This document shows, one piece after another, positions 1 to 64,000 of a stretch of 64,000 bases of DNA (positions within the stretch are counted from its first letter, which is position 1; the number at the start of each line of letters is the position of its first letter). The position numbers and the translations under genes are program-made. The notes beneath the pieces were generated by a model, which worked only from the letters and a program-made list of their open reading frames with translations, did not search any database and was not told the DNA's origin. The stretch is from positions 62,001 through 126,000 of the forward strand of contig PAMZ01000010.1 in assembly GCA_002707495.1 (NCBI GenBank). The letters run 5' to 3'. The DNA is from Halobacteriovoraceae bacterium. Its GTDB lineage: Bacteria > Bdellovibrionota > Bacteriovoracia > Bacteriovoracales > Bacteriovoracaceae.

Positions 1-1072
1 CCTCTCCAAGATTTCTCTCAATCGGAATAGATAGGGTAACCATACCTCGAACTTCTCTTTCTTCAAGGGAGCTTGCAGACCTACTTTCATTTGTTTCACC
101 ACGATCATTAGTGGTTTCAAGATTAAAGTCGACTCTTGGCTTGAGAAGGTTTTCTCCAAATTCTAATTCATTTTTATAGGTTTGAATTTCACGTTCCAAA
201 ACCCTAACCTGGGGTGAATTTTTCATCACTTCTAAAAGCTTCTTCTCCTCAACAGATAAATCCATTTTAGTCAGGCGACCGAAGTCTTTCGGTACACGAT
301 CAATTTTTATCACTTGAGGCTCACCACTCTTGTTTCGATAAAAAAGTGAGAGTTCATAACTTAATTGTTCAAAGAGCTGTTTTGCTTTTAAAACATCTGC
401 TCGGCGTTTTAGTATGTATTGGTTATTTTCAGTTAAATAAATTCTGGCAAGATCTCCTCTATTAACCCGTTTTTCTAGTCCATCCGTTCTTGCCACCGCA
501 ATTTGTAGTAGATCTTGTCTGACTCTTAAGACGTTTCCCGCACTCACCCACTCCCAATACAGTTTCATCGCTGTGCTTTGATATTTGAGCTCAGAAAGTC
601 TAAGCTTCTCTTCGGCCATCTTGGCTTTCTGCTCAGCATTTCTAAGTTTAAGTCTTTTGGAGTCTATAAAGCTATCTCTCCAAAGAGACACTGCGATCCC
701 TAAACTTGTTTCTCCATCATCGAGTGTATCCTGTTTTCCTTCGTAGTCTGGATACTCTCCACCGGAGACACGATATCCAGCGTAGAGCTTTGTATTTAAA
801 GTCTGAAGAGGTTTAACTATTTTTATCCCCGCACTTCTGCCATCGTAATAACCCTCATAGCGCTTATCACCTTTTCCTTCAATGGTAGCATCGAAATTCC
901 CCAATGCTGCTCGCGATTTCTGCCTGGCCGCTTCTAGATCAGCGACCGCCTGCTCGATCAGGGGAAAATGCTTTCTCGTACTTTGAAGTACCTCTTCAAG
1001 GCTCAAAGGAGAGCCATGACTTACTGGCAAATAGGCAAAAATAATCAGAAAAAAGATCGCTTTTGTTTTAAT
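1..1072 (-). CDS. TolC-family outer-membrane efflux protein (partial, C-terminus beyond window)
   Basis: This is the outer-membrane channel of a tripartite exporter, running off the left edge after about 357 codons. The reading frame is open throughout. It opens with a hydrophobic signal peptide (KAIFFLIIFAYLPVSHG) followed by SPLSLEEVLQST, the usual TolC N-terminus, then long amphipathic helices rich in E, K, R and Q. It lies directly downstream of the HlyD-type adaptor. No ATG, GTG or TTG precedes the signal peptide in frame. The only start matching an excellent ribosome site (AAGGAG, 7 nt spacing) is ATT at 1072-1070, which overlaps the TAA stop of the adaptor gene. Family assignment is firm; the ATT start is inferred. 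Confidence 0.85.
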   Translation of the reverse strand, partial: MKTKAIFFLIIFAYLPVSHGSPLSLEEVLQSTRKHFPLIEQAVADLEAARQKSRAALGNFDATIEGKGDKRYEGYYDGRSAGIKIVKPLQTLNTKLYAGYRVSGGEYPDYEGKQDTLDDGETSLGIAVSLWRDSFIDSKRLKLRNAEQKAKMAEEKLRLSELKYQSTAMKLYWEWVSAGNVLRVRQDLLQIAVARTDGLEKRVNRGDLARIYLTENNQYILKRRADVLKAKQLFEQLSYELSLFYRNKSGEPQVIKIDRVPKDFGRLTKMDLSVEEKKLLEVMKNSPQVRVLEREIQTYKNELEFGENLLKPRVDFNLETTNDRGETNESRSASSLEEREVRGMVTLSIPIERNLGE

Positions 1073-2114
1073 CTTTTTTCTCCTTTTTCTTCTTCTTTTT
1101 ATCAGACATTCCATTTTCAAGTTCGTCATTGGGAATATCGATCGAAGGAGGAAACCCATTAAATTGTCGCCATAACTCGTAGCCAAGCTTAACTTGATTA
1201 AGAAGAATCCAGCCATGAAGTCTTGTTCCTTGTCTTAAATAAGTATAATTAGGCCAGGGCTCATTATTATCAGGCTTTACAATGACTCGAAAATTTCCGT
1301 TTTCTGAGGCAGAGGGATCAACAGTTGTTACCACTCCACCGAAGGTTCCAATAGCAACCGAAGGCCAACCAGAGAATTGCACAGCCGGCCATCCTTCAAA
1401 TTGAAGTCTAACTTTTCTCCCAGGAAAAACCAGAGGAAGATCATTGCCATTAATATACATCTCTGCAGCTTGCGTGAAATCCTTTGGAACAAACTTCGCT
1501 AGAAGATCCCCCTCGTTCACAAACACATTTCCAGAACCGTGAAGGACTCTAAGAATTGTCCCATCTCTTGGAGCTGTAACCATTTGGGTTTGCTGGCGAG
1601 AAAGTGCGACTTCAGCCTTAGCTAAGCTAGCCGCTGCCTCAGCTTCTTCTGACAAAAGCTTCTTATAAGTGATTTTTGCTGATTCAAATTTAGTCCTCGC
1701 CGAAAGTCCTTGTTCGAATAATTCTTTTTGACGATTGTAATTGATAAGAGCCGTTTCACTTGCAGCTTTTGAAGCTTCATACTTTGTAAACTTGGCATCT
1801 CTCTCTAACTTTAGTCGCTCTATAAAATTCGGATCATTGTCCACGATCTCAACAATCGGATCCCCTTCTTTAACAACAGAACCATCCCCCACAAACCAAC
1901 GATTTATTCTCCCAGGGACTGTGGAATTTATATTTTGAATTCGATCATTAGGATTAAGTGCAATAATTTTCCCATACCCCTTAGAGGTCTGAAACCATGG
2001 GGTCACGACAAGAATTAAGAAAATTAAAACTATAGAGATAACGATGATTCTGGCCAGAGTCCTCGACCATCTCGGTGGATAATACAAATTTCTAGTAGGA
2101 AATTCCTTATTCAT
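1068..2114 (-). CDS. HlyD/MFP-family periplasmic adaptor subunit
   Basis: Periplasmic adaptor that would bridge an inner-membrane transporter to the TolC-like channel. A single N-terminal membrane anchor lies around residues 19-41. The first biotinyl-lipoyl half follows (NSTVPGRINRWFVGDGSVVKEGD), then an alpha-helical hairpin (about 95-170), the second lipoyl half (TAPRDGTILRVLHGSGNVFV) and a beta-barrel region. The C-terminus is an unusual lysine-rich tail (KKKKKKEKKD). The 348-aa length is normal for the family. It overlaps the upstream ABC gene by 8 nt and its stop overlaps the start of the TolC-like gene, so all three form one operon. The exported substrate is not evident. Confidence 0.9.
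   Translation of the reverse strand: MNKEFPTRNLYYPPRWSRTLARIIVISIVLIFLILVVTPWFQTSKGYGKIIALNPNDRIQNINSTVPGRINRWFVGDGSVVKEGDPIVEIVDNDPNFIERLKLERDAKFTKYEASKAASETALINYNRQKELFEQGLSARTKFESAKITYKKLLSEEAEAAASLAKAEVALSRQQTQMVTAPRDGTILRVLHGSGNVFVNEGDLLAKFVPKDFTQAAEMYINGNDLPLVFPGRKVRLQFEGWPAVQFSGWPSVAIGTFGGVVTTVDPSASENGNFRVIVKPDNNEPWPNYTYLRQGTRLHGWILLNQVKLGYELWRQFNGFPPSIDIPNDELENGMSDKKKKKKEKKD
1070..1085 (-). promoter_or_regulatory. Ribosome binding site driving an ATT start (translational coupling)
   Basis: On the reverse strand AAGGAG (1085-1080) is followed by seven bases and then ATT (1072-1070), which overlaps the adaptor's TAA stop (1070-1068). No other initiation codon lies between this site and the signal peptide. 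The arrangement mimics an ATGA-type coupled junction but uses the rare ATT codon known from infC. Confidence 0.5.
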
Positions 2115-3759
2115 ATTTCACCCACATTTTTTTTAGTTCAGAAGCATCACTACAAATATGAATACCATCAGCATCCGCCAAAATATGCCCATTGAACCTG
2201 GTTTCTTCATCGACAACACTAGAAAGAACAATAAGCGTACGATCTCCATCAACCAAATAGTCCAGCATTTTGTGGTGAAGTTTTCGGTCGAAATTTTCAA
2301 AGAGATCTACCATCACAATGATTTCTGTGCCTTGAATAATCTCGCGTGCAATTGTTAGTTTTAAAAGTTGCGCATCCCACAGAGGAAAGCCGTTAGGGTT
2401 TAAAACAGTATCTATTCCGTCCTCTAAACTATAGACAACTTTTTTTAAGTCTAATAACTCAAGAGCCGCATCGACCTTGTCCATAGAGATTTTATCTAAG
2501 CCTAAAGTTAGATTTTCTAGAATCGTACCACCAAAGACTTGAGGTTCTTGAATAACGGCGATGTGATCATTTAATTGAAAAGTACATAGATCTTCGTAGC
2601 TGATATTACCTAGCTGAATTTTTGATCTGCCTTTTTCATCAAAACCTCTTAGGGTATCTATAAGGTCTGACTTCCAATTATAATAAGGACACAAAATTTG
2701 ATAACTCTTCCCTTTCTCAAAGGTAACAGGTGTGTCATTAAATTTTACTTTTAAATTGAAATCTTCAAAACTTACATGCGGCTTTCCAAGATTTTCGTCA
2801 GGCTTAAACTTGTAAAGATAAGATATTTTATTTAACGCTGCATAAAGGTCATAAAAGTCTTCCAGATATTTCCCAGCACTTCCTATTCCAGCAAGAATGG
2901 CCGTCACAATCAATTCCGCTGCAACCAATTGTCCCAAAGAAAGCTCACCTGTAATCACTAAGAATCCACCCAAGCCTAATATAAGTGCACTTAATATGGC
3001 ATAGCCGATTAACAAAAGGACGATTTGTGAGAATAAAAGGCGGAAATGTCTCTTTCGTGTTTGTATATACGAAAAAACAGAATCATCAGTTTTTTTATAA
3101 ATAGCTCTTCGAAATTTTTCTCGCTTAAATAATAAATTCGATCTCGCCACTTCTTCCAACCAAGCTGCAAGCTTATACTTTTTATTTGATTCCTCAACAG
3201 CAGTTGCCATCGCCAGTCTACCAAAGCCCCACCAAATTCCAGTCAAAATTACAATAAGAATGAGATCAAAAATTAAAAAATAAGGATGATAGAATGCTAA
3301 TAAAATCAAACCTAGAACTGTTTGAAGGGCCAAAGCGATCCCCCCAGTGATGAGAGTGGTAGACTTCTTTTGAACTGTCATAATATCAAAGAAGCGATTC
3401 ACTAACTCAACCCCATAGGTTTCCGTTACATCGTATTTACTCGAAAGCATTAAGTTGTGAGCTACATCTGTGCTCACTCGAATAAAAAAATGTCTCTGGA
3501 AGATCTCAATGATATAAGTTTGCAGGCCTTTTAAAAAACTGGAAATAATGAGTAACGCCAAAAGAAGAATTGTAAGAATGACCAATGGCTGAATCAGCAC
3601 CCCAAATGCAATGGTATTAACAAGTGCCTGAACAGAAATCGGAATGGCCAGGGTAATTAAACTAACTGCGACCCCGTAAATTATGGAGATGATAAAATAA
3701 GGGCCTTCAGGCTTTAGGAGTTGACGATAGTAAGAAAGAAAACTTTTTGCTTTATTCAC
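2107..3759 (-). CDS. ABC-exporter-like membrane protein with a degenerate nucleotide-binding domain
   Basis: The fold is that of an ABC exporter half-transporter: a six-helix membrane domain (about residues 15-300) then an ATPase-like domain (about 330-550). Several ATPase motifs are degraded. The Walker A position reads CPYYNWKSDLI rather than GxxGxGKST. The signature region is FPLWDAQLLKL instead of LSGGQ. Walker B is IIVMVDLFENFD, without the catalytic Glu, and the H-loop reads LIVLSSVVDEE, without His. The Q-loop region (VIQEPQVFGGTILENL) is well preserved. A GTG start is preceded by GAGGG. It heads an operon with HlyD and TolC-like genes. It either works with another ATPase, uses another energy source, or serves as a scaffold; which one cannot be told from sequence. 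Confidence 0.85.
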   Translation of the reverse strand: MNKAKSFLSYYRQLLKPEGPYFIISIIYGVAVSLITLAIPISVQALVNTIAFGVLIQPLVILTILLLALLIISSFLKGLQTYIIEIFQRHFFIRVSTDVAHNLMLSSKYDVTETYGVELVNRFFDIMTVQKKSTTLITGGIALALQTVLGLILLAFYHPYFLIFDLILIVILTGIWWGFGRLAMATAVEESNKKYKLAAWLEEVARSNLLFKREKFRRAIYKKTDDSVFSYIQTRKRHFRLLFSQIVLLLIGYAILSALILGLGGFLVITGELSLGQLVAAELIVTAILAGIGSAGKYLEDFYDLYAALNKISYLYKFKPDENLGKPHVSFEDFNLKVKFNDTPVTFEKGKSYQILCPYYNWKSDLIDTLRGFDEKGRSKIQLGNISYEDLCTFQLNDHIAVIQEPQVFGGTILENLTLGLDKISMDKVDAALELLDLKKVVYSLEDGIDTVLNPNGFPLWDAQLLKLTIAREIIQGTEIIVMVDLFENFDRKLHHKMLDYLVDGDRTLIVLSSVVDEETRFNGHILADADGIHICSDASELKKMWVKYE

Positions 3760-3860
3760 CAGTCTTAACCCTCACTCAAGTGCATTTTTTGCAATTGTAT
3801 CTTTACATATAAAATATCTAAAAAGCTAAGTTATTACAAACACTTAAAAGCCAAGTCTAA

Positions 3861-4745
3861 CTAGATTGAAAAGTTGTCTAGCAGTTGTTTAGTAATCGAA
3901 TTTACAATGGTTCGCTTTGAGGTCAAAAGCCAAAATTCCTCTTTTATCTCGGGAACTGCTCCCAGTTTTATCAGTCGCCCATCATTGACCAGTGGTGCCG
4001 CTGCAAAGTCTGAAAGAAAAATCATCGCTTTTCCATTCTCTGCCAATAGCTTTTTCAAGGCGGAATCCTGCACCTCAGCATACAAATCATAATGAATTTT
4101 CTTATCCTGAAAATAATGCTCTATGTCGTAGCGTAATTTTGAATGAGTGGGTGGTAAAATAAACGGCTTTTCATCTAATGAATCAGGGAAACTCTCCTCT
4201 AGAAACTGAAACTTTTTCGAGCCATAAATTGACATATTAGTTTGCCCAATACTTTTCAACTCAAAGCCTTCTAAGTTCATTGCGCCCAAGGAGTTGGTAA
4301 GAACTATATCCAGCTCATGCGCCAAAAGCTTTCCCATCATATCTTCGGGTTCACCTTCAACAAGAGAAATAAAACTTTCTTTTCCAAAAGTTTGTGCATT
4401 TTCGGCCAACTTCATTGAGAGTGTTTTAGGAAGCGAGTCGGACAGTCCAATCTTATAATGAGACTTTTGATCAAAGCTTCTATTATTAAAAACAGAAACA
4501 AACTCTTCGCCCTTTCGAAAAATATCATCCGCATACTCAAGGGCAATTTTTCCCGCTTCTGTCAGGATTAAAGATCGATTCTTACGATCAAATAGTTTTT
4601 GACCAAGACTTTGCTCGAGCAATTTTAATTGAGAGCTTAAAGCTGGTTGGCCAACATTCAAAGCCTCAGAAGCCTTGGCTATACTTCCCTCAGTGGCAAT
4701 AACTCTAAAGTAGAGAAGGTGATGATAATTAAGCCATTTTATCAC
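3861..4745 (-). CDS. LysR-family transcriptional regulator, NhaR-like
   Basis: LysR-type DNA-binding regulator of 294 aa. The N-terminal winged helix-turn-helix (WLNYHHLLYFRVIATEGSIA, then ASEALNVGQPALSSQLKLLE) resembles NhaR, including the YHHLLYF opening and the RKNRSLILTEAGKIALEYAD stretch. The remainder is a two-lobed effector-binding domain. Its start codon lies inside the end of the aminopeptidase P gene (4-nt ATGA overlap), so it is cotranscribed with and translationally coupled to that gene. NhaR senses sodium in E. coli, but no antiporter gene is nearby, so the effector is unknown here. Family confidence is high; target genes are unknown. Confidence 0.87.
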   Translation of the reverse strand: MIKWLNYHHLLYFRVIATEGSIAKASEALNVGQPALSSQLKLLEQSLGQKLFDRKNRSLILTEAGKIALEYADDIFRKGEEFVSVFNNRSFDQKSHYKIGLSDSLPKTLSMKLAENAQTFGKESFISLVEGEPEDMMGKLLAHELDIVLTNSLGAMNLEGFELKSIGQTNMSIYGSKKFQFLEESFPDSLDEKPFILPPTHSKLRYDIEHYFQDKKIHYDLYAEVQDSALKKLLAENGKAMIFLSDFAAAPLVNDGRLIKLGAVPEIKEEFWLLTSKRTIVNSITKQLLDNFSI

Positions 4746-6496
4746 GCAATATTTTTCCTAAATGAACGTCCACGTTTTTCGCATTCAAGCTCATATTCTT
4801 CCAGCCATTTCTTTTCTTGAGCTGACAATAAACTTTCTTCAATTAAAAGTGGCTCATACCCTATATAAACCAGAGGCTCAAACTTCAAAAAACCTTCAAA
4901 CTCAGGGTGCTCAACGACGATGGCAATATTCTCAATTCTAACACCAGCAAAGCCTGGAATATAAATCCCTGGCTCAATTGAAATAACCTGCCCTGGTTTT
5001 AACTCATAATTTCTAACAGGACTGATACCGACACCACCTTCGTGAACATGAATTCCAACCCCATGACCTGTTCCATGAGCATAATCATAGCCAGCTTGGT
5101 AAAGTGGTTGTCTTGCTAGTGCGTCTAACCCAGACCCTCTGGTTCCGGATTTAAAGACTGCATTTTGCAGATTTAATGTCCCTTTTAAAGTCAGAGTATA
5201 AATTTCTTTTTGTTTGGCTGAACCTTCACTCATCCCTCCCATAAAAGTCCGAGTCGTATCAGTTGCAAAACCAGGGTTAAAATACCCACCTGAGTCTAGC
5301 AAAACCATACTTTCCTCTGTAATTGAAATCGAAGGTTTGGGGTCTCCATAATGAATGATCGAACCGTTTGCGTCCACACCAGAAATAGTATTAAAGCTTT
5401 GAGTGACAGCACCTTGCTCATTATATTTTGTGGTCGTCTCATTATAAAGATCAAGTTCTGACGGGTTATTTCCTTCTTTAACTTTTTCTTTTACCCAGCT
5501 AATTGTATTAAAAATAGCTGTATCAGACTTTTCAAAGGACTCTCTAATCGCATTCAGTTCAGCTTCCTCTTTAATCGATTGCCACTCGATGATCCCGCCA
5601 GGCTTCTCAACGAGAGCCTTTGTTCCAAAAATTTTCTCTAAACTCTCAGCAAGTTGTGCATTTAACATGACAGCATCAAAGTAAACTGTATCTAGTTTAT
5701 GTTTATCTTGAAGCTCTTTAATCTTCGCTATTCGTTTTTCTCCTTCAAGGTTAAACACTTCTAAAGAGGAGTCTCCCGATTCAAATGAAACACCTTCGTC
5801 TAGAAAAATATAGGCCCTAGATTTTGTTAATAAGCCGACTCCTAAAAACGCACTAGAAAACGGAATATGATAACCTCGACTATTAGCCACCCAAGCGAGA
5901 CTATCGATCGCCGTTACAAAATGGGCTTCTTTATCTGAATCTAATATTAGTTCTAATTTTTCTTTGGTTGATCTTCCAATATATTTTGCATCAAGAGCTT
6001 TTACACCTGGAAGATTTGGAGCTTTTTCGAATGAAATAACTTCACTAAGTTTATTATTATACAAGCCTTTAATCTCAATATTATTTTCTTTCAAATATTT
6101 ATAGAAACCAAACGCTGTTCGATCCAATTCGAGCCCAATATTCTTTGCTTGCCATTCTTTAAGATCACTTTTTAATTCCTGCAATAAGCCTCTATTTGCT
6201 CCAACCTTAACAACGTCAATCAAACTCAGGTCACACTCCAAATCCGCTTGTTCATGATACCTTCCATCAACATAAAGCTTTACCTTACCCGATTGCGGAA
6301 CGATGACCTCTGCGACAGAGCCAGTAAAATTCGAGAAGTAAAATCGATGACAATCAGACATTGGTACGTATTCATTCAAGTACGCATCAAAACTTGAAAC
6401 ATAAAAATAATCCATCCCTTCTTTTTGCATGAAAGCCTGCAGGGCTTCGATATTTTCTTTAATCTTTTCAGGTGCTAACGTGAACTTACTACTCAT
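4742..6496 (-). CDS. Xaa-Pro aminopeptidase (aminopeptidase P, M24B)
   Basis: Cytosolic dinuclear-metal exopeptidase releasing N-terminal residues that precede proline. At 584 aa it matches the long, three-domain form (two creatinase-like N-terminal domains plus catalytic domain). The pita-bread metal ligands are visible: two Asp in LLDSGGYFNPGFATDTTRTF, His in HGTGHGVGIHVHEGG, Glu in ISIEPGIYIPG and Glu in VRIENIAIV. The ATG is preceded by a clear GGGAG site. The NhaR-like regulator overlaps its 3' end. No signal peptide is present. The enzyme class is secure; the peptides it processes are not known. Confidence 0.93.
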   Translation of the reverse strand: MSSKFTLAPEKIKENIEALQAFMQKEGMDYFYVSSFDAYLNEYVPMSDCHRFYFSNFTGSVAEVIVPQSGKVKLYVDGRYHEQADLECDLSLIDVVKVGANRGLLQELKSDLKEWQAKNIGLELDRTAFGFYKYLKENNIEIKGLYNNKLSEVISFEKAPNLPGVKALDAKYIGRSTKEKLELILDSDKEAHFVTAIDSLAWVANSRGYHIPFSSAFLGVGLLTKSRAYIFLDEGVSFESGDSSLEVFNLEGEKRIAKIKELQDKHKLDTVYFDAVMLNAQLAESLEKIFGTKALVEKPGGIIEWQSIKEEAELNAIRESFEKSDTAIFNTISWVKEKVKEGNNPSELDLYNETTTKYNEQGAVTQSFNTISGVDANGSIIHYGDPKPSISITEESMVLLDSGGYFNPGFATDTTRTFMGGMSEGSAKQKEIYTLTLKGTLNLQNAVFKSGTRGSGLDALARQPLYQAGYDYAHGTGHGVGIHVHEGGVGISPVRNYELKPGQVISIEPGIYIPGFAGVRIENIAIVVEHPEFEGFLKFEPLVYIGYEPLLIEESLLSAQEKKWLEEYELECEKRGRSFRKNIA

Positions 6497-6538
6497 TGAA
6501 TACTCCCTTTTTATGCAGAGCCCATACTACACAATTTG

Positions 6539-6567
6539 ATGACAAAATGAAAACACCGGGATAGGTT
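6539..6567 (+). promoter_or_regulatory. Predicted leaderless promoter of kynA
   Basis: ATGACA (6539-6544), a 17-nt spacer and TAGGTT (6562-6567) form a sigma70-like pair ending 6 nt before the ATG of the tryptophan dioxygenase. Transcription would begin at or next to the start codon. No Shine-Dalgarno sequence is visible, which fits leaderless translation. Confidence 0.45.
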
Positions 6568-6573
6568 TGTCCT

Positions 6574-7659
6574 ATGAAATACGAACCTATTTATTATAGT
6601 GAATATCTTAAATTAGAGGATATTCTCGGTGCACAAACACTCAAGTCATTAGAACACGGCGCAGAGGCCCATGACGAGACCTTATTCATCATCATCCATC
6701 AGACATATGAACTTTGGTTCAAGCAAATACTGCATGAATTCAACTCTATTTATGATTTATTTAACGAAACGAAAGTAAAGCCTAGAAACCTCGGCACTAT
6801 CAACCACAGGCTTGGACGTATTATTGAAATTCAAAAAGTTCTTAATCAACAACTTAATATAATCGAAACTATGACCCCTCTAGATTTTATGGAATTTAGG
6901 GATTATCTCGTTCCTGCCTCAGGATTCCAAAGCATTCAATTTCGCCAAATTGAGTTAAAGATGGGACTGAGACAAAAATATCGATTACAAGCCGACAAGG
7001 CTTTTTTCAACTCTCGATTAGAGCAAAAAGACAAAGACCTACTCATCAAGATGGAAGAAGAGCCGACGTTTTTGGAACTGCTAGATGCATGGCTTGCTAG
7101 AATGCCATTTGCAGAAATGAAAGGCTTTAATTTTTGGCAAGAATACCAAAACATTGTGAATCAGATGCTAGATCGAGATGAGGAAATTATTCGTTCTAAC
7201 CAAACTTTAAGTGACAAAGAAAAAGAGTTCGAATTAAGAAATTTAAATGGGACTCGAATGAGCTTTCAAATTCTATTCGATGAAAAAAAGTATAACGAAC
7301 TTCGCTCTGAAGGCATCGTTAAACTCTCTCGGGAAGCAAAACTTTCAGCAATCTTTATAAAACTTTATAGAGATGAACCCATTCTTCAAATACCCAACAG
7401 GCTTCTTGAATTACTCATCGATATGGACGAGATGTTTACGACCTGGAGATACCGTCATGCTATCATGGCACATAGAATGCTTGGAACTAAAATTGGAACA
7501 GGTGGTTCCAGTGGTCATGAGTATCTTAAGAAATCAACTGAGAATAATCGTGTTTTCTCAGACCTCTTCAACCTTGCCACTTACTTGATTCCTATTAAGA
7601 ATCTGCCCGAGCTTCCGGCCGAAATAAGTAGTTCGCTTGGCTTTAATTTTGAGTCTTAA
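6574..7659 (+). CDS. kynA: Tryptophan 2,3-dioxygenase
   Basis: Haem enzyme opening the indole ring of L-tryptophan to N-formylkynurenine, the first step of kynurenine catabolism. Diagnostic family segments are present: IHQTYELWFKQILHEFNSI near the N-terminus, DFMEFRDYLVPASGFQS for haem and substrate binding, and the C-terminal MAHRMLGTKIGTGGSSGHEY. At 361 aa it is longer than many bacterial KynA proteins and closer to animal TDO. No kynurenine formamidase or kynureninase gene lies nearby, so the pathway is either encoded elsewhere or incomplete. It is divergent from the aminopeptidase P gene. The start has no ribosome site but is preceded by a -10-like box, suggesting a leaderless message. 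Confidence 0.95.
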   Translation: MKYEPIYYSEYLKLEDILGAQTLKSLEHGAEAHDETLFIIIHQTYELWFKQILHEFNSIYDLFNETKVKPRNLGTINHRLGRIIEIQKVLNQQLNIIETMTPLDFMEFRDYLVPASGFQSIQFRQIELKMGLRQKYRLQADKAFFNSRLEQKDKDLLIKMEEEPTFLELLDAWLARMPFAEMKGFNFWQEYQNIVNQMLDRDEEIIRSNQTLSDKEKEFELRNLNGTRMSFQILFDEKKYNELRSEGIVKLSREAKLSAIFIKLYRDEPILQIPNRLLELLIDMDEMFTTWRYRHAIMAHRMLGTKIGTGGSSGHEYLKKSTENNRVFSDLFNLATYLIPIKNLPELPAEISSSLGFNFES

Positions 7660-7837
7660 AATTGGCAGTTTTCATATTTTCTAAGCTTTAGGCTATAAAT
7701 GTGGATCCTTTGAAATCCCCTTCCACAGCTTATAAATAATTAAAATCATATTTTTTTGACTTTTTTATTAAAGTTTTAGCTAGGTGTTTCGATAAGTTTT
7801 ATTGAAAATAGTAATTACCACACAGAGGCAATTCTAG

Positions 7838-7963
7838 ATGAGTATAAAATTTGGCTCAATTATATTTGTTATTATGGCAGTTTTTTTAATGAAACTTTCA
7901 TTTGATAATTATAGTTCTGCTCAAGCAAATGATACTCGAGCTTCAATTATTGTTGGACAATAA
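7838..7963 (+). CDS. Small membrane or exported peptide (41 aa), unknown
   Basis: This short frame lies in the otherwise gene-free 310-bp stretch between kynA and murD. It encodes 41 aa: a short basic start, one hydrophobic segment (FGSIIFVIMAVFLMKLSF) and a polar tail with an SSAQA motif that could be a signal peptidase site. An AGAGG precedes the ATG by about 10 nt. The ORF ends 6 bp before the convergent murD stop. Upstream, a TTGACT (7756-7761) could be a -35 box and TGTGGA/TCCACA (7700-7727) forms a weak inverted repeat without a T tract. Product and function are unknown; it could be a small transmembrane protein or a secreted peptide. Confidence 0.45.
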   Translation: MSIKFGSIIFVIMAVFLMKLSFDNYSSAQANDTRASIIVGQ

Positions 7964-7969
7964 AGATAG

Positions 7970-9220
7970 TTAAAATTTCTCAACCAATTCATCAATATAC
8001 TCTCCTCTTTTTATATAAGATTGAAATTGATCAAATGATGGATAGGCTGGACTAATAATTACGGATGAATTTGATTCATTTCTCAAGTCTTCAAATACCT
8101 CAGAAAGAGTATTCAACTTAACGACCAAAAACGAGTTCTTAAGTTGATCTCTAATCTCACCGGCAGCATCTCCAAAAGCATAAATTTTAGCAATATTTTT
8201 GAAGGCCTTGATTTCATCTAAATTTTGAAGAACGCCCCTTCTTTTCCCTCCCATAACAAGAATAATTTTTTCCTTATCAAAGCTCTTTAGGGCGGTCAAT
8301 GTAGACTGTTTATTTGTACTTTTTGAATCATTGTAAAACTTTAGACTTCTTTTATTTGCCCGAAACTGAAGTCGGTATTGAACTCCCGGAAACTCATTGA
8401 TCAATTCTTGGATAATTTCATCGGACTCCATAAAACCAAAGTGATGTAGCATTTGATATACCGGAAAGAAATTTTCTTTATAATGATCGCCTTTTAAAAG
8501 TGATTTATCCCAATCAAAACCTTCAAGATTTTTCATAGGTACCTTTTGCGATTGAGATTTTTTTGAGAAATAAGTATTAGGGGCAACTAATTTATCTTCA
8601 GCCAATTGATTGTCTTGTATCTTCATCTTGGCGACCTCGTAATCATGAAAATTATCATATCGTTCCATATGGCTCGGAGTAATATTCAATATACATGCGA
8701 AGTTTGCTCTAAACTCCTCCAGCAACTCCAACTGAAAACTTGAAAGCTCTAAAACGATATAATCAAATTTTTCCTCATTTAAAAAGAAATCACAAAAAGG
8801 TGTTCCAATATTACCGCCTAAGAAAACTCTTTGACCGGTTTTTTCCAATGCCTTGGTCATAAGGGTAACAGTTGTGGTTTTACCATTTGTTCCTGTAACG
8901 GCAACAATAGGAATATTCTTTTTGAGGCTTTTATAAGCTAATTCAACTTCGCAATATTTTTTAACATCTCTAAAACGAGCGAGCTCAGGAATTCTAGGGT
9001 CAATACCTGGAGACAGAATAATCAAATCTAGAGTCAGTTCATTAGGAATCCGACTCTGATCAAAGCACTGATCTCTTGAAACAAATTTATCTATCTGCTC
9101 AATTTGCCCCCACTCGCACGGATTTCCAGAATTAATGGCATACAAATTATGATTTTCGTTAGATAAAAATCTCAGGGCGGATAAGCCTGAAATCCCCATT
9201 CCCCATATAGCAATATTCAT
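7970..9220 (-). CDS. murD: UDP-N-acetylmuramoyl-L-alanine--D-glutamate ligase
   Basis: Cytoplasmic ATP-dependent ligase adding D-Glu to UDP-MurNAc-L-Ala in peptidoglycan precursor synthesis. It begins with a Rossmann-like segment (IAIWGMGISGLSALRFL), has the Mur-ligase P-loop VTGTNGKTTT (residues 109-118), LGGNIGTPF, LELSSFQLE, the metal region NITPSHMERYDNFHDYEVAK, NDSKSTNKQSTLTAL and a C-terminal SPAYPSFDQF. Its 416 aa is near family length. It stands alone rather than in a dcw/mur cluster. The start is 22 bp from the divergent methyltransferase gene, and the intervening palindrome supplies a -10 box to each. AGGA lies only 2 nt from the ATG, too close for a normal ribosome site. Confidence 0.94.
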   Translation of the reverse strand: MNIAIWGMGISGLSALRFLSNENHNLYAINSGNPCEWGQIEQIDKFVSRDQCFDQSRIPNELTLDLIILSPGIDPRIPELARFRDVKKYCEVELAYKSLKKNIPIVAVTGTNGKTTTVTLMTKALEKTGQRVFLGGNIGTPFCDFFLNEEKFDYIVLELSSFQLELLEEFRANFACILNITPSHMERYDNFHDYEVAKMKIQDNQLAEDKLVAPNTYFSKKSQSQKVPMKNLEGFDWDKSLLKGDHYKENFFPVYQMLHHFGFMESDEIIQELINEFPGVQYRLQFRANKRSLKFYNDSKSTNKQSTLTALKSFDKEKIILVMGGKRRGVLQNLDEIKAFKNIAKIYAFGDAAGEIRDQLKNSFLVVKLNTLSEVFEDLRNESNSSVIISPAYPSFDQFQSYIKRGEYIDELVEKF

Positions 9221-9225
9221 GTCCT

Positions 9226-9237
9226 AAGTATATACTT
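9226..9237. promoter_or_regulatory. Perfect 12-bp palindrome giving overlapping divergent -10 boxes
   Basis: AAGTATATACTT is its own reverse complement. It contains TATACT on the plus strand (9231-9236) and TATACT on the minus strand (9232-9227), each ending exactly 6 nt before the ATG of the flanking gene. Both genes could therefore be transcribed as leaderless messages from one symmetric element. The -35 positions fall inside the opposite coding regions and are poor matches. Confidence 0.5.
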
Positions 9238-9242
9238 GCGTC

Positions 9243-10400
9243 ATGGAAGTTGAAAAGCGCTTTAAAGAGCTTAAATTATTCATAGCAGATCACTTAGACT
9301 TATTAAACCTAGAAGTATTAGAGCACTACCCCGTTATCCCTAAACCTTATGAGAGTTGGGTCGATGAAATCAATCACTTTACCTCGCGAGAGCTTATTGA
9401 ACTTGAAAATGGTCAAATAAATGATTTAGACCTGGCCCAAGAATTTAAAACATTTCTTTTCAAGTGCAGAGAACTGTCAACTCTACCTAAGGCTAATTTA
9501 AGTTCTCATCCGATTCCTAAACATCACCTTCGTAAGATGACAGAAAAGAAACGTCATGAGATCTCTCTTCTAATGGATCAACTCAAATTCGATAAAAAAA
9601 TCTTTGACCTGGGAAGTGGAGCTGGACATTTATCAGGAGTCTTATTAGAAGGGAATCAAAAGCAAAGTCTTTGCGTTGATCAAGATCCAGCTCTACAAGA
9701 GATAGGCAAAAAAAAATTAGAACATCTTAAGTCGCGTTTAAAATTTAAAGCTCTTAAATTCAATCGAGATACTTCTGCTTTAACTTCCACAGACTACACT
9801 CTCTTAGGACTTCATAGCTGTGGAGAACTGAGCTTAGATATGATGAGGTATGGAGTTCGGCATCATCATAAAAAGATTGTTAGTTATGGTTGTTGTTATC
9901 ACAAACTAAACTGTCTTAATTTCAGTGGTGCTCAAGACCTTGAACTTTCAAACCATGCTCTTACTATGGCCGCAAAGTCGTATAAAAAAATGACTGAAAA
10001 AGAATTTATTCAAAGAGAGAGTGTAAAGCGTTATCGCTACACACTTCATTTTATCATGCGAGATCATCTTGGTCTCTCTTTTAGGACATTAGGAAATGGT
10101 ATGAAGGCGGACTATAAAGGTAAATTTGCGGAATACTGTCACAAATTTGTATCAGAAACAAAAAGGCTTTCTGCTAGTGAGTTAGAGCAAATGTATCTTA
10201 CTTATCGAAATGAATATGAGCGGTTTTTGAGATTTGGAATTATCCGCTCTTGTTTGTCCAGACCTCTGGAAGTTTATCTTAATCTAGACCGCTGTTTATA
10301 TTTAATAAAAAATGGATTTAAAATTGAAGTCCAAGAAGTATTTGATAGAAGTCTATCGCCTAGAAATATTTCTATCGTTGCGCATTTAGAGGAATCATAA
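9243..10400 (+). CDS. METTL25/RRNAD1-like SAM-dependent methyltransferase
   Basis: A Rossmann-fold methyltransferase with the SAM loop FDLGSGAGHLSGVLLEG and acidic ribose contact CVDQDPALQ. Features typical of the eukaryotic METTL25/METTL25B (RRNAD1) family are present in order: LLGLHSCGELS, the unusual SYGCCYHKLN, and a C-terminal IRSCLSRPLEVYLNLDRCLYL followed by DRSLSPRNISIVAH. The first 100 residues form a helical extension, as in that family. It is divergent from murD and converges on the M14-type gene with a 29-nt overlap. The substrate is unknown; RRNAD1's name implies rRNA dimethylation, but the family's activity is poorly established. Identification rests on remembered motifs, not a search. 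Confidence 0.72.
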   Translation: MEVEKRFKELKLFIADHLDLLNLEVLEHYPVIPKPYESWVDEINHFTSRELIELENGQINDLDLAQEFKTFLFKCRELSTLPKANLSSHPIPKHHLRKMTEKKRHEISLLMDQLKFDKKIFDLGSGAGHLSGVLLEGNQKQSLCVDQDPALQEIGKKKLEHLKSRLKFKALKFNRDTSALTSTDYTLLGLHSCGELSLDMMRYGVRHHHKKIVSYGCCYHKLNCLNFSGAQDLELSNHALTMAAKSYKKMTEKEFIQRESVKRYRYTLHFIMRDHLGLSFRTLGNGMKADYKGKFAEYCHKFVSETKRLSASELEQMYLTYRNEYERFLRFGIIRSCLSRPLEVYLNLDRCLYLIKNGFKIEVQEVFDRSLSPRNISIVAHLEES

Positions 10401-11385
10401 CTTCCATCAAATAACCTAAGCAATCCTCTTTCATGACATATATGTCTTTAGTAAACATTGAAGGAATAAAGGTTCGCTTCATGATAATTTTTTGATCTTC
10501 GATGGCTAGGAATTGATCGGTAATATTCTCGCCTTTATTATTTTCAACTAATAAATACTCAAGACTATCCGCATATCCAATACGAGCGCCTTTTCTAACG
10601 ATTTCAAAATTTCGACTGTCTAAATTCGAAACAAACGACAAATCAGATGAAGTAAAAGGAGAATCCTCAAAATCGACTTCCGCCCTAGGATCGACTTTAA
10701 ATCTTGCTATCGTGTGATAGATATCTTTTTTGGCCCTATCATTTGAAAATTCTATAGAGTCTGAATGATATATGGTCTCGACAAATTCTAGTGCGGCTTT
10801 TATTCCTTCAGTCTCACCCGGAAGTCCAGCCTCAATAGTGACTGCAGGACATATTTTGGAGAAGGCCATCGATTGAACATTATGTGGTTCAGTGAAAAAA
10901 ACAGTATGATCTCCAAAGTGACTGGCAAGATTTTTAAAGACTTGATCAAGGCTATTAATACATGCATAGAATGGATTTTTACCTGTGTTATTATGTAAAT
11001 CTATACTTGCATAAGGTGAAAACTCTTTGGCGTAGTCTTTCACTTGACGCGCAATCTTATGTTCTACCTGATTTCCCTCGGCCCAAATCCGATTAAAATC
11101 TACCTGTCCAGGAAGATGTCTCAATCCCTCTTTCGCTGCTAATGTGTTTCCTATAAATATGATTAAGTCTCGATTTAAAGGTTGGTTTCTTTTTAGAAAC
11201 TGCATTAAAACACTATGACTTGAAATTTCATTCCCATGTAAAAGAGTTGAAAGATAGAGAGGTTTTTTATCTGAGTTTTCGGTTCTTAAGTGAATAAGAG
11301 TCGGTCCTCCTAGAACATCGTGAAGTTCAGTGACACCGAGATCGGTAAAACCTTCTGGTAGCTGACTTATGATATTTAAAAGCAA
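10372..11385 (-). CDS. Succinylglutamate desuccinylase/aspartoacylase-family zinc hydrolase
   Basis: M14-like zinc amidohydrolase. The ligands are recognisable: H50 and E53 in LLHGNEISSH, then the DLHNNTG motif around residue 128 carrying the third zinc His, and a catalytic Glu in AVTIEAGLPGE. FNRIW is also conserved. A TTG start is supported by AGGGAG six bases upstream. It follows a GCS2-type ligase by 28 nt, a pairing I recall from other proteobacteria, where an ATP-grasp RimK-like gene is often added; none is seen here. It could hydrolyse an N-acyl or isopeptide bond made by the ligase. The family is clear, the substrate is not. Confidence 0.82.
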   Translation of the reverse strand: MLLNIISQLPEGFTDLGVTELHDVLGGPTLIHLRTENSDKKPLYLSTLLHGNEISSHSVLMQFLKRNQPLNRDLIIFIGNTLAAKEGLRHLPGQVDFNRIWAEGNQVEHKIARQVKDYAKEFSPYASIDLHNNTGKNPFYACINSLDQVFKNLASHFGDHTVFFTEPHNVQSMAFSKICPAVTIEAGLPGETEGIKAALEFVETIYHSDSIEFSNDRAKKDIYHTIARFKVDPRAEVDFEDSPFTSSDLSFVSNLDSRNFEIVRKGARIGYADSLEYLLVENNKGENITDQFLAIEDQKIIMKRTFIPSMFTKDIYVMKEDCLGYLMEVMIPLNAQR

Positions 11386-11413
11386 ACTATACTCCCTTCG
11401 ACTTCTCTAACAA

Positions 11414-12850
11414 CTATAATTCCCAAGTATGAACAGGTTTTCCTGAGTATTGATTTTGAATATAATTTTCCAATAACTCTTGAAAGCGCTTTCCATGCAT
11501 ATGAATAAATGCCTTCTGCCAAATAGTTCCATTCACTCCTTTTTGTAATCTAGGGTGAATGACTTGTTCCATATAATACTCTACGTCGTCACTATTAAGT
11601 CCACGCTTTAAAAGTGCTTGTTTAACATGAGGAAAAATTTCATAAAGTAACAACTCACGCATATCATGCAATTTTCCGTCGATCCATCGAACCTTACAGA
11701 AAAAACTCTGACGAGAAGCTTTGTAAAAATTATGGATGGCTTCTTCGAAAGCGATAATATCCTCGGGAGGTGATTCTAAATTTGCAAAATAATCCAAAAG
11801 ACCTATTCCAAAAGCTGCATTGGCCACCGAGTCCACAATAGTAGGTCCCGCGCTAGGAACTCTTTGCTCTATTCTCAGGTGTGGTACACCTTTTTTATCT
11901 TTACTTATGATCGGCCGATTCCATCGCCAAATAGTTCCATTGTGAAGTTGCATATGCTGAAGCTTATTTACATCATAGTCCTCAGCCAATTCGGCCAAAA
12001 GAATGGGATAGTCATAAGTGTTCTCTTCGTAAAGTTCAAATAATGACTCTTGCACATAACCATTTCCTAGAGTGACTCTTTTTGCTTGAGTTCCTTTTCG
12101 ACTTATTGCAGCCAAATCAACTGATTGTTCAAAAATAGCAATCCGCGATTCATCCCATAATTCTTTACCAAAGAAATAAGGGGAGTTTGCTGAAAGAGCT
12201 ATCAAATAGGGTGCTGCCAAAATCGAAGCATTATAATAGCGCTTGGCATTTTTTTGGTCGATACTGAGATGCACTTGCAAACTCGTCGCCGCACACTCAG
12301 CAATAACACTATCCATATACATATAGAGATTGTCCTTGCCTTCAAGCCTGATATAGAGAGGCTTTCCATCTCTCATTTTCATGACCTGCTCATTCATGAC
12401 AGCGTATCGATTCTGCTTAGAGAGGTACTCCATATCCAGCATATGGGGCCTTAGTGTGGGAAGAGTTCCTATTAAAAGCGCATGCTTATCATGTTCCTGG
12501 GCCTTATTCTCACAAGTCTTCCACAAGTGAGTCAGCTCTTTTTCGAGTTTACTAAAAGTCTTTCCCTTAAGTTTGTAGGGAGTTGAGTTGAGTTCAAAAT
12601 TGAATTTTGCTATCTCTGGAACGACTTGCTCTAGATTTAACTCTTCCAAAAAAACATCATTAAATGGGTCAGGCAACATATTCTCATTAACGAGCCAAGC
12701 TTCCAGTTCGATCCCAGTCATTTGCTCATCATGGGCAAAGGCATCGGTATCAAACCACTCTTTAACAACAGCAGTTTCCTCTTCCAGCCTTCGCCGAAAT
12801 TCTGCGACTTCTTCTGAAGAGTACCCTTTATGTTGAATTTCTTTACCCAT
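11414..12850 (-). CDS. GCS2-type glutamate-cysteine ligase / carboxylate-amine ligase family protein
   Basis: ATP-dependent ligase of the glutamine-synthetase-like GCS2 superfamily, 478 aa. The N-terminal metal-binding strand is TGIELEAWLVNE, followed by FELNSTPYKLKG, an internal SLQVHLSI strand and LHNGTIWRWNRPIISKD with HLRIEQRVPSAGPTIVDSVAN, which I associate with the COG2170-like subgroup rather than classical GshA. No GshB is nearby, so ordinary glutathione synthesis cannot be concluded. It sits between speD (upstream, 24 nt) and the M14-type hydrolase (downstream), in one orientation, suggesting an operon. A role joining an amino acid to an amine is plausible inference only. Confidence 0.78.
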   Translation of the reverse strand: MGKEIQHKGYSSEEVAEFRRRLEEETAVVKEWFDTDAFAHDEQMTGIELEAWLVNENMLPDPFNDVFLEELNLEQVVPEIAKFNFELNSTPYKLKGKTFSKLEKELTHLWKTCENKAQEHDKHALLIGTLPTLRPHMLDMEYLSKQNRYAVMNEQVMKMRDGKPLYIRLEGKDNLYMYMDSVIAECAATSLQVHLSIDQKNAKRYYNASILAAPYLIALSANSPYFFGKELWDESRIAIFEQSVDLAAISRKGTQAKRVTLGNGYVQESLFELYEENTYDYPILLAELAEDYDVNKLQHMQLHNGTIWRWNRPIISKDKKGVPHLRIEQRVPSAGPTIVDSVANAAFGIGLLDYFANLESPPEDIIAFEEAIHNFYKASRQSFFCKVRWIDGKLHDMRELLLYEIFPHVKQALLKRGLNSDDVEYYMEQVIHPRLQKGVNGTIWQKAFIHMHGKRFQELLENYIQNQYSGKPVHTWEL

Positions 12851-12874
12851 CAGTCGGACATCCTCTGTTTCTGA

Positions 12875-13648
12875 TTAATAAAGATGATAGACTTCCCTCA
12901 TTTCATCTTTTAAGGTTGCCATTTTTCTATCTATATCTGGATGATTTACATCACCTGAATCAAAGACAAAATGCTGAGGCCCCATATCCTTTATCATCAT
13001 TTTCGTTTGCCAAATATTATCTCGCGGCATATTGAGATCAGAGTGATACTCATACTGTTGCATAACTTCGGGATTGATAAAGTCTTGAATACTGTTGAAG
13101 TACTGATCATTATAAATTTTCTTTCCTGAGTTTAAACGCGTGTATCCTCTTACAACATAATCAATATAGACCACATCACACTCAAAAACTTCGAAAAGAT
13201 AATTCACTGCTTTTAGTGGAATGATATCTCCGCAAGTCGCAATATCGAAGTCTACTCTATAGGTACAAATCCCATTAGGCGCCGAAGCATCTGGATAGGT
13301 GTGACTGGTCAAATGAGACTTCGTAAGGTGACTTTTAACGGCAGCTCCTTGAGAGACATGCTCCCACTTACCACCATGATTATCGCTCATAAGCGTCATG
13401 GTACTTGCACCAACAGGATCAAAATCCATTTTCGATTCGCTGATAATGTCAGAGTTGATGATCTCGCAGATTTTTCTTGAGAGCTGGAGGATTTTGTCTG
13501 AGGAGTATTTCTCATTAATCCAGTTGATATACTCTTCTTTTTGCTTATCACCGAAAGTGATGCAGAAATCATATAAATTAAAAGATAAAATTTTTGTGAG
13601 GTTGTTAAACCCCGAAAGTTTTATTCTATTTTGCGAGGACTCCTGCAT
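12875..13648 (-). CDS. speD: S-adenosylmethionine decarboxylase proenzyme (E. coli type)
   Basis: Pyruvoyl enzyme making decarboxylated SAM, the aminopropyl donor for spermidine. It closely follows the E. coli SpeD layout: self-cleavage should occur between K110 and S111 in AVKSHLTKSHLTSHTYP, leaving S111 as the pyruvoyl residue, almost the same position as in E. coli. Further conserved parts are TYRVDFDIATCGDIIPLKA with the active-site Cys, YIDYVVRGYTR and DEMREVYHLY at the end. A GGAGAAA site precedes the ATG. Its stop is followed 24 bp on by the GCS2-type ligase. No spermidine synthase (speE) appears in the window. Confidence 0.94.
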   Translation of the reverse strand: MQESSQNRIKLSGFNNLTKILSFNLYDFCITFGDKQKEEYINWINEKYSSDKILQLSRKICEIINSDIISESKMDFDPVGASTMTLMSDNHGGKWEHVSQGAAVKSHLTKSHLTSHTYPDASAPNGICTYRVDFDIATCGDIIPLKAVNYLFEVFECDVVYIDYVVRGYTRLNSGKKIYNDQYFNSIQDFINPEVMQQYEYHSDLNMPRDNIWQTKMMIKDMGPQHFVFDSGDVNHPDIDRKMATLKDEMREVYHLY

Positions 13649-13675
13649 CGACTTTCTCCGTAACTTGAAAACTTA

Positions 13676-14662
13676 CTAAACTAAACCTAAGTCACGAACA
13701 GTTTGACGCTCAGATCTCAGCTCCTCCAGTGTGTTATTGAATTTTTCTGTACCAAATTCATTATGCTCCACACCCTCAACTATTTTACAAACTCCATTTT
13801 CAGTTCGACAGGGAAAAGAAAAAATAATTCCTTCATCCACTCCGTACTGTCCATTTGAAGCTAAACACATGGAGTACGTCTCTCCTGCTGGTGTGTCATG
13901 GGTTAAATTATAGACACCCTGAACACAAGCATTTGCAGCAGAAGCTGCAGATGAAGCTCCACGTGCCTTAATAATCGCTGCTCCTCGCTTTTGAACTGTA
14001 GAAATAAAGTCACCTTTCAACCACTCATGGTCAGTGATGACATCAGCCGCAGACTTTCCACCAATTTTTGTATTAAAGAAATCTGGGTATTGAGTGGCGG
14101 AGTGATTTCCCCAGATAGTCATATTCTGTACTTCTGTTACATCCACACCCGCTTTTTGAGCCAATTGAGTTTTCGCACGATTCTCATCTAGTGTAGTCAT
14201 GGCAAAGAAGCGATCCTTGGGAAGTCCTGAAGACTCCATTGCAATAAAACAGTTCGTATTACAAGGATTCCCAACCACAAAGAGTCGACAATCATCTGCA
14301 CCATGCTCTGCCATAGCTTTTCCTAATGGCCCAAAGATTCCCCCATTAACTTTTAAAAGATCGGCTCTCTCCATTCCATCTTTTCTAGGAACAGCACCAA
14401 TGGCCAGTACCCAGTTCGTATCTTTAAAAGCAACTTCCATTTTATCTGTTGTTGTAATTGACTTTAAAAGAGGAAAGGCACAATCATCTAATTCCATCTT
14501 TACACCTTCCAAGGCGCCGAGTGCTTGGGGAAGTTCCAGTAGACTTAAATCTACATCCGTATCAGGTCCAAACATTTGTCCTGACGCAATTCTAAATAAA
14601 ATTGCATATCCAATTTGTCCTGCTGCACCTGTGACGGCCACTCTTACTCTTTTGTTTGCCAT
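13676..14662 (-). CDS. mdh: Malate dehydrogenase (NAD-dependent)
   Basis: TCA-cycle enzyme interconverting malate and oxaloacetate. The NAD loop is [21 protein letters not shown], followed by [11 protein letters not shown], the active-site loop [30 protein letters not shown] and the catalytic His in [13 protein letters not shown]. This is the cytosolic-type, about 328-aa group. A strong AGGAG lies 7 nt before the ATG, and the same 12-bp segment is repeated 30 bp further upstream. It is the first gene of the reverse-strand run that continues with speD 27 bp downstream. Confidence 0.95.
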
Positions 14663-14704
14663 GGTTTACTCCTACTTTGTTATCGTTGGGGAGGTTTACT
14701 CCTA
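14663..14704 (-). repeat. Tandemly spaced duplicate of the mdh ribosome-binding segment
   Basis: The 12-mer TAGGAGTAAACC (reverse strand) occurs twice, at 14674-14663 next to the mdh ATG and at 14704-14693, offset by 30 bp. The proximal copy is the ribosome site. The distal one could be a standby site or the scar of a short duplication; only the copy by the ATG leads into a gene. Confidence 0.6.
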
Positions 14705-14809
14705 ATTATGATTATCGGCTGATTATAAAAGATTTAATGACAGTAGTAAACGAACTGAATGGACAGAAAGGACTTCCACGCTTAATATTAAGTCAAAGGA
14801 GTCCATGTC

Positions 14810-15412
14810 ATGGGGCGAAACAATTCATCTGGCGATCGCAAGCCTTCTCAAAGAAAAAACCGAAACAATCGCTCGGGTAATAATAACTCACAGAGCAAAG
14901 GTCCAAACAAAAAGAGCTCCTCTTCCAAAAAAAGATCTTTTAATAAGAATCGCAGACCCAAAAAACTGACTCCAAGTAGAATTATAGCTAAGTATCAGAA
15001 TCATTTAGAGCAGTACCTCACGGCTAGAAAGAAGTTTCATGATGTACACGGACATAAAAACGATCAACAAGTAGGTAAAGCTCAGAGAGTATATGAGCAG
15101 GCACTTAAAACTCTTAGGGACTTTGAGAAGAATCTCGAGGATTGGCAAAGAGATGTCTTGGCTGAGTTTTTAGCTGCATATCCTGAAGACAGGCAATACT
15201 CTACTGAACATAACCTTCCCCCCGTGGGAGATACGGTTTCATTTGTTGGGGAATTTGAGGATCCTCATCTCCTTCCAACTCAGAAATCTGAAGCCTGGTC
15301 AGAGGATACTGAAGATACTTCAGGGACAATGGCCGACTATTATGCCTATAAAGGGATTACCCCGCCTGAGGAAATCCCTGAAAACGCAAACAGCGATAAT
15401 ACAAAAAATTAA
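14810..15412 (+). CDS. Basic, disordered hypothetical protein (possible nucleic-acid binder)
   Basis: No family recognised. Residues 1-55 are a low-complexity, very basic tail rich in R, K, N and S (RKNRNNRSGNNNSQSKGPNK, then KKSSSSKKRSFNKNRRPKK). A helical segment follows (about 56-125, LTPSRIIAKYQNHLEQYLTARK), then an acidic proline- and glutamate-rich C-terminus. AAAGGAG precedes the ATG by about 9 nt. It ends one base before the convergent XRE regulator. The basic tail suggests RNA, DNA or membrane-surface binding, but this is inference from composition. Confidence 0.75.
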   Translation: MGRNNSSGDRKPSQRKNRNNRSGNNNSQSKGPNKKSSSSKKRSFNKNRRPKKLTPSRIIAKYQNHLEQYLTARKKFHDVHGHKNDQQVGKAQRVYEQALKTLRDFEKNLEDWQRDVLAEFLAAYPEDRQYSTEHNLPPVGDTVSFVGEFEDPHLLPTQKSEAWSEDTEDTSGTMADYYAYKGITPPEEIPENANSDNTKN

Positions 15413-15793
15413 TTAAGAATTAGATGACATTTTAAAGTCAGCTGCAGACGAACCAAAACTCGCAGATGCGGAGCTCTCATTTACAGACGACTCATTTGAC
15501 CTAGCAGGCAACTCTTTTACTTCAGCATTCTCTGAAGTCTTAAGGTAATTATTTAAAGTTTCTTCGTGATCTCTTAAGATAGCAGCTTTCAATTCACTTG
15601 GATCGATATCAAGAACTTCTGAAACTTTACCTAACATCTTGAGTGGGATATTGCACAACGCTCTTTCAACGTTACTGATAAACTGACCATTTTTATATCC
15701 AAGCAAATGTGACAATTCCGATTGTGAATACCCTTTAGGGTGTTGAAGTCTTTTGTTTCTAATCAGAGCCGCAATATGCTTAAAACAACGCAT
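15413..15793 (-). CDS. XRE-family helix-turn-helix regulator
   Basis: Short (126 aa) transcription factor. Residues about 6-64 form a Cro/CI-type HTH: IAALIRNKRLQHPKGYSQSE, LSHLLGYKNGQFISNVERAL and VSEVLDIDPSELKAAILRD. The tail from about residue 85 is low-complexity, serine and alanine rich, and unlike a dimerisation domain. An AGGAGA ribosome site precedes the ATG. It is divergent from exonuclease III with under 90 bp between them and may autoregulate from that gap. Targets are unknown. Confidence 0.83.
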   Translation of the reverse strand: MRCFKHIAALIRNKRLQHPKGYSQSELSHLLGYKNGQFISNVERALCNIPLKMLGKVSEVLDIDPSELKAAILRDHEETLNNYLKTSENAEVKELPARSNESSVNESSASASFGSSAADFKMSSNS

Positions 15794-15870
15794 GGAATTC
15801 TCCTACAGTGAAGTGAGTTAGTTATATTAATCATTTTTTTCGGAATGTCTTTAACAAACTTGAAAAAAAC

Positions 15871-15876
15871 TATAAA
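15871..15876 (+). promoter_or_regulatory. Predicted leaderless -10 box upstream of exonuclease III
   Basis: TATAAA ends 6 nt before the upstream ATG at 15883, repeating the spacing seen before other Shine-Dalgarno-less starts here. No good -35 hexamer is found at 16-18 nt, so support is modest. Confidence 0.35.
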
Positions 15877-15882
15877 ACAATC

Positions 15883-16689
15883 ATGCCGGAAAAATGGAAT
15901 AAAAAAAATAAGAGGAAAATTTTGAAAACACTTGTGTCGTGGAACGTCAACGGAATTAGAGCGGCCTTTAATAAAGGTTTTTTAGACTGGTTAAATGAAA
16001 CTTCACCAGACATCATAGGCTTACAAGAAATCAAGGCGGAAAAAAATCAATTCCCGCCCGACATAATCAACCACAAAGACTATAAAATTTTTATTCACTC
16101 AGCAGAAAAAAAAGGTTACTCAGGTGTCGCAGTCTTGTCCAAAGAACAACCGACTAAAGTGATAGACAAGATAGGTATTGAAAAGTTCGATCGAGAAGGT
16201 AGAACGCTTATTTGTGAATACAAGTCTTTTGTTTTTATCAATTGCTACTTTCCAAACGGTCAAAGAGATCATGCAAGAGTTGACTATAAATTAGAATTCT
16301 ATGATGCCATTTTAAAAATCTACAACGACTACATAGCGGAAGGTAGAAAAGTTATAATGACTGGTGATTTTAATACGGCTCACCATCCTATTGATCTTGC
16401 CAATCCGAAATCAAATAAAAATACAACAGGATTTCTCCCTCATGAACGAGAATGGCTTGATCATTATGTAAATGCAGGAATGGTTGATGCTCTTAGAGTT
16501 TTTGAGCCTGACACTGAAGGTGTATATAGTTGGTGGACCTATCGAAGTAATTGCCGCGAACGAAACATCGGATGGCGGATAGATTATTTTATGGTGAGTA
16601 AAAGTTTAAAATCAAAATTAAAAAACTGTCGCCACCTAACTGAAGTCATGGGCAGTGATCACTGCCCTATTGAACTTACATTAAAATAA
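15883..16689 (+). CDS. xthA: Exodeoxyribonuclease III (AP endonuclease)
   Basis: Mg-dependent 3'-5' exonuclease and AP endonuclease of base-excision repair. Motifs of the EEP fold are intact: SWNVNGIRAA, IIGLQEIKAE (metal Glu), NCYFPNG, TGDFNTAHHPIDL (catalytic Asp and Asn), WWTYRSNCRERNIGWRIDYF and GSDHCPIEL (catalytic Asp-His). The start is ambiguous. ATG at 15883 has a TATAAA box 6 nt upstream, fitting a leaderless message. TTG at 15922, preceded by AAGAGG, would give the family-typical N-terminus MKTLVSWNVNG without the 13-residue lysine-rich extension. The 3' end overlaps the convergent secreted EEP gene by 9 nt. Confidence 0.93.
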   Translation: MPEKWNKKNKRKILKTLVSWNVNGIRAAFNKGFLDWLNETSPDIIGLQEIKAEKNQFPPDIINHKDYKIFIHSAEKKGYSGVAVLSKEQPTKVIDKIGIEKFDREGRTLICEYKSFVFINCYFPNGQRDHARVDYKLEFYDAILKIYNDYIAEGRKVIMTGDFNTAHHPIDLANPKSNKNTTGFLPHEREWLDHYVNAGMVDALRVFEPDTEGVYSWWTYRSNCRERNIGWRIDYFMVSKSLKSKLKNCRHLTEVMGSDHCPIELTLK

Positions 16690-17514
16690 GCTTAGTTTTA
16701 AAAGCATCGGATGATGGTCTGAACCTGTAGTCTTGACAGCTTGAGCGGTAAGTACTTTTAGGCCTCTTACAAAAGTAAAATCAAGATAACGACCCAAGAT
16801 CCTATATCTATTATCAGGTGTGAATCGTACTTGTTTGAAGTTTAATTCTTTAAAATAGCTTTGCATAAAGCTGAAACGAGAATTCAAATGTGTATTAAAA
16901 TCTCCGCCAAAAAGAACAGGTCCTGGATGATTTTTTATTCTCGCTTTAAGTTGATTCAATGTCTTTTTAAATGAGCTAAGACTTGTAAAGTTTAAGGCGT
17001 GTAAATTCAAAACCATCAATTGCTCATCTAATCCTTCTAGATTATAGAAACTAATTAAGGTCATCTTAGGTGTTTTAACAAATGGCTCTCTTCCTGGACT
17101 TCTTACCCACCGAGCATTCGCACTATGAGTCCGACTCAAAGTCATCACACCTGTTGCTGTATTTTCTCGTTTTCCGTCAATCCAAGAACGCGCCATTATA
17201 GCCTCAGAAGTGCCTATATCAGATAAACTATCTAAAAAATGACTCGATTCCCATGCTTCTTGAATCAGTACGAGGTCTTTTCCTGTGGCAAATCTCTCCC
17301 ACTCGCTATAAAAATCGGACTTATCCGTTTTATAGATATTCCAAACGAGAACTTCAATTGAATGAGGATTTAATTTATGAGAGTCCGAGACTGTATAAGT
17401 CTCAAGCACCTGATCATTTGACGGAACAATATAACGCCCAGCTTGGGCAGAGGTTGTAACAAGTAGACAAAGAAAAAGAGAAAATCGGACAGTGCCCTTT
17501 AGAATTCTATCCAA
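16681..17514 (-). CDS. Secreted endonuclease/exonuclease/phosphatase-family protein
   Basis: An EEP-fold hydrolase with an N-terminal signal peptide (FSLFLCLLVTTSAQA, cut near residue 26), so it acts in the periplasm or outside the cell. Core motifs: VLVWNIYKTD, LVLIQEAWES (metal Glu), LNLHALNF, GGDFNTHLNSR, LDFTFVRGL and TGSDHHPMLLKL. It could be a DNase, a phospholipase-type phosphodiesterase or a sphingomyelinase-like enzyme; the sequence alone does not decide. It begins with TTG, an AAGG 6 nt upstream, inside the 3' end of the preceding gene (16-nt overlap), so the two are coupled. A nutritional or envelope-remodelling role is inference. Confidence 0.82.
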   Translation of the reverse strand: MDRILKGTVRFSLFLCLLVTTSAQAGRYIVPSNDQVLETYTVSDSHKLNPHSIEVLVWNIYKTDKSDFYSEWERFATGKDLVLIQEAWESSHFLDSLSDIGTSEAIMARSWIDGKRENTATGVMTLSRTHSANARWVRSPGREPFVKTPKMTLISFYNLEGLDEQLMVLNLHALNFTSLSSFKKTLNQLKARIKNHPGPVLFGGDFNTHLNSRFSFMQSYFKELNFKQVRFTPDNRYRILGRYLDFTFVRGLKVLTAQAVKTTGSDHHPMLLKLSLF

Positions 17515-18137
17515 ACGGAACCTTCTCTATTCTCCATATTTTTTCGATTATTTTTTTGACGAAACTTACTGAAGGCTCGGTAGTTTTCTTCGCCCATTCC
17601 TTCTTTAAGCTTATTAAGATAACGCTCATTAATTTTCGCAAGCTCGATCCCGTCTTCTATAGACCATACATAAACCTCGTCTATGTCCTCAGACATTCTA
17701 GGCTCAAAATAGGCGTCAATGGCCCGACGCCTCTGTTCTCTAACTTCGAGATAAAGATCAGCAACTTCGGCATCAAGTCCAAGGTCTCTTTCAATAAAGG
17801 CACGTGACTCTCTTTTCCAAGTTTTCATACTTTCGCGAGCGGCTTGTTCATCGAAGCGAAACTCTTCTTTCACTTCAACTTTTTCCTCTTTATTTGGTGA
17901 TAATTTTGGTTCGGTCAGATTTGCTTGAGACTCTTTTTCCTCCGGAAGCATTTCCTCTTGAATAAATTCAATATTATTCTGGTGGCGTTTTTTTGGTATA
18001 TAGGACTTTTCGATTTTTAAAGCGGAGGCTTTGCTAGAAACCTGATCAGAAATTTGATTTTGCGAGTCTAAATTAACTAAGTACACATTTAAACTTACTG
18101 AACCTAAAAGTAGATAAAGCATTATCCTTTGTGACAT
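17499..18137 (-). CDS. Hypothetical membrane-anchored or exported protein
   Basis: No family recognised. A hydrophobic N-terminal segment (LYLLLGSVSLNVYLV) would anchor or export it. Then comes a low-complexity acidic/lysine stretch (about residues 45-100) and a predicted helical C-terminal domain with EVADLYLEVREQRRRAIDAY. AAGGAGG lies 4 nt before the chosen ATG; a GTG one codon upstream is too close to it. It is the first gene of a two-gene unit with the secreted EEP hydrolase, whose TTG start overlaps its end, hinting that the two work together. Confidence 0.75.
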   Translation of the reverse strand: MSQRIMLYLLLGSVSLNVYLVNLDSQNQISDQVSSKASALKIEKSYIPKKRHQNNIEFIQEEMLPEEKESQANLTEPKLSPNKEEKVEVKEEFRFDEQAARESMKTWKRESRAFIERDLGLDAEVADLYLEVREQRRRAIDAYFEPRMSEDIDEVYVWSIEDGIELAKINERYLNKLKEGMGEENYRAFSKFRQKNNRKNMENREGSVWIEF

Positions 18138-18232
18138 CACGCCTCCTTACCAAACTTAATGTAGCGCAATTTGTCTAAAATGCGAAGATGTCGGTTTTAC
18201 CTAGTTACAAGCTCTTGACGCAGTGAAAACAT

Positions 18233-18261
18233 TTTACGTTAGTCTAAATTTTAACTACTCT
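18233..18261 (+). promoter_or_regulatory. Predicted leaderless promoter of the NfeD-family gene
   Basis: TTTACG (18233-18238), 17 nt and TACTCT (18256-18261) precede the ATG at 18268 by 6 nt. No ribosome site is present for that ATG or the upstream in-frame GTG at 18223. Confidence 0.38.
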
Positions 18262-18267
18262 TTTCCT

Positions 18268-19590
18268 ATGAAAATTTTATTTGCACTCACTTGGACTTTA
18301 TTTGCATCTCTTCTCTCCCAATCAAGCTTGGCAGATCAATTTCCAGATACTGTTTATGAAGTCAAAACTCTTACTTATTTAGAGGTAAAGGCTTCCATTA
18401 ATCCTGCTACGATGAATTACTTGGAGACCAACTTTAAAAAGCTCTCAAGAGATAAGGGAGACATTGTTTTTATTAAACTTGATACTCCAGGTGGTCTTGT
18501 CTCAACAACAAAAGATATCTTAACTTTAATTGGTGATGCTGATTTTCCAGTTGGAGTTTGGATTACACCTGAAGGAGCAAGTGCAACAAGTGCAGGAGCC
18601 ATCATTGCCAGCGGTGCTCATGTTTTGGTCATGAATGACGGTACCAATATAGGAGCAGCCACTCCCATCACTATGGGCAAAGATATAGAGCAAAAAGATG
18701 CAAGGGCGAAAGCGATAAATGATCTGGTGGCCTTAGTTCGAAGCCTATCCAAGGCTCGAGGAAGAAACCCGGATGCTTTTGAAAAAATGATTTCAGAAGC
18801 TAAAAGTCTTGATTCCCAAACAGCTTTAAAAGAAAAAGTTATTGATGAAATCATTCACAAAGAAGCTGAACTAATAAAGTTTTTAAACCAACGTGAAATT
18901 GTTTTAAAGGGAGAAAGGATCGCTTTATCGGTTCCTCCCGCTACAAAGACAGAAACTATTGAAATGGACCCAGGGCAGAAAGCCTTAAATATTTTTGCGA
19001 ACCCGACTACAGCCTATATTTTATTTATTATAGGAGCTGCACTGTTGTACTTTGAATTCCAAGCACCGGGAGGTTTCGTTGCCGGAGCGATTGGAGTCGT
19101 GTTTCTCTTTCTTGCGGCTATTGGCTTTCAAGTCTTACCCGTAAACTTTGGAGCGATGGGACTTATTATTCTTTCATTTATTCTTTTTATTCTTGAGGTT
19201 TTTATCACAAGTTTTGGAGTCCTTACGATTGGAGGAATTGTCGCACTCATATTTGGCTCACTTTTTCTTTTTAGAACTGAAAATAGTTATATAGAGCTGG
19301 AACAAACCGCTGTTTGGTCCACGGTGATCGCGGTGAGTTTATATGTCATTTTTCTTGGGTGGTATTTTTTAAAGACCTATGTGAAGCCAAAGAATTATTT
19401 CTCGCAAGCTGGGGAAGAGGGACATATTGCTAAGTTTATAAAAGAAGAAAATGGAGAATACTTTTTTCAAGTTAAAGTAAACGGTGAAATTTGGAATGCT
19501 AAAAGTGACCAGAACTTAGAAAAAGGAAGTCCCATTAAAATTGCGGAATCAGACCAAGAAAATATGATTTTAACGATAAAGAAAGTCTAA
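18268..19590 (+). CDS. NfeD-family membrane serine protease (ClpP-like plus NfeD domain)
   Basis: Long-form NfeD protein. A signal peptide (MKILFALTWTLFASLLSQSSLADQ), a ClpP/SppA-like protease domain with LDTPGGLVSTTKDIL and the nucleophile region GASATSAGAIIAS, a probable catalytic Lys in QTALKEKVIDEI, then four to five membrane helices (about 225-350) and a C-terminal OB-like NfeD domain. In characterised homologues such a protease cleaves the stomatin partner encoded next to it, and here the slipin gene follows after 18 bp. I chose the ATG that begins the signal peptide over an upstream GTG at 18223. Confidence 0.9.
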   Translation: MKILFALTWTLFASLLSQSSLADQFPDTVYEVKTLTYLEVKASINPATMNYLETNFKKLSRDKGDIVFIKLDTPGGLVSTTKDILTLIGDADFPVGVWITPEGASATSAGAIIASGAHVLVMNDGTNIGAATPITMGKDIEQKDARAKAINDLVALVRSLSKARGRNPDAFEKMISEAKSLDSQTALKEKVIDEIIHKEAELIKFLNQREIVLKGERIALSVPPATKTETIEMDPGQKALNIFANPTTAYILFIIGAALLYFEFQAPGGFVAGAIGVVFLFLAAIGFQVLPVNFGAMGLIILSFILFILEVFITSFGVLTIGGIVALIFGSLFLFRTENSYIELEQTAVWSTVIAVSLYVIFLGWYFLKTYVKPKNYFSQAGEEGHIAKFIKEENGEYFFQVKVNGEIWNAKSDQNLEKGSPIKIAESDQENMILTIKKV

Positions 19591-19608
19591 ACACTGAAGG
19601 AGTAGAAG

Positions 19609-20355
19609 ATGTTTGCATTAATGCCAATTTTTATCATTCTCGCCTTACTTATTTTAAGTTCGGTCAAAATTTTAAACGAATATGAACGAGGGGTCGTCCT
19701 AAGACTCGGAAGCTATAGCGGCGTCAGAGGACCTGGGCTTATTATTCTTATTCCCGTACTAGAAAAGATGATCAAAGTTGACCTTAGGGTCGTTACGATG
19801 GATATTCCAAGTCAAGATATTATTACAAAAGACAACGTAACAATTAGAGTGAATGGAGTTGTTTATTTCAGAGTCAATAATCCTCAAAAATCAGTCATCA
19901 TGGTGGAAAATTTCTATCATGCGACTTCACAAATTGCCCAAACAACTTTGAGATCAATTGTCGGTCAGTATGAACTTGATGAAGTTCTTTCCGAGAGAGA
20001 TCAAATCAATGAAAAACTTCAGTCAATACTCGATGATCAAACCGAGCCTTGGGGAGTTAAGGTTACTAATGTTGAAATCAAAGCTATAGACCTTCCTGAA
20101 AATATGCAAAGAGCGATGGCAAAGCAAGCTGAAGCAGAGAGAGAGAAAAGAGCTAAGATTATCTCTGCTGACGGTGAATTCCAAGCGGCAAAAAAACTAG
20201 CTGATGCAGCAGAAGTTTTGGCCACTCAACAAGATGCCTTAACTCTTAGATATCTAGATACAATGCGAGATGTGTCTCAAGGAGCAGGGAAATCCACTGT
20301 CCTCTTTCCCGTTCCAGTGAATATAATGGAAAGCTTTTTTAACCATAAATCTTAA
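19609..20355 (+). CDS. SPFH/band 7 (stomatin/slipin) protein
   Basis: Membrane scaffold of the stomatin family. An N-terminal hydrophobic hairpin ([19 protein letters not shown]) precedes the SPFH domain ([60 protein letters not shown]) and a C-terminal coiled coil rich in A, E and K ([20 protein letters not shown]). Its 248 aa is typical of bacterial slipins. AAGGAG precedes the ATG. Cotranscription with the NfeD protease is near certain. Such pairs are thought to organise and quality-control membrane microdomains. A hairpin terminator follows immediately. Confidence 0.93.
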
Positions 20356-20358
20356 AAC

Positions 20359-20387
20359 AAAAAAGGGAGCTTAAAGCTCCCTTTTTT
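20359..20387. terminator. Bidirectional rho-independent terminator
   Basis: GGGAGCT/AGCTCCC with loop TAA, extended by A-tract and T-tract on either side, so it has a U run when read from either strand. It separates the slipin gene from the convergent small secreted protein gene and would end both transcripts. Confidence 0.85.
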
Positions 20388-20641
20388 TATAATTCATTCG
20401 GTCCAGTGGCCTGTTCATCAAAATTATCTAACCCCTCTGTTCGGATTTTATTGTCCGGCTCCTCTGTAATTGAAGCAGGAGATCTTCCTGGGGATCCTTT
20501 CTCATAAATTTGAGGGTTCTCATCTAAGACTTCTTGCATGTTTTTTGAGACTTCCTTATTAAAGGAGCTCAGATCAATATCATTACGTGCCCAAATTGAG
20601 AGCGACACAACTATAGTGAGGATAAGAATAAGAAGTTTCAT
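20387..20641 (-). CDS. Small secreted hypothetical protein
   Basis: 84 aa. A clear signal peptide (MKLLILILTIVVSLSIWA, cut after the Ala) leaves a mature peptide of about 66 residues rich in D, E, S and P, with no recognised domain. I place the start at ATG 20641 because GGAGG lies 5 nt upstream; a TTG four codons earlier would overlap that site. It stands alone between typA (same strand, upstream) and the terminator shared with the slipin operon. Function unknown. Confidence 0.7.
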   Translation of the reverse strand: MKLLILILTIVVSLSIWARNDIDLSSFNKEVSKNMQEVLDENPQIYEKGSPGRSPASITEEPDNKIRTEGLDNFDEQATGPNEL

Positions 20642-20722
20642 AAATGCCTCCAATAAAACTATCGGAAGGCAAAGCTCTTAACTAAAGTCTAGTACACGAG
20701 TATGGAAAAAACTTCCCTAATA

Positions 20723-22534
20723 TCAACGAATTACAGAGCGCTCATTTGATTTAAGGATTTTCTTTCTAATTCTAATATTTTCTGGAGTGACTTCAACCCA
20801 CTCGTCATCATCAATCCAATCTAGCGCCCATTCAAGAGTTCTAGGTTGAATCGGAGGAAGAATTATATTCTCATCTTTTCCAGCAGTTCTAACTGAAGTC
20901 AGGTGTTTCTCACGAACAACGTTTAAGTTCATATCATTTGGTCTCGTCGACTCTCCGACCACCATTCCTTCATAGACCTTTTCTCCAGGTTTTACGAACT
21001 GACGACCGGAGGAGAGAAGATTGTATAAAGCATAAGGAGTTGCTGTTCCATTTCGATCTGAAACTAAAGCTCCGTTTTGACGGGAAAGCATTTTACCGAC
21101 ATATTCACCGTAGCCTAGAAAATATGAACTCATAAGTCCCTCTCCTCTAGTATCTGTAAGAAATTTTGAACGATATCCAATGAGTCCACGAGAAGGAACC
21201 TTAAATTCAATTCGCGTTCTTGTGTCACCTATAGGTGCCATAGCTTCCATAAGACCTTTTCTGGTTCCCATAGCCTCGGTAATAGCTCCCGTAGAATCAG
21301 AAGGAACATCAAAAACGACTCGTTCATAGGGCTCTTGTTTAACTCCATCAACTTCTTGCATAAGAACTTGAGGTCTTGCAATCATGAGCTCATACCCAGC
21401 TCTTCTAATTTCCTCAAATACAATGGCAACTTGGAGCTCCCCTCTTGCTTTTAGAATAAAAACCTTCGGATCTTCAGTTGACTCATATCGAAGGGAGACG
21501 TTTTTCTTAGTTGCTTCTTGTAAGAACTCTTCTAACTTCCTTGAAGTCAGGTATTCACCTTCTTGACCCGATAAAGGAGACGTAGAAACAGAGACTCTAA
21601 CAGATACTGTCGGTGGATCAACCTCAATTCTCTCTAATGCTTGAGGGTTATCCATAGAAGTAATCGTATCTCCAATATAAGCATCTTCAACGCCGTTCAT
21701 GATAACGATCTCACCCGCTTCGGCTTTTTCAACTTCAGCAAAACCAAGTCCTTCAAAAATTTGAACCTTACCTATCTTCACTTGCTTAGGCTTTCCTGTT
21801 TCGTTTATCCACATATAGGGTTTATTCGCGATGATTGTTCCGGAGGTAATTCTTCCAATCATCAAAGTTCCAAGGTATTTGGAATAGTCTAGGTTTGTGA
21901 CAAGTATTAGAAGATTTCCATTTTCATCTAAATTCGCTTCTGGAAAGTATCCACCGACAAAAAAGTCAAGCAAAGGCTTTAAATCTCCCTCTCTTGCATC
22001 TGGATCATCACTGGCATATCCGTCTCTACCAGAACCAAAAAAGAAAGGTATATCGAGATCAAAGTCATCAACTCCCGCAAGATCGACAAGTTCTAAAAGA
22101 AGATCTTCAATTTCATTTTTAACTTCTTCCCAGCGCTGGTCACCCCTATCGATTTTATTAATCATAACCCCGATCTTAATTCCCTGCTCAATTGCCTTTT
22201 GGAGAACAAATCGAGTCTGTGGCAAAGGCCCTTCAGCAGCATCTACTAGGAGTACAATACCATCAACCATCATTAGTGAGCGCTCAACCTCTCCTCCGAA
22301 ATCGGCGTGGCCAGGAGTATCGAGTAGATTAATTTTATAGTCGCCCCATCTAAACGCACAGTTTTTAGCGGTAATTGTAATCCCACGTTCTTTTTCTAGT
22401 TCTCCAGAATCCATGACTCTTTCCGCAACAGTTTCATGTTCTTCAAATAGTCCTGATTGTTTGAGTAATTCATCTACGAGCGTGGTTTTCCCGTGGTCAA
22501 CGTGTGCAACGATGGCGATATTCTTAAGTTTCAT
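20723..22534 (-). CDS. typA: Translational GTPase TypA/BipA
   Basis: Ribosome-associated GTPase of the EF-G-like family, involved in 50S maturation and stress adaptation. G1 is [10 protein letters not shown] (residues 10-19), switch [15 protein letters not shown]4 MINKIDR. Domains II, III, V and the TypA-specific C-terminal domain follow ([40 protein letters not shown]). The 603-aa length matches the family. AGGAGA lies before the ATG. It is monocistronic or distantly followed by the small secreted gene 70 bp away. Confidence 0.97.
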
Positions 22535-22702
22535 TAATGTCTCCTGAATATCCGCATTATGGACGTAACTCTATAAGTTGCCAATACGTTAAATTTGTTA
22601 AATTTAGGTCAAAATCACAAAATCTCTAAGTATTTAATTTTATTATAAAAGGTAAAGGTTTAGGAAGTTTCCGCCGATCAGGATTTATAATAGTGGAGAC
22701 TT

Positions 22703-23299
22703 ATGAAAACTATCCTGCTTGCAACTCTTTTAATACTCACAGCCTGTGCCCCAGAGTCAGAGAAGGCTAAGACTTCTGTTCGAATCAGCCTTCCGTCAGC
22801 TAGCACTCAAAATGGGCTAAGACATTATAAACCCAAAGGGCAGTTCGGCCTTACAGATATGGCCAGTTTAGCGGATATAGACTGCTATGCCATTCTATAC
22901 GAATCAAGTGGTTTTTCACCCGGACAATGTATGAGCGGTGGAGTCGCGGTGGCCAATGCACTTGAGGTCTATGGGTCTTTTGCAGCCGGCTCTACAGTTG
23001 AAATTGATGTACCGTCAGGTGCAGGTGTCACTTTTCACCTTATAGGATTTGCCTATAGTGGCGGAGTTTGTCCAAACTATAGAACTTTTCCATTAACAGA
23101 CCAAACTGCAGCCAGTAAGGGAAAACTTCTTGATTCTGTAATCACTGACGTTCAAGGCGAGTCTATCTCAATCGAAATGAATCGAGACTTCGCAGGTCCA
23201 ACAATTGAAACCTGTCAAAACCCTCCTTTTGAATGGGAAGGCTCAGGTACAGCAATTTGGGACGTTGCAGTCTGGGATCAGGAGACTTGGGGACCCTAA
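22703..23299 (+). CDS. Hypothetical lipoprotein
   Basis: Predicted lipoprotein: MKTILLATLLILTAC with lipobox LTAC, lipidated Cys at 15. The rest looks like a beta-rich extracytoplasmic domain with four further Cys (DCYAIL, GQCMSG, GVCPNY, ETCQNP) that could form two disulphides. The segment TVEIDVPSG followed by FHLIGFAYSGG resembles TVELEIPNG followed by FFVVGWSGG near the N-terminus of the 1351-aa GLUG lipoprotein in this window, so both may carry the same domain. GTGGAG sits 5 nt before the ATG. A TATAAT at 22686 is too close to the start to be its promoter. Function unknown. Confidence 0.78.
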   Translation: MKTILLATLLILTACAPESEKAKTSVRISLPSASTQNGLRHYKPKGQFGLTDMASLADIDCYAILYESSGFSPGQCMSGGVAVANALEVYGSFAAGSTVEIDVPSGAGVTFHLIGFAYSGGVCPNYRTFPLTDQTAASKGKLLDSVITDVQGESISIEMNRDFAGPTIETCQNPPFEWEGSGTAIWDVAVWDQETWGP

Positions 23300-23340
23300 A
23301 GAAAATTTTCAAGCTATCGAATGTATGTCAAGATTAGGCC

Positions 23341-24885
23341 ATGCTAATCGAAAAGATCACAGCTCTATTTTATAAGAGATCGTTCATATATTTATGGGGT
23401 ATTACTATATACCTGCCAATTATTCTGAGAAAAAAACAATTTGATATTGATTTCGACTTAGTCCTTAAGCCTTTATATAATGTGACCTCAATTTCACAAT
23501 ACTTTGATATCTTTTTAAGTAAATTCCTTTTTGATATACAGCCCATTCGAGATCTAACGTTACTCATCGACATACACTTAGAAAGTATACTGAATCATCA
23601 AACGTTTAATTTAACGAATGTGCTCATTTGGTGCTCAACGATTTTGATTCTAGATCGAATTTTGAACAAAATGACAACTTCTTTCAACTCTAGGTTAATA
23701 GCTTTAATTGTTCTCTCCCACCCACTTTTGAGCTGGACTTTGAGTTGGCCAACAGCTAGGAAGCATTTTTTGTCAGCGTTTTTTATTACTTGGGTTACAA
23801 AGAAAATTGTGGATCAACCAAAAAGTAATAGAGACATCTTAAAGATTGGAAGTTTATATTTATTAAGTCTACTAAGTCAGCCAATTAGTTCATTGGCTAT
23901 AATTCCCGCCCTTTTATTCAGTAAAAAGAATCTATCTGAAGAGAAATTTTATCGCCTTTCTATCGTAATGATTTCGATTTTTTTAGCCATGGTTTTTATA
24001 AATTTTTACTATTATAAATATGTTTACCCAACCTATTCCGGAACAGCAAAAATCATGGAAATGAATCTCCATTTATTTGTCATGCAAGTCTTTTCATTTT
24101 CAAGAAGTCTCACTCAAATTATATTCCCTATTAGTTTTTCTCAGACATATAACCCTAGAACCTACCTTTCCTTTATCGGGATGCCGTTTTTTATCGTATC
24201 GTTCTATTTAGTTTATCTGAAATACAACTTGAAAAAGAGCCTCTTTTTTGCACTTTTTATTTTCTATCCATTAATATTAATTCTTGCTCGCCCGACAAAT
24301 ATCTTTGTCAGCGATACTTATATCATTATTTCCCTAACCAACACCTTCATCGTCATCGGATATGTTTTTAAATATAAAAAAATCTCTCCTTTATTTTTAG
24401 CTTTACCAATTTTACTAAGCCTTAAAAGTATACATGAAATCAAACATACGAGTTCTCCGTATTCTATTTTTAAAACCTCGTTTGACAGAGAACCAAATTG
24501 CAAGAATGCCCATTCCTATGCCAACGAACTGTTAAAGAAAAATATGCAAAAAGAATTCATGCAAATTTCTGGCGATGCACTTAAAAACAAATGCGCCATT
24601 TTAGGTAAATCTGGAACCGCTGTGATGAACCAAAATTTTGCGTTTAGAATTGTTCTGGATAAATCTTTCAACTTAAAAGAGAAGCTTAGGATTCTAAAAA
24701 AAATGAGATATGTGACTCCTCAAATTGAGTTTTTAAAGGCTATCTTATTACACAAAGCAGGAATGAATGAGTCGAGTCAATCATTACTGTCAAAAGTAGA
24801 GAGTAGAATTCAACCTGAAATGAAACAAATCCTAAGATCAGTTAGCAATGAAATTTGTGACCACCAGAAATGTCCTCGTCCTTAA
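23341..24885 (+). CDS. Polytopic membrane protein, TMTC-like GT-C fold candidate
   Basis: About ten hydrophobic segments across residues 10-380, then a soluble, helical C-terminal part (about 385-514). The stretch LIALIVLSHPLLSWTLSW followed by ARKHFLSAFFITWV matches the pattern HPL...W...RKDLLSALFF that I associate with TMTC/DUF1736-type O-glycosyltransferases. An acidic FDIDFD follows the first helix, where GT-C enzymes carry catalytic acids. It lies among other envelope genes (LTA-synthase-like, second GT-C-like). The last 4 nt overlap the convergent neighbouring gene. Glycosyltransfer is inference; the membrane topology is clear. Confidence 0.65.
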   Translation: MLIEKITALFYKRSFIYLWGITIYLPIILRKKQFDIDFDLVLKPLYNVTSISQYFDIFLSKFLFDIQPIRDLTLLIDIHLESILNHQTFNLTNVLIWCSTILILDRILNKMTTSFNSRLIALIVLSHPLLSWTLSWPTARKHFLSAFFITWVTKKIVDQPKSNRDILKIGSLYLLSLLSQPISSLAIIPALLFSKKNLSEEKFYRLSIVMISIFLAMVFINFYYYKYVYPTYSGTAKIMEMNLHLFVMQVFSFSRSLTQIIFPISFSQTYNPRTYLSFIGMPFFIVSFYLVYLKYNLKKSLFFALFIFYPLILILARPTNIFVSDTYIIISLTNTFIVIGYVFKYKKISPLFLALPILLSLKSIHEIKHTSSPYSIFKTSFDREPNCKNAHSYANELLKKNMQKEFMQISGDALKNKCAILGKSGTAVMNQNFAFRIVLDKSFNLKEKLRILKKMRYVTPQIEFLKAILLHKAGMNESSQSLLSKVESRIQPEMKQILRSVSNEICDHQKCPRP

Positions 24886-25523
24886 AGCTTTTTTACTTTC
24901 AGTTGGAATTTCGAGCTATCTAGTACTAAGCTTCCTGAATATACTTTAGATCTAAATTTAATGACCTCTCCTGATGTTAAAAACCTTGAATATTCAAGGA
25001 AAGCAGGTGAGGTTGAGCTACTATACAGGTACACAGAATTCCAGGAAGTTGCTTCACTTTGCTCACCTAAGTAAACATAGCCGTAAGAACCCGGACTTGA
25101 ACTTGCAGTATTAGCCTTCATTACGGCTAAGAATCGATAAAAGCCGTCGCTTCTTACAGTAAATCCGTTCCCAGATACCACTTCAGCCCCTGAGCCAAAT
25201 TCTGTATCATCTGAAATTAAACTATCTATATCAAGATCGTCATAAGTGGCCCAATTGGTAGCGGAAACATTAGTAGTTAGAGTTTTGTCTGCACTTATTG
25301 AAACCTCAAACTGGTTTGAAACCCGAGAAAGAGCTTCGTTTATTTGTTGAAAGTTTGAATTTACTTCAGTAGCGCTTATTGTGGTTCCTCCAGTAAACTG
25401 ATTGAGTGATAAAACCTGATAAGAGTAGACCAGTGCTGAAGTTGTTAGCATTGTCAGCGTTACACCTACAATGAATTGAGTTTTAGTAAATAGTCCTTCC
25501 TTAAATTTTTTCCAAAATTTCAT
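24882..25523 (-). CDS. Membrane-anchored beta-rich protein, tail-fibre-like
   Basis: An N-terminal membrane segment (TQFIVGVTLTMLTTSALVYS) is followed by FTGGTTISATEVNSNFQQIN, a short motif common in trimeric tail-fibre and adhesin-like proteins, a brief coiled coil, then a beta-rich C-terminal domain (about residues 75-213) recalling a TNF/C1q jelly roll (GFTVRSDGFYRFLAVMKANT, GEVIKFRSKV, KFQLKVKKL). AGGAG precedes the ATG. It lies alone on the reverse strand between two membrane-enzyme genes and no phage genes are near, so it is more likely a cell-surface protein than prophage debris. Function unknown. Confidence 0.65.
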   Translation of the reverse strand: MKFWKKFKEGLFTKTQFIVGVTLTMLTTSALVYSYQVLSLNQFTGGTTISATEVNSNFQQINEALSRVSNQFEVSISADKTLTTNVSATNWATYDDLDIDSLISDDTEFGSGAEVVSGNGFTVRSDGFYRFLAVMKANTASSSPGSYGYVYLGEQSEATSWNSVYLYSSSTSPAFLEYSRFLTSGEVIKFRSKVYSGSLVLDSSKFQLKVKKL

Positions 25524-25644
25524 ACATAATCTCCTGGATACTATTCTAGCACTCGAAATCCCTAGTACCTAGACAAAAAATTCTTCTACTCTTATCGGTA
25601 ATTTGATTCTAAAAGTTCAGTATTTTAGGTACATTAGAGACTCG

Positions 25645-27657
25645 ATGAAGACTTTTTATTATAAACAAGTATTATTTAAGGGCGCTCTATTTTGCCTTCT
25701 CAGTTTTTTGGCCATTTTTTTACACATTTTTCCTGCCTTCAATCTTCAAACCTTTGTTTTATCGATGGTCTCTCTTCTAGCCTATACAAGCCTTATTTTG
25801 TGCTTAGAAAACACTCTCAAAGACTGGGCCCGAATAATCCTCTACATAAGTCTCATTATTTTTTCTTGCTTTAATGTGGAGCATATACTCGTAAATAATT
25901 CGAATATTAATTTTGGCTACTGGGGACTTGCAACAGATGCGAGTCTATTTTCTGAGTCTGTATTTACTCTACGTTTTTTGAGTCTAATTCTATTCTCTTC
26001 AACACTTTTTATGCTAAGTCTTTTAGCCGAAATAAAGTTAAGTTTTAGACTGAAGAAAGTCTCCCATTTTATTTTTCTATCTATTCCATTAATTCTTTTT
26101 ACTTTAGATCTTTCTATCGATCATAATATTTTTTATCAAAGGTGGTTTCAAAAGAATATCATATCCGCTAATGCACTCAATTTTTCACAACAATTTAATT
26201 TACATTTGAATACAGAAATTAATCCCTCTCACCAAAGTTCTTCTAATCTAGGAGGAAAAAAACTTGTTAATATTGTTCCCCCAAAGAAGATTATTATTTT
26301 GCAGCTAGAAGGTTTTTCCCAAATTCACTTAAATTTAGGACTAGCACCTAACCTAAGAAATTTAAGCCAAAAGAGTTATCTCGTACCTTATTTTTTTAAT
26401 AATCAAGTTCAGACCAACCGAGGACTTTATGCCATTCAATGCGGTCAATCGCCCAACCTCATTCTAGAAGAGGCAAAAGCTGATCTTTTTATTGATGTTG
26501 ACAGAAATTATCAGTGCCTAGGAGAAATTTTAAACGAAAAAGGTTTTGAGAATTATTTTATGCAAAGTGCTCCACTTCACTTTATGCGCAAAGATTTGTT
26601 TGCTAAAGAGTCTGGATTTAATTTCGCTGTAGGAGCTGACTCTTTTGACCCCAAGTATATTCTTAGCGAGTGGGGAATTGGAGACTTTGCACTTTTAAAA
26701 GGAGCTATTAAAGTTTTAAAAGAAAACCCAACCAAAAAATTATATATCTCACTACTAACAGTAGGTACCCACCACCCCTACAAGACACCTGAATCAAGTA
26801 ATGATTTTGAAAAAGCCATTCAGTATACCGACCGGATAGTTGGAGAGTTTTACAGAGCTTTGGAAGAAATCAACTACTTCGATGATGGAATTCTCATGAT
26901 TACATCAGATGAAACGAAACTCCCTTCTGGCAATTTCACTCAACTAGATCATAATCGAGGGCTAATGTTTATTTTAGGCAATCAATTACCAAAAGAAGCT
27001 AACTTACACTACTTTACTCAGACTGATATCCTTCCTTCTATTTTAGATATTTTAGGAATAAAACACACGAGAAGAAGTTTTTTTAGAGAAGTAAAAAATT
27101 TCGAATACTTTCTCGGAAACACCTTCTTAAAACATATTATTTACCTCAACAAAAGGGAGCAATTCACACTCTGTCGGCATGACTTCCATTGTTTAGACAT
27201 TAACTTCAAAGAGCCTCATATGGATCAAATTCAGATCAAAGGCAATTCCTCTTTGAAAATTCAAAGCCATGTTCAAAACTTCGTTCGACAAAACGACCTA
27301 TCCTCAAAGGAAAAACCTTTTCTATTTAGAGAAAATAATATTTCGATCAAGCCTAATTCAACACATCTGTTTATGGCAGAGTTTAAAACTGATCCTCAAT
27401 ATAACCATTATATAATTGACCTTAAGTTTGAAGGACTACTGAAGAATGTAAAACTGAGCCATAGTTTTTATTCTTGTGGTATTGCTAATCCAAAACAGGA
27501 TCACATTTTTCAAGTGTCTAGCGCAAAACAAAACTTCAAAATTGATATTCCGCAAGAGTTCAAAGGGAGGACACTCTGTCACACTTCTCAGTTAAACAAC
27601 TCCAGTCAAGAGGTTTTGAGTTTAAAAGAATATAGTTTTTCAGGTGAGGCAAGGTGA
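25645..27657 (+). CDS. LTA-synthase-like sulfatase-fold phosphotransferase
   Basis: Inner-membrane enzyme with about five N-terminal helices (residues 1-170) and a periplasmic alkaline-phosphatase/sulfatase domain. Recognisable parts: IIILQLEGFSQIHL (metal Glu), the nucleophile candidate T257 in QTNRGLYAIQ, LLTVGTHHPYKTPESSN with the conserved His, and LMITSDETKLPSG where family members usually have D-H; here it is D-E. Relatives transfer phosphoglycerol or phosphoethanolamine to glycans or lipids. A further 150-residue domain follows the catalytic one. An upstream in-frame TTG at 25603 is possible, but ATG 25645 directly begins a membrane-type N-terminus. The downstream gene overlaps it by 4 nt. 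Confidence 0.78.
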   Translation: MKTFYYKQVLFKGALFCLLSFLAIFLHIFPAFNLQTFVLSMVSLLAYTSLILCLENTLKDWARIILYISLIIFSCFNVEHILVNNSNINFGYWGLATDASLFSESVFTLRFLSLILFSSTLFMLSLLAEIKLSFRLKKVSHFIFLSIPLILFTLDLSIDHNIFYQRWFQKNIISANALNFSQQFNLHLNTEINPSHQSSSNLGGKKLVNIVPPKKIIILQLEGFSQIHLNLGLAPNLRNLSQKSYLVPYFFNNQVQTNRGLYAIQCGQSPNLILEEAKADLFIDVDRNYQCLGEILNEKGFENYFMQSAPLHFMRKDLFAKESGFNFAVGADSFDPKYILSEWGIGDFALLKGAIKVLKENPTKKLYISLLTVGTHHPYKTPESSNDFEKAIQYTDRIVGEFYRALEEINYFDDGILMITSDETKLPSGNFTQLDHNRGLMFILGNQLPKEANLHYFTQTDILPSILDILGIKHTRRSFFREVKNFEYFLGNTFLKHIIYLNKREQFTLCRHDFHCLDINFKEPHMDQIQIKGNSSLKIQSHVQNFVRQNDLSSKEKPFLFRENNISIKPNSTHLFMAEFKTDPQYNHYIIDLKFEGLLKNVKLSHSFYSCGIANPKQDHIFQVSSAKQNFKIDIPQEFKGRTLCHTSQLNNSSQEVLSLKEYSFSGEAR

Positions 27658-29264
27658 AACTTCTTTTAACATACTTTTGCCTCTTTATTATTTTAGTCTC
27701 GTTTACACTTAAATTCATACTAACTCGTCAATTTCAGTCCGATGAGTTTTTGATTGCAACTTCCATTCATATGCTTAACTTTGCCAAAGAATCCCAATTT
27801 ATTCATATGCTCAACTTTTATATGCTTCCCTTCTCCTACATCACAAGTTTTTTTAAAGAAACCACTCCGATGCTATTTTTTCTTAGAAGTATTCTTTTTT
27901 CCATATTCTTAATCAATATTAGTTTGCTCGTTCGCCTTGTGACGAACCAGTACAAAAAGAGTGTCATTTTGTTTTTTGTTCTACTCTCTCACTATCAACT
28001 ATGGCGCTTTGGATTTGAAATCAGACACGAAACTCTTATCGTCTTTTTTATTTTACTATCGTCACTAGCTATCAAGAAAAGCTTCGAAAAGCTTAATAAT
28101 ATTCCTTTTATTTTGTCTGGCTTTTTCCTTTCCCTACTGGCTTTTACTGCATACAAAGGTTTCATATACAGTCTCGCGATGGGAGGAAGCTTTGCCCTTT
28201 TGATACTGATCCGAGAAAGGCTCAAAGGGGGTCGATATATATTTTATTTCACGCTCAGCTACCTAATAACCTCTGCCGCACAAATGCTTATCTTCTATCT
28301 TTATGATCTCCACTTGGTTTTTGTCAAAATCATGGGCAATTATGTAAACGAGACATATACGTCTATGGTCTTCTCACCAAAAGGCATTTATTTCGATATT
28401 CTAAGATCAGCTCCTCTGACAGTGTTGGCCCTCTGTTGGGTTTTCTATCATTTTGTTAAAAGAAAGCAGTTTTTTAATTTTTCCGGATGGTGTTTTTTAA
28501 TTCTTCTTCATTTCACTATTCTTTTGCACCTTAACCCTGCGCCATTTCGATATAATATTCATACATATCTTATAGTCATTTTAATAACTATTCTTGCCAA
28601 CTTTAGTCTTTTACCAAAAATCAGGAAGATTTTCATTGCTCCTGCTATACTGATTCACTTTGGACTCTTCATTATTTTTTACTTTACAGATTACTACATG
28701 CACTACTCTAACACCCACCAACTGGAATATGTTCAAAATGCTGAGAAACTAACTGAAGAGAATGAACCCGTTTTTGATTTAATCGGTATCGTCGCGACAA
28801 GACCTCAAGCTCATCCTGGGTGGTGGATATACAATGGCAAAATGAAAAGCTACATGGAAGGGAAAATCCCCCTAGTCCGAAGTATGATTAATGAGAGTAG
28901 ACCGCCTGTAATTATTACGAATTATAGATGGACCTGGCTTCCAAAAACTGACTGGGAAGCTCTTCAAAAGAATTATGTTAGACTACATGATCAATTTTGG
29001 GTTCTTGGACATATGAAAAAAACCACCAAAGGTTCAGTAAAAATTAGTCGGTCAGGAAAATACTATTTAATATCTAAATCTCCTGATCTGAAAATCAGCA
29101 ATTTTAGCTTGGATAAGGAAGTATTGGACCTCGAGGCTGGAACCTATGAATTTGAAAATAATAACGCAAACTTTGCTCTTGTTTGGATTGGTGAAAAACT
29201 AAGCTCCCTACCATCGTTCATTAGTAAGTTAAATGGCCCCTGGATGATAACTCCCATGAACTAA
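27654..29264 (+). CDS. GT-C-like polytopic membrane glycosyltransferase candidate
   Basis: 536 aa with about ten membrane helices (residues 1-350) and a C-terminal periplasmic domain of about 185 residues. After the first helix comes RQFQSDEFLIATS, an acidic Asp-Glu pair in the place where GT-C (polyprenyl-phosphate sugar dependent) enzymes hold their catalytic acids. GFEIRHETLIVFFILLS fits the second conserved loop. The GTG start overlaps the TGA of the LTA-synthase-like gene (GTGA), so the two are coupled and probably modify the same cell-surface polymer. No family name can be given with confidence. Confidence 0.68.
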   Translation: MKLLLTYFCLFIILVSFTLKFILTRQFQSDEFLIATSIHMLNFAKESQFIHMLNFYMLPFSYITSFFKETTPMLFFLRSILFSIFLINISLLVRLVTNQYKKSVILFFVLLSHYQLWRFGFEIRHETLIVFFILLSSLAIKKSFEKLNNIPFILSGFFLSLLAFTAYKGFIYSLAMGGSFALLILIRERLKGGRYIFYFTLSYLITSAAQMLIFYLYDLHLVFVKIMGNYVNETYTSMVFSPKGIYFDILRSAPLTVLALCWVFYHFVKRKQFFNFSGWCFLILLHFTILLHLNPAPFRYNIHTYLIVILITILANFSLLPKIRKIFIAPAILIHFGLFIIFYFTDYYMHYSNTHQLEYVQNAEKLTEENEPVFDLIGIVATRPQAHPGWWIYNGKMKSYMEGKIPLVRSMINESRPPVIITNYRWTWLPKTDWEALQKNYVRLHDQFWVLGHMKKTTKGSVKISRSGKYYLISKSPDLKISNFSLDKEVLDLEAGTYEFENNNANFALVWIGEKLSSLPSFISKLNGPWMITPMN

Positions 29265-29306
29265 TGCGGCGCACTTATTTGCATCCTTCTAGGGTTGGGA
29301 TATTAT
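29265..29306 (+). promoter_or_regulatory. rfbG promoter with shared GC-rich upstream element
   Basis: TGCGGCGCAC (29265-29274) stands out in AT-rich sequence and is followed by TTGCAT (29279-29284), a 16-nt spacer and TATTAT (29301-29306), 7 nt before the rfbG ATG. A near-identical decamer precedes rfbF at the same distance. It is likely an activator or operator site for the CDP-dideoxyhexose genes. Confidence 0.5.
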
Positions 29307-29313
29307 TTAGAAC

Positions 29314-30351
29314 ATGAAAGAGTACTTCTCTGGCAAAAGAATTCTAATTACTGGACACACTGGTTTTAAAGGCCGATGGCTAACGAGTTGGCTTAGTTTT
29401 TGGGGGGCGGAAGTTTTTGGTCTCTCACTTTTATCTCAAGGTATAAAACACAGCCTAGAATTTGGTGCCCTTTCAGAAGATAGGTCATTCGATATTGATA
29501 TCCTAGATAAAGAAGCATTGAAATCATTCTTAGATGAAATTAAACCTCAGATAATTTTCCACATGGCCGCCCAAAGTCTTGTTTTGAAGTCCTTCACTAA
29601 ACCATTTGAAACATTTCAAACCAATACTGTCGGTACATTAAACTTATTAGAGAATTTAAGAGAGTTGAATTTTCAAACAAATGTCATTATCGTTACATCA
29701 GATAAGTGCTATCGCAATCACGACTATAATAGAATGAGCGAGGACTCTCCCCTTGGAGGAGATGATCCCTATAGTGCGAGTAAGGCTGGTGCAGAGATTA
29801 TTTTCCACAGCTATGCAAATCTATTAAAGGATTCCAATGTTCAAGCTATATCAGTTAGGGCAGGAAATGTTATAGGTGGAGGCGATTGGAATGAGAATAG
29901 GCTGGTACCTGACTTTATAAAAGCTTGGGATCAAAATCAAAAATTATTTGTCAGAAATTATAACGGACAAAGACCCTGGCAACATGTGCTAGACTGTTTA
30001 AATGCTTACTTATTATCGGCTTATCATTTAGAGAGAAGACCTGAACTTCACGGCGAAAGTTTTAATTTTGCTCCTCTAAATCAAAGTATTGAAGTTAGAA
30101 AAGTCATAGAAATTCTGAAACAAGAATTTCCAGAGGTCATACTTCATTCTGAAGCCAACACGGGAACCTATGAAAAAAAAGCCCTCTTACTTGATACATC
30201 AAAAGCAAGAAGTTTAATATCTTGGCAAGAAAAACTAGAATCGGTTGAAGCTATAAGACTAACCTCTTTTTGGTACAAAGAGTACTTTAAGAACCCCGAC
30301 AAAGCCAATCAGATTACTATCAACCAATTAGAGGAATATCTTTCTTTATGA
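29314..30351 (+). CDS. rfbG: CDP-glucose 4,6-dehydratase
   Basis: Extended SDR enzyme turning CDP-D-glucose into CDP-4-keto-6-deoxyglucose, the second step toward 3,6-dideoxyhexoses of O-antigen. Typical RfbG features: GHTGFKGRWLTSWLSFWGAE at the NAD site, FHMAAQSLVLKSF, VTSDKCYRNHDYNRMSEDSP, the catalytic YSASKAGAE (YxxxK) and VRAGNVIGGGDWNENRLVPD. First gene of a four-gene run with overlapping ends (4 nt into rfbH). No Shine-Dalgarno; a -10 box sits 7 nt upstream. Its substrate comes from rfbF, which lies convergent to this run about 3 kb away. Confidence 0.95.
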   Translation: MKEYFSGKRILITGHTGFKGRWLTSWLSFWGAEVFGLSLLSQGIKHSLEFGALSEDRSFDIDILDKEALKSFLDEIKPQIIFHMAAQSLVLKSFTKPFETFQTNTVGTLNLLENLRELNFQTNVIIVTSDKCYRNHDYNRMSEDSPLGGDDPYSASKAGAEIIFHSYANLLKDSNVQAISVRAGNVIGGGDWNENRLVPDFIKAWDQNQKLFVRNYNGQRPWQHVLDCLNAYLLSAYHLERRPELHGESFNFAPLNQSIEVRKVIEILKQEFPEVILHSEANTGTYEKKALLLDTSKARSLISWQEKLESVEAIRLTSFWYKEYFKNPDKANQITINQLEEYLSL

Positions 30352-31667
30352 GCCGAAATGAAATTAAAAATCAAATTTTTGATCTCGTAGAAAAGTACTA
30401 TATGGAATTTCATCATCAGGAAACTCCTTCACTGGATCGTATTCCTTACGCAGGCAGAAATTTCGATCAAAAAGAAATGATAAACCTCATCGACTCAGCA
30501 TTGGATTTTTGGCTAACAGAAGGAAAGTACTGCAAAGCTTTGGAGGATAGGATCCAAGGTTTTTTGGGGGTTAAATTTTGTCACCTTGTAAACTCAGGGT
30601 CTTCAGCCAACTTAATTGCCTTAAGTGCACTTACGTCTCCCACTCTGGAGGAAAGAAGAATTCAAAAAGCAGATGAAGTGATCGTTGTTGCTGCAAGTTT
30701 TCCAACAACAATTAATCCTATTCTTCAAATAGGAGCAGTTCCAGTTTTTGTCGACATTGATGATTCGCTAAATCTAGATTCGTCTTATCTATCTCAAGCT
30801 TTATCTCCGAAAACTAAAGCTGTTATGATTGCTCACACCCTTGGAAGCCCTTTTAATTTCAATTCTATCAAGGAATTTTGTGAACTACATAACCTTTGGC
30901 TAATTGAGGATAATTGTGATGCTTTTGGTGCAAAGTATGATGGAAAAATGACAGGTTCACTGGGTGATATCAGCACGTTAAGCTTCTACCCTTCTCATCA
31001 TATAACTACTGGTGAAGGCGGTGCCGTTATAACTGACTCACCCAAGTTGTCTAAACTCATACTTTCCTTTAGAGATTGGGGGCGGGACTGTTGGTGTCCA
31101 CCAGGAAAAGACAATACTTGTGGCAAGAGATTTAGCCAGAGTTTTACCAAGCTACCAGATAATTATGATCACAAATACATCTACTCTCATATTGGCTACA
31201 ATTTAAAGATGACAGATATGCAAGCCTCTATCGGTGTTGCACAGATAGAAAAGCTCAAAAGTTTTGTGGAAAAACGCATTGAAAACTGGTTTTTTTTTCA
31301 TGAGTCTCTTAAAGAATTTAACAACGTTTTTCTTTTTCCAAAAACGAATGAGCTAGCTGAACCAAGTTGGTTTGGATTTTACCTAGAACTTAAAAAAGAT
31401 ATTCCCTTTAGGAAAAAGGACCTCATTGAATTCCTAGAAAAAAATAATATCCAAACTAGGCAATTATTTTCTGGAAACATTACGCGTCAACCGATGTTTG
31501 ATAACTTAGAGCTGGAGAAGGAGTACAGAATTGCCTCACCATTAAAACGATCAGATCAAGCCATGGACCTTGGTTTTTGGTTTGGTGTGAATCCCTCATT
31601 TAGTGAATCTCAAAAAGTTTTTATAATCAGCAAGATAAAAGAATTTTTAAGTCTCTATGGATATTAA
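30348..31667 (+). CDS. rfbH: CDP-4-keto-6-deoxyglucose 3-dehydratase (E1)
   Basis: PMP- and [2Fe-2S]-dependent dehydratase of 3,6-dideoxyhexose synthesis. The aminotransferase-fold active site has His in place of the PLP lysine (SFYPSHHITTGEGGAV, H218). The iron-sulphur ligand pattern C-X57-C-X1-C-X7-C is exactly preserved: C190 in EDNCDAFGAKYDG, then C248, C250 and C258 in RDCWCPPGKDNTCGKRF. Start and stop overlap the neighbours (4 nt and 11 nt). Its reductase partner (E3, ddhD/rfbI) is not in the window and must be elsewhere or replaced by another ferredoxin-type reductase. Confidence 0.95.
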   Translation: MSRNEIKNQIFDLVEKYYMEFHHQETPSLDRIPYAGRNFDQKEMINLIDSALDFWLTEGKYCKALEDRIQGFLGVKFCHLVNSGSSANLIALSALTSPTLEERRIQKADEVIVVAASFPTTINPILQIGAVPVFVDIDDSLNLDSSYLSQALSPKTKAVMIAHTLGSPFNFNSIKEFCELHNLWLIEDNCDAFGAKYDGKMTGSLGDISTLSFYPSHHITTGEGGAVITDSPKLSKLILSFRDWGRDCWCPPGKDNTCGKRFSQSFTKLPDNYDHKYIYSHIGYNLKMTDMQASIGVAQIEKLKSFVEKRIENWFFFHESLKEFNNVFLFPKTNELAEPSWFGFYLELKKDIPFRKKDLIEFLEKNNIQTRQLFSGNITRQPMFDNLELEKEYRIASPLKRSDQAMDLGFWFGVNPSFSESQKVFIISKIKEFLSLYGY

Positions 31668-32571
31668 TAAAGTTATCATTACAGGGGCGAGTGGATTTAT
31701 TGGTTTCAATATTTGTAAATGGTTAATCACCAAAAAAGTCAAAGTGATTGCCATTATTAATCCAAACTCAAATAATAATGAAAAAATCCTCTCTCTCTCA
31801 AAGCTGTATAATAACCTTGAACTTATCTACCTGGATTTAAGCGATACATCTTCAATTGAAAATACTTTGCAAATTCATGCTGATTACTTTTTTCATTTCG
31901 CAGCAGCCGGTGTTGAACGAGAAAGACTGAATCAAGATTATGTTGAAAGAGTCAATCATATTGCATTAACTAAGATTTTAAAAATGGCAAAAGTGTTTTT
32001 CCCTAAGCTTGTAATCAGTGGGTCAGGCTTTGAGTACGATGTCCCATATTTAGCCGATGAAAATAGCACATTGATAGGCTCATCCAGTACTCACAGCTAT
32101 GCATTATCCAAAAAGAATGCTTATTTGTCTGCAAAAGTGGCAAGTAAAGATCTAAATATCATTTGGCTTAGACCTTATACTATTTATGGGCCACATGAAT
32201 CTCAAAAGCGTATTATAAGTTACCTCATCAATTGTATTGAAACCCAGACAGTCCCAACGATAAATACTCCTCATGAAATCAGAGACTTTCTACATATCGA
32301 GGATTTTATCTCAGCTCTGGAGTATATACTCAAAAACTCCAAACGTAATTTAGATGTCTTCAATATTGGAAGTGGTGAACCAATCAAAGTTATTTCAATA
32401 GCAAAGCAGGTTTACGCACTCGCAAATAAAGAGTTTAAATGGAATAGCGGCAACTCCTTTAGAGAAGACCCTCCTGATTTTGTCGCAAATATTGAAAAAC
32501 TTAAATTATTAGGCTGGGTACCTAAAATTAGTCTTACGGAGGGAATTGTGAGATTATTGAACCATGATTAA
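31657..32571 (+). CDS. NAD-dependent epimerase/dehydratase-family sugar reductase (RfbJ/RfbS-like)
   Basis: Extended SDR of 304 aa. NAD(P) loop GASGFIGFNI (residues 10-19), HFAAAGVERE, catalytic Ser around 121-123 (ISGSGFEYD), Y148 and K152 in HSYALSKKNA, LRPYTIYGPHE and FNIGSGEPIKV. Being directly after RfbH, it probably reduces the CDP-3,6-dideoxy-4-ketohexose to CDP-paratose or CDP-abequose (RfbS or RfbJ); which epimer cannot be told. It overlaps rfbH by 11 nt and the GT2 gene by 8 nt. Loss of the usual first loop motif length is not seen. Family certain, sugar product inferred from context. Confidence 0.85.
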   Translation: MDINKVIITGASGFIGFNICKWLITKKVKVIAIINPNSNNNEKILSLSKLYNNLELIYLDLSDTSSIENTLQIHADYFFHFAAAGVERERLNQDYVERVNHIALTKILKMAKVFFPKLVISGSGFEYDVPYLADENSTLIGSSSTHSYALSKKNAYLSAKVASKDLNIIWLRPYTIYGPHESQKRIISYLINCIETQTVPTINTPHEIRDFLHIEDFISALEYILKNSKRNLDVFNIGSGEPIKVISIAKQVYALANKEFKWNSGNSFREDPPDFVANIEKLKLLGWVPKISLTEGIVRLLNHD

Positions 32572-33499
32572 ATTGATTTCAATCATAGTCCCAGTATTTA
32601 ATGAAGAAAAGGCAATCTCTGCTTTTTATACAAAATTAGATCAAGTTTTGGCGCCAATAGAGGCAATCGGAAAATATCAATTTGAAATTATCTTTAATGA
32701 CAACCATAGTACAGATAACTCTTTTCCTCTTTTAAAAGAGTTGGCAAATAATGACAGTAGGGTCAGGATATTTCGACTGTCTAGGAATTTTGGCTATCAG
32801 AGATCGATCTACTTTGGTTACATAAAATGTAAAGGGGAAGCAGCAATCCAGCTCGATATTGATCTGCAAGATCCTCCAGAACTTATAAATTCCTTTTTAG
32901 AAGAATGGGAAAATGGTTTTGAATTCGTCTACGGGATAAGAAAGAAACGCTCCGAGGGATTGCTCATCAATATCACCAGGAAAATATTCTATCGATTTTT
33001 ATCTCGATTCAGTGATGTTCCTATCCCGGTAGACGCAGGCGAATTTAGGTTAATAGATAGAAAAATAATAGAAGTGTTAAAGCTAATATCAGATCATCAA
33101 CCTTACTTAAGAGGTCTGATTGCTTCAATTGGATTCCGTCAAAAAGGAATAGACTATCATCGCGCAAAAAGGGTCCTAGGGGAGTCGAAATTTAATATAT
33201 TTGGTCTTGCGACTATTGCTCTAGATGGAATCACAAATTACTCAATAGCTCCTCTAAGACTGATGACTGTCTTTGGCTTTTTTATTTTTCTTTTTTCAAT
33301 TATCGCATTCTTAACTTACATGATTAGCTCGTTCTATCATCAAGGAGAATGGCCAGCAGGTTTCACTACACTAGCTCTTCTTATTCTCATAAACTTAGGG
33401 GTCGTTTCTTTATTCTTAGGGATAATTGGCGAGTATTTAGGCAGAACTTTTAAACAAGTAAAAAGGGAGCCTCTTGCAAATGTACAAGAAGAAATTTAA
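32564..33499 (+). CDS. Family 2 glycosyltransferase, DPM1/GtrB-like (polyprenyl-phosphate sugar synthase)
   Basis: 311 aa. The GT-A domain opens with LISIIVPVFNEEKAISAFYT, has FNDNHSTDNSFPLL and a DxD-type metal site in QLDIDLQDPPELI, plus RLSRNFGYQRSIYFGY. Two C-terminal membrane helices (about 228-255 and 265-290) end in GIIGEYLGRTFKQVKREP, the hallmark of undecaprenyl-phosphate glucosyl transferases such as GtrB and ArnC. It would load a sugar onto the lipid carrier for use by GT-C enzymes, of which two candidates lie just upstream in the window. Last gene of the rfbG run; its stop is 4 bp from the convergent rfbF stop. Confidence 0.9.
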   Translation: MIKLISIIVPVFNEEKAISAFYTKLDQVLAPIEAIGKYQFEIIFNDNHSTDNSFPLLKELANNDSRVRIFRLSRNFGYQRSIYFGYIKCKGEAAIQLDIDLQDPPELINSFLEEWENGFEFVYGIRKKRSEGLLINITRKIFYRFLSRFSDVPIPVDAGEFRLIDRKIIEVLKLISDHQPYLRGLIASIGFRQKGIDYHRAKRVLGESKFNIFGLATIALDGITNYSIAPLRLMTVFGFFIFLFSIIAFLTYMISSFYHQGEWPAGFTTLALLILINLGVVSLFLGIIGEYLGRTFKQVKREPLANVQEEI

Positions 33500-33503
33500 T
33501 ACA

Positions 33504-34220
33504 TTAGAATTTCATCCAGGGAAGTGTCTCTTCTCTACAGCATTGCTCTAAGAATCTTTTATCTCGAGGTGTATCCATACATTGCCAAAATCCTTCGTGT
33601 CTGAAACCCATAATCTGTTTTTGTTTTACTAAGTTCGCCAAAGGCTCAGACTCAAGCATCTGGTCTTCACTTGATAAATATTCAAATACATCTTTTTCAA
33701 AAACAAAAAACCCACCGTTAATCCAAGAATCAATTAAGGGGGCTTTTTCATTGAAACTAGTAATCGCTGCACTCTTGTCGATGGTAATCTGTCCAAATCG
33801 AGCAGGAGGATGAACGACTGTCATTGTTGCCAGCTTTTTATGTTCAAGGTGAAAATTCAAAAGTTGAGTCAGGTCTAAATTACTTACACCATCACCATAG
33901 GTTACGAAAAACCTTTCCTCTCCCTTAAGGTTATCTGCAATAAGAGTAAGTCTTTTTGCAGTACCGGTACTTTCACCCGTTTCAACGAGCTCGACATTAA
34001 CTCCCAATTGATCCAACTTTTTTTGATCAAAATAATCTTTTATATATAAAGATTTGTAGCCTAGAGGTAGAACGAAGTCTCTATAACCAAAGGACAGAAA
34101 GATTTTCATAATATGTATTAAAAGTGGCTCTCCTCCAACTTTGACCATTGGCTTTGGTATCGCCTCGGAAATTTCTCCTAGCCTAGTCCCTAGTCCACCA
34201 CAAAAAATAACAACTTTCAT
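33504..34220 (-). CDS. rfbF: Glucose-1-phosphate cytidylyltransferase
   Basis: Nucleotidyltransferase making CDP-glucose from CTP and glucose-1-phosphate, the entry step of the dideoxyhexose pathway. Signature: VIFCGGLGTRLGEISEAIPK with PMVKVGGEPLLIHIM, VTYGDGVSNLDLTQLL, VHPPARFGQITID, INGGFFVFEKDVFEYL and QCMDTPRDKRFLEQ. 238 aa, a little shorter than typical RfbF (about 257). Normally it begins the rfbFGH operon; here it is convergent to the rest. Its start lacks a ribosome site and has an extended -10 (TGGTATGAT) 6 nt before the ATG. Confidence 0.94.
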   Translation of the reverse strand: MKVVIFCGGLGTRLGEISEAIPKPMVKVGGEPLLIHIMKIFLSFGYRDFVLPLGYKSLYIKDYFDQKKLDQLGVNVELVETGESTGTAKRLTLIADNLKGEERFFVTYGDGVSNLDLTQLLNFHLEHKKLATMTVVHPPARFGQITIDKSAAITSFNEKAPLIDSWINGGFFVFEKDVFEYLSSEDQMLESEPLANLVKQKQIMGFRHEGFWQCMDTPRDKRFLEQCCREETLPWMKF

Positions 34221-34226
34221 ATGACC

Positions 34227-34270
34227 ATCATACCAGAAAAACTAAAGGTTATAATCAATTGCGCGCCGCA
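34227..34270 (-). promoter_or_regulatory. rfbF promoter with shared GC-rich upstream element
   Basis: On the reverse strand TGCGGCGCGC (34270-34261) is followed 28 nt later by TATGAT (34232-34227), part of an extended -10 (TGGTATGAT), 6 nt before the rfbF ATG. The decamer differs from the rfbG copy at one position and lies 40 nt from the start codon, against 39 nt there. A good -35 hexamer is absent, which suits activator control. Confidence 0.5.
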
Positions 34271-34296
34271 AATATCTTTCCAAGTACAAAATCTTC

Positions 34297-34302
34297 TATA
34301 AT
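34297..34302 (+). promoter_or_regulatory. Predicted leaderless -10 box of the cupin-like gene
   Basis: A perfect TATAAT ends 6 nt before the ATG at 34309. There is no Shine-Dalgarno sequence. The -35 position (ATCTTT or near) is poor. Confidence 0.45.
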
Positions 34303-34308
34303 CAGATT

Positions 34309-35259
34309 ATGTCTTATTTCAAAGATCCTTTCTCCAAAAATCTTAGAAACCAGTTTAACCTCAATTGGTTAGGCCAGCATATTTTTAGAAAAACTAATAA
34401 TCCGAATTTAAAGCCTGCCATCTTAGATCAGCTTAAAAGAAGTGGGTATAAAAGAGAGTTTATCGATATTGATCGAGTAGAAAATATAAGCACAAGTGAT
34501 TTTTTTAAAAATTATTTCTTAGCACATAGACCTTTAGTTTTCTCTGGAGCTGCAAAAGGGTGGCCTTCAATGAACTGGTCACTTGATTATTTTGAAAGAG
34601 AATATGGAGATAAAGATACAGTTAATACTAATGTTGGTGCTCTCGATGTTTTATCATTGGCACAAACAATAAAAGACATTCGATCAGGTGAGTCTGAAAA
34701 AGCAAGACTCTGCAAAGTACTTACTCACCATCCAGAGTTAATGGAACAAAATGATCTTTCAATAATCAAAAAGTATATTCCTAAACTATCCTATACAACT
34801 TCTTATCAGTTTTTTATAGGAACAAAAGGCAATTTTACTCCACTTCACGCAGGCGCTACGAATAATTTTCAAGCGCAAATATCTGGAGAGAAAATATGGC
34901 ACTTAATCGATCCTATTTTCAATCCAGTCATCAATCCTCAAATAGACAGAGAACCATTATTTAAGAGCCAAATGAATACGGAAGAACCAGACTTTGATCG
35001 CTATCCCGAGCAAGCCTATATGCCGATTATTAGAGTTCACTTGAAGCCTGGAGATATTTTATACAACCCTACTTTTTATTGGCATCAAGTTCAATACCAA
35101 AGCGAATCTATAGCAATAGGACTTAGATCTTTGAACCTATATAGTATGTTGAAAGGCTCATCTACGATGGCAACTGTACTGGCCACAGCAACAAATCCAC
35201 CGGCTATTTATAGTTTCTATAATATATCGAAGGGCATAACGAGACCTTTTTTTCGCTAA
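34309..35259 (+). CDS. JmjC/cupin_8-like protein with HxG in place of the HxD metal motif
   Basis: Relative of the FIH/JmjC cupin-like Fe(II)/2-oxoglutarate oxygenases (316 aa). The family's N-terminal RPLVFSGAAKGWPSMNWSLD is clear, as are YQFFIGTKGNFTPLH, NNFQAQISGEKIWHLIDP and PGDILYNPTFYWHQV. The first metal motif, normally HxD, reads H180-A181-G182, so the carboxylate ligand is replaced by Gly; the second His (H259) and the 2-oxoglutarate Lys candidate (K195) remain. In Fe/2OG halogenases an equivalent Asp to Gly/Ala change opens a halide site; in other cases it marks an inactive fold. It is adjacent to O-antigen genes, divergent from rfbF, and its 3' end overlaps the convergent oxidoreductase by 4 nt. 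Confidence 0.8.
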   Translation: MSYFKDPFSKNLRNQFNLNWLGQHIFRKTNNPNLKPAILDQLKRSGYKREFIDIDRVENISTSDFFKNYFLAHRPLVFSGAAKGWPSMNWSLDYFEREYGDKDTVNTNVGALDVLSLAQTIKDIRSGESEKARLCKVLTHHPELMEQNDLSIIKKYIPKLSYTTSYQFFIGTKGNFTPLHAGATNNFQAQISGEKIWHLIDPIFNPVINPQIDREPLFKSQMNTEEPDFDRYPEQAYMPIIRVHLKPGDILYNPTFYWHQVQYQSESIAIGLRSLNLYSMLKGSSTMATVLATATNPPAIYSFYNISKGITRPFFR

Positions 35260-36791
35260 TCATTAAGAATTTGCTCCACCACTTTGATACCATCCGCCGC
35301 AGCCGAGGTAATCCCTCCTGCATAACCAGCTCCTTCTCCACAAGGATACAATCCTTCGTGCGAGGTGGAAACTAAAGAGTTTTTGTCCCTGAGAATCGTG
35401 ATCGGCGCGGAGGTACGTGTTTCAGGAGCAATAAGAAGCGCTTCATTGTAGGCAAATCCCTTGAGTTTTTTATTGAATTCTAAAAGAGCTTCTTTCAAAT
35501 GGTGACAAATAAACTCGGGGAATAATGGTCTTATATCTGCTTTAAAAATCCCACTCGGGCTACTGGTTTTAGGAAGCTCTTTTGTATCGAGTCTACCTTT
35601 TAAGAACTCTCCAACAGTCATCGCCGGAAGCATGCGTCCGTCAGCTTTTTCTTTAGACAATTGATAGGCTCGCTGTTCGATCTCGTGTTGAAAATCCATA
35701 CCAGCCAGAGGATCATCAATTTTAAAATCTTCTCCAGCCTTAACAGTCACAACTAAAGCTGAATTAGACCAGCGAGAATTTCTGGCATAATTACTCATCC
35801 CGTTAACAACTATTCCATCAGCCTCGGTACCAGAAGATAAAACATATCCTCCAGGACACATACAAAAGGAATAAGTTCCCTTATCTGTTTCCTTGTTATG
35901 ATGAGACAGGCGATATCTCGCAGCTTCCATCGCCTCTGCAAATCTGCCGTGTTGCATTTTATCAATCTCTACTCTGGGATGTTCAATCCGAACACCAACT
36001 GCAAAATCCTTTGGTCTTATCGCGACACCAGCCTCATGCAAATGATGATACATCTCGCCAGCAGAGTGCCCAGAAGCGAGGATGACATGATCGCTATGAA
36101 TGACTCTTCCATCACTTAATTTAGCGCCAACTGCTTTATAATTTTCAAATAAGATTTCAGTGGCTTTAATATTGTAGAAAATTTCATGCCCTTGCTCTTT
36201 TAAGTAATCTGATATTTTTGTAATGATTTTGCGAATTTTATTTGAGCCTAGATGGGGATTTGAAATATAAGCCACTTCTTCCGGTGCACCAAACTCAACA
36301 AATTTATTCATCACGTATTGAATATAATCAGATTTCACTCGCGTGATTAATTTTCCATCTGAAAAAAGACCCGCTCCCCCTTCTCCATAGCAGACATTGC
36401 TTTCAGGATTAAGCTCGCCTTTTCTCCAATATTTCGAGATATGAAGCATTCTTTTATTAGCTTCATCTCCCCTTTCAATTATGACGGTTCTTATTCCATA
36501 CTCGGCAAAACGAAGTGCGGCAAATAACCCCGCAGGACCTGCCCCAATTATAAGTGGAGGCTTCTCAAAGTCCGCTAGTTTCCGGAATTTTTCATGTCGT
36601 GGCTTGAAATCCTCACCTGCTTTAATCGCTTCAATTGTGTACAAGTAGTTAGGTGCTTTTCCTCTTGGTGCTCCCCTAGCATCTAAACTTTTTGAGAGAA
36701 TTCGATAATCCACAATATCCGGATGGGAGCTTTTTAAATAAGCGTCCAAATCCTGGTCGAATAAGAGTTTAAATTGCAATGTCTCAGACAT
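35256..36791 (-). CDS. FAD-dependent oxidoreductase (COG2509-like)
   Basis: Flavoprotein of 511 aa. After an N-terminal domain of about 75 residues (DYRILSKSLDARGAPRGKAP) comes the FAD dinucleotide motif PPLIIGAGPAGLFAALRFAE with VIIERG, then VCYGEGGAGLFSDGKLITRV, HVILASGHSAGEMYHHLHEA, FCMCPGGYVLSSG and a C-terminal GLYPCGEGAGYAGGITSAAA. This pattern belongs to a widespread group of uncharacterised dehydrogenases with an N-terminal extension. No redox partner is encoded nearby. It is divergent from cinA. Reaction unknown. Confidence 0.87.
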   Translation of the reverse strand: MSETLQFKLLFDQDLDAYLKSSHPDIVDYRILSKSLDARGAPRGKAPNYLYTIEAIKAGEDFKPRHEKFRKLADFEKPPLIIGAGPAGLFAALRFAEYGIRTVIIERGDEANKRMLHISKYWRKGELNPESNVCYGEGGAGLFSDGKLITRVKSDYIQYVMNKFVEFGAPEEVAYISNPHLGSNKIRKIITKISDYLKEQGHEIFYNIKATEILFENYKAVGAKLSDGRVIHSDHVILASGHSAGEMYHHLHEAGVAIRPKDFAVGVRIEHPRVEIDKMQHGRFAEAMEAARYRLSHHNKETDKGTYSFCMCPGGYVLSSGTEADGIVVNGMSNYARNSRWSNSALVVTVKAGEDFKIDDPLAGMDFQHEIEQRAYQLSKEKADGRMLPAMTVGEFLKGRLDTKELPKTSSPSGIFKADIRPLFPEFICHHLKEALLEFNKKLKGFAYNEALLIAPETRTSAPITILRDKNSLVSTSHEGLYPCGEGAGYAGGITSAAADGIKVVEQILND

Positions 36792-36870
36792 GGAGACTTC
36801 GTAACTCTAATAAGTTATATTGTATAGTAAGAATATAATAATTTTAGTCAGTTAGATTAGGGGCCTATTT

Positions 36871-38115
36871 ATGAATATAGATTTGATTATTGTGGGAAAT
36901 GAGCTCCTCAATGGAAAGATCGAGGATCGTAATACTCACTACTTAGCTTGCGAATTATATAATCAAGGTCATAAACTTAGAAAAGTTCATATCATTGGTG
37001 ACGACGAAAAGCTCTATTTTGAAGCTCTCGATGCGGCTTTTTCTCACTCGGAGGTTGTTATCACCACCGGTGGCCTAGGCCCTACTCAGGATGATTTAAC
37101 CAAAGATATTTTAGGTAAATACTTTAAATGTACAAGTGAGTGCTCTGAAGAAGCTCTCGAAATGACACTTTCTCACTTCAAACGAGGCAATCGAGAATAT
37201 GACCAAGATAAATTCCCCTATCATTATTTACCTCGTGGATTTAAGGCGATTTTTAATCCCGCCGGCTATGCTCCAGGTCTGCATTTCACTGATGGCAGAA
37301 AAACAGTTTTTGCAACCCCAGGTGTTCCCACTGAGTTTCAGGCGATGCTCAAAGAAGAAATCTTTCCTAAGCTGAGCAAGAACTCAAATGAGATTATAAA
37401 GCATATTATTGTTAAAACTTGGAAAGTCCCCGAAAGTAAAATATTTTTTGAATTGGCTCCTAAGCTTTGGGATGAACTTTCCCCTTTGGGAGAAGTGAGC
37501 TCTCTTCCTCATTTAGTGGGAGTTGATATAGGTGTCAAATTGATAGAGTCTTCACAAGCTCAAATCTCTAAAAAAGAAGAGAAGATTATCGAGTTGATAA
37601 AAGCGACACCTCTTAAAGACTATATCTGGCATATAGGAACAGAAACGATGGAAGAGCTCATCATCAGGGAAGCCAGCGAGAAAAATCTCACCATCGGTTG
37701 TGCAGAATCATGTACCGGCGGACTTGTGGCTTCCAAGCTAACAGATATTAGTGGATCGTCCGCTGTTTTTTGGGGCAGTGTTGTGAGTTATGCCAACGAA
37801 GTTAAAATGAAAAGTCTTGGGGTGGGCGAAGAAACTTTAAAGAATTATGGTGCAGTCTCTGAGCAGACAGCACTTGAAATGGCCATCGGTGCGAGGGAGC
37901 ATCTAGGTGTCGACATCACTGTCACGACTACAGGGATCGCAGGTCCCGGTGGTGGCTCAAAAGAAAAGCCTGTAGGCACGGTTGGTATAGGGATTAGCAC
38001 ATCCAAAGAATCAAAAAGCAAAATTTATCATTTTTCAGGAACGAGAAAATCTCTAAAAGAGAGATTTGCCAGAGTAGCTTTGATGAAATTACTTGAAGCC
38101 ATCAGAGAAGCTTAG
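36871..38115 (+). CDS. cinA: CinA (competence/damage-inducible protein; NMN deamidase)
   Basis: Two-domain protein. The N-terminal MoCF-like domain (IIVGNELLNGKIEDRNTHYL, TTGGLGPTQDDLTKDILG, ATPGVPTEFQAM) is linked to ADP-ribose pyrophosphatase activity. The C-terminal PncC domain (GCAESCTGGLVASKLTDISG, VSYANEVKMKSLGV, TTGIAGPGGGSKEKPVGTVG) deamidates NMN in NAD recycling. Full length at 414 aa. AGGGG about 8 nt before the ATG serves as ribosome site. It converges on the M48 peptidase gene with a 4-nt overlap. recA is not adjacent, unlike in some genomes. Confidence 0.95.
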   Translation: MNIDLIIVGNELLNGKIEDRNTHYLACELYNQGHKLRKVHIIGDDEKLYFEALDAAFSHSEVVITTGGLGPTQDDLTKDILGKYFKCTSECSEEALEMTLSHFKRGNREYDQDKFPYHYLPRGFKAIFNPAGYAPGLHFTDGRKTVFATPGVPTEFQAMLKEEIFPKLSKNSNEIIKHIIVKTWKVPESKIFFELAPKLWDELSPLGEVSSLPHLVGVDIGVKLIESSQAQISKKEEKIIELIKATPLKDYIWHIGTETMEELIIREASEKNLTIGCAESCTGGLVASKLTDISGSSAVFWGSVVSYANEVKMKSLGVGEETLKNYGAVSEQTALEMAIGAREHLGVDITVTTTGIAGPGGGSKEKPVGTVGIGISTSKESKSKIYHFSGTRKSLKERFARVALMKLLEAIREA

Positions 38116-39830
38116 TTCTCTAAAATAATTCCAGGAATGGAAAGAGTCTGACATATAAGTCTAAAAACAACTTTTTCTTTAGCTGTGACTTTTGAGTTCG
38201 CCAGAACCAACTCTTTTAATTGCTTAACGAATATTTCTTTTTTCTTTGGGTGAGCAAATCGAAGTAGCTCGATAGAAGCTAAAATTTTGCCATAACTTAG
38301 TTCTTTTTTATCGGTAGGTGTAAACCTAAGCTTCGATTTCGAATTATCATCTAAATAATAGAAAAATGAAAGCATCGTTTGAGACAATCTTTCAAACTCT
38401 GCTTGGGAAATCTTTTTTTGACCAACTTTAATGGGCTGAAGTGCAGGCTTTAAATACGCCACAACGAGAAATTCGTAGAAGCTAACCTTCCCTCCCTCAT
38501 TAACTTTCGCTATAAGCTCTTTTAAAATTTCTTTTCTCTCTAGCTCTGATAGCTGCTTTAGCTCGCCAGAGAGTTTTTCAAATAGGATTTCTAATTGAGC
38601 TGGTTTAAGATTTTTAAACTCTTCTTTTTCTCTTCTCAAAACCTCTAGGACCAAACCTTTATAATCATGATGTTTTTGATACATCAAAAATAAAGGTAGA
38701 ATCTCCTTCAATCTCTCTTGGACTGCCTCCTGACTTAGCGCTTTCTTTTTGATTGATTCGACCTCGTCAGTGTACTTTTCCAAGCGATACATTTCTTTAA
38801 GAATCTCTCGTGCCTCTTCAGCTTGAAAGCTTTTGGGATTAAATTTCGGCTCTATCGCCTTTATTCGCTTAAAAAGAGGTGGATGAGTTGAAAAGCTAAA
38901 GAAGTCTTTTACTCCTTCGACCAAAAACATATGGCTAGCTTGCTGAGCGCTCGGACTTGAAAGAATTCCTTTCTCTGAGTTGACATAGATTTTTTTAAGT
39001 GCGCCTGCTATACCTTGAGGGTTTCTCGTAAACTGTACACTGGAGGCATCTGCTAAAAACTCACGCTGTCTTGAAATAGCTGCCTTTAAAAGAGAGCCTC
39101 CCAGATATCCCATTCCCCCAATCGCCATTAGACCTACCCCTAATAGACCTGCATCATTTTTTTTAGACCTTCGAGAATGTCTTGACCCTCTTATAATTTG
39201 ATAACCTGCTTGATAGATCAGAATTAAACCAGAGAGCATACCTATCAATTTTAAATTAATGGTCATATCTCCGTTTAGGATATGACTAAACTCATGCGCT
39301 ACGACCGCTTGGAGTTCATCACGAGAAAGGCGCCTCATACAGCCCGTTGTCACACAAATTGCAGCTGAGTTAATATCAAAGCCACATGCAAAGGCATTAA
39401 TTGCATTGTCTTCTAAGATATAAATAAGTGGTACCGGTACAGAACTTGCAATACTCATTTCCTCTACAATATTGAGATACTGTTTTTCTTTAGGATCGTG
39501 AGTTTCACGCGAAAGCTGTTTGGCTCCCATAGCAGTACAAATACTTTGAGGATTCGTCTTAAGTCTTGTGACTTCCCAATAACTTCGGGCCAAAATAGCT
39601 ACTGAAACACAAATTGAGATTGAAAGAAGAACCTTTAATCCCTCACCACTTGAAATTCTAAAAAGCATCTCCTCAATACTATTGCCTGCAATTTCTCTTG
39701 AGCCAACTGTAAAGGCAACGGCTAGAAATACACTGGTTGCCACTCCAACTAGAATCGAAACCATATAGAAAAGGAAAGTGAGTCGATCACTCTTTTTTTT
39801 CGCGAGTCGCTGATCCTCGAAAAAATTCAT
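38112..39830 (-). CDS. M48-family (HtpX-like) membrane zinc metalloprotease
   Basis: Integral membrane gluzincin, 572 aa. Two N-terminal helices (about 20-40 and 65-85) flank a cytoplasmic start. The zinc site is AVVAHEFSHILNGDM near residue 180, with the third ligand in SRQREFLADASSVQF near 255, and two more helices between. A long C-terminal helical domain (about 330-572), rich in E, K and L, is extra compared with E. coli HtpX (about 290 aa). Its ATG overlaps the TAA of the upstream LemA gene by one base. LemA-M48 pairs are common and probably jointly handle membrane-protein quality control. Confidence 0.92.
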   Translation of the reverse strand: MNFFEDQRLAKKKSDRLTFLFYMVSILVGVATSVFLAVAFTVGSREIAGNSIEEMLFRISSGEGLKVLLSISICVSVAILARSYWEVTRLKTNPQSICTAMGAKQLSRETHDPKEKQYLNIVEEMSIASSVPVPLIYILEDNAINAFACGFDINSAAICVTTGCMRRLSRDELQAVVAHEFSHILNGDMTINLKLIGMLSGLILIYQAGYQIIRGSRHSRRSKKNDAGLLGVGLMAIGGMGYLGGSLLKAAISRQREFLADASSVQFTRNPQGIAGALKKIYVNSEKGILSSPSAQQASHMFLVEGVKDFFSFSTHPPLFKRIKAIEPKFNPKSFQAEEAREILKEMYRLEKYTDEVESIKKKALSQEAVQERLKEILPLFLMYQKHHDYKGLVLEVLRREKEEFKNLKPAQLEILFEKLSGELKQLSELERKEILKELIAKVNEGGKVSFYEFLVVAYLKPALQPIKVGQKKISQAEFERLSQTMLSFFYYLDDNSKSKLRFTPTDKKELSYGKILASIELLRFAHPKKKEIFVKQLKELVLANSKVTAKEKVVFRLICQTLSIPGIILEN

Positions 39831-40429
39831 TAGAATTCTACTTTAACCGCCGATCGCATTTTTTCATCTTCAATTTCTAACTGGGGAACATCTCGAAAGC
39901 CAAAGCTTCCTGCCAAAATATTTGCCGGGAACTCCTGGATTCCCACGTTATAGTTCATTACGGAATCATTATAGCTTTGTCTAGCAAAGCCAACTTTATT
40001 TTCAGTGGAGGTGAGCTCCTCCATCAGCGACTTCATATTATCATTTGCTTTTAAGTCGGGATAATTTTCAAAGAGAGCTAGAAACCCTCCCATTGAGGCA
40101 TTAAGGGCTCCCTCACTTTTGGCAAATTTTTGAGCCGCTTGAGTGTTTGAAGGATCCGATTTCAAAGAGTCTTTTGCTTGGAGCGCTTGGTTTCTGGCTT
40201 GGATTACGGCTTCTAGTGTCTCTCTTTCATGTGCCATATATTTCTTGGCCACTTCAACTAAATTGGGGATAAGTTCATATCTTCTTTGCAGCTGAACATC
40301 TATCTGGGAAAAGGCGTTTTTATATCCATTTGATAGTCGAACCATCTTATTATACAAACCGATGATATAAAAAATTACGGCAGCAATGATTACTCCCGCT
40401 ATAACTAATGCCATCATACTTGAACCCAT
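39830..40429 (-). CDS. LemA family protein
   Basis: 199-aa membrane-anchored protein with one N-terminal helix (MALVIAGVIIAAVIFYIIGL) and an all-helical periplasmic or cytoplasmic domain carrying LemA hallmarks: NGYKNAFSQIDVQLQRRYEL, IPNLVEVAKKYMAHERETLE, and YNVGIQEFPANILAGSFGF. TGGAGAG precedes the ATG. It is the first gene of the LemA-M48 pair and overlaps it by one base. The exact biochemical role of LemA proteins is unsettled. Confidence 0.93.
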   Translation of the reverse strand: MGSSMMALVIAGVIIAAVIFYIIGLYNKMVRLSNGYKNAFSQIDVQLQRRYELIPNLVEVAKKYMAHERETLEAVIQARNQALQAKDSLKSDPSNTQAAQKFAKSEGALNASMGGFLALFENYPDLKANDNMKSLMEELTSTENKVGFARQSYNDSVMNYNVGIQEFPANILAGSFGFRDVPQLEIEDEKMRSAVKVEF

Positions 40430-40464
40430 ATTTTACTCTCCATTATTTTTCTTAATTGCTATTC

Positions 40465-41241
40465 TTAATTTTCTGACTGCACGATTTTTTTAGCGATTTT
40501 TTCATTAGCATTACGAAGTCGTTTTGACATGGTTTGCATTAATGAGCGAAACCATCTAGGCTGTCCATCTAGAACATCAATAAATTTCTTATGTGGAATG
40601 ACTAAGACTTCACTATCTTCCAAGGCCCTGACACTCGCAGAGCGAGGCAAGTTGTCCAAAAAGCTCATCTCTCCGACTAATTCCCCTGCAATGACATCAC
40701 CGATGATCACGTTTTGATTATCTCGATTGAGTTTGGTTATTTGAAATCGCCCTTGTAAGACCCAATACATTTCATGGTTTGTGCCTCCCTCTGTAATGAG
40801 AAATTCGTCTTTAGAGATGGATTTTGTATTATCAGCAATCACATTCGAATTGCCCGTAAAAGCAAGTAAACCTTTTTTAAGTTCTAGTTTGGTAAACGGT
40901 TTTTCAAGGTATTTAACATGATCAATTTGCGAATAAAGCTCCGTAAAATCGTTTGGCTTATCACAGATAGCTAACACCGGAATAATATCGTTAATGCTCT
41001 TGGCTTTTTCTTTGCGCCTTATTCCTTCAATATACTCAGCACCTCGAAAATTTGAAATATTATGATCAAGGATAATGAGACTAAACGGTTCGTTGGCAAA
41101 TTTAAGTCTGGCTTCATTACTATTAATAGCAATGACAACCTTATACTTGAGCTCTTCAAGAACCTCTTTAGCAATACTTTGATATTCTTCGTTATCAAAA
41201 ATGACCAATGCGTTTCGCTGGTCTTTATTATTTATTCCCAT
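40465..41241 (-). CDS. Response-regulator receiver fused to a cyclic-nucleotide-binding domain
   Basis: An N-terminal REC domain (about residues 8-125) keeps the acidic pocket (VIFDNEEYQ), the phospho-acceptor Asp in SLIILDHNIS and the Lys in YLEKPFT. A CAP-like sensor follows (about 140-250: EFLITEGGTNHEMYWVLQGR, GELVGEMSFLDNLPRSASVR). No DNA-binding domain is present, so output is likely through protein contacts or by linking phosphorylation with cyclic nucleotide. No histidine kinase is nearby. The start is uncertain: ATG 41241 is used; a TTG at 41265 would add eight residues; neither has a good ribosome site. It is 35 bp upstream of LemA on the same strand. Confidence 0.85.
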   Translation of the reverse strand: MGINNKDQRNALVIFDNEEYQSIAKEVLEELKYKVVIAINSNEARLKFANEPFSLIILDHNISNFRGAEYIEGIRRKEKAKSINDIIPVLAICDKPNDFTELYSQIDHVKYLEKPFTKLELKKGLLAFTGNSNVIADNTKSISKDEFLITEGGTNHEMYWVLQGRFQITKLNRDNQNVIIGDVIAGELVGEMSFLDNLPRSASVRALEDSEVLVIPHKKFIDVLDGQPRWFRSLMQTMSKRLRNANEKIAKKIVQSEN

Positions 41242-41298
41242 GCGGATATTATCGCCTGAAAACAATCAAGAGTTAAGCTTTATTACGTTTGAGTGAAT

Positions 41299-41568
41299 CT
41301 ATTGGTCTTTTGAGTTTTTCATTTGTTCAATGATTTTAGAAGCCTCTTCTCTCATTTTTGGATCTTGAGCTGCGGACCCTGCTTTTACCTTGATTTTATT
41401 CAAATCTTCATCGGAAAGATTATTTAACTTAGCTTTAGCTGCCCTTACTTGCTCGGGAGAAAAGGTTCCCATCTTTTCCATTTGATCCAACATGCTTGAA
41501 ACTTCTTCCTTGGACTGTCCATGAGCATAAAAGCTTCCCATTAAAGCAATGCTAATTAACCATTTCAT
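41299..41568 (-). CDS. Small secreted helical protein
   Basis: 89 aa. Signal peptide MKWLISIALMGSFYAHG, then a helix-rich, charged mature region (EEVSSMLDQMEKMGTFSPEQ, DEDLNKIKVKAGSAAQDP) reminiscent of small periplasmic chaperone-like proteins but with no identified family. GGGAGG ends 4-5 nt before the ATG at 41568, which fixes the start; the frame stays open further upstream but that part reads as untranslated sequence. It precedes the receiver-cNMP gene by about 60 bp on the same strand. Function unknown. Confidence 0.72.
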   Translation of the reverse strand: MKWLISIALMGSFYAHGQSKEEVSSMLDQMEKMGTFSPEQVRAAKAKLNNLSDEDLNKIKVKAGSAAQDPKMREEASKIIEQMKNSKDQ

Positions 41569-41748
41569 AAAACCTCCCAATTTCAGACAAGTATAACATG
41601 CTCCCGACCACAAAAAGCGGCAAATCTTCCCCCCCTGATCCTTAAGTGGCCCTAGTGAATATCAGAACTTAGGACGATACTTGAGCTGAACGCTCTACTC
41701 GCTGATAATTACTAAGGTTAGAGCGATTTATAGTCGAAAAGTTAAGAG

Positions 41749-44700
41749 ATGAATATTATTGGGATTCGGGTATTTATATTATTGATTTTTCTCACAGGTT
41801 GTATGCCGGAGCAGCAAGTCCGTTCTGATATTAATAACGAATCTCTAAATTCATCTGACTCTTCAAACTCCACGGATGATAACACCACCACTGACACTGT
41901 GACTGGGCAATTTGAAGAATCTGTAAATTTCTTTCAACAAAATGGACAGCGAACAACGGCAACCCTAAGTCTGGCTTCAAATTATCAGGATAGCTACCTC
42001 ATTAGAGGTAATGATGTTTTTGCATTCTTATCAGACGTTTCTGATACCTATGATCATAATTTTTGTCTTGCTAGTTTCTTCCCAACTGTAAGCGGGAGCA
42101 CATCAAATAGTGTTCTCATCACCTCCGCACGAGTGAGGTCTTTTTATTCTAGTTTTCTCAACACCAGAGAACTCTTCTTACAAATTGAACCCAATAATGA
42201 AACCATAAATCAAAATGATTGCTTAACAGTAGCACTAACAAATAAGTTAGAGACTGTGTTTGGAACCACTGACTTCGCTTTTACAATTGATGATGTCTGT
42301 CCAGATTGTGCAAGCGGATATACATCCAGAAGTTTAAGACTTTTCGATATATTTGGAACAGAAAGAAATCAAGCCCTAATTTCACATCTCAATCTTAATC
42401 TTTCACCTGCAGTTGGATCCGTCGTCGTTGATGCTCCAATTTGTAGTTCAAATTCAAATTGTACGGGAATTGGTTTTAATTGTTGTTTAGACAATCAATG
42501 TGTTAATCACGGGCAAGTTAGACCCGAAGTGAATACCAGTAGTGATAACTACCTTATCGCTCTTGAGATACTGGAAGATAGACCAGAGTTGATCAATAAT
42601 TTTTCTGACCTTTTTTATGTCTGTCCTTTGATGGTTCCAACAGGACCTGACAATGATGGAGATACTGATCCGGATGATCCTGTCCAAGATGCTGCGGATA
42701 GATTAAAACTCAGAGAGAACCTTTTTAACTGCTTAAATCCTGTGGTAGATGAGATTTCAGTTTGTAGTCTGGATTTCGATAATGCCGATGCCTTAATGTC
42801 TTCAGGACCATATAGTTTTTCAGCCGAAAATGATGACATAAATTTCACATCTCTCAATTCAAATTTAAACTCCAACAATATTGTTCAAGTAGATTATGGA
42901 AATGTCACTCTTTTCAAAGAGCAATTACTTGAAGACGATGAGGTCATTTCACTTCCTAGCTCGATCGTATTAAGTGGAGCTAATGATTCTCTCAATCAGG
43001 CTCAAGTTGCCACAATCAATGCTCAGCTTCCTTCGAGCGCATCTAACGATACCCTTACTCTCTATTATAAGATAGATGGAAGCTGTGAAAAGCTTGGTAC
43101 ATCACTGGCGAGATGTAGCAAGACATATGTTCAAGGCCAGTCTTCAACGCCAGCAAGGCCTAGTGATCATTCAAGCGGAGATCAAACTTTTAGAATTCCT
43201 AGTTATGCTGACACGAGTTTTAGCGTTGTGGTAGAAGTCAGTGGTACGAGAGTATCATCTGGTTCTGATACATGGTCACTATCAGGTAATTCTGTTTTAT
43301 TCGACTCTTCTGACTATATCATTTTTGACAACCAAGAAGTTACAATCACTTATTTTGTCTCAAGTAATGTTGATAGCTTAACAGCAAGTAAAGAAGCGGC
43401 TCAATCGATACTAGACGATGAGTGTGCCTGTGATCCAGAGCGGGACCCGTGTAACTTGACTCCGGTTGAAACTGAAATAAATGGTGTCACCCGAATTACA
43501 GATTATGCATGTGTCTACCCCGACACTCTTAGCGATGGGCCGTTACAAGAAACGGTTTTTGTCTCGGCAAAATCAGTTCCTCATAAGTTTTATGATATAA
43601 ACGGTGTTAATTTTGACCTTGGAAGCGAGTCCTCTTCTGAAGCACAAGAAGGTACAGCATTTAGCTATCAAAACGGTAGTGAGCTAAGGCCAAATAATAT
43701 TGATACCTTTGTTGGTTTTAACGAGATTTATGGAACCATGAATGTTGATGCAGCTTCTCCTCTTCCACCAAAGGTTATCAACGTCGAAAAGAATACTGAA
43801 TACGATCTTTTTGCAGATGCAGGGGCTTTTTCAACCTGTCTCAATTGTGGCTCTGACTATTACTCCGGTCTTCAAAAATTATTTCCCAACGTATTTGATA
43901 CATTGGCCGGTGGATACACTCCAAACTTTGTAGAATCAAGACGTACAACCAATCAAGGAAAGCTGCCTGCTGATGATTTTCGATTTGGGCGAGCCTGCTT
44001 TGTACCGGCGTCCATGATTCCTTGGACCCATCAAGCAGGAAGTGATGTCACAACTCAAAGAAGGGCCAGATTGGATGCCCAGCATATTCTATTTGCCAAT
44101 GGTTACAATAAAGACTGGTATGGCTTTGACTATGGGGCCTTAATCGGATCTTTTGATGGCGTAAAATGGTTTGCTATTGGGAATCAAAGAAGGATAAAGG
44201 CAGAATCAAACAAATTGTATCTAGCTGTTAATGCCTACTTTGGTGACTTAACCATAAATAATTCCTATCAAGTGACAATTTCAGAAACTTCAGCTGTAGT
44301 AAATTCAGGCTCTCTGATTAATCACGACCTAGATAGTGATGGTGCCGAATGCCAAAGACAACATATTTGTGAGACAGATGAAGACTGTATCGCTCAGCTA
44401 GGCTACGATTATACCTGTCAAAACGTTAGAAGCCTCACAACTCAATGGCCAACATTTGATGCCAATGGAAACGAAACTGTGGGTAGCGTTGAAAAAACTC
44501 TTATTGGACTTGTGGGAGGTTCAAATAATGAGCCAAATAGATGCGTCTACCGAGGAGTTGGTGCTATCTGTGAGCAACTTCCCCAAAATACAACACAGGA
44601 GACTTCGTATTTAGGCTCTAACAAAGTCGCGCTACATACTTGTTCTCCTAATTCACAATGTGCCTCAATTAGTGACGCAAAATTCAATACAAAAATAGCC

Positions 44701-46758
44701 CGGTTTGCCCAATCACCAAGAAATCAAAATGCATCCAGTCTGGTGACAGAGGACACGGATACTTTCGGGCTAGCTGCGAGAATTTTAGGAAGACCATATG
44801 ATTATTATGGGTCTGATACTATCGATAGTGATACACGAACCACTTTGACTAATAATAATATTGAAGGACTTTGTGTTCCTGGTGTTGACGTCGATAATGC
44901 AACAACGACCCAACAGCTGAATTTTTTCTCTACGACAGAAAGAGAGGCAGATAAAATAACCAATGTCGGAAGAACTATGTCCAGTGCTATTGGGTTTGAC
45001 GACTATTATTATTCAGCTTGTCCAGCGACAGACGATGACGGCAATTATACCCACTTTAATAATGTCCCTCTCGACGATTCTAGTCATCAACCGTTTGCGA
45101 TAAAAAACAATCTTTCTACAAATGCGCTTGATTTAGACTCACTTTCAACCAGAGGTATTTTTAATGATGATGAATCTATAGTAAAAGATATTGGGTATCA
45201 TAAAAACACCTGCCTAAGAGCTCCAGGAGCGAAGTGTTTTTCGGACTTCGAGTGTGCCCCAAATAGTTTTATATCGTCTAAAGTTAAATCAGTATCTAGT
45301 TTTAATGGAGAGATATCCGAAGCTGAAGAAAATTTTTGGGAAGAGGAATTAGTTTGCGCAAATTCTCAAGAAAGGTATCAAAATAATTCTGCTATTTTAT
45401 TTAATCCGTTCTACGAAACTTTTGAACACCGGTGTTGTCGAGAGACCGATAAAGACTTTACTTTCTTCTCTCAACCTCACCTAAACCCTGAGTTTAGACT
45501 TGCGGATGATAGCGGTAACCCACAAGTTCCAGGTGTTCATTTAGATATTGCTGACCCTCAAAGATACTCTAGAATTCATACTATCTATGACAAACTTGTC
45601 AGTGAACCAGAAGAATATCCAAATTTGATTGTATCAGCGAGCCAACCTTCTTCTCCCCTAACTCTTGATTCGGATACAGTTGCACAGTATAAGACTCTCC
45701 ACCTTCATAACCAAAGAATGTGTTGTACAGGTCATTGGGTACGAAAATATTCTGATGCAAATGGAAACTCTGGAGGACATAAGCAATCACCTACGGCCCT
45801 ACAGAGTTTTGATATCAGTATATTCAGGGCCCTTTCTTGGAATGATAATAATGATCCACCGATCAATAACTTTTCAAATTATACGCCTATTCCATTTGCC
45901 TGTACCGATCAAGACTTTCAAACATCTGATTGTGAAGTTCGAAACATTACAGAAGGATCGAGCTATGAGAAACTCTATCTTGGTTGGCTAGGAAAGCTGG
46001 AACTTCTTGGGATTCCTCAAGTACTGATAGAGACTAATAATACTGTCTTTAAACCGGTAGATGATGATCAAGAGGATATTGCTGCCTCACTACTTCCTAT
46101 TGATAATACGGTTAAAGATGTAAATGTGGATGGAGTAGCAAATATAACCTACAACGGAACTCAGTACTACTCAGCGGGAGATATTGAGAATTTTGAAATC
46201 GGCTCGGGACAATTAAAACAAGTTTTCTCTGAAAATGAATTTCATTGCTGCCTTCCCACAGGTGTTGAAGTTCCAGGAGACACGACAGATACAGCTTGCT
46301 GTACGGGAAAAGTGGCGGCTAACGATCAAGGCGTTAATAGATGCTGCTTAGAAGATTTTACCGACCTCACCGTTTATACAAATAGATATGTCTCTAGTGA
46401 AGGAGAATTTAATGGGTCTCAAGAGATACTAGATTCACAAGTTGATCCACTTACTGGATATATAGACACTGAAGAGGTTCTAAAAATGGCATCCAGTATG
46501 TGTTGTTCCGGACAAGCAGCTACTGGAGTTGCAATTTCGAACTACTTTATTCCTGCTGTGGATGAAAACACACGCTTTCCCGGAGCCTTCACGAGAAGAT
46601 TTCTCTACAATGAAAACTTAGACAATGCCACGGAAGCCGGAGGTGGTGTGACTAAATTTAATGCTGGACTTAAATGGAATGACCACGTTTACTGTGTTCC
46701 AGCCTCTTTTGAAGAAGAAGGAAGTGGCTCTAGCGGAAGTGGGGCTAGTGAGCAATAA
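41749..46758 (+). CDS. Giant cysteine-rich lipoprotein (1669 aa)
   Basis: Lipoprotein: MNIIGIRVFILLIFLTGC, lipidated Cys at 18. An S/T/N/D-rich linker follows, then several beta-rich regions. Cysteines cluster into short knots: SNCTGIGFNCCLDNQCVNHG, ICETDEDCIAQLGYDYTCQN, AKCFSDFECAPN, HRCCRETD, RMCCTGHW, EFHCCLPTG, DTACCTGK, NRCCLED and SSMCCSGQAA. The double-Cys units recur toward the C-terminus, which ends in a flexible GSGSSGSGASEQ tail. An Asp-rich patch (GPDNDGDTDPDDPVQDAA) could bind calcium. A TATAGT lies 14 nt and AAGAG just before the ATG. It is a likely outer-surface, disulphide-stabilised adhesin or structural protein; no family recognised. Confidence 0.78.
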   Translation: MNIIGIRVFILLIFLTGCMPEQQVRSDINNESLNSSDSSNSTDDNTTTDTVTGQFEESVNFFQQNGQRTTATLSLASNYQDSYLIRGNDVFAFLSDVSDTYDHNFCLASFFPTVSGSTSNSVLITSARVRSFYSSFLNTRELFLQIEPNNETINQNDCLTVALTNKLETVFGTTDFAFTIDDVCPDCASGYTSRSLRLFDIFGTERNQALISHLNLNLSPAVGSVVVDAPICSSNSNCTGIGFNCCLDNQCVNHGQVRPEVNTSSDNYLIALEILEDRPELINNFSDLFYVCPLMVPTGPDNDGDTDPDDPVQDAADRLKLRENLFNCLNPVVDEISVCSLDFDNADALMSSGPYSFSAENDDINFTSLNSNLNSNNIVQVDYGNVTLFKEQLLEDDEVISLPSSIVLSGANDSLNQAQVATINAQLPSSASNDTLTLYYKIDGSCEKLGTSLARCSKTYVQGQSSTPARPSDHSSGDQTFRIPSYADTSFSVVVEVSGTRVSSGSDTWSLSGNSVLFDSSDYIIFDNQEVTITYFVSSNVDSLTASKEAAQSILDDECACDPERDPCNLTPVETEINGVTRITDYACVYPDTLSDGPLQETVFVSAKSVPHKFYDINGVNFDLGSESSSEAQEGTAFSYQNGSELRPNNIDTFVGFNEIYGTMNVDAASPLPPKVINVEKNTEYDLFADAGAFSTCLNCGSDYYSGLQKLFPNVFDTLAGGYTPNFVESRRTTNQGKLPADDFRFGRACFVPASMIPWTHQAGSDVTTQRRARLDAQHILFANGYNKDWYGFDYGALIGSFDGVKWFAIGNQRRIKAESNKLYLAVNAYFGDLTINNSYQVTISETSAVVNSGSLINHDLDSDGAECQRQHICETDEDCIAQLGYDYTCQNVRSLTTQWPTFDANGNETVGSVEKTLIGLVGGSNNEPNRCVYRGVGAICEQLPQNTTQETSYLGSNKVALHTCSPNSQCASISDAKFNTKIARFAQSPRNQNASSLVTEDTDTFGLAARILGRPYDYYGSDTIDSDTRTTLTNNNIEGLCVPGVDVDNATTTQQLNFFSTTEREADKITNVGRTMSSAIGFDDYYYSACPATDDDGNYTHFNNVPLDDSSHQPFAIKNNLSTNALDLDSLSTRGIFNDDESIVKDIGYHKNTCLRAPGAKCFSDFECAPNSFISSKVKSVSSFNGEISEAEENFWEEELVCANSQERYQNNSAILFNPFYETFEHRCCRETDKDFTFFSQPHLNPEFRLADDSGNPQVPGVHLDIADPQRYSRIHTIYDKLVSEPEEYPNLIVSASQPSSPLTLDSDTVAQYKTLHLHNQRMCCTGHWVRKYSDANGNSGGHKQSPTALQSFDISIFRALSWNDNNDPPINNFSNYTPIPFACTDQDFQTSDCEVRNITEGSSYEKLYLGWLGKLELLGIPQVLIETNNTVFKPVDDDQEDIAASLLPIDNTVKDVNVDGVANITYNGTQYYSAGDIENFEIGSGQLKQVFSENEFHCCLPTGVEVPGDTTDTACCTGKVAANDQGVNRCCLEDFTDLTVYTNRYVSSEGEFNGSQEILDSQVDPLTGYIDTEEVLKMASSMCCSGQAATGVAISNYFIPAVDENTRFPGAFTRRFLYNENLDNATEAGGGVTKFNAGLKWNDHVYCVPASFEEEGSGSSGSGASEQ

Positions 46759-47551
46759 TCAAATAAAGTAGTATTGCTGCTAACAAGGCACGATAAATAA
46801 AAAATGCACCTAGCCCAATCTTTGCTATAAGTTTTAAAAAAAAGTGAATTGTAATCAATCCAAAAATAAATGAAGCGATAACTCCGATCAACATGATCTC
46901 AGGAGCCACATAAGTTGCCTCTCCCTTTAACACCTCTGGTATTTTAAAGATAACAGAACCTAAAATGACAGGTAAAGAGAGAAGAAAAGAAAACCTTGAA
47001 GCCTCTAGTCTTCCCATTCCAAGAAATCGAGATGAAGTTAAAGTTATGCCTGATCTTGAAACGCCAGGGAATACAGCGAGACTTTGAGACAACCCAATGA
47101 TTATCGATTTTTTAAAATCAAGTTTTTTTGTCAAATCAAGACCCACGCTATCTGACCTATCAGACCAAAACATTAGGCCCCCGAACACAAATAGATTGAA
47201 GGCGATAAACTCAGGAGATCGTCCATACTCAAAGGCTAGATCTTTTATGACAAGAATTAAAACAAAGGAACTTGCAGTTGATACTATAAAATTTTGAATG
47301 AATCCTGTATCTTTTAAATTCCTATTAAAAATCAAATCAAAGAGTTCCCTAATAAGTTTTAAAATATCACGGTAGAAGTATAAGATGACCGCCATTGCAG
47401 TACCTAAATGCATCATCAAATCAAATACAACACCGGGATCTTTTAATTCAAAAAAAAAGGGAATGATAGCCAAATGGCCAGAGGAAGAGACAGGTAAGAA
47501 TTCGGTTAAACCCTGAATAAATCCGTAGAGGATAGCGAAAACTTCACTCAC
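46745..47551 (-). CDS. uppP: Undecaprenyl-diphosphatase
   Basis: Integral membrane phosphatase (268 aa, about eight helices) recycling undecaprenyl diphosphate for peptidoglycan and O-antigen synthesis; confers bacitracin tolerance. BacA-type motifs: FIQGLTEFLPVSSSGHLAI near the N-terminus and FPGVSRSGITLTSSRFLGM in the middle. The GTG start overlaps the TGA of the upstream FHA-RDD gene, so the two are coupled. Its 3' end runs 14 nt into the convergent giant lipoprotein gene. Confidence 0.95.
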   Translation of the reverse strand: MSEVFAILYGFIQGLTEFLPVSSSGHLAIIPFFFELKDPGVVFDLMMHLGTAMAVILYFYRDILKLIRELFDLIFNRNLKDTGFIQNFIVSTASSFVLILVIKDLAFEYGRSPEFIAFNLFVFGGLMFWSDRSDSVGLDLTKKLDFKKSIIIGLSQSLAVFPGVSRSGITLTSSRFLGMGRLEASRFSFLLSLPVILGSVIFKIPEVLKGEATYVAPEIMLIGVIASFIFGLITIHFFLKLIAKIGLGAFFIYRALLAAILLYLIIAH

Positions 47552-50061
47552 AGCTCCTCCTTTACCACAGGTGGAGTAATTCCAAAGTAGTCAAAATCTT
47601 TTTTAGATAACGCATTTTGGGTATTCACCAGAGATTTATATAAAGTTGATTCCATTTTTTGATCGATTTCAAGAGAATTAATATTTCTACTTATAAGTCC
47701 TTGAATAATTTTTACTTCCAGGCCTTGACTCAAAAACTCTCCCGCTAAAGCTTTGAAACGATCTGCTAAGAAAAGTTCCGTCTGTGCTTCAGATTTCAAT
47801 TCCATTTTTAATGCAAGACTATCAATATAAGCCGAAGCTGGATCCCCCCCTTCTATGACTTCCTTAGGCTTTGGAAACTTCAAAAAGTTGAATTTCTTAG
47901 CCGTCTCTTCTTGAGAAACATCTTGAGAAAAGATCAATAAGTCGGGATTTAATGTAGACAATGGCATATAACTAAAGACCTCTTCTTTTCCCGTTTGATG
48001 GGAAAGTAGAACTCCCTGAACATTGGCAAAATTGGTAAAAATCAATGACTCAATTTTATAGGGAACAATGGACTCAAAGCTTTCTCTTAAATTAATATGA
48101 GCGCCCATCATAATTCCTTGATTCGTAATGAAGTTCGGAATTGTTTCCAGATTTAGCTTATACACGTCAGCTAAGAGGGCCTTAAACTCAACACCAATAT
48201 TTAGCACCGTACTGGCATCGACTACAGGTTTAAAATTTTTATTATTCAGCTCATTGCTTTTTACGAATTTATGAATATTCGGCTGAAAATATTCACTAAA
48301 TAGATTCTCATCTACGAACTTACTGAAAAGACTTCGCAATTTGATATTAGACTGCTCTTTATAAACTTTTAAGTTTTCTCCTGTATTCATATCAAAGAAA
48401 GCTAATCCATACTTCCTATACTTTTTGCCATCGACCATAGAGATTTCTATCAATGGAAGTGCTTTAATATTTTCTCGTCTATCAAACTTAAGCCCGAGGT
48501 AATTAGACTTCACAGGTTGCTCGAAATTCCATGGCGCAATTTTTTTCTCACCTCTATCGTCCACCACTTTAGACTCAATAAGTTCAAAATTCTTAAAGAT
48601 AGGTGCAGAGAAATAAATTATTAGACAAAGTGGAAACATAATAACAATTAAAATGCTCGTTATCTTGGGATGAGGAGTAATAAGACGAGAAAAACTTAAA
48701 ACTTCTTTAATTGTTCTCCAACCAAAGATCGAAAGAAGATCTAAAAATGAAATAGGCAGGGTGAAAACTCCGATAATTTCTCGAATGACCCCTTTAACTC
48801 TATTGATAATCAATGAACCTGAGGTTGTTCTCATCCCAAGTAAAAGCTGCCCCAATGTCACTCCAAAGATTAATGTTCCTATTATTCTCATAGCAATAAT
48901 AAGAAAGAAAAATGAAATCCCTTGGCTTAAGAATTCAAATTCGGCAATCGAGTTCACCACTTCCTCAATAATGGGGACAGTAGAGATGAGTTCCTTATAA
49001 AGAGGATCAAGAAATTTCTCATACAGAGGAACAATAGCTTTCTTTAAGAATTCAGGAATTTCAAAAAAGACAGTTTTGAACTCCTCAACAGGACTTGCAA
49101 TAACATGTAAAGACAATGATAAAAGTGAATCTAAAAGAAAGGCCATAATCCTAATCACAGCCGAGGTAGCTGGAGGATGTACAGGTTTTATCTTTGCCGT
49201 TTTTTTCTTCTTCTTTTTCTTTGATGCGAACTTAGAGAAAAGTCCAGGTTTAGATTTTGACTCATCACTTTTGTCTTCGTCTAATTCTGCATCCTCCTCA
49301 TTAGAATCAGGGACATAATACTCAGGAGCCTTCTTCTTTTTTTTCTGGCCTTCAAGTAAAATCCCTTTTGAGGTCATCAAAGACATCTCTTGTTGTTCTT
49401 TTCTTTCTCGCATTTTGCCAATTTGAGTTTTCTCCGGCTTAATCTCAGCTGTTTCAGCATTTTCTTCGTATTTTTTTAGATCTAACTCAGCCGTTTTTTC
49501 AACTTTTTCAGGCATTTCAATATCTAGGTCAGAGACCTCATCAAAATCCATCTCTTCAGCAGATGGAATTGGCATCTCATGCATGGATGGGATATCTGCA
49601 TGATTTTCTTGCTCTTCCATTTCTTGTTCTACAGAATCATCATTAGATTCAGAATCAACTTCCTCATCTCTTGGCACAGGCTTCATTTCTACAATAGCTA
49701 ATAACTGTCCCAATTTAAGTTTATCTCCAGGATTCAAGATAAACATCTTCCCTGGATTAAGCTTTTTTTTATTTACGAATGTACCCTCTTCACTGGAGTG
49801 GTCGATAACTGAAACGATGTCTCGACTGATAAGAAAAGTGCAGTGTCTTGGAGAAATAGTGGGATCGTCTAGAACTAAATCTCCCACTTCACTGCCCACA
49901 GTGAGCTTTGGTGCGACCCTTCTCGAGAGCTCTTGTTCGAGATTAGTAAAGGTAATATACGCATCTTTAGGGAGCGAAGCTTCAACCTCTTCCAATAAGT
50001 TAGAGGTCTGATCGCCAATATTTTCTGTCGCCTGATTTTTTTTGAAGAGTTTTCCTAGCAT
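47548..50061 (-). CDS. FHA-domain protein fused to an RDD membrane domain
   Basis: 837 aa. An FHA domain lies near residues 50-125 (LTVGSEVGDLVLDDPTISPR, followed by HCTFLI and EEGTFVNKKKLNPG), keeping the S-x-R-H phosphothreonine-binding loop but with Ser for the usual GR arginine and Glu for the NG asparagine. A long acidic, then lysine-rich linker (about 130-290) precedes an RDD membrane domain (AVIRIMAFLLDSLLSLSL, FGVTLGQLLLGMRT) with several helices, then a 300-residue C-terminal extracytoplasmic domain of unknown type. No Ser/Thr kinase is in the window. It is divergent from the 1123-aa secreted protein gene and translationally coupled to uppP. Confidence 0.83.
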   Translation of the reverse strand: MLGKLFKKNQATENIGDQTSNLLEEVEASLPKDAYITFTNLEQELSRRVAPKLTVGSEVGDLVLDDPTISPRHCTFLISRDIVSVIDHSSEEGTFVNKKKLNPGKMFILNPGDKLKLGQLLAIVEMKPVPRDEEVDSESNDDSVEQEMEEQENHADIPSMHEMPIPSAEEMDFDEVSDLDIEMPEKVEKTAELDLKKYEENAETAEIKPEKTQIGKMRERKEQQEMSLMTSKGILLEGQKKKKKAPEYYVPDSNEEDAELDEDKSDESKSKPGLFSKFASKKKKKKKTAKIKPVHPPATSAVIRIMAFLLDSLLSLSLHVIASPVEEFKTVFFEIPEFLKKAIVPLYEKFLDPLYKELISTVPIIEEVVNSIAEFEFLSQGISFFFLIIAMRIIGTLIFGVTLGQLLLGMRTTSGSLIINRVKGVIREIIGVFTLPISFLDLLSIFGWRTIKEVLSFSRLITPHPKITSILIVIMFPLCLIIYFSAPIFKNFELIESKVVDDRGEKKIAPWNFEQPVKSNYLGLKFDRRENIKALPLIEISMVDGKKYRKYGLAFFDMNTGENLKVYKEQSNIKLRSLFSKFVDENLFSEYFQPNIHKFVKSNELNNKNFKPVVDASTVLNIGVEFKALLADVYKLNLETIPNFITNQGIMMGAHINLRESFESIVPYKIESLIFTNFANVQGVLLSHQTGKEEVFSYMPLSTLNPDLLIFSQDVSQEETAKKFNFLKFPKPKEVIEGGDPASAYIDSLALKMELKSEAQTELFLADRFKALAGEFLSQGLEVKIIQGLISRNINSLEIDQKMESTLYKSLVNTQNALSKKDFDYFGITPPVVKEEL

Positions 50062-50178
50062 CAGCCCAATTTCCTAAAAAACGCTTTAATTCCTTATATT
50101 TAGTTTATCTGATCGACACAATTTGCCAAGCATTCATGCATTTTAAGGGAATTTTCTAGAGTGAAAAGCTCGGGATTG

Positions 50179-50184
50179 TATAAT
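50179..50184 (+). promoter_or_regulatory. Putative -10 box of the secreted coiled-coil / peptidase operon
   Basis: A perfect TATAAT in the divergent gap, about 64 nt before the ATG, preceded by TTG. No convincing -35 hexamer is present. A downstream AAGGGG near the ATG provides the ribosome site, so this operon is not predicted to be leaderless. Confidence 0.35.
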
Positions 50185-50248
50185 ATTAGGGAGTTAATAC
50201 TCAATTTCCAATCGCATAGCACCGATAAGTTGGAAGGGGAAACTGGAT

Positions 50249-53200
50249 ATGAAAAATGTATTAAATCAAATTTTTAAATTGGCAAACTTCGCCATTATTT
50301 TTCAGTTGGTCACCATGCCTCTTGCTTCTGCTTTTGATAATCGCAATGGTGGCGGATTCGGTGAACAGAATAGTCAGGGCTTTAGTGATTACTCTGGTTA
50401 TACAAATGCTGCTTTTCAAGTTTCAAGTTTTTTTAATCAGGCTGCTAATGCCTTTCTTGGTGTTCAACAAGGACCTGTTGATAGAACTCAACAATATATC
50501 CAACAATTAACTCCGATGCTTGCGATGACTCCTCAACCCCCGGGGACTTATCCTGCTGCATTCAACGGATGTACCGTTTTATCTTCGACACCAAACACCT
50601 TAGGTGCTGGATCCACATGTGATGAAGTACCTCCTCAGCAAATTCTCGAAGGTTATGGCGCAGCTTTAATGAAGATTGCTGATGATAATTTAAATGCTAT
50701 GAGCGTTGCTTCTACTGCTTCAAATGATAGAACAGATTTTCGAGGGGAAACTTGTTATCAAGAGGGAATCGCAAGCCTTGCGGCTCAGCTAAAAACAAGA
50801 GAGACCGAGCTTAAAGATTATGTCAGAAAAATGGAAGAGATCTTTCAAAACTTCGAGCTCGCTTCTCAAGAAACCCTTGAGGGAATAAAGCAAGTTGACG
50901 CCATTTTAAACGGCCCATGTGAAACTTGTCGTGAAAAAAACGGAGTGGCACAAAAAGACTATTTAGAAGACTTTCGATTTGAAAATATTCTTTTCGATGC
51001 CAACGATAATGGAGCTTGTGGATCTTGGTATTCTGAAACCGCTGTGAGAGAGCAAGGTGGAAGAATTGGTCTTAAAGGAATTGAAAGAGAAATCACATCT
51101 CGGCAAATTGAAACAGCTGATAGATTTAAAGGTCAAAGACAACAGATCAGAAACGAAATCATGAGCCTAACCTCTTCTATTGCTAGTACCTATAAAAATA
51201 GAAATCAATTTACGGCGAATGGTTTAAATGCGGCCAATAGAACAACTCTATTCTCATCAACCTCTCCCGCTCTAGCTTCGGCGATCCAAAGATTTGATAC
51301 TAGAATTAATAATCAAATCGGAGACCTAAATCGCTCACTAGATATGGAAAATCTCATTGGATCGCAACAAGGATCTGAGGAATTACAACTATTATATAGA
51401 CAGATTCAAGCTGGAACTGGTGATCTAGATAATGTCGCCACTCAAATCACGATGTTTGAACGTCAAACAAAGGCTCAGTGCTTTAGAGGTCTTGTGACTT
51501 CTGCTTTAGAGAATGACAATATTCAAGAAGGGCTCAAAGGCTTTAATAATCCTAACGTTAGTGGAAATAAACGAAGAAATGCTGATAGTTCACTTGCCAC
51601 ATCTCTTGCGAATCAAATTTCAAACTTAGACAATATGACATTTGATGAATTTATTGCAGAAGTTGAACGCATAGAAATGACAGGAACTAATGCCCTTAAA
51701 ACCTGGCTTCCAGGAAGAGGAATTGACTTTGGAAACGGTGATCAGCTAGGTGCATCTGATAGACTAAGACCTTCTGGACTTTTTCAGAGGCTAGCCAATA
51801 ATTGTGACCAACAGTTTAGACAAAAACGCTCTGATCTTGGGGGGGTGAGTTTAAATAAAATGGTCTCTAATTTGAGAGACTACGCCGTTCAAATGAATCG
51901 ACTTAAAGAGACAGCTAATGGAAATCTTCTCGCAGACTTAAGACGTGACCTATTAACTTGTCCGGATGATTCATCTACGGGTTCTGCTGATATGAGTTGT
52001 AATGCAGATAGAATGTCCCCAACAGGCGGAGCTTTTTGTTTGGCATCAGCTCAAAGATGTATGGCAAACGTTTATAGCTGCCAAGATAAAATCACAGCGA
52101 AAATTCAAGAAGCAGAGACTCAGCAAAAGACTTTAATGACTAATTATAAGGCAGAAGTTGATACCGCCAAGCAACAGCTTCTGGCAGAGGTGACTCAACT
52201 TGAGCAATTTATGATTCAAAGTGCAAGACAACTTGATGCTCAACTTAATTTAGGGACAGTCACGGAGACTCCTGGTCTTCAGATTGATCTTACCGGAACA
52301 AATTTTTTAAGAGATGATATGAGAGCAGATCTTAGACTTGAAGATCCTGAAAAATATCTAGCTGAGATCAAAAAACAAATCACAGGTGAAGGTGGAAATC
52401 CTCAAGAGAGTTTACTTGGTCAATTAGAAAAACAAAGAGAAGAGCTTGTTGGTCAAATTGGTGATGATCCAACCGGAGACTTACGAGGCAAAGGTCGTCT
52501 TGGGGCCATGGCCGCTCAATATGTCCAATCCTATCAAGACAATGCCGATTACTTTAGAGAAATTATTCGTTCTTGTAGTCAAGCGATGACCAGAGCAAAT
52601 CAACAAGAACAAGAAAGACTAGACGGTATAGCGGAACAAAATCAACAAATTGCTGATGCTTGTAGCGCCGTTCAAGCCTTTAACTCCAACCCTCTTGAGG
52701 GAGACCTAGCAGAAATAGCCGGTGATGCCGCTTCAGCGGTACGAATTGCAGCTTCGATGCCGAACCCTGGAAGATTTGTGAATCAATATCAAGATATGCG
52801 TGAAATTGAGAGAATCAGAAACTTCAATCAAAGCTGTGCCGACTCAGACGGTGGTGGCTTTGGAAATAGAAATATCAGAGCGACTGCAATATGTTCTGTA
52901 GCACAAAATAATAGAACAGAACCAAGTTTAGAAAGAGACAAAGAAATCTGGGAGCTGACCAGTATGAGTAGCCAGAGAGATACTATTTTAGATCTTTGTG
53001 GAGAGGCAGGTATTATTGAGCCAAGAAGAAATGTCGCAGGTGAAAACGGAGTTTATTATTGTAGTGAAAATCAAGCTGATCGACCTTTTGGTGATAATGC
53101 AAAAATTTGTTATCTAACCGAAGGACAGCCTGATTTTGCTGTGTATGTTCGAATCGATGGCGATACGAGAACTACTATTGATAGGCCTCCAAGTTATGCA

Positions 53201-53620
53201 GTTGCAGATGGTGGCATAACTTGTGCCGATATAAATGATTTCCGCGGATTTGCAGAAGAAGAGGATCCTAATAACGATCCAGGAGCTGATATAAGATTTA
53301 GAGAGAGAGATGTTTCAAGAGAGCGGATCGACAGAAGCATAGTCCAAGCGGCTGTAGCCTCCTCACGCTATGATGGTGAATACTGTATTCCAGGCAGTGG
53401 TAATACACTAGATTTCCAAAGTGATAGACGTGAATATGCCAGAGAGGAACTTGAATACTTAGCGGCAGGATTTAATTGTGCGCGAGCAGAGAGATCCACC
53501 GGACAAGTAAGACTCTCCATTTGTTCCGCAGATGTAGATGGATTTTTAACTAGTAAAGGAATTGATCCAAGATTAGGAAGTGAAGCTGCGCAGGCGCTGG
53601 GACAAGCACTTGCACAGTAA
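50249..53620 (+). CDS. Large secreted coiled-coil protein (1123 aa)
   Basis: Signal peptide (LANFAIIFQLVTMPLASA, cut near residue 28), then a Gly/Asn-rich stretch (NRNGGGFGEQNSQGF) and long helical segments rich in Q, E, R and L with scattered Cys (ETCYQEGIASLAAQLKTRET, NGPCETCREKNG, AEVTQLEQFMIQSARQLD, NQQEQERLDGIAEQNQQI). A smaller Cys-bearing region closes the protein. No lipobox. AAGGGG precedes the ATG. It is followed by the peptidase lipoprotein after 21 bp and is probably cotranscribed with it. Likely a periplasmic or extracellular structural component or a substrate of that peptidase. No family recognised. Confidence 0.75.
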   Translation: MKNVLNQIFKLANFAIIFQLVTMPLASAFDNRNGGGFGEQNSQGFSDYSGYTNAAFQVSSFFNQAANAFLGVQQGPVDRTQQYIQQLTPMLAMTPQPPGTYPAAFNGCTVLSSTPNTLGAGSTCDEVPPQQILEGYGAALMKIADDNLNAMSVASTASNDRTDFRGETCYQEGIASLAAQLKTRETELKDYVRKMEEIFQNFELASQETLEGIKQVDAILNGPCETCREKNGVAQKDYLEDFRFENILFDANDNGACGSWYSETAVREQGGRIGLKGIEREITSRQIETADRFKGQRQQIRNEIMSLTSSIASTYKNRNQFTANGLNAANRTTLFSSTSPALASAIQRFDTRINNQIGDLNRSLDMENLIGSQQGSEELQLLYRQIQAGTGDLDNVATQITMFERQTKAQCFRGLVTSALENDNIQEGLKGFNNPNVSGNKRRNADSSLATSLANQISNLDNMTFDEFIAEVERIEMTGTNALKTWLPGRGIDFGNGDQLGASDRLRPSGLFQRLANNCDQQFRQKRSDLGGVSLNKMVSNLRDYAVQMNRLKETANGNLLADLRRDLLTCPDDSSTGSADMSCNADRMSPTGGAFCLASAQRCMANVYSCQDKITAKIQEAETQQKTLMTNYKAEVDTAKQQLLAEVTQLEQFMIQSARQLDAQLNLGTVTETPGLQIDLTGTNFLRDDMRADLRLEDPEKYLAEIKKQITGEGGNPQESLLGQLEKQREELVGQIGDDPTGDLRGKGRLGAMAAQYVQSYQDNADYFREIIRSCSQAMTRANQQEQERLDGIAEQNQQIADACSAVQAFNSNPLEGDLAEIAGDAASAVRIAASMPNPGRFVNQYQDMREIERIRNFNQSCADSDGGGFGNRNIRATAICSVAQNNRTEPSLERDKEIWELTSMSSQRDTILDLCGEAGIIEPRRNVAGENGVYYCSENQADRPFGDNAKICYLTEGQPDFAVYVRIDGDTRTTIDRPPSYAVADGGITCADINDFRGFAEEEDPNNDPGADIRFRERDVSRERIDRSIVQAAVASSRYDGEYCIPGSGNTLDFQSDRREYAREELEYLAAGFNCARAERSTGQVRLSICSADVDGFLTSKGIDPRLGSEAAQALGQALAQ

Positions 53621-53641
53621 AAATAATATGGGGTAAGAATA

Positions 53642-56326
53642 ATGAGCGAAAGGATTCGTTTTCATTCAAAATCAAATTTCACACAATTCATATTGTGCTC
53701 CACCCTTTTGATTCTTTTAGGCTGTGAAGGTGTGACCGAAGTCAATAAATCAGAAAATAGAAGTAGAGATGCTGCTATTTTCTCTGGAACCGGTTCTGGT
53801 AGAGTCTATCTTGATAATCCTTCTATCTTAAACGGAAGATATACAACTTCTGCTAATTTCAGAAATAAAACCACCAGTCGTTTTATCACTGACAATACGA
53901 CTCTTTCTACAGAGTGCTCGTTTGAGCAGTTTTTACCAAACTTTTTTGACTCAACCTCGCTTGACTCTTTTACAGATAGCACCAGTTCAAATTGCATGAA
54001 CGTTCTAAATGATCGCAGTGCAAGTACAGATCCTTTGATAAGCTCTAATCTTGATTGGGATTTTACGACTCACTCGGATGAATTCTACCAAGTCAGTACA
54101 TTTTATCATGCCAATCTCATTCGTGAGCGATTTCTAGAATCACTAAGCTTTACCCATAAACAGGTTCACCTCAATGGAAGCCTTTTTATCCCCCCTTCAA
54201 CGAAGTATAATTTCATAGATACGCGCTCTTATTGGCTTCATGATAGTGGTTCCACAGTGAATATGGATATTTTTTCAAAATGCCAGCTCACTCCCATTAA
54301 TGCTTTTTTTGATCCTGCCAATAACCAAGTCTGTCTAGGTTTTGACCCCAATGATGGTGACAATAACTTTCTCATCACTCAAGACCCATCAGTTACCTAT
54401 CACGAGATGGGACATGTTTTTGTAAAGATATTAATGAATCAAAGAAATATGACTAGTGGGATTGATCCAAATTCCTCCTCTGTCTACTATGAAGGTAAAA
54501 CATTTAGTTCTGATCTTGGAGATATTTTCTATGATGAGGGTGGAGCTATTAACGAAGGTATAGCTGACTGGTTTGCCTATTATATGAACAATAGAGATGA
54601 GGTGGGTGAATTTGCTTTATACAGACTGCAAGGTCTAGCAAGGCCTGTCAGTGAAGATAGCGATCAACACACCACAAGTGTTTCGACGACTTCAGGCGAG
54701 AGACTCTCCTACCCTCAATATCTACAATATAACCCACCCAATCTCGGAGAAAACGTTGAAGACGTCCATAACGCCGGAACAATTATTTCTCATTATTTAG
54801 TGGCACTTCAAAAAGAGCTTAAAAACTCCTGTACTTTTTCAACTTCAGATACTGATGAGATTCACGAAATCACTGGGGATTATATGGTTCTTCTTCTCAG
54901 TGAAACGATGGCGGAAATTGGAGATCTGACCGCGAAAGGATCTGATTTTTTCTCACAATATGCCACGGTTGACTCAGACTATAACGATGTTTATTTCACA
55001 AATCTAAACGAGGATCACTCTTATCTATGGACTCAAAAAGTGAATCCCCCAAACTTTAGACGCTTTTTTAGAATTTTTGGAAAGAATATTCTTTATCATT
55101 TGTCAGTGGACCTATGTCCAGAATTTACAATCGATGACTCAGAAAAACTTCTTGATGATTATGGGCTTTTACTTTTTAAATCTTATGAGGATAGAGGAAA
55201 TGGTATAGATCTTGATGGTCTATTGTCATTAAGCTATTTTAACTTTTCAGGTGATCATGAACTCTTTTCTGATAGAGAGATTAATCCTGTAATATTAAAC
55301 ACCAAAGTTAATGAAGACAATAGAAGAAATACTGTCTTAATTGCTAAAGACTTTATTGAACTTGATGATGACATTCTTGCTTTCGTTGTTGATGGGCAAA
55401 AACAAATGGCTGACTTTATAGCCTCACTTACTTTCCAAGGTGAAAATGTTGAGACGACTGAAGGAATTGCTGGAACTGAATACAATAATTCAAACGCTAA
55501 AATCTCTCCAGGTGAAGTCATAGGAATCTCATTAAATCTTTTTAACAAATCAAACTCTGTCATGGCCGGTGTACAAGTGCTTGCCAATGATTGGGATCAT
55601 ATGGCCTTAAACGATAATAGTGATGTTTATGTAAATCGTTTTGAAAATATAAATGGTCTCAGTAATGGAGATATTACTGGTGATATTGCCTATCACAAGC
55701 CTTGTATGTTCGATGAATTTCCTTCTGAATCAGAAGGAGCTATAAATCCAGCCAATGAAACAGGTTCCGCTGCCGGTGAGTGTAGTTATATAACGAGAAC
55801 TAACGCTGGAATTGACACAACTGAAATTGTGAATGATGTACATCCTAAATATGACGTGGATGCACCACAGCCGATTTGTTTGGTTCAATATAGAGACGAA
55901 GATGAAACGACCTGGGTTTCTCAAGATTTTTTTAGAAAAACTGAAATGAAATTAGATGATAAAGATTGTCTGAACAATCCTTCGATTTCGGGACCCGACT
56001 TTAATCCAAATGCCTGCCTTATTCGAATGCTACCTGGGGCCGAGCACGCTTTTCTATCAAAGATTAACGCTCAAAGCACTTGGGTCGACACCCTAAGAGG
56101 AGAAAGTCAAAACGGAATCCAGTTTAACTCTTCTGCTGTTATGGCAATGGAAGTGAACAAATGGATTCCACCGGGAACGCTTTTTAATTGTCGTTTTAGA
56201 GTACGATTTAGCAATTGTTCGGATTGTTTTAATGACAGCTCCACTGATGATGATCTTCCGGATTATGAATTTGCAGGGCCAGATCCCTATAAAATCATCA
56301 ATTTTCAATTTGAGGTTTTAGACTAA
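53642..56326 (+). CDS. Thermolysin-like (gluzincin) metallopeptidase lipoprotein
   Basis: Lipobox LLGC with lipidated C28, then a 220-residue N-terminal region and a zinc site YHEMGHVF (H254, E255, H258). Further ligands look like those of M4/M36 enzymes: E305 in AINEGIADWFAYYM as the third ligand, although about 46 residues after H258 is longer than in thermolysin, and H376 in VEDVHNAGTIISHYLVAL matching the thermolysin transition-state His. The C-terminal half (about 560-894) is beta-rich with Cys pairs (FRVRFSNCSDCFNDSSTDDD). It shares a one-base overlap with a PepSY-like protein gene downstream. Target proteins unknown; cell-surface location is predicted. Confidence 0.77.
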   Translation: MSERIRFHSKSNFTQFILCSTLLILLGCEGVTEVNKSENRSRDAAIFSGTGSGRVYLDNPSILNGRYTTSANFRNKTTSRFITDNTTLSTECSFEQFLPNFFDSTSLDSFTDSTSSNCMNVLNDRSASTDPLISSNLDWDFTTHSDEFYQVSTFYHANLIRERFLESLSFTHKQVHLNGSLFIPPSTKYNFIDTRSYWLHDSGSTVNMDIFSKCQLTPINAFFDPANNQVCLGFDPNDGDNNFLITQDPSVTYHEMGHVFVKILMNQRNMTSGIDPNSSSVYYEGKTFSSDLGDIFYDEGGAINEGIADWFAYYMNNRDEVGEFALYRLQGLARPVSEDSDQHTTSVSTTSGERLSYPQYLQYNPPNLGENVEDVHNAGTIISHYLVALQKELKNSCTFSTSDTDEIHEITGDYMVLLLSETMAEIGDLTAKGSDFFSQYATVDSDYNDVYFTNLNEDHSYLWTQKVNPPNFRRFFRIFGKNILYHLSVDLCPEFTIDDSEKLLDDYGLLLFKSYEDRGNGIDLDGLLSLSYFNFSGDHELFSDREINPVILNTKVNEDNRRNTVLIAKDFIELDDDILAFVVDGQKQMADFIASLTFQGENVETTEGIAGTEYNNSNAKISPGEVIGISLNLFNKSNSVMAGVQVLANDWDHMALNDNSDVYVNRFENINGLSNGDITGDIAYHKPCMFDEFPSESEGAINPANETGSAAGECSYITRTNAGIDTTEIVNDVHPKYDVDAPQPICLVQYRDEDETTWVSQDFFRKTEMKLDDKDCLNNPSISGPDFNPNACLIRMLPGAEHAFLSKINAQSTWVDTLRGESQNGIQFNSSAVMAMEVNKWIPPGTLFNCRFRVRFSNCSDCFNDSSTDDDLPDYEFAGPDPYKIINFQFEVLD

Positions 56327-56910
56327 TGAGTAAGAGGACAAAAAATATTCTCAAATATTCTGCTTTTATTATGCTAGCTGTGGTCTTTGTTGGAGTAGGA
56401 TATTTTTTATCTCAAGATTTAGCGAAAAGAAATAAAATTGAGACGACTAAAAGCTCAACAACAAAGACGAAAACGATTGATCGTATACCCAGCTCAATCA
56501 AGTCTTCAAAAACTTCACCCACAATTCCTAAGAATGACAACATAATTGGCAAAAGAGTACTGATTGGGGACAAGTTCAGCGATAAATCGAAGTTGAAATT
56601 TATCAATAGCGTTAATCCCGACTGGCAGAAAATCTATACAAAAAAGCTGCTTCGATTGGGTAAGGCAAAGCCTGTAAGTGAACTTAAAATTGATCATCAA
56701 AAATCATTAATACAAGTAAAGAAAAACTCTGCCAGAAATCTAGAGCATATCAAAGTGTCGTATTTAGATGAAAGCGGAAATCCATTTGCTTTTGAAGCAC
56801 TGGTTGATTCTCATACAGGTTCGTTAGTGCGATCATGGAATCAAACTCGCTACGAGTTTAAAAAGCCACTTAGCTTTTCCGCAGAAGGAACAGCATTTTA
56901 TAAAGATTGA
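56326..56910 (+). CDS. Membrane-anchored PepSY/FTP-like protein
   Basis: 194 aa. One N-terminal helix (YSAFIMLAVVFVGVGYFL), a Ser/Thr/Lys linker (about 35-70), then a small alpha/beta domain. Its end, LEHIKVSYLDESGNPFAFEA plus LVDSHTGSLVRSWNQT, has the beta-hairpin and D..TG pattern of PepSY and FTP domains, which act as inhibitory or chaperone pro-domains of M4 peptidases. The ATG overlaps the stop of the HEMGH peptidase gene (TAATG), so expression is coupled. It could restrain or fold that enzyme in trans. The last 13 nt overlap convergent metG. Domain match is by eye. Confidence 0.66.
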   Translation: MSKRTKNILKYSAFIMLAVVFVGVGYFLSQDLAKRNKIETTKSSTTKTKTIDRIPSSIKSSKTSPTIPKNDNIIGKRVLIGDKFSDKSKLKFINSVNPDWQKIYTKKLLRLGKAKPVSELKIDHQKSLIQVKKNSARNLEHIKVSYLDESGNPFAFEALVDSHTGSLVRSWNQTRYEFKKPLSFSAEGTAFYKD

Positions 56911-58592
56911 AGTACTTCATTCAATTCTTTGATACGATCGGCTTCCACTTTTTTGACTAAACCTTTTGGTTTTTTAGTTAGTACAATCGTTTGATTGAAG
57001 TACTCTCGTCCCAATTTGAATTCCCCAGTATAAATATCTCTTAAAAGATCATCATTGATATCTGGAAAATACTCTAGAATTTTCGAACTTAAATTTGGCA
57101 GATAGGTACTAAAAAGGCAGCCTAGGGTCAGAGCATAAATAGCGGAGTGCGCGATTATTTCTGCACATTTATCCTTATCAACTTTGATAACCGCCCAAGG
57201 TTCGTGATCTGAGAAATAAGTATTGGCCACTTGCCCGAGCGACATGACCTGCTCTAAACCTCGTCTAATTTCAATACGATCGAGAGTTGCATTGATCTCT
57301 TTGACTCTAGTTTGGAGATCTAAAAAAGCCTCTGTTTTAAAAAAGCTTTGAAAATGAGTGGCATCAATCCCCTCTTCTTTCCAATTTTTATAAAAGAAGG
57401 TCATGCCTCGGTTTACGAAATTTCCAATATTATTGGCGAGCTCATTATTGATCTTGGCCTCAAAGCCATCCCAGGTAAAACTTGAATCATTGTTTTCAGG
57501 TATCAGAGTGGTCAGCGCGTAGCGAAGAGCATCTGGGCCAAATTCTTTAATCGCTTTATCGGCATCCACATACCAGCCCTTTGATTTTGAAAATTGTTTC
57601 CCTAGGAGGTTAACATATTGATTGGCTGGGAGATGTGTGACCGCATTCGCTCGTCCCGAAGCTAAGCTCATCATAGGAAAAATAATTCCATGAAAAATGA
57701 CGTTATCCTTACCAATAAAATTTACAATTTCAACATCATCGTTTTGCCACCAATCAGCGAGATAATCCTCCCCTGAAGTTTGACAATATTCTTTTGTATT
57801 CGAGACATAACCAATAGGAGCATCAAACCAAACGTAGAATTTCTTTCCTTTCGCTTCTTCTAGCGGAACATCAATACCCCAATCGAGATCTCTTGTAATG
57901 GCTCGATCAACCATCCCCTCTTTAGTTAAAGAATCAATGGCGGAGCTTACCGTTTTTCGCCACTCAGGTTTTCTTGTTTCAAACCATTCCCGGTATTCTT
58001 TGGAAAATTTTGTGAGCATGAGATACCACTGATCAACCGATTTAACTTCAATATCTTTACTGCCGCAGAATTTACAAACAGGATTTTTAAGTTTGACGGC
58101 GTCTATCCATTCACCGCATTTAGGACACTCGTCTCCTCTCGCCTCTTCATAGTCACAAACATAGCAAGTCCCTTCTACAAAACGATCGGGAAGATAATTA
58201 TGACAGCTTTGACATTGCAGTTGATCTTCAGCTTTTTTTTCAATCAGACCTTTTCTATAAAGACTCTCAAACCAAAGAAGAGTTTCTTCTTTATGGTAAG
58301 GAGCCGAAGTCTGCCCAAAGAATTCAAACTGAATCTCATAATCATCAAATAAAGACTTATGGGTTTTATGCCATTGATTTACATATTCTTGATAAGACTT
58401 TTTCTTTTTCTGAGCATTTTGCATGATGGCCACACCATGCTCGTCAGAGCCAGAAATATGAATAATTTGGTGTCCTTGAAGCTTCTTGTGCCGCGTAAAG
58501 ATATCTGCAGGTAAATAAACACCCGCTATATGCCCAAAATGTAATGGGCCATTAGCATAGGGAAGTGCTGAAGTTACAAGATATTTTGCCAT
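56898..58592 (-). CDS. metG: Methionyl-tRNA synthetase
   Basis: Class I aminoacyl-tRNA synthetase charging tRNA-Met. ATP site HFGHIAG (HIGH class), the CP domain with four CxxC half-knots (CQSCHNYLPDRF, CYVCDYEEARGD, CPKCGEWIDA, CKFCGSKD) typical of two-zinc MetRS, WFDAPIGYVSNT, and KFSKSKGWYVDADKAI as KMSKS. The anticodon domain ends at residue 564, with no C-terminal EMAP/Trbp111 dimerisation domain. The only candidate ribosome site, GAGGGG 7 nt before the ATG, lies in a hairpin stem that also terminates the upstream gene. Confidence 0.96.
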   Translation of the reverse strand: MAKYLVTSALPYANGPLHFGHIAGVYLPADIFTRHKKLQGHQIIHISGSDEHGVAIMQNAQKKKKSYQEYVNQWHKTHKSLFDDYEIQFEFFGQTSAPYHKEETLLWFESLYRKGLIEKKAEDQLQCQSCHNYLPDRFVEGTCYVCDYEEARGDECPKCGEWIDAVKLKNPVCKFCGSKDIEVKSVDQWYLMLTKFSKEYREWFETRKPEWRKTVSSAIDSLTKEGMVDRAITRDLDWGIDVPLEEAKGKKFYVWFDAPIGYVSNTKEYCQTSGEDYLADWWQNDDVEIVNFIGKDNVIFHGIIFPMMSLASGRANAVTHLPANQYVNLLGKQFSKSKGWYVDADKAIKEFGPDALRYALTTLIPENNDSSFTWDGFEAKINNELANNIGNFVNRGMTFFYKNWKEEGIDATHFQSFFKTEAFLDLQTRVKEINATLDRIEIRRGLEQVMSLGQVANTYFSDHEPWAVIKVDKDKCAEIIAHSAIYALTLGCLFSTYLPNLSSKILEYFPDINDDLLRDIYTGEFKLGREYFNQTIVLTKKPKGLVKKVEADRIKELNEVLQSL

Positions 58593-58618
58593 AAAAAAAC
58601 CCCTCTTTATGAGGGGTT
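58593..58618 (-). terminator. Terminator of the GLUG lipoprotein gene, embedding the metG ribosome site
   Basis: AACCCCTC / GAGGGGTT with a 5-nt loop, followed on the reverse strand by a run of seven T that abuts the metG ATG (58592-58590). It is a canonical rho-independent terminator for the 1351-aa gene. The GAGGGG half of the stem is also the only Shine-Dalgarno-like sequence for metG. Confidence 0.75.
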
Positions 58619-58627
58619 AGTATAATA
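58619..58627 (-). promoter_or_regulatory. Possible metG -10 box
   Basis: Overlapping TATTAT and TATACT on the reverse strand, immediately upstream of the hairpin, would start transcription at or just inside the stem. TAAGAC about 18 nt upstream is a weak -35. If used, the metG 5' leader would consist almost only of the hairpin. Confidence 0.3.
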
Positions 58628-58645
58628 TATTCATTTAATTTTGTC

Positions 58646-61600
58646 TTAGTAATTATCTTCTTCTGGAAACTCCCATCTCTGTCTAGGACGATCATTTTCA
58701 TCTAAAACCCAGTCATCATCATAATACCAATTAGCATTTAAGCTTGCAAAGTCAGCTGCAATTGTATCTGCATTTAGAGGCACTCCTCCGCCAGCACCAA
58801 CATCACCTACAACACCATTGTCAGAGCCACTAGGTGCATTTGCCGAACTGCCAATTAAGTTTCCTTGATTAGATACACCTGCCATTGTCCCCACTAAATT
58901 ATTCACGTAATTATTATAAAAACTCATAGCACTACCATCTGTTGTATAGCCCACAAGCCCCCCATATGTTGCAGCTCCAGTGCTATCTAAATCGTCTGGA
59001 GTGGGCGTGTTTTCTTGATTACCATCAATCCAAACATAAGAATGATATATTTCTAGAGGGGAACTTCCCATAACACCGACTAAACCACCTATTGTCGCCC
59101 CTCCAATTTGATCATCAACTTGCACTAAATTTGCAAAAGAGCGGCTGATCCTGACACTACTTGTCCCCGTGTGATAACCTAGAATTCCTCCCATCAGACC
59201 GGAAGTCCCGTTGATGGCAGTGAGTTTTCCTTCAAAACTACTGTCTACAATATCAACATGTGTTGCTCCAGGACCAATCACTGAACCTATAATTCCCCCG
59301 ACAGTGACATTATCAGTACTCCCACTATCCTCCACTGAAAAATCACCATTTTTCACTCTGACAGACGCTATAATCTCCTTTCCAGCGATGCCAAGAGAGG
59401 TGTCAATTCGCCCAATAATTCCAACAGAGCTAGGTCCAGCAGTTGAAGTATTTTTAATTTCTATATTTTCAAAATTTAAAGGTTTTTCTCTGGTTCCGAC
59501 TTGTGCTCCACTTGCTGCGAAAGCGACAACGCCAAAACCATTTCCACCATTATTACCCTGATCAGTATCCACAATATTTCTAATGACTCCATCACCAAAA
59601 ATTGTTCCTATAAAAGGATTTACTGAGGAGCCAATTGGATTGATGGTACCGTTTGCAAAGTCTAGACCTGAGTCAGCAATTTTAAAAGTTTTGGACATAA
59701 GAAATGACGTATCACCAATTGAATCCCATTTCGCAGGTGTATCTAAGATATAGGGATCCATAGCGCTACCCATTTTATAGTATTCAATATTGCCTGACTC
59801 GAAGACGGGAGCAAAATTATAAACCGCTTGATAAAACTTTAATTCACAGCGACTCGTCCCGTCTAAATTGACAAAGGAAAACTCAGTGGATGCAGTCGTT
59901 CCACCAATTAAAGTATCACAGGCAGAAGAATCATCCGCTGTTACGACATCCTCTATTTCGCCAGCATCACAAAATGCAAAACCAGTCCCACAATTACTCA
60001 GAGTAAATGAGCTATCTATATCGTTAATAGCACCAATATTGGCAATCACATTTTGAGAGTGAGGATATCCAGGAAGGTTAGTGTCTCCAAATAAATAGCC
60101 ACAGCCTTGAGATGTACAATTTGTGATATCTACTCCCAAAGTCATATCAAAATTAACTTTACTATCGAAAACATTTAGATTGGCGGGACCTGTAAATTTA
60201 CCGGCATACCCTCCGACGACTCCGGTTCTAGCGTAGAGGTCTACTTCACCAAAAGAATTAAAAATGATGGAGTCTTCTCCTTCACCGAAAAAGCCTCCGA
60301 TCTCACTGGTACCCTCAATCGCCATTTGAACTATATTATTTGTGGTATAGACATAATCTCCCTTACCTACTAAACCACCCCTTCTCGTCGCACCTCCTGC
60401 CACAAAATTACCGAGGCCTGCAATTGAGTCAGAAACAGATCCTAAGGCACTAGAATTTTGGATAGCCATAAATCCTGAACAGCTTGAAGAACAATGTATA
60501 TATCCAGCGATACCACCATGATGACTTCCGTCCACGTGGGTGTACATCACGCCTCTAGAGTTATTGATACGAAGAGCAAGCGTAATACCATCGTAGTTAT
60601 AATAACCGATTATTCCTCCAAGGTTATTAACTGTATAAGAAGAATGGGGAGTCGCGAGTTCTCCAATTTGAACTTGTCCGTGGGATCCATCGATAAATAC
60701 AGGTGTAGAGTTGGAAGTATCTGAGTTAACTCTTCCAATAACTCCCCCAATATTCTGTATATTGGCACTCGGATTAATTGTTAGATATCCCATGGAATCA
60801 TTGATTTTAAGAGTTTTAGAAGAGCCAAAAATCGTTTCTCCAACGAGCCCCCCCATACCACCATTAGAATTGGTGGTGACATCACTAACGACTATATTAC
60901 CTAATCTCACTTCTATATCATCAGCCGTTCCAATAAGACCGCCAAAAGTAAAATTGCCATCTACGGTAACTGATATCGGCATTTGATCTGAATCAAAATT
61001 AAAATTAGAATCTTCATCATAAGAATAGGGATTTACAGATAGTCCGACAGCATTTGCTGCAATCGCGGTATTTACGTCGGAAGATTTACCAATGGCTCTT
61101 CCAATCAGCCCTCCCAAAGAATGTCCGATTCCGACCGACCCTGAGGTTAAATTTACATTAACCCAGTTCTCGCGGATGAAAATATTATCCCCCACAACCG
61201 CTGCGGTTTGATCTACAATACCAATCAGACCTCCCACACCACTTGCATTATTTTGAGTTCCAATTGTGATAGAAGAATTCGTAATTTCAACTCCACTTAT
61301 TGACATCTCAAAACCACTACCATTTCCGCCTAAGACTTTTGCTAAGATTCCAATATGATCTGTAGTTGAATTATCAGAAATATTAGCTTGAGTAATTTTT
61401 ACATCTCTAATCCAAACTTCATCAACTGTAGATCTTATTGCTGAGAACAGTGGTTGATTGAAATTGCTTAAGGTATTTCCTTCCCCTTGGAGTTTTCCTG
61501 AAAAAACATTGGGAATAGTGGTATTACTTCCCCCAAAATCGATATTGTCTAAAAGGATATATTCAGCATCCGCTTGGCAATCCATCGAGCTAGCAACATC

Positions 61601-62701
61601 TGGATCTTCAACAGGACATGACCCAGCCCCTTTAGCAATATTCTCCCATTGAGCCGCACTACATATAAAGTATTGCCCTCGCCCACCATTTTCCGCACTA
61701 TCGCCAGCAGCAAAAGGCTGTCTATCTTTGTCTGCTTGGGTACATTTTGGTCCCTCATTACCATCAAGACCTACAAAGAAAACTGGATCATTCGGAGTAT
61801 GATAGGCTTGTCCAGAAGTTTCATCGGAGAAATCAAATTTTACAAATCCAATACCATTATCCTCCAGAGCATAACTTTTGCCTTGGATTAATCCAGTTAA
61901 AAAGTATTCTCTTAGAGGACTATTATTTGCCTGGCAATCGGCTAAACTCGCATAAGTCTTAAACTGAGTTCTAAGTTCAGTATCTCCCACAGTTAAAGGA
62001 AGATTAATACCAGTATAATTTCGATATTTTTGAGTCAATTCTCTACAGTCACTTTGAAGAAGGCTCGTCTTTCTTTTTCCTTCTGAGTCCACATCCATAA
62101 TATTCAGTCTATAGGCTTGTGCGTCTCCCGGGTCAGGGCCTTCATTTCCATCACACCCAATACTAGGACCAACTGCTGGAGACTCTAAAAGAGTTGTGAG
62201 ATCTCCTCCTGCCATCTCTTGAACGGCATCATTTATCCCAGAACAACTTGCAACAGCAACCCGAATAAATTCTTTTCTAGTTGTGTTATAAATAGGCGAA
62301 GAACCGATTGTATTGACTCCTTGAACCGCGTAAAAGTCAGCGCATTTTTGATGACCTAGAGAGAAATTAAGATCAATACTTCCTCCCGCTAGATTTGAAT
62401 TTAGCCTGAAATCACAACTTGCTTCACCCTCAAAAATTTTATCATTGGTTCCACCTGACCATCCCACAACAAAGAAAGTCCACTTACCGTTTGGAATCTC
62501 TAATTCAACCGTTTGATTAGTGATTATCCCTTGAGAAATTCTTTGCTCTGTTTCAATATTTCTTGCTACAAATAAGACTCCACCTGGATAATTCGAATGA
62601 TTCGTGAGAGCACCAACAGAAATCTTGGCTTTAGTCTTTTTCCCCTCTTGTCCACAGGCTACCAAAAAACTCAATACAATAAAAAAAGTGAAGATTTTCA
62701 T
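58646..62701 (-). CDS. Giant GLUG-repeat lipoprotein (1351 aa), probable adhesin
   Basis: Lipobox LVAC, lipidated C16. An N-terminal beta-rich domain (with TVELEIPNG then FFVVGWSGG) resembles the lipoprotein near 23 kb. The rest consists of two GLUG-type beta-helix blocks. Each starts with a capping module (ICSAAQWENIAKGAGSCP with IDFGGSNTTIP; and ILDTPAKWDSIGDTSFL with TINPIGSSVNPFIG) and continues with repeats marked by GGLIG, GGVIG, GGIIG, GGLVG, GGYAG and variants: about ten in the first block and four or five in the second. GLUG domains occur in large surface proteins and IgA-protease-like adhesins. A terminator follows; metG lies downstream. Ligand unknown. Confidence 0.83.
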   Translation of the reverse strand: MKIFTFFIVLSFLVACGQEGKKTKAKISVGALTNHSNYPGGVLFVARNIETEQRISQGIITNQTVELEIPNGKWTFFVVGWSGGTNDKIFEGEASCDFRLNSNLAGGSIDLNFSLGHQKCADFYAVQGVNTIGSSPIYNTTRKEFIRVAVASCSGINDAVQEMAGGDLTTLLESPAVGPSIGCDGNEGPDPGDAQAYRLNIMDVDSEGKRKTSLLQSDCRELTQKYRNYTGINLPLTVGDTELRTQFKTYASLADCQANNSPLREYFLTGLIQGKSYALEDNGIGFVKFDFSDETSGQAYHTPNDPVFFVGLDGNEGPKCTQADKDRQPFAAGDSAENGGRGQYFICSAAQWENIAKGAGSCPVEDPDVASSMDCQADAEYILLDNIDFGGSNTTIPNVFSGKLQGEGNTLSNFNQPLFSAIRSTVDEVWIRDVKITQANISDNSTTDHIGILAKVLGGNGSGFEMSISGVEITNSSITIGTQNNASGVGGLIGIVDQTAAVVGDNIFIRENWVNVNLTSGSVGIGHSLGGLIGRAIGKSSDVNTAIAANAVGLSVNPYSYDEDSNFNFDSDQMPISVTVDGNFTFGGLIGTADDIEVRLGNIVVSDVTTNSNGGMGGLVGETIFGSSKTLKINDSMGYLTINPSANIQNIGGVIGRVNSDTSNSTPVFIDGSHGQVQIGELATPHSSYTVNNLGGIIGYYNYDGITLALRINNSRGVMYTHVDGSHHGGIAGYIHCSSSCSGFMAIQNSSALGSVSDSIAGLGNFVAGGATRRGGLVGKGDYVYTTNNIVQMAIEGTSEIGGFFGEGEDSIIFNSFGEVDLYARTGVVGGYAGKFTGPANLNVFDSKVNFDMTLGVDITNCTSQGCGYLFGDTNLPGYPHSQNVIANIGAINDIDSSFTLSNCGTGFAFCDAGEIEDVVTADDSSACDTLIGGTTASTEFSFVNLDGTSRCELKFYQAVYNFAPVFESGNIEYYKMGSAMDPYILDTPAKWDSIGDTSFLMSKTFKIADSGLDFANGTINPIGSSVNPFIGTIFGDGVIRNIVDTDQGNNGGNGFGVVAFAASGAQVGTREKPLNFENIEIKNTSTAGPSSVGIIGRIDTSLGIAGKEIIASVRVKNGDFSVEDSGSTDNVTVGGIIGSVIGPGATHVDIVDSSFEGKLTAINGTSGLMGGILGYHTGTSSVRISRSFANLVQVDDQIGGATIGGLVGVMGSSPLEIYHSYVWIDGNQENTPTPDDLDSTGAATYGGLVGYTTDGSAMSFYNNYVNNLVGTMAGVSNQGNLIGSSANAPSGSDNGVVGDVGAGGGVPLNADTIAADFASLNANWYYDDDWVLDENDRPRQRWEFPEEDNY
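58860..61620 (-). repeat. GLUG-type repeat array in coding DNA
   Basis: Degenerate repeats of about 35-65 codons, each centred on a G-G-[LIVFY]-x-G turn, recur through most of the gene. Spacing is irregular and the DNA is well diverged, so the array is old at nucleotide level and visible mainly in the protein. Boundaries are approximate. Confidence 0.7.
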
Positions 62702-62904
62702 ACGGTTACCTATCGGCTAAACTTTCTTTGGTCTTTATTATCTCACCTAAAAAAAACCTATGCCTGAGAGAAGTCCAGAAGTTGCTGATTTTTTTGGCTT
62801 TCAAAGGGAATTTTGCCAAAACTTCTTACTCTCAAATATCTAAGAATTTGACATTTTGACATAAAAAGCTGGCTATTAAATAAAAACAATTTAATAGCTT
62901 ATCA

Positions 62905-62933
62905 TTGGCAAATCTCAGTCTTGGCTTTACATT
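62905..62933 (+). promoter_or_regulatory. Predicted leaderless promoter of the UvrD/Rep helicase gene
   Basis: TTGGCA (62905-62910), exactly 17 nt, then TACATT (62928-62933), five bases before the ATG at 62939. It is the best complete -35/-10 pair among the predicted leaderless starts. No ribosome site fits the ATG. Confidence 0.5.
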
Positions 62934-62938
62934 AAGGC

Positions 62939-64000
62939 ATGCTCAATTTAGATGGACTCAACCCCGAACAAAGACGTGCAGCAGAGGCTGTAGAAGGTCC
63001 TGTCCTTATTTTGGCCGGAGCAGGTTCAGGAAAAACCCGAACCCTCACCTATAGAATTGGGCATATGATCCAAAACTTAAGAATCAACCCAAAAGACATT
63101 CTGGCCGTAAGCTTTACCAATAAAGCTGCCATGGAAATGAATGAGAGAGTCAGTAAACTCCTAGGAAGTCGAAGAAAGCGTGGTATGACCCTTTCTACTT
63201 TTCACTCGCTCGGCATTCGAATTCTCAGAGAAGATATTCAGCACATTGGATATAATAAGGATTTCACTATTTATGATCAGGGTGATCAAATGGCCATCAT
63301 AAGAGAGGGTCTGAAAAGATTTAGAGCTGAAAAAGCAGCCTTTGATAAAAAAACAATTCTTTCGAAAATTGGACTTTTAAAAAACTCTGGAATCACTGCT
63401 GATGAGTTTTCAGACACTGAATTTTTTGACCCGGATGACCCTTATGATCAGGCCACTGAATTTGTTTATCATTTCTACACCGATAAGCTTCAGTTTTATA
63501 ACGCCATAGATTTTGATGACATATTATTTTTGGTAGTCAGACTTTTCGAAAAAAGACCTGATATCGCAGAAAAATATTCTCAAAGATACAAGTATATAAT
63601 GATCGATGAATATCAAGATACTAATGGACTTCAATTTGAAATGGTCAGTGGACTTACTTCGACCCACTCGAATATATGTGTCGTTGGGGATGATGATCAA
63701 TCTATCTATGCATTTCGAGGTGCCGATATCACTAATATTCTTAATTTTGAAAAGCAATATGCGGACACCAAAGTGATTAAGCTTGAACAAAATTATAGAT
63801 CAACTTCACCCATTTTGAACCTTGCAAACTCCGTAATAAAAGAAAATAAAATTAGAAAAGATAAAACGATGAGAACAGAGAATCATACGGGAGCTCATCC
63901 AGAACTGTGGATGGCAGCAAATTCCGATCATGAATCCCAATTGATTGTCGAAGATATTCTCGAGAAGTATCAAACCCATGGAAACTTTCTTGGAGAAGTG
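62939..64000 (+). CDS. UvrD/Rep/PcrA-type ATP-dependent DNA helicase (partial, 3' end beyond window)
   Basis: Superfamily 1A 3'-5' helicase; the first 354 codons are present. Q-motif LNPEQRRAAEAVEGP, Walker A LILAGAGSGKTRTLTYRI (motif I), Ia AVSFTNKAAMEMNERV, TxGx region TLSTFHSLGIRIL, motif II MIDEYQDTN, motif III CVVGDDDQSIYAFRGAD and IV KLEQNYRST are all intact. It unwinds DNA during repair or replication restart; UvrD, Rep and PcrA cannot be separated from this part alone. The start follows a predicted leaderless promoter. Intergenic sequence upstream (about 240 bp) shows no other gene. Confidence 0.95.
   Translation, partial: MLNLDGLNPEQRRAAEAVEGPVLILAGAGSGKTRTLTYRIGHMIQNLRINPKDILAVSFTNKAAMEMNERVSKLLGSRRKRGMTLSTFHSLGIRILREDIQHIGYNKDFTIYDQGDQMAIIREGLKRFRAEKAAFDKKTILSKIGLLKNSGITADEFSDTEFFDPDDPYDQATEFVYHFYTDKLQFYNAIDFDDILFLVVRLFEKRPDIAEKYSQRYKYIMIDEYQDTNGLQFEMVSGLTSTHSNICVVGDDDQSIYAFRGADITNILNFEKQYADTKVIKLEQNYRSTSPILNLANSVIKENKIRKDKTMRTENHTGAHPELWMAANSDHESQLIVEDILEKYQTHGNFLGEV

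Follow-up and report, generated by a model that had tools for sequence, protein, structure and literature searches.

M4 pro-domains are textbook intramolecular chaperones and inhibitors, known within the same chain as the protease. The locus described here, part of a 64,000-nucleotide stretch of Halobacteriovoraceae DNA (the window), raises the question of whether such a pro-domain could be supplied by a separate protein, encoded beside the peptidase and held in the membrane. We propose that the products of two adjoining genes, named here P0002 and P0003, constitute a split zymogen of the M4/M36 (thermolysin/fungalysin) type, with the pro-domain acting in trans. We regard this reading as probable, on the basis of the peptidase motifs, a pro-domain-like fold, a conserved gene order and a split pattern that recurs across the phylum.

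A conserved gene triad

The triad lies entirely on the + strand and comprises P0001 (50249..53620), a secreted helical/coiled-coil protein of 1123 aa, P0002 (53642..56326), an M4/M36-like zinc peptidase lipoprotein of 894 aa, and P0003 (56326..56910), a membrane-anchored PepSY-like protein of 194 aa. The initial annotation had described a tightly spaced trio, and its spacing, frames and coordinates were exactly confirmed, with a 21-nt gap followed by a 1-base overlap (TAATG). Upstream lies P0004 (41749..46758, + strand), a giant Cys-rich lipoprotein of 1669 aa, and between it and P0001 are two conserved neighbours on the - strand, which from a reading of the sequence alone we take to encode an UppP-like (undecaprenyl-diphosphatase-like) protein (46745..47551) and an FHA/RDD-like membrane protein (47548..50061). 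Homologues of the triad were collected at 34 loci of the Bacteriovoracaceae/Halobacteriovoraceae (Bdellovibrionota). The gene order proposed as a check on the module is kept: P0001 is directly upstream of P0002 at all 32 evaluable loci and P0003 directly downstream at 31 of 32, the exception being a genome (G029) that retains the P0003 homologue at another site. This conservation is far beyond chance, and the four-gene neighbourhood of P0001 to P0004 is itself conserved among the family loci. Of 129 genomes from the order, 121 contain a match to the P0002 profile, in a few cases no more than a weak paralogue match; a related-locus search with the single P0002 protein gave six named loci.

A zinc peptidase without room for a cis pro-domain

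The motifs of P0002, all on the + strand, are those of a thermolysin-like lipoprotein, as had been annotated. The lipobox LLGC carries C28 (53723..53725), and Cys occupies this column in all 33 homologues with a residue there. HEMGH at residues 254-258 (54401..54415) would provide two zinc ligands and the catalytic Glu, and H254, E255 and H258 are likewise present in 33 of 33 homologues with residues at these columns; E305 in NEGIAD (54554..54556), the third zinc ligand, is found in 34 of 34. The loss of zinc ligands that would have spoken against the module is not seen, HExxH and the Glu being invariant, and the family shows the M4/M36 combination of HExxH with a downstream Glu in (N/G)E(G/A)xxD. 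H376 in VHNAG (54767..54769), which we propose to correspond to the active-site His of thermolysin (H231), is present in 32 of 34 homologues, with Y and Q in the remaining two. P0002 itself stays below the Pfam cut-off for M4/M36 (Peptidase_M4_C, 12.5 bits against 24.4), and a Foldseek search with its whole model (pTM 0.86) returned no significant PDB match and no M4 structure. A link to these families comes from distant peptidases of the phylum, whose profile aligns with that of the P0002 family (hhalign probability 100, E 1.8e-42) and itself retrieves PDB entries of M36 and M4 enzymes (E 2e-8); one homologue contributing to the aligned profile, L093, passes Pfam M36 (26 against 23.3).

The N-terminal region is short, with 226 residues from the lipidated Cys to the start of HExxH. 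Since HExxH lies too early, P0002 has no room for a cis pro-domain, and the FTP and PepSY models of Pfam, which would reveal the cis pro-domain of M4/M36 enzymes, have no match in it. The C-terminal part (about residues 685-894, + strand) forms a further conserved domain.

A membrane-anchored PepSY-like protein

P0003 has an N-terminal transmembrane anchor (56353..56415, + strand, about residues 10-30), and a single N-terminal hydrophobic helix is shared by nearly all its relatives. The PepSY-like domain (56611..56865, + strand, about residues 96-180) consists of one helix and four strands. When the model of P0003 (pLDDT 83.7) was compared with 350,542 PDB chains by Foldseek, 3nqz_A and 3nqy_A ranked first and second (probabilities 0.99 and 0.92), both being the chain of the pro-domain from the M4 protease vibriolysin MCP-02; their E-values of 0.013 and 0.06 are weak and their TM-scores of about 0.25 low, and other cystatin-like folds come next. 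The model thus points, on weak E-values and TM-scores, to the PepSY arrangement of a helix packed on an antiparallel sheet of the M4 pro-domain type. Direct searches of Pfam, NCBIfam and the PDB with the single protein found no family. Among Pfam families, PepSY matches the largest number of P0003 homologues (3 of 32, best E 0.0032), and one homologue matches the fragilysin pro-domain; no sequence of the family reaches the cut-off of PF03413, and P0003 itself has no match to it. Moderate support comes from alignment of the P0003 profile with the C-terminal PepSY part of the partner ORFs of distant peptidases (hhalign probability 77, E 2e-5), and when the C-terminal half of the profile was compared with 513 ORFs, three partner ORFs came top (E 4e-4, 0.005 and 0.14). 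Of the FTP/PepSY-like domain first attributed to the 194-aa protein, the PepSY-like half, with its predicted M4 pro-domain fold, stands, and the FTP part is gone. P0003-like paralogues might have been expected beside other proteases, an expectation that we rejected: their neighbours are PLC-like/ricin, SBP_bac_3 and unrelated genes, so the P0003-like domain is not protease-specific.

The split arrangement across the Bdellovibrionota

Among relatives with an early HExxH (before residue 270, at about 180-260), 34 of 45 evaluable enzymes have an adjacent trans pro-domain ORF (in one case two ORFs away), against none of eight with a late HExxH (after residue 380), five of which carry the pro-domain in cis (Fisher p 9e-5, with related genomes counted as independent). 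For eleven of the early-HExxH relatives no partner was recognised. The adjacent partners are membrane-anchored and recognisable as FTP+PepSY: Pfam FTP matches 12 of 20 and PepSY 6 of 20, and in the PDB their profile finds prothermolysin (5a3y, E 1.2e-6) and 3nqy_A (E 4e-6). At E<=1e-3 among 513 ORFs, this profile matched 30 beside such an enzyme, one two ORFs away and three cis-type enzymes. Enzymes with HExxH near residues 295-357, which are probably those of the Bdellovibrionaceae, mostly have no pro-domain-like neighbour; the small ORF upstream of them encodes another conserved protein. Because distant relatives keep FTP and PepSY together on an anchored protein of their own, the trans arrangement is a theme of the whole phylum, and the sequences suggest a natural two-protein version, across the Bdellovibrionota, of a protease that is normally made in one piece.

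Proposed mechanism and alternative explanations

We propose that P0002 is exported and lipidated as a zinc peptidase domain without a pro-domain, and that P0003 would remain anchored in the inner membrane, its PepSY-like domain facing the periplasm. There, P0003 may bind P0002 as a steric foldase and temporary inhibitor, the roles that cis pro-domains play for M4 enzymes, with the pro-domain reduced in P0003 to its PepSY-like part. Co-transcription, the binding of the two proteins, the foldase and inhibitor action, the secretion route and the substrate are all elements of the model that we infer.

It could be argued that the PepSY likeness is incidental and that P0003 is an anchored chaperone of the Lif/CpaB kind, aiding the export of P0002 with neither M4 pro-domain ancestry nor inhibition. 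Lif and CpaB are membrane-bound chaperones of type II substrates with a single N-terminal transmembrane helix and a closely spaced, adjacent gene for a secreted enzyme (PMC4713064), a layout that P0003 shares; GspD, the sole component of a type II secretion system looked at, is above cut-off in all nine genomes tested, including that of the window, and the paralogues of P0003 adjoin other secreted proteins, such as an SBP_bac_3 protein and ricin-lectin proteins that include a PI-PLC-X-like part. Yet the top fold matches of P0003 are M4 pro-domains, and the partners of distant homologous enzymes are recognisably FTP+PepSY, which makes this explanation rather unlikely. A far less credible one is that P0003 works independently as a PepSY regulator of other targets, such as a sensor kinase or cell-wall enzymes, with only a historical reason for its site after P0002. 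PepSY proteins do regulate non-proteases in other bacteria (PMC4282423), but P0003 keeps its place beside P0002 at all evaluable loci save one, the two are lost together, in at most two events, and the phylum-wide partner pattern tracks the absence of a cis pro-domain.

A wider reading, compatible with a split zymogen, is that P0001 to P0004 belong to a single system of surface assembly, where the giant Cys-rich lipoproteins, the coiled-coil protein or both would be matured by the protease; we regard it as a tentative and rather unlikely possibility. It would account for the neighbourhood shared by all four genes, for the lack of the P0004 family in a clade without P0002 and P0003, and for a second locus where a secreted coiled-coil-like protein is paired with a P0004 paralogue. 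This co-loss is, however, a single event in one clade, a P0001 relative persists there, and one genome (G011, 87% complete) retains P0004-family matches with none to P0001-P0003. The coiled-coil protein, placed at first within the module, is always upstream of the peptidase where the locus exists, but a relative of it is kept in the clade that lost the protease and its partner, and we rejected it as an obligate partner of the pair. P0001 has 14 cysteines invariant across 32 homologues; direct single-protein searches with P0001 and P0004 found no Pfam, NCBIfam or PDB family. We doubt, but put forward, a still broader proposition: that the Bdellovibrionota possess a whole lineage of split thermolysin/fungalysin zymogens with the trans pro-domain at the inner membrane, and that the Bacteriovoracaceae pair has become the maturation protease for a conserved surface system, made up of giant Cys-rich P0004-family lipoproteins and secreted coiled-coil proteins, that serves the predatory life cycle.

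Comparison with known systems

We found no report of the P0002-P0003 pair and no described function for it among the open-licence papers that were searched. The module had been called undescribed, which holds in detail but not in kind, anchored partners beside secreted enzymes being known (Lif, CpaB, YpeB). If the split zymogen is real, a membrane-tethered pro-domain would make folding, inhibition and the site of release separable for study, would join the idea of the intramolecular chaperone with that of the Lif-type foldase, and would give a set of stand-alone PepSY proteins a testable function. The family, in which the pair is nearly universal, includes known predators of other bacteria.

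P0002 resembles the M4/M36 zymogens (vibriolysin MCP-02, prothermolysin) in HExxH, in the Glu ligand in NEG(I)AD and in the His in VHNAG, and P0003 resembles them in its predicted pro-domain-like fold. In those zymogens FTP-PepSY is present in cis, whereas here the pro-domain would be a separate, membrane-anchored protein that retains a PepSY-like part only, and P0002 differs in being a lipoprotein, in its large C-terminal domain and in the 46 residues from HExxH to the Glu ligand. With Lif and CpaB, P0003 shares an N-terminal anchor, a periplasmic domain and a gene very close to that of the secreted enzyme. Lif is not known to be a PepSY domain. CpaB is predicted to be SRPBCC, and CpaA is a different metallopeptidase (PMC4713064). 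A stand-alone PepSY protein partnering a hydrolase, as proposed for P0003, is known in YpeB, which inhibits and stabilises SleB (PMC6660665, PMC4282423); SleB differs in being a cortex-lytic enzyme rather than an M4/M36 peptidase, and YpeB contains at least two PepSY domains. Yeats et al. 2004, cited by PMC4282423, place PepSY proteins that stand alone in their group 2; these are like P0003 in having PepSY without a catalytic domain. They are, in general, assigned no partner enzyme there, whereas for P0003 the likely partner is encoded by the adjacent gene throughout the family.

Conservation of the gene triad and loss of P0002 and P0003

The three genes are encoded on the + strand throughout: that of the secreted coiled-coil protein P0001 (50249-53620, +) is followed after a 21-nt gap by that of the zinc peptidase lipoprotein P0002 (53642-56326, +), which overlaps by one base the gene of the 194-aa membrane-anchored protein P0003 (56326-56910, +), as the initial annotation had described. 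P0002 carries a lipobox (LLGC, C28) and the motifs HEMGH (254-258), NEGIAD (E305) and VHNAG (H376), while P0003 lacks a lipobox and has one hydrophobic helix, at its N-terminus. The genome containing the window comprises 3.36 Mb in 22 contigs, and among its relatives those with names are from Bacteriovoracaceae and Halobacteriovoraceae, which places the family in Bdellovibrionota. P0002 is present in 34 of 37 genomes of this family, its own counted, and a single-sequence search found it in none of 22 genomes from other families of the phylum. A comparison of the surroundings of P0002 at 34 loci, drawn from 33 further genomes, bore out the expected conservation of gene order, with a P0001-like ORF immediately 5' of P0002 in 32/32 evaluable loci and a P0003-like ORF immediately 3' in 31/32, these ORFs being assigned by position and length, with later support from profiles, and contig ends being left out of the counts. 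The sole downstream exception, G029, encodes elsewhere a P0003 homologue whose domain is complete (E 3e-30). The proposed zinc set is likewise retained, H254, E255, H258 and E305 being invariant in every homologue with residues at those columns; H376 is substituted in two homologues. Upstream of the triad, most loci contain the gene of the giant Cys-rich lipoprotein P0004 together with UppP-like and FHA/RDD-like genes, the latter two on the opposite strand and named by reading their sequence. Past the methionyl-tRNA synthetase gene, the window also encodes on the opposite strand a 1351-aa large lipoprotein with repeated GGLIG-type motifs (58646-62701).

Four genera (g4, g33, g64 and g66) are devoid of the P0002, P0003 and P0004 families. 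In G107, G108 and G137, the reported P0003 matches are confined to the anchor-linker region; those to P0002 in G003 and G137 are weak and represent paralogues. The six tested loss genomes form one clade (100/99) within the family in the rpoB tree, so that the loss counts as a single event. P0001 relatives are retained in this clade. A second locus, encoding a secreted coiled-coil-like protein and a P0004 paralogue, was also lost there, so that a single deletion of adjacent genes is not the explanation. In the incomplete genome G011 (87% complete), P0001-P0003 are missing and P0004-family matches are kept. The second locus occurs in the window's own genome (contig C10, L200:4457-12462) and in L202, L203 and L204, the P0004 paralogue lying 3' of the fast-evolving coiled-coil-like protein. 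In the loss clade, a ~295-aa lipoprotein with HELGH is encoded near the P0001 relative (L100, L101, L102, L103 and L104); no homologue of it was found in the other family loci examined. The window's own genome has two rpoB matches above cut-off (G000:C12:8-3928 and G000:C22:148915-152967), of which the C12 match, lying where its contig begins, may point to a foreign contig in the assembly.

Split peptidases across the phylum

The in-depth search covered Bdellovibrionota, where the P0002 profile reaches distant enzymes in many other families; 57 of these and five others were fetched and typed by HExxH position. Enzymes with HExxH at ~180-260 leave too little space for a cis pro-domain. They are usually followed on the same strand by an ORF of 190-310 aa that overlaps or almost touches the enzyme gene and usually starts with a hydrophobic helix. 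These partner ORFs match Pfam FTP (12/20) and PepSY (6/20), prothermolysin (5a3y, E 1.2e-6) and the MCP-02 pro-domain (E 4e-6) in the PDB, and the cis pro-domain of enzymes from this phylum (hhalign prob. 92, E 5e-7). Leave-one-out profiles recovered all 29 aligned partner ORFs (worst E 2e-6). When the FTP+PepSY profile was run over 513 ORFs (E<=1e-3), 30 matches adjoined early-HExxH enzymes and one lay two ORFs away, the remainder being only three enzymes with the domain in cis. A trans partner accompanies 34 of the 45 early-HExxH enzymes lying away from contig ends, versus none of the 8 whose HExxH lies past residue 380 (Fisher p 9e-5, treating the genomes as unrelated); the 34 are a conservative count of the 29 recovered by leave-one-out plus L111, L112, L113, L134 and L135, the partner ORF of L134 lying upstream. 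The cis pro-domain profile matches 5/8 enzymes with HExxH beyond 380, the same five from which it was built; the other three are longer proteins in which no pro-domain was recognised. A further set of M4-like lipoproteins, probably of Bdellovibrionaceae (L137, L139, L147, L148, L155 and L158), is immediately preceded by a conserved small exported protein of ~125-165 aa with 'GVFVPGGFDS'.

P0003 as a putative trans pro-domain

Neither P0002 nor P0003 itself reaches Pfam cut-offs, and Foldseek with the whole-P0002 model matched no M4 structure. The P0002 family nevertheless aligns with the split enzymes across 457 columns (prob. 100, E 1.8e-42), and these match M36 and M4 structures (E 2e-8). 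For P0003, Pfam PepSY matches 3/32 homologues (best E 0.0032) and the fragilysin pro-domain matches in one; this sequence evidence alone for a pro-domain-like protein is weak. The AlphaFold2 model (pLDDT 83.7, domain mainly >90) predicts an anchor helix, a linker, then one helix and four strands. Its first two Foldseek hits in the PDB, 3nqz_A (prob. 0.99) and 3nqy_A (prob. 0.92), come from the autoprocessed complex of the vibriolysin MCP-02, whose chain A of ~175 residues we take to be the pro-domain, and the FTP+PepSY partner profile matches the same chain over its length. Given low TM-scores and E-values of 0.013 and 0.06, the Foldseek result is not decisive by itself. The P0003 family can also be aligned to the split-enzyme partners at their C-terminal PepSY end (prob. 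77, E 2e-5; 'F-ALVDS-TG-IL-TW-RT' versus 'QVVVDA-TG-VL--RDRR'), and the three top matches of its C-terminal half over the 513 ORFs are partner ORFs (E 4e-4, 0.005 and 0.14). Of the FTP/PepSY-like domain initially proposed, the PepSY-like part is thus supported by Foldseek and profile alignment, and the FTP half is not seen, for which reason the best reading of P0003 is that of a trans pro-domain in shortened form. P0003-like paralogues beside PLC-like/ricin and SBP_bac_3 genes are consistent with a more general chaperone role for such proteins. Anchored paralogues of the first kind adjoin secreted proteins of ~580-690 aa (L083, L085, L088, L090 and L092) whose N-terminal part looks PI-PLC-X-like by eye and which carry a ricin-type lectin domain (Pfam, L090); those of the second kind come directly after a solute-binding protein of the SBP_bac_3 type, in two genomes belonging to the same genus (L082:7631-9251 and L086:3697-5257).

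Proposed mechanism and known systems

P0002 combines a lipoprotein signal and a zinc motif with the absence of a cis pro-domain, and its pairing with an anchored PepSY-like neighbour is conserved. The M4 pro-domain assists folding. Its PepSY part also acts as an inhibitor (PMC4282423), and Lif and CpaB are anchored partners encoded beside secreted enzymes (PMC4713064). By analogy with both, we propose that P0003 would retain P0002 in the periplasm until folding is complete, maintain it meanwhile in an inactive state, and release it as it passes to the outer envelope. The presence of GspD in the genome makes a type II route possible; the residue at +2 after the lipid Cys varies among N, E, D, S and others, which does not settle the destination of P0002. 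In the literature searched, no natural split M4/M36 zymogen with a separate anchored pro-domain is reported; partners that are anchored and act in trans are already known, as are PepSY proteins that stand alone.
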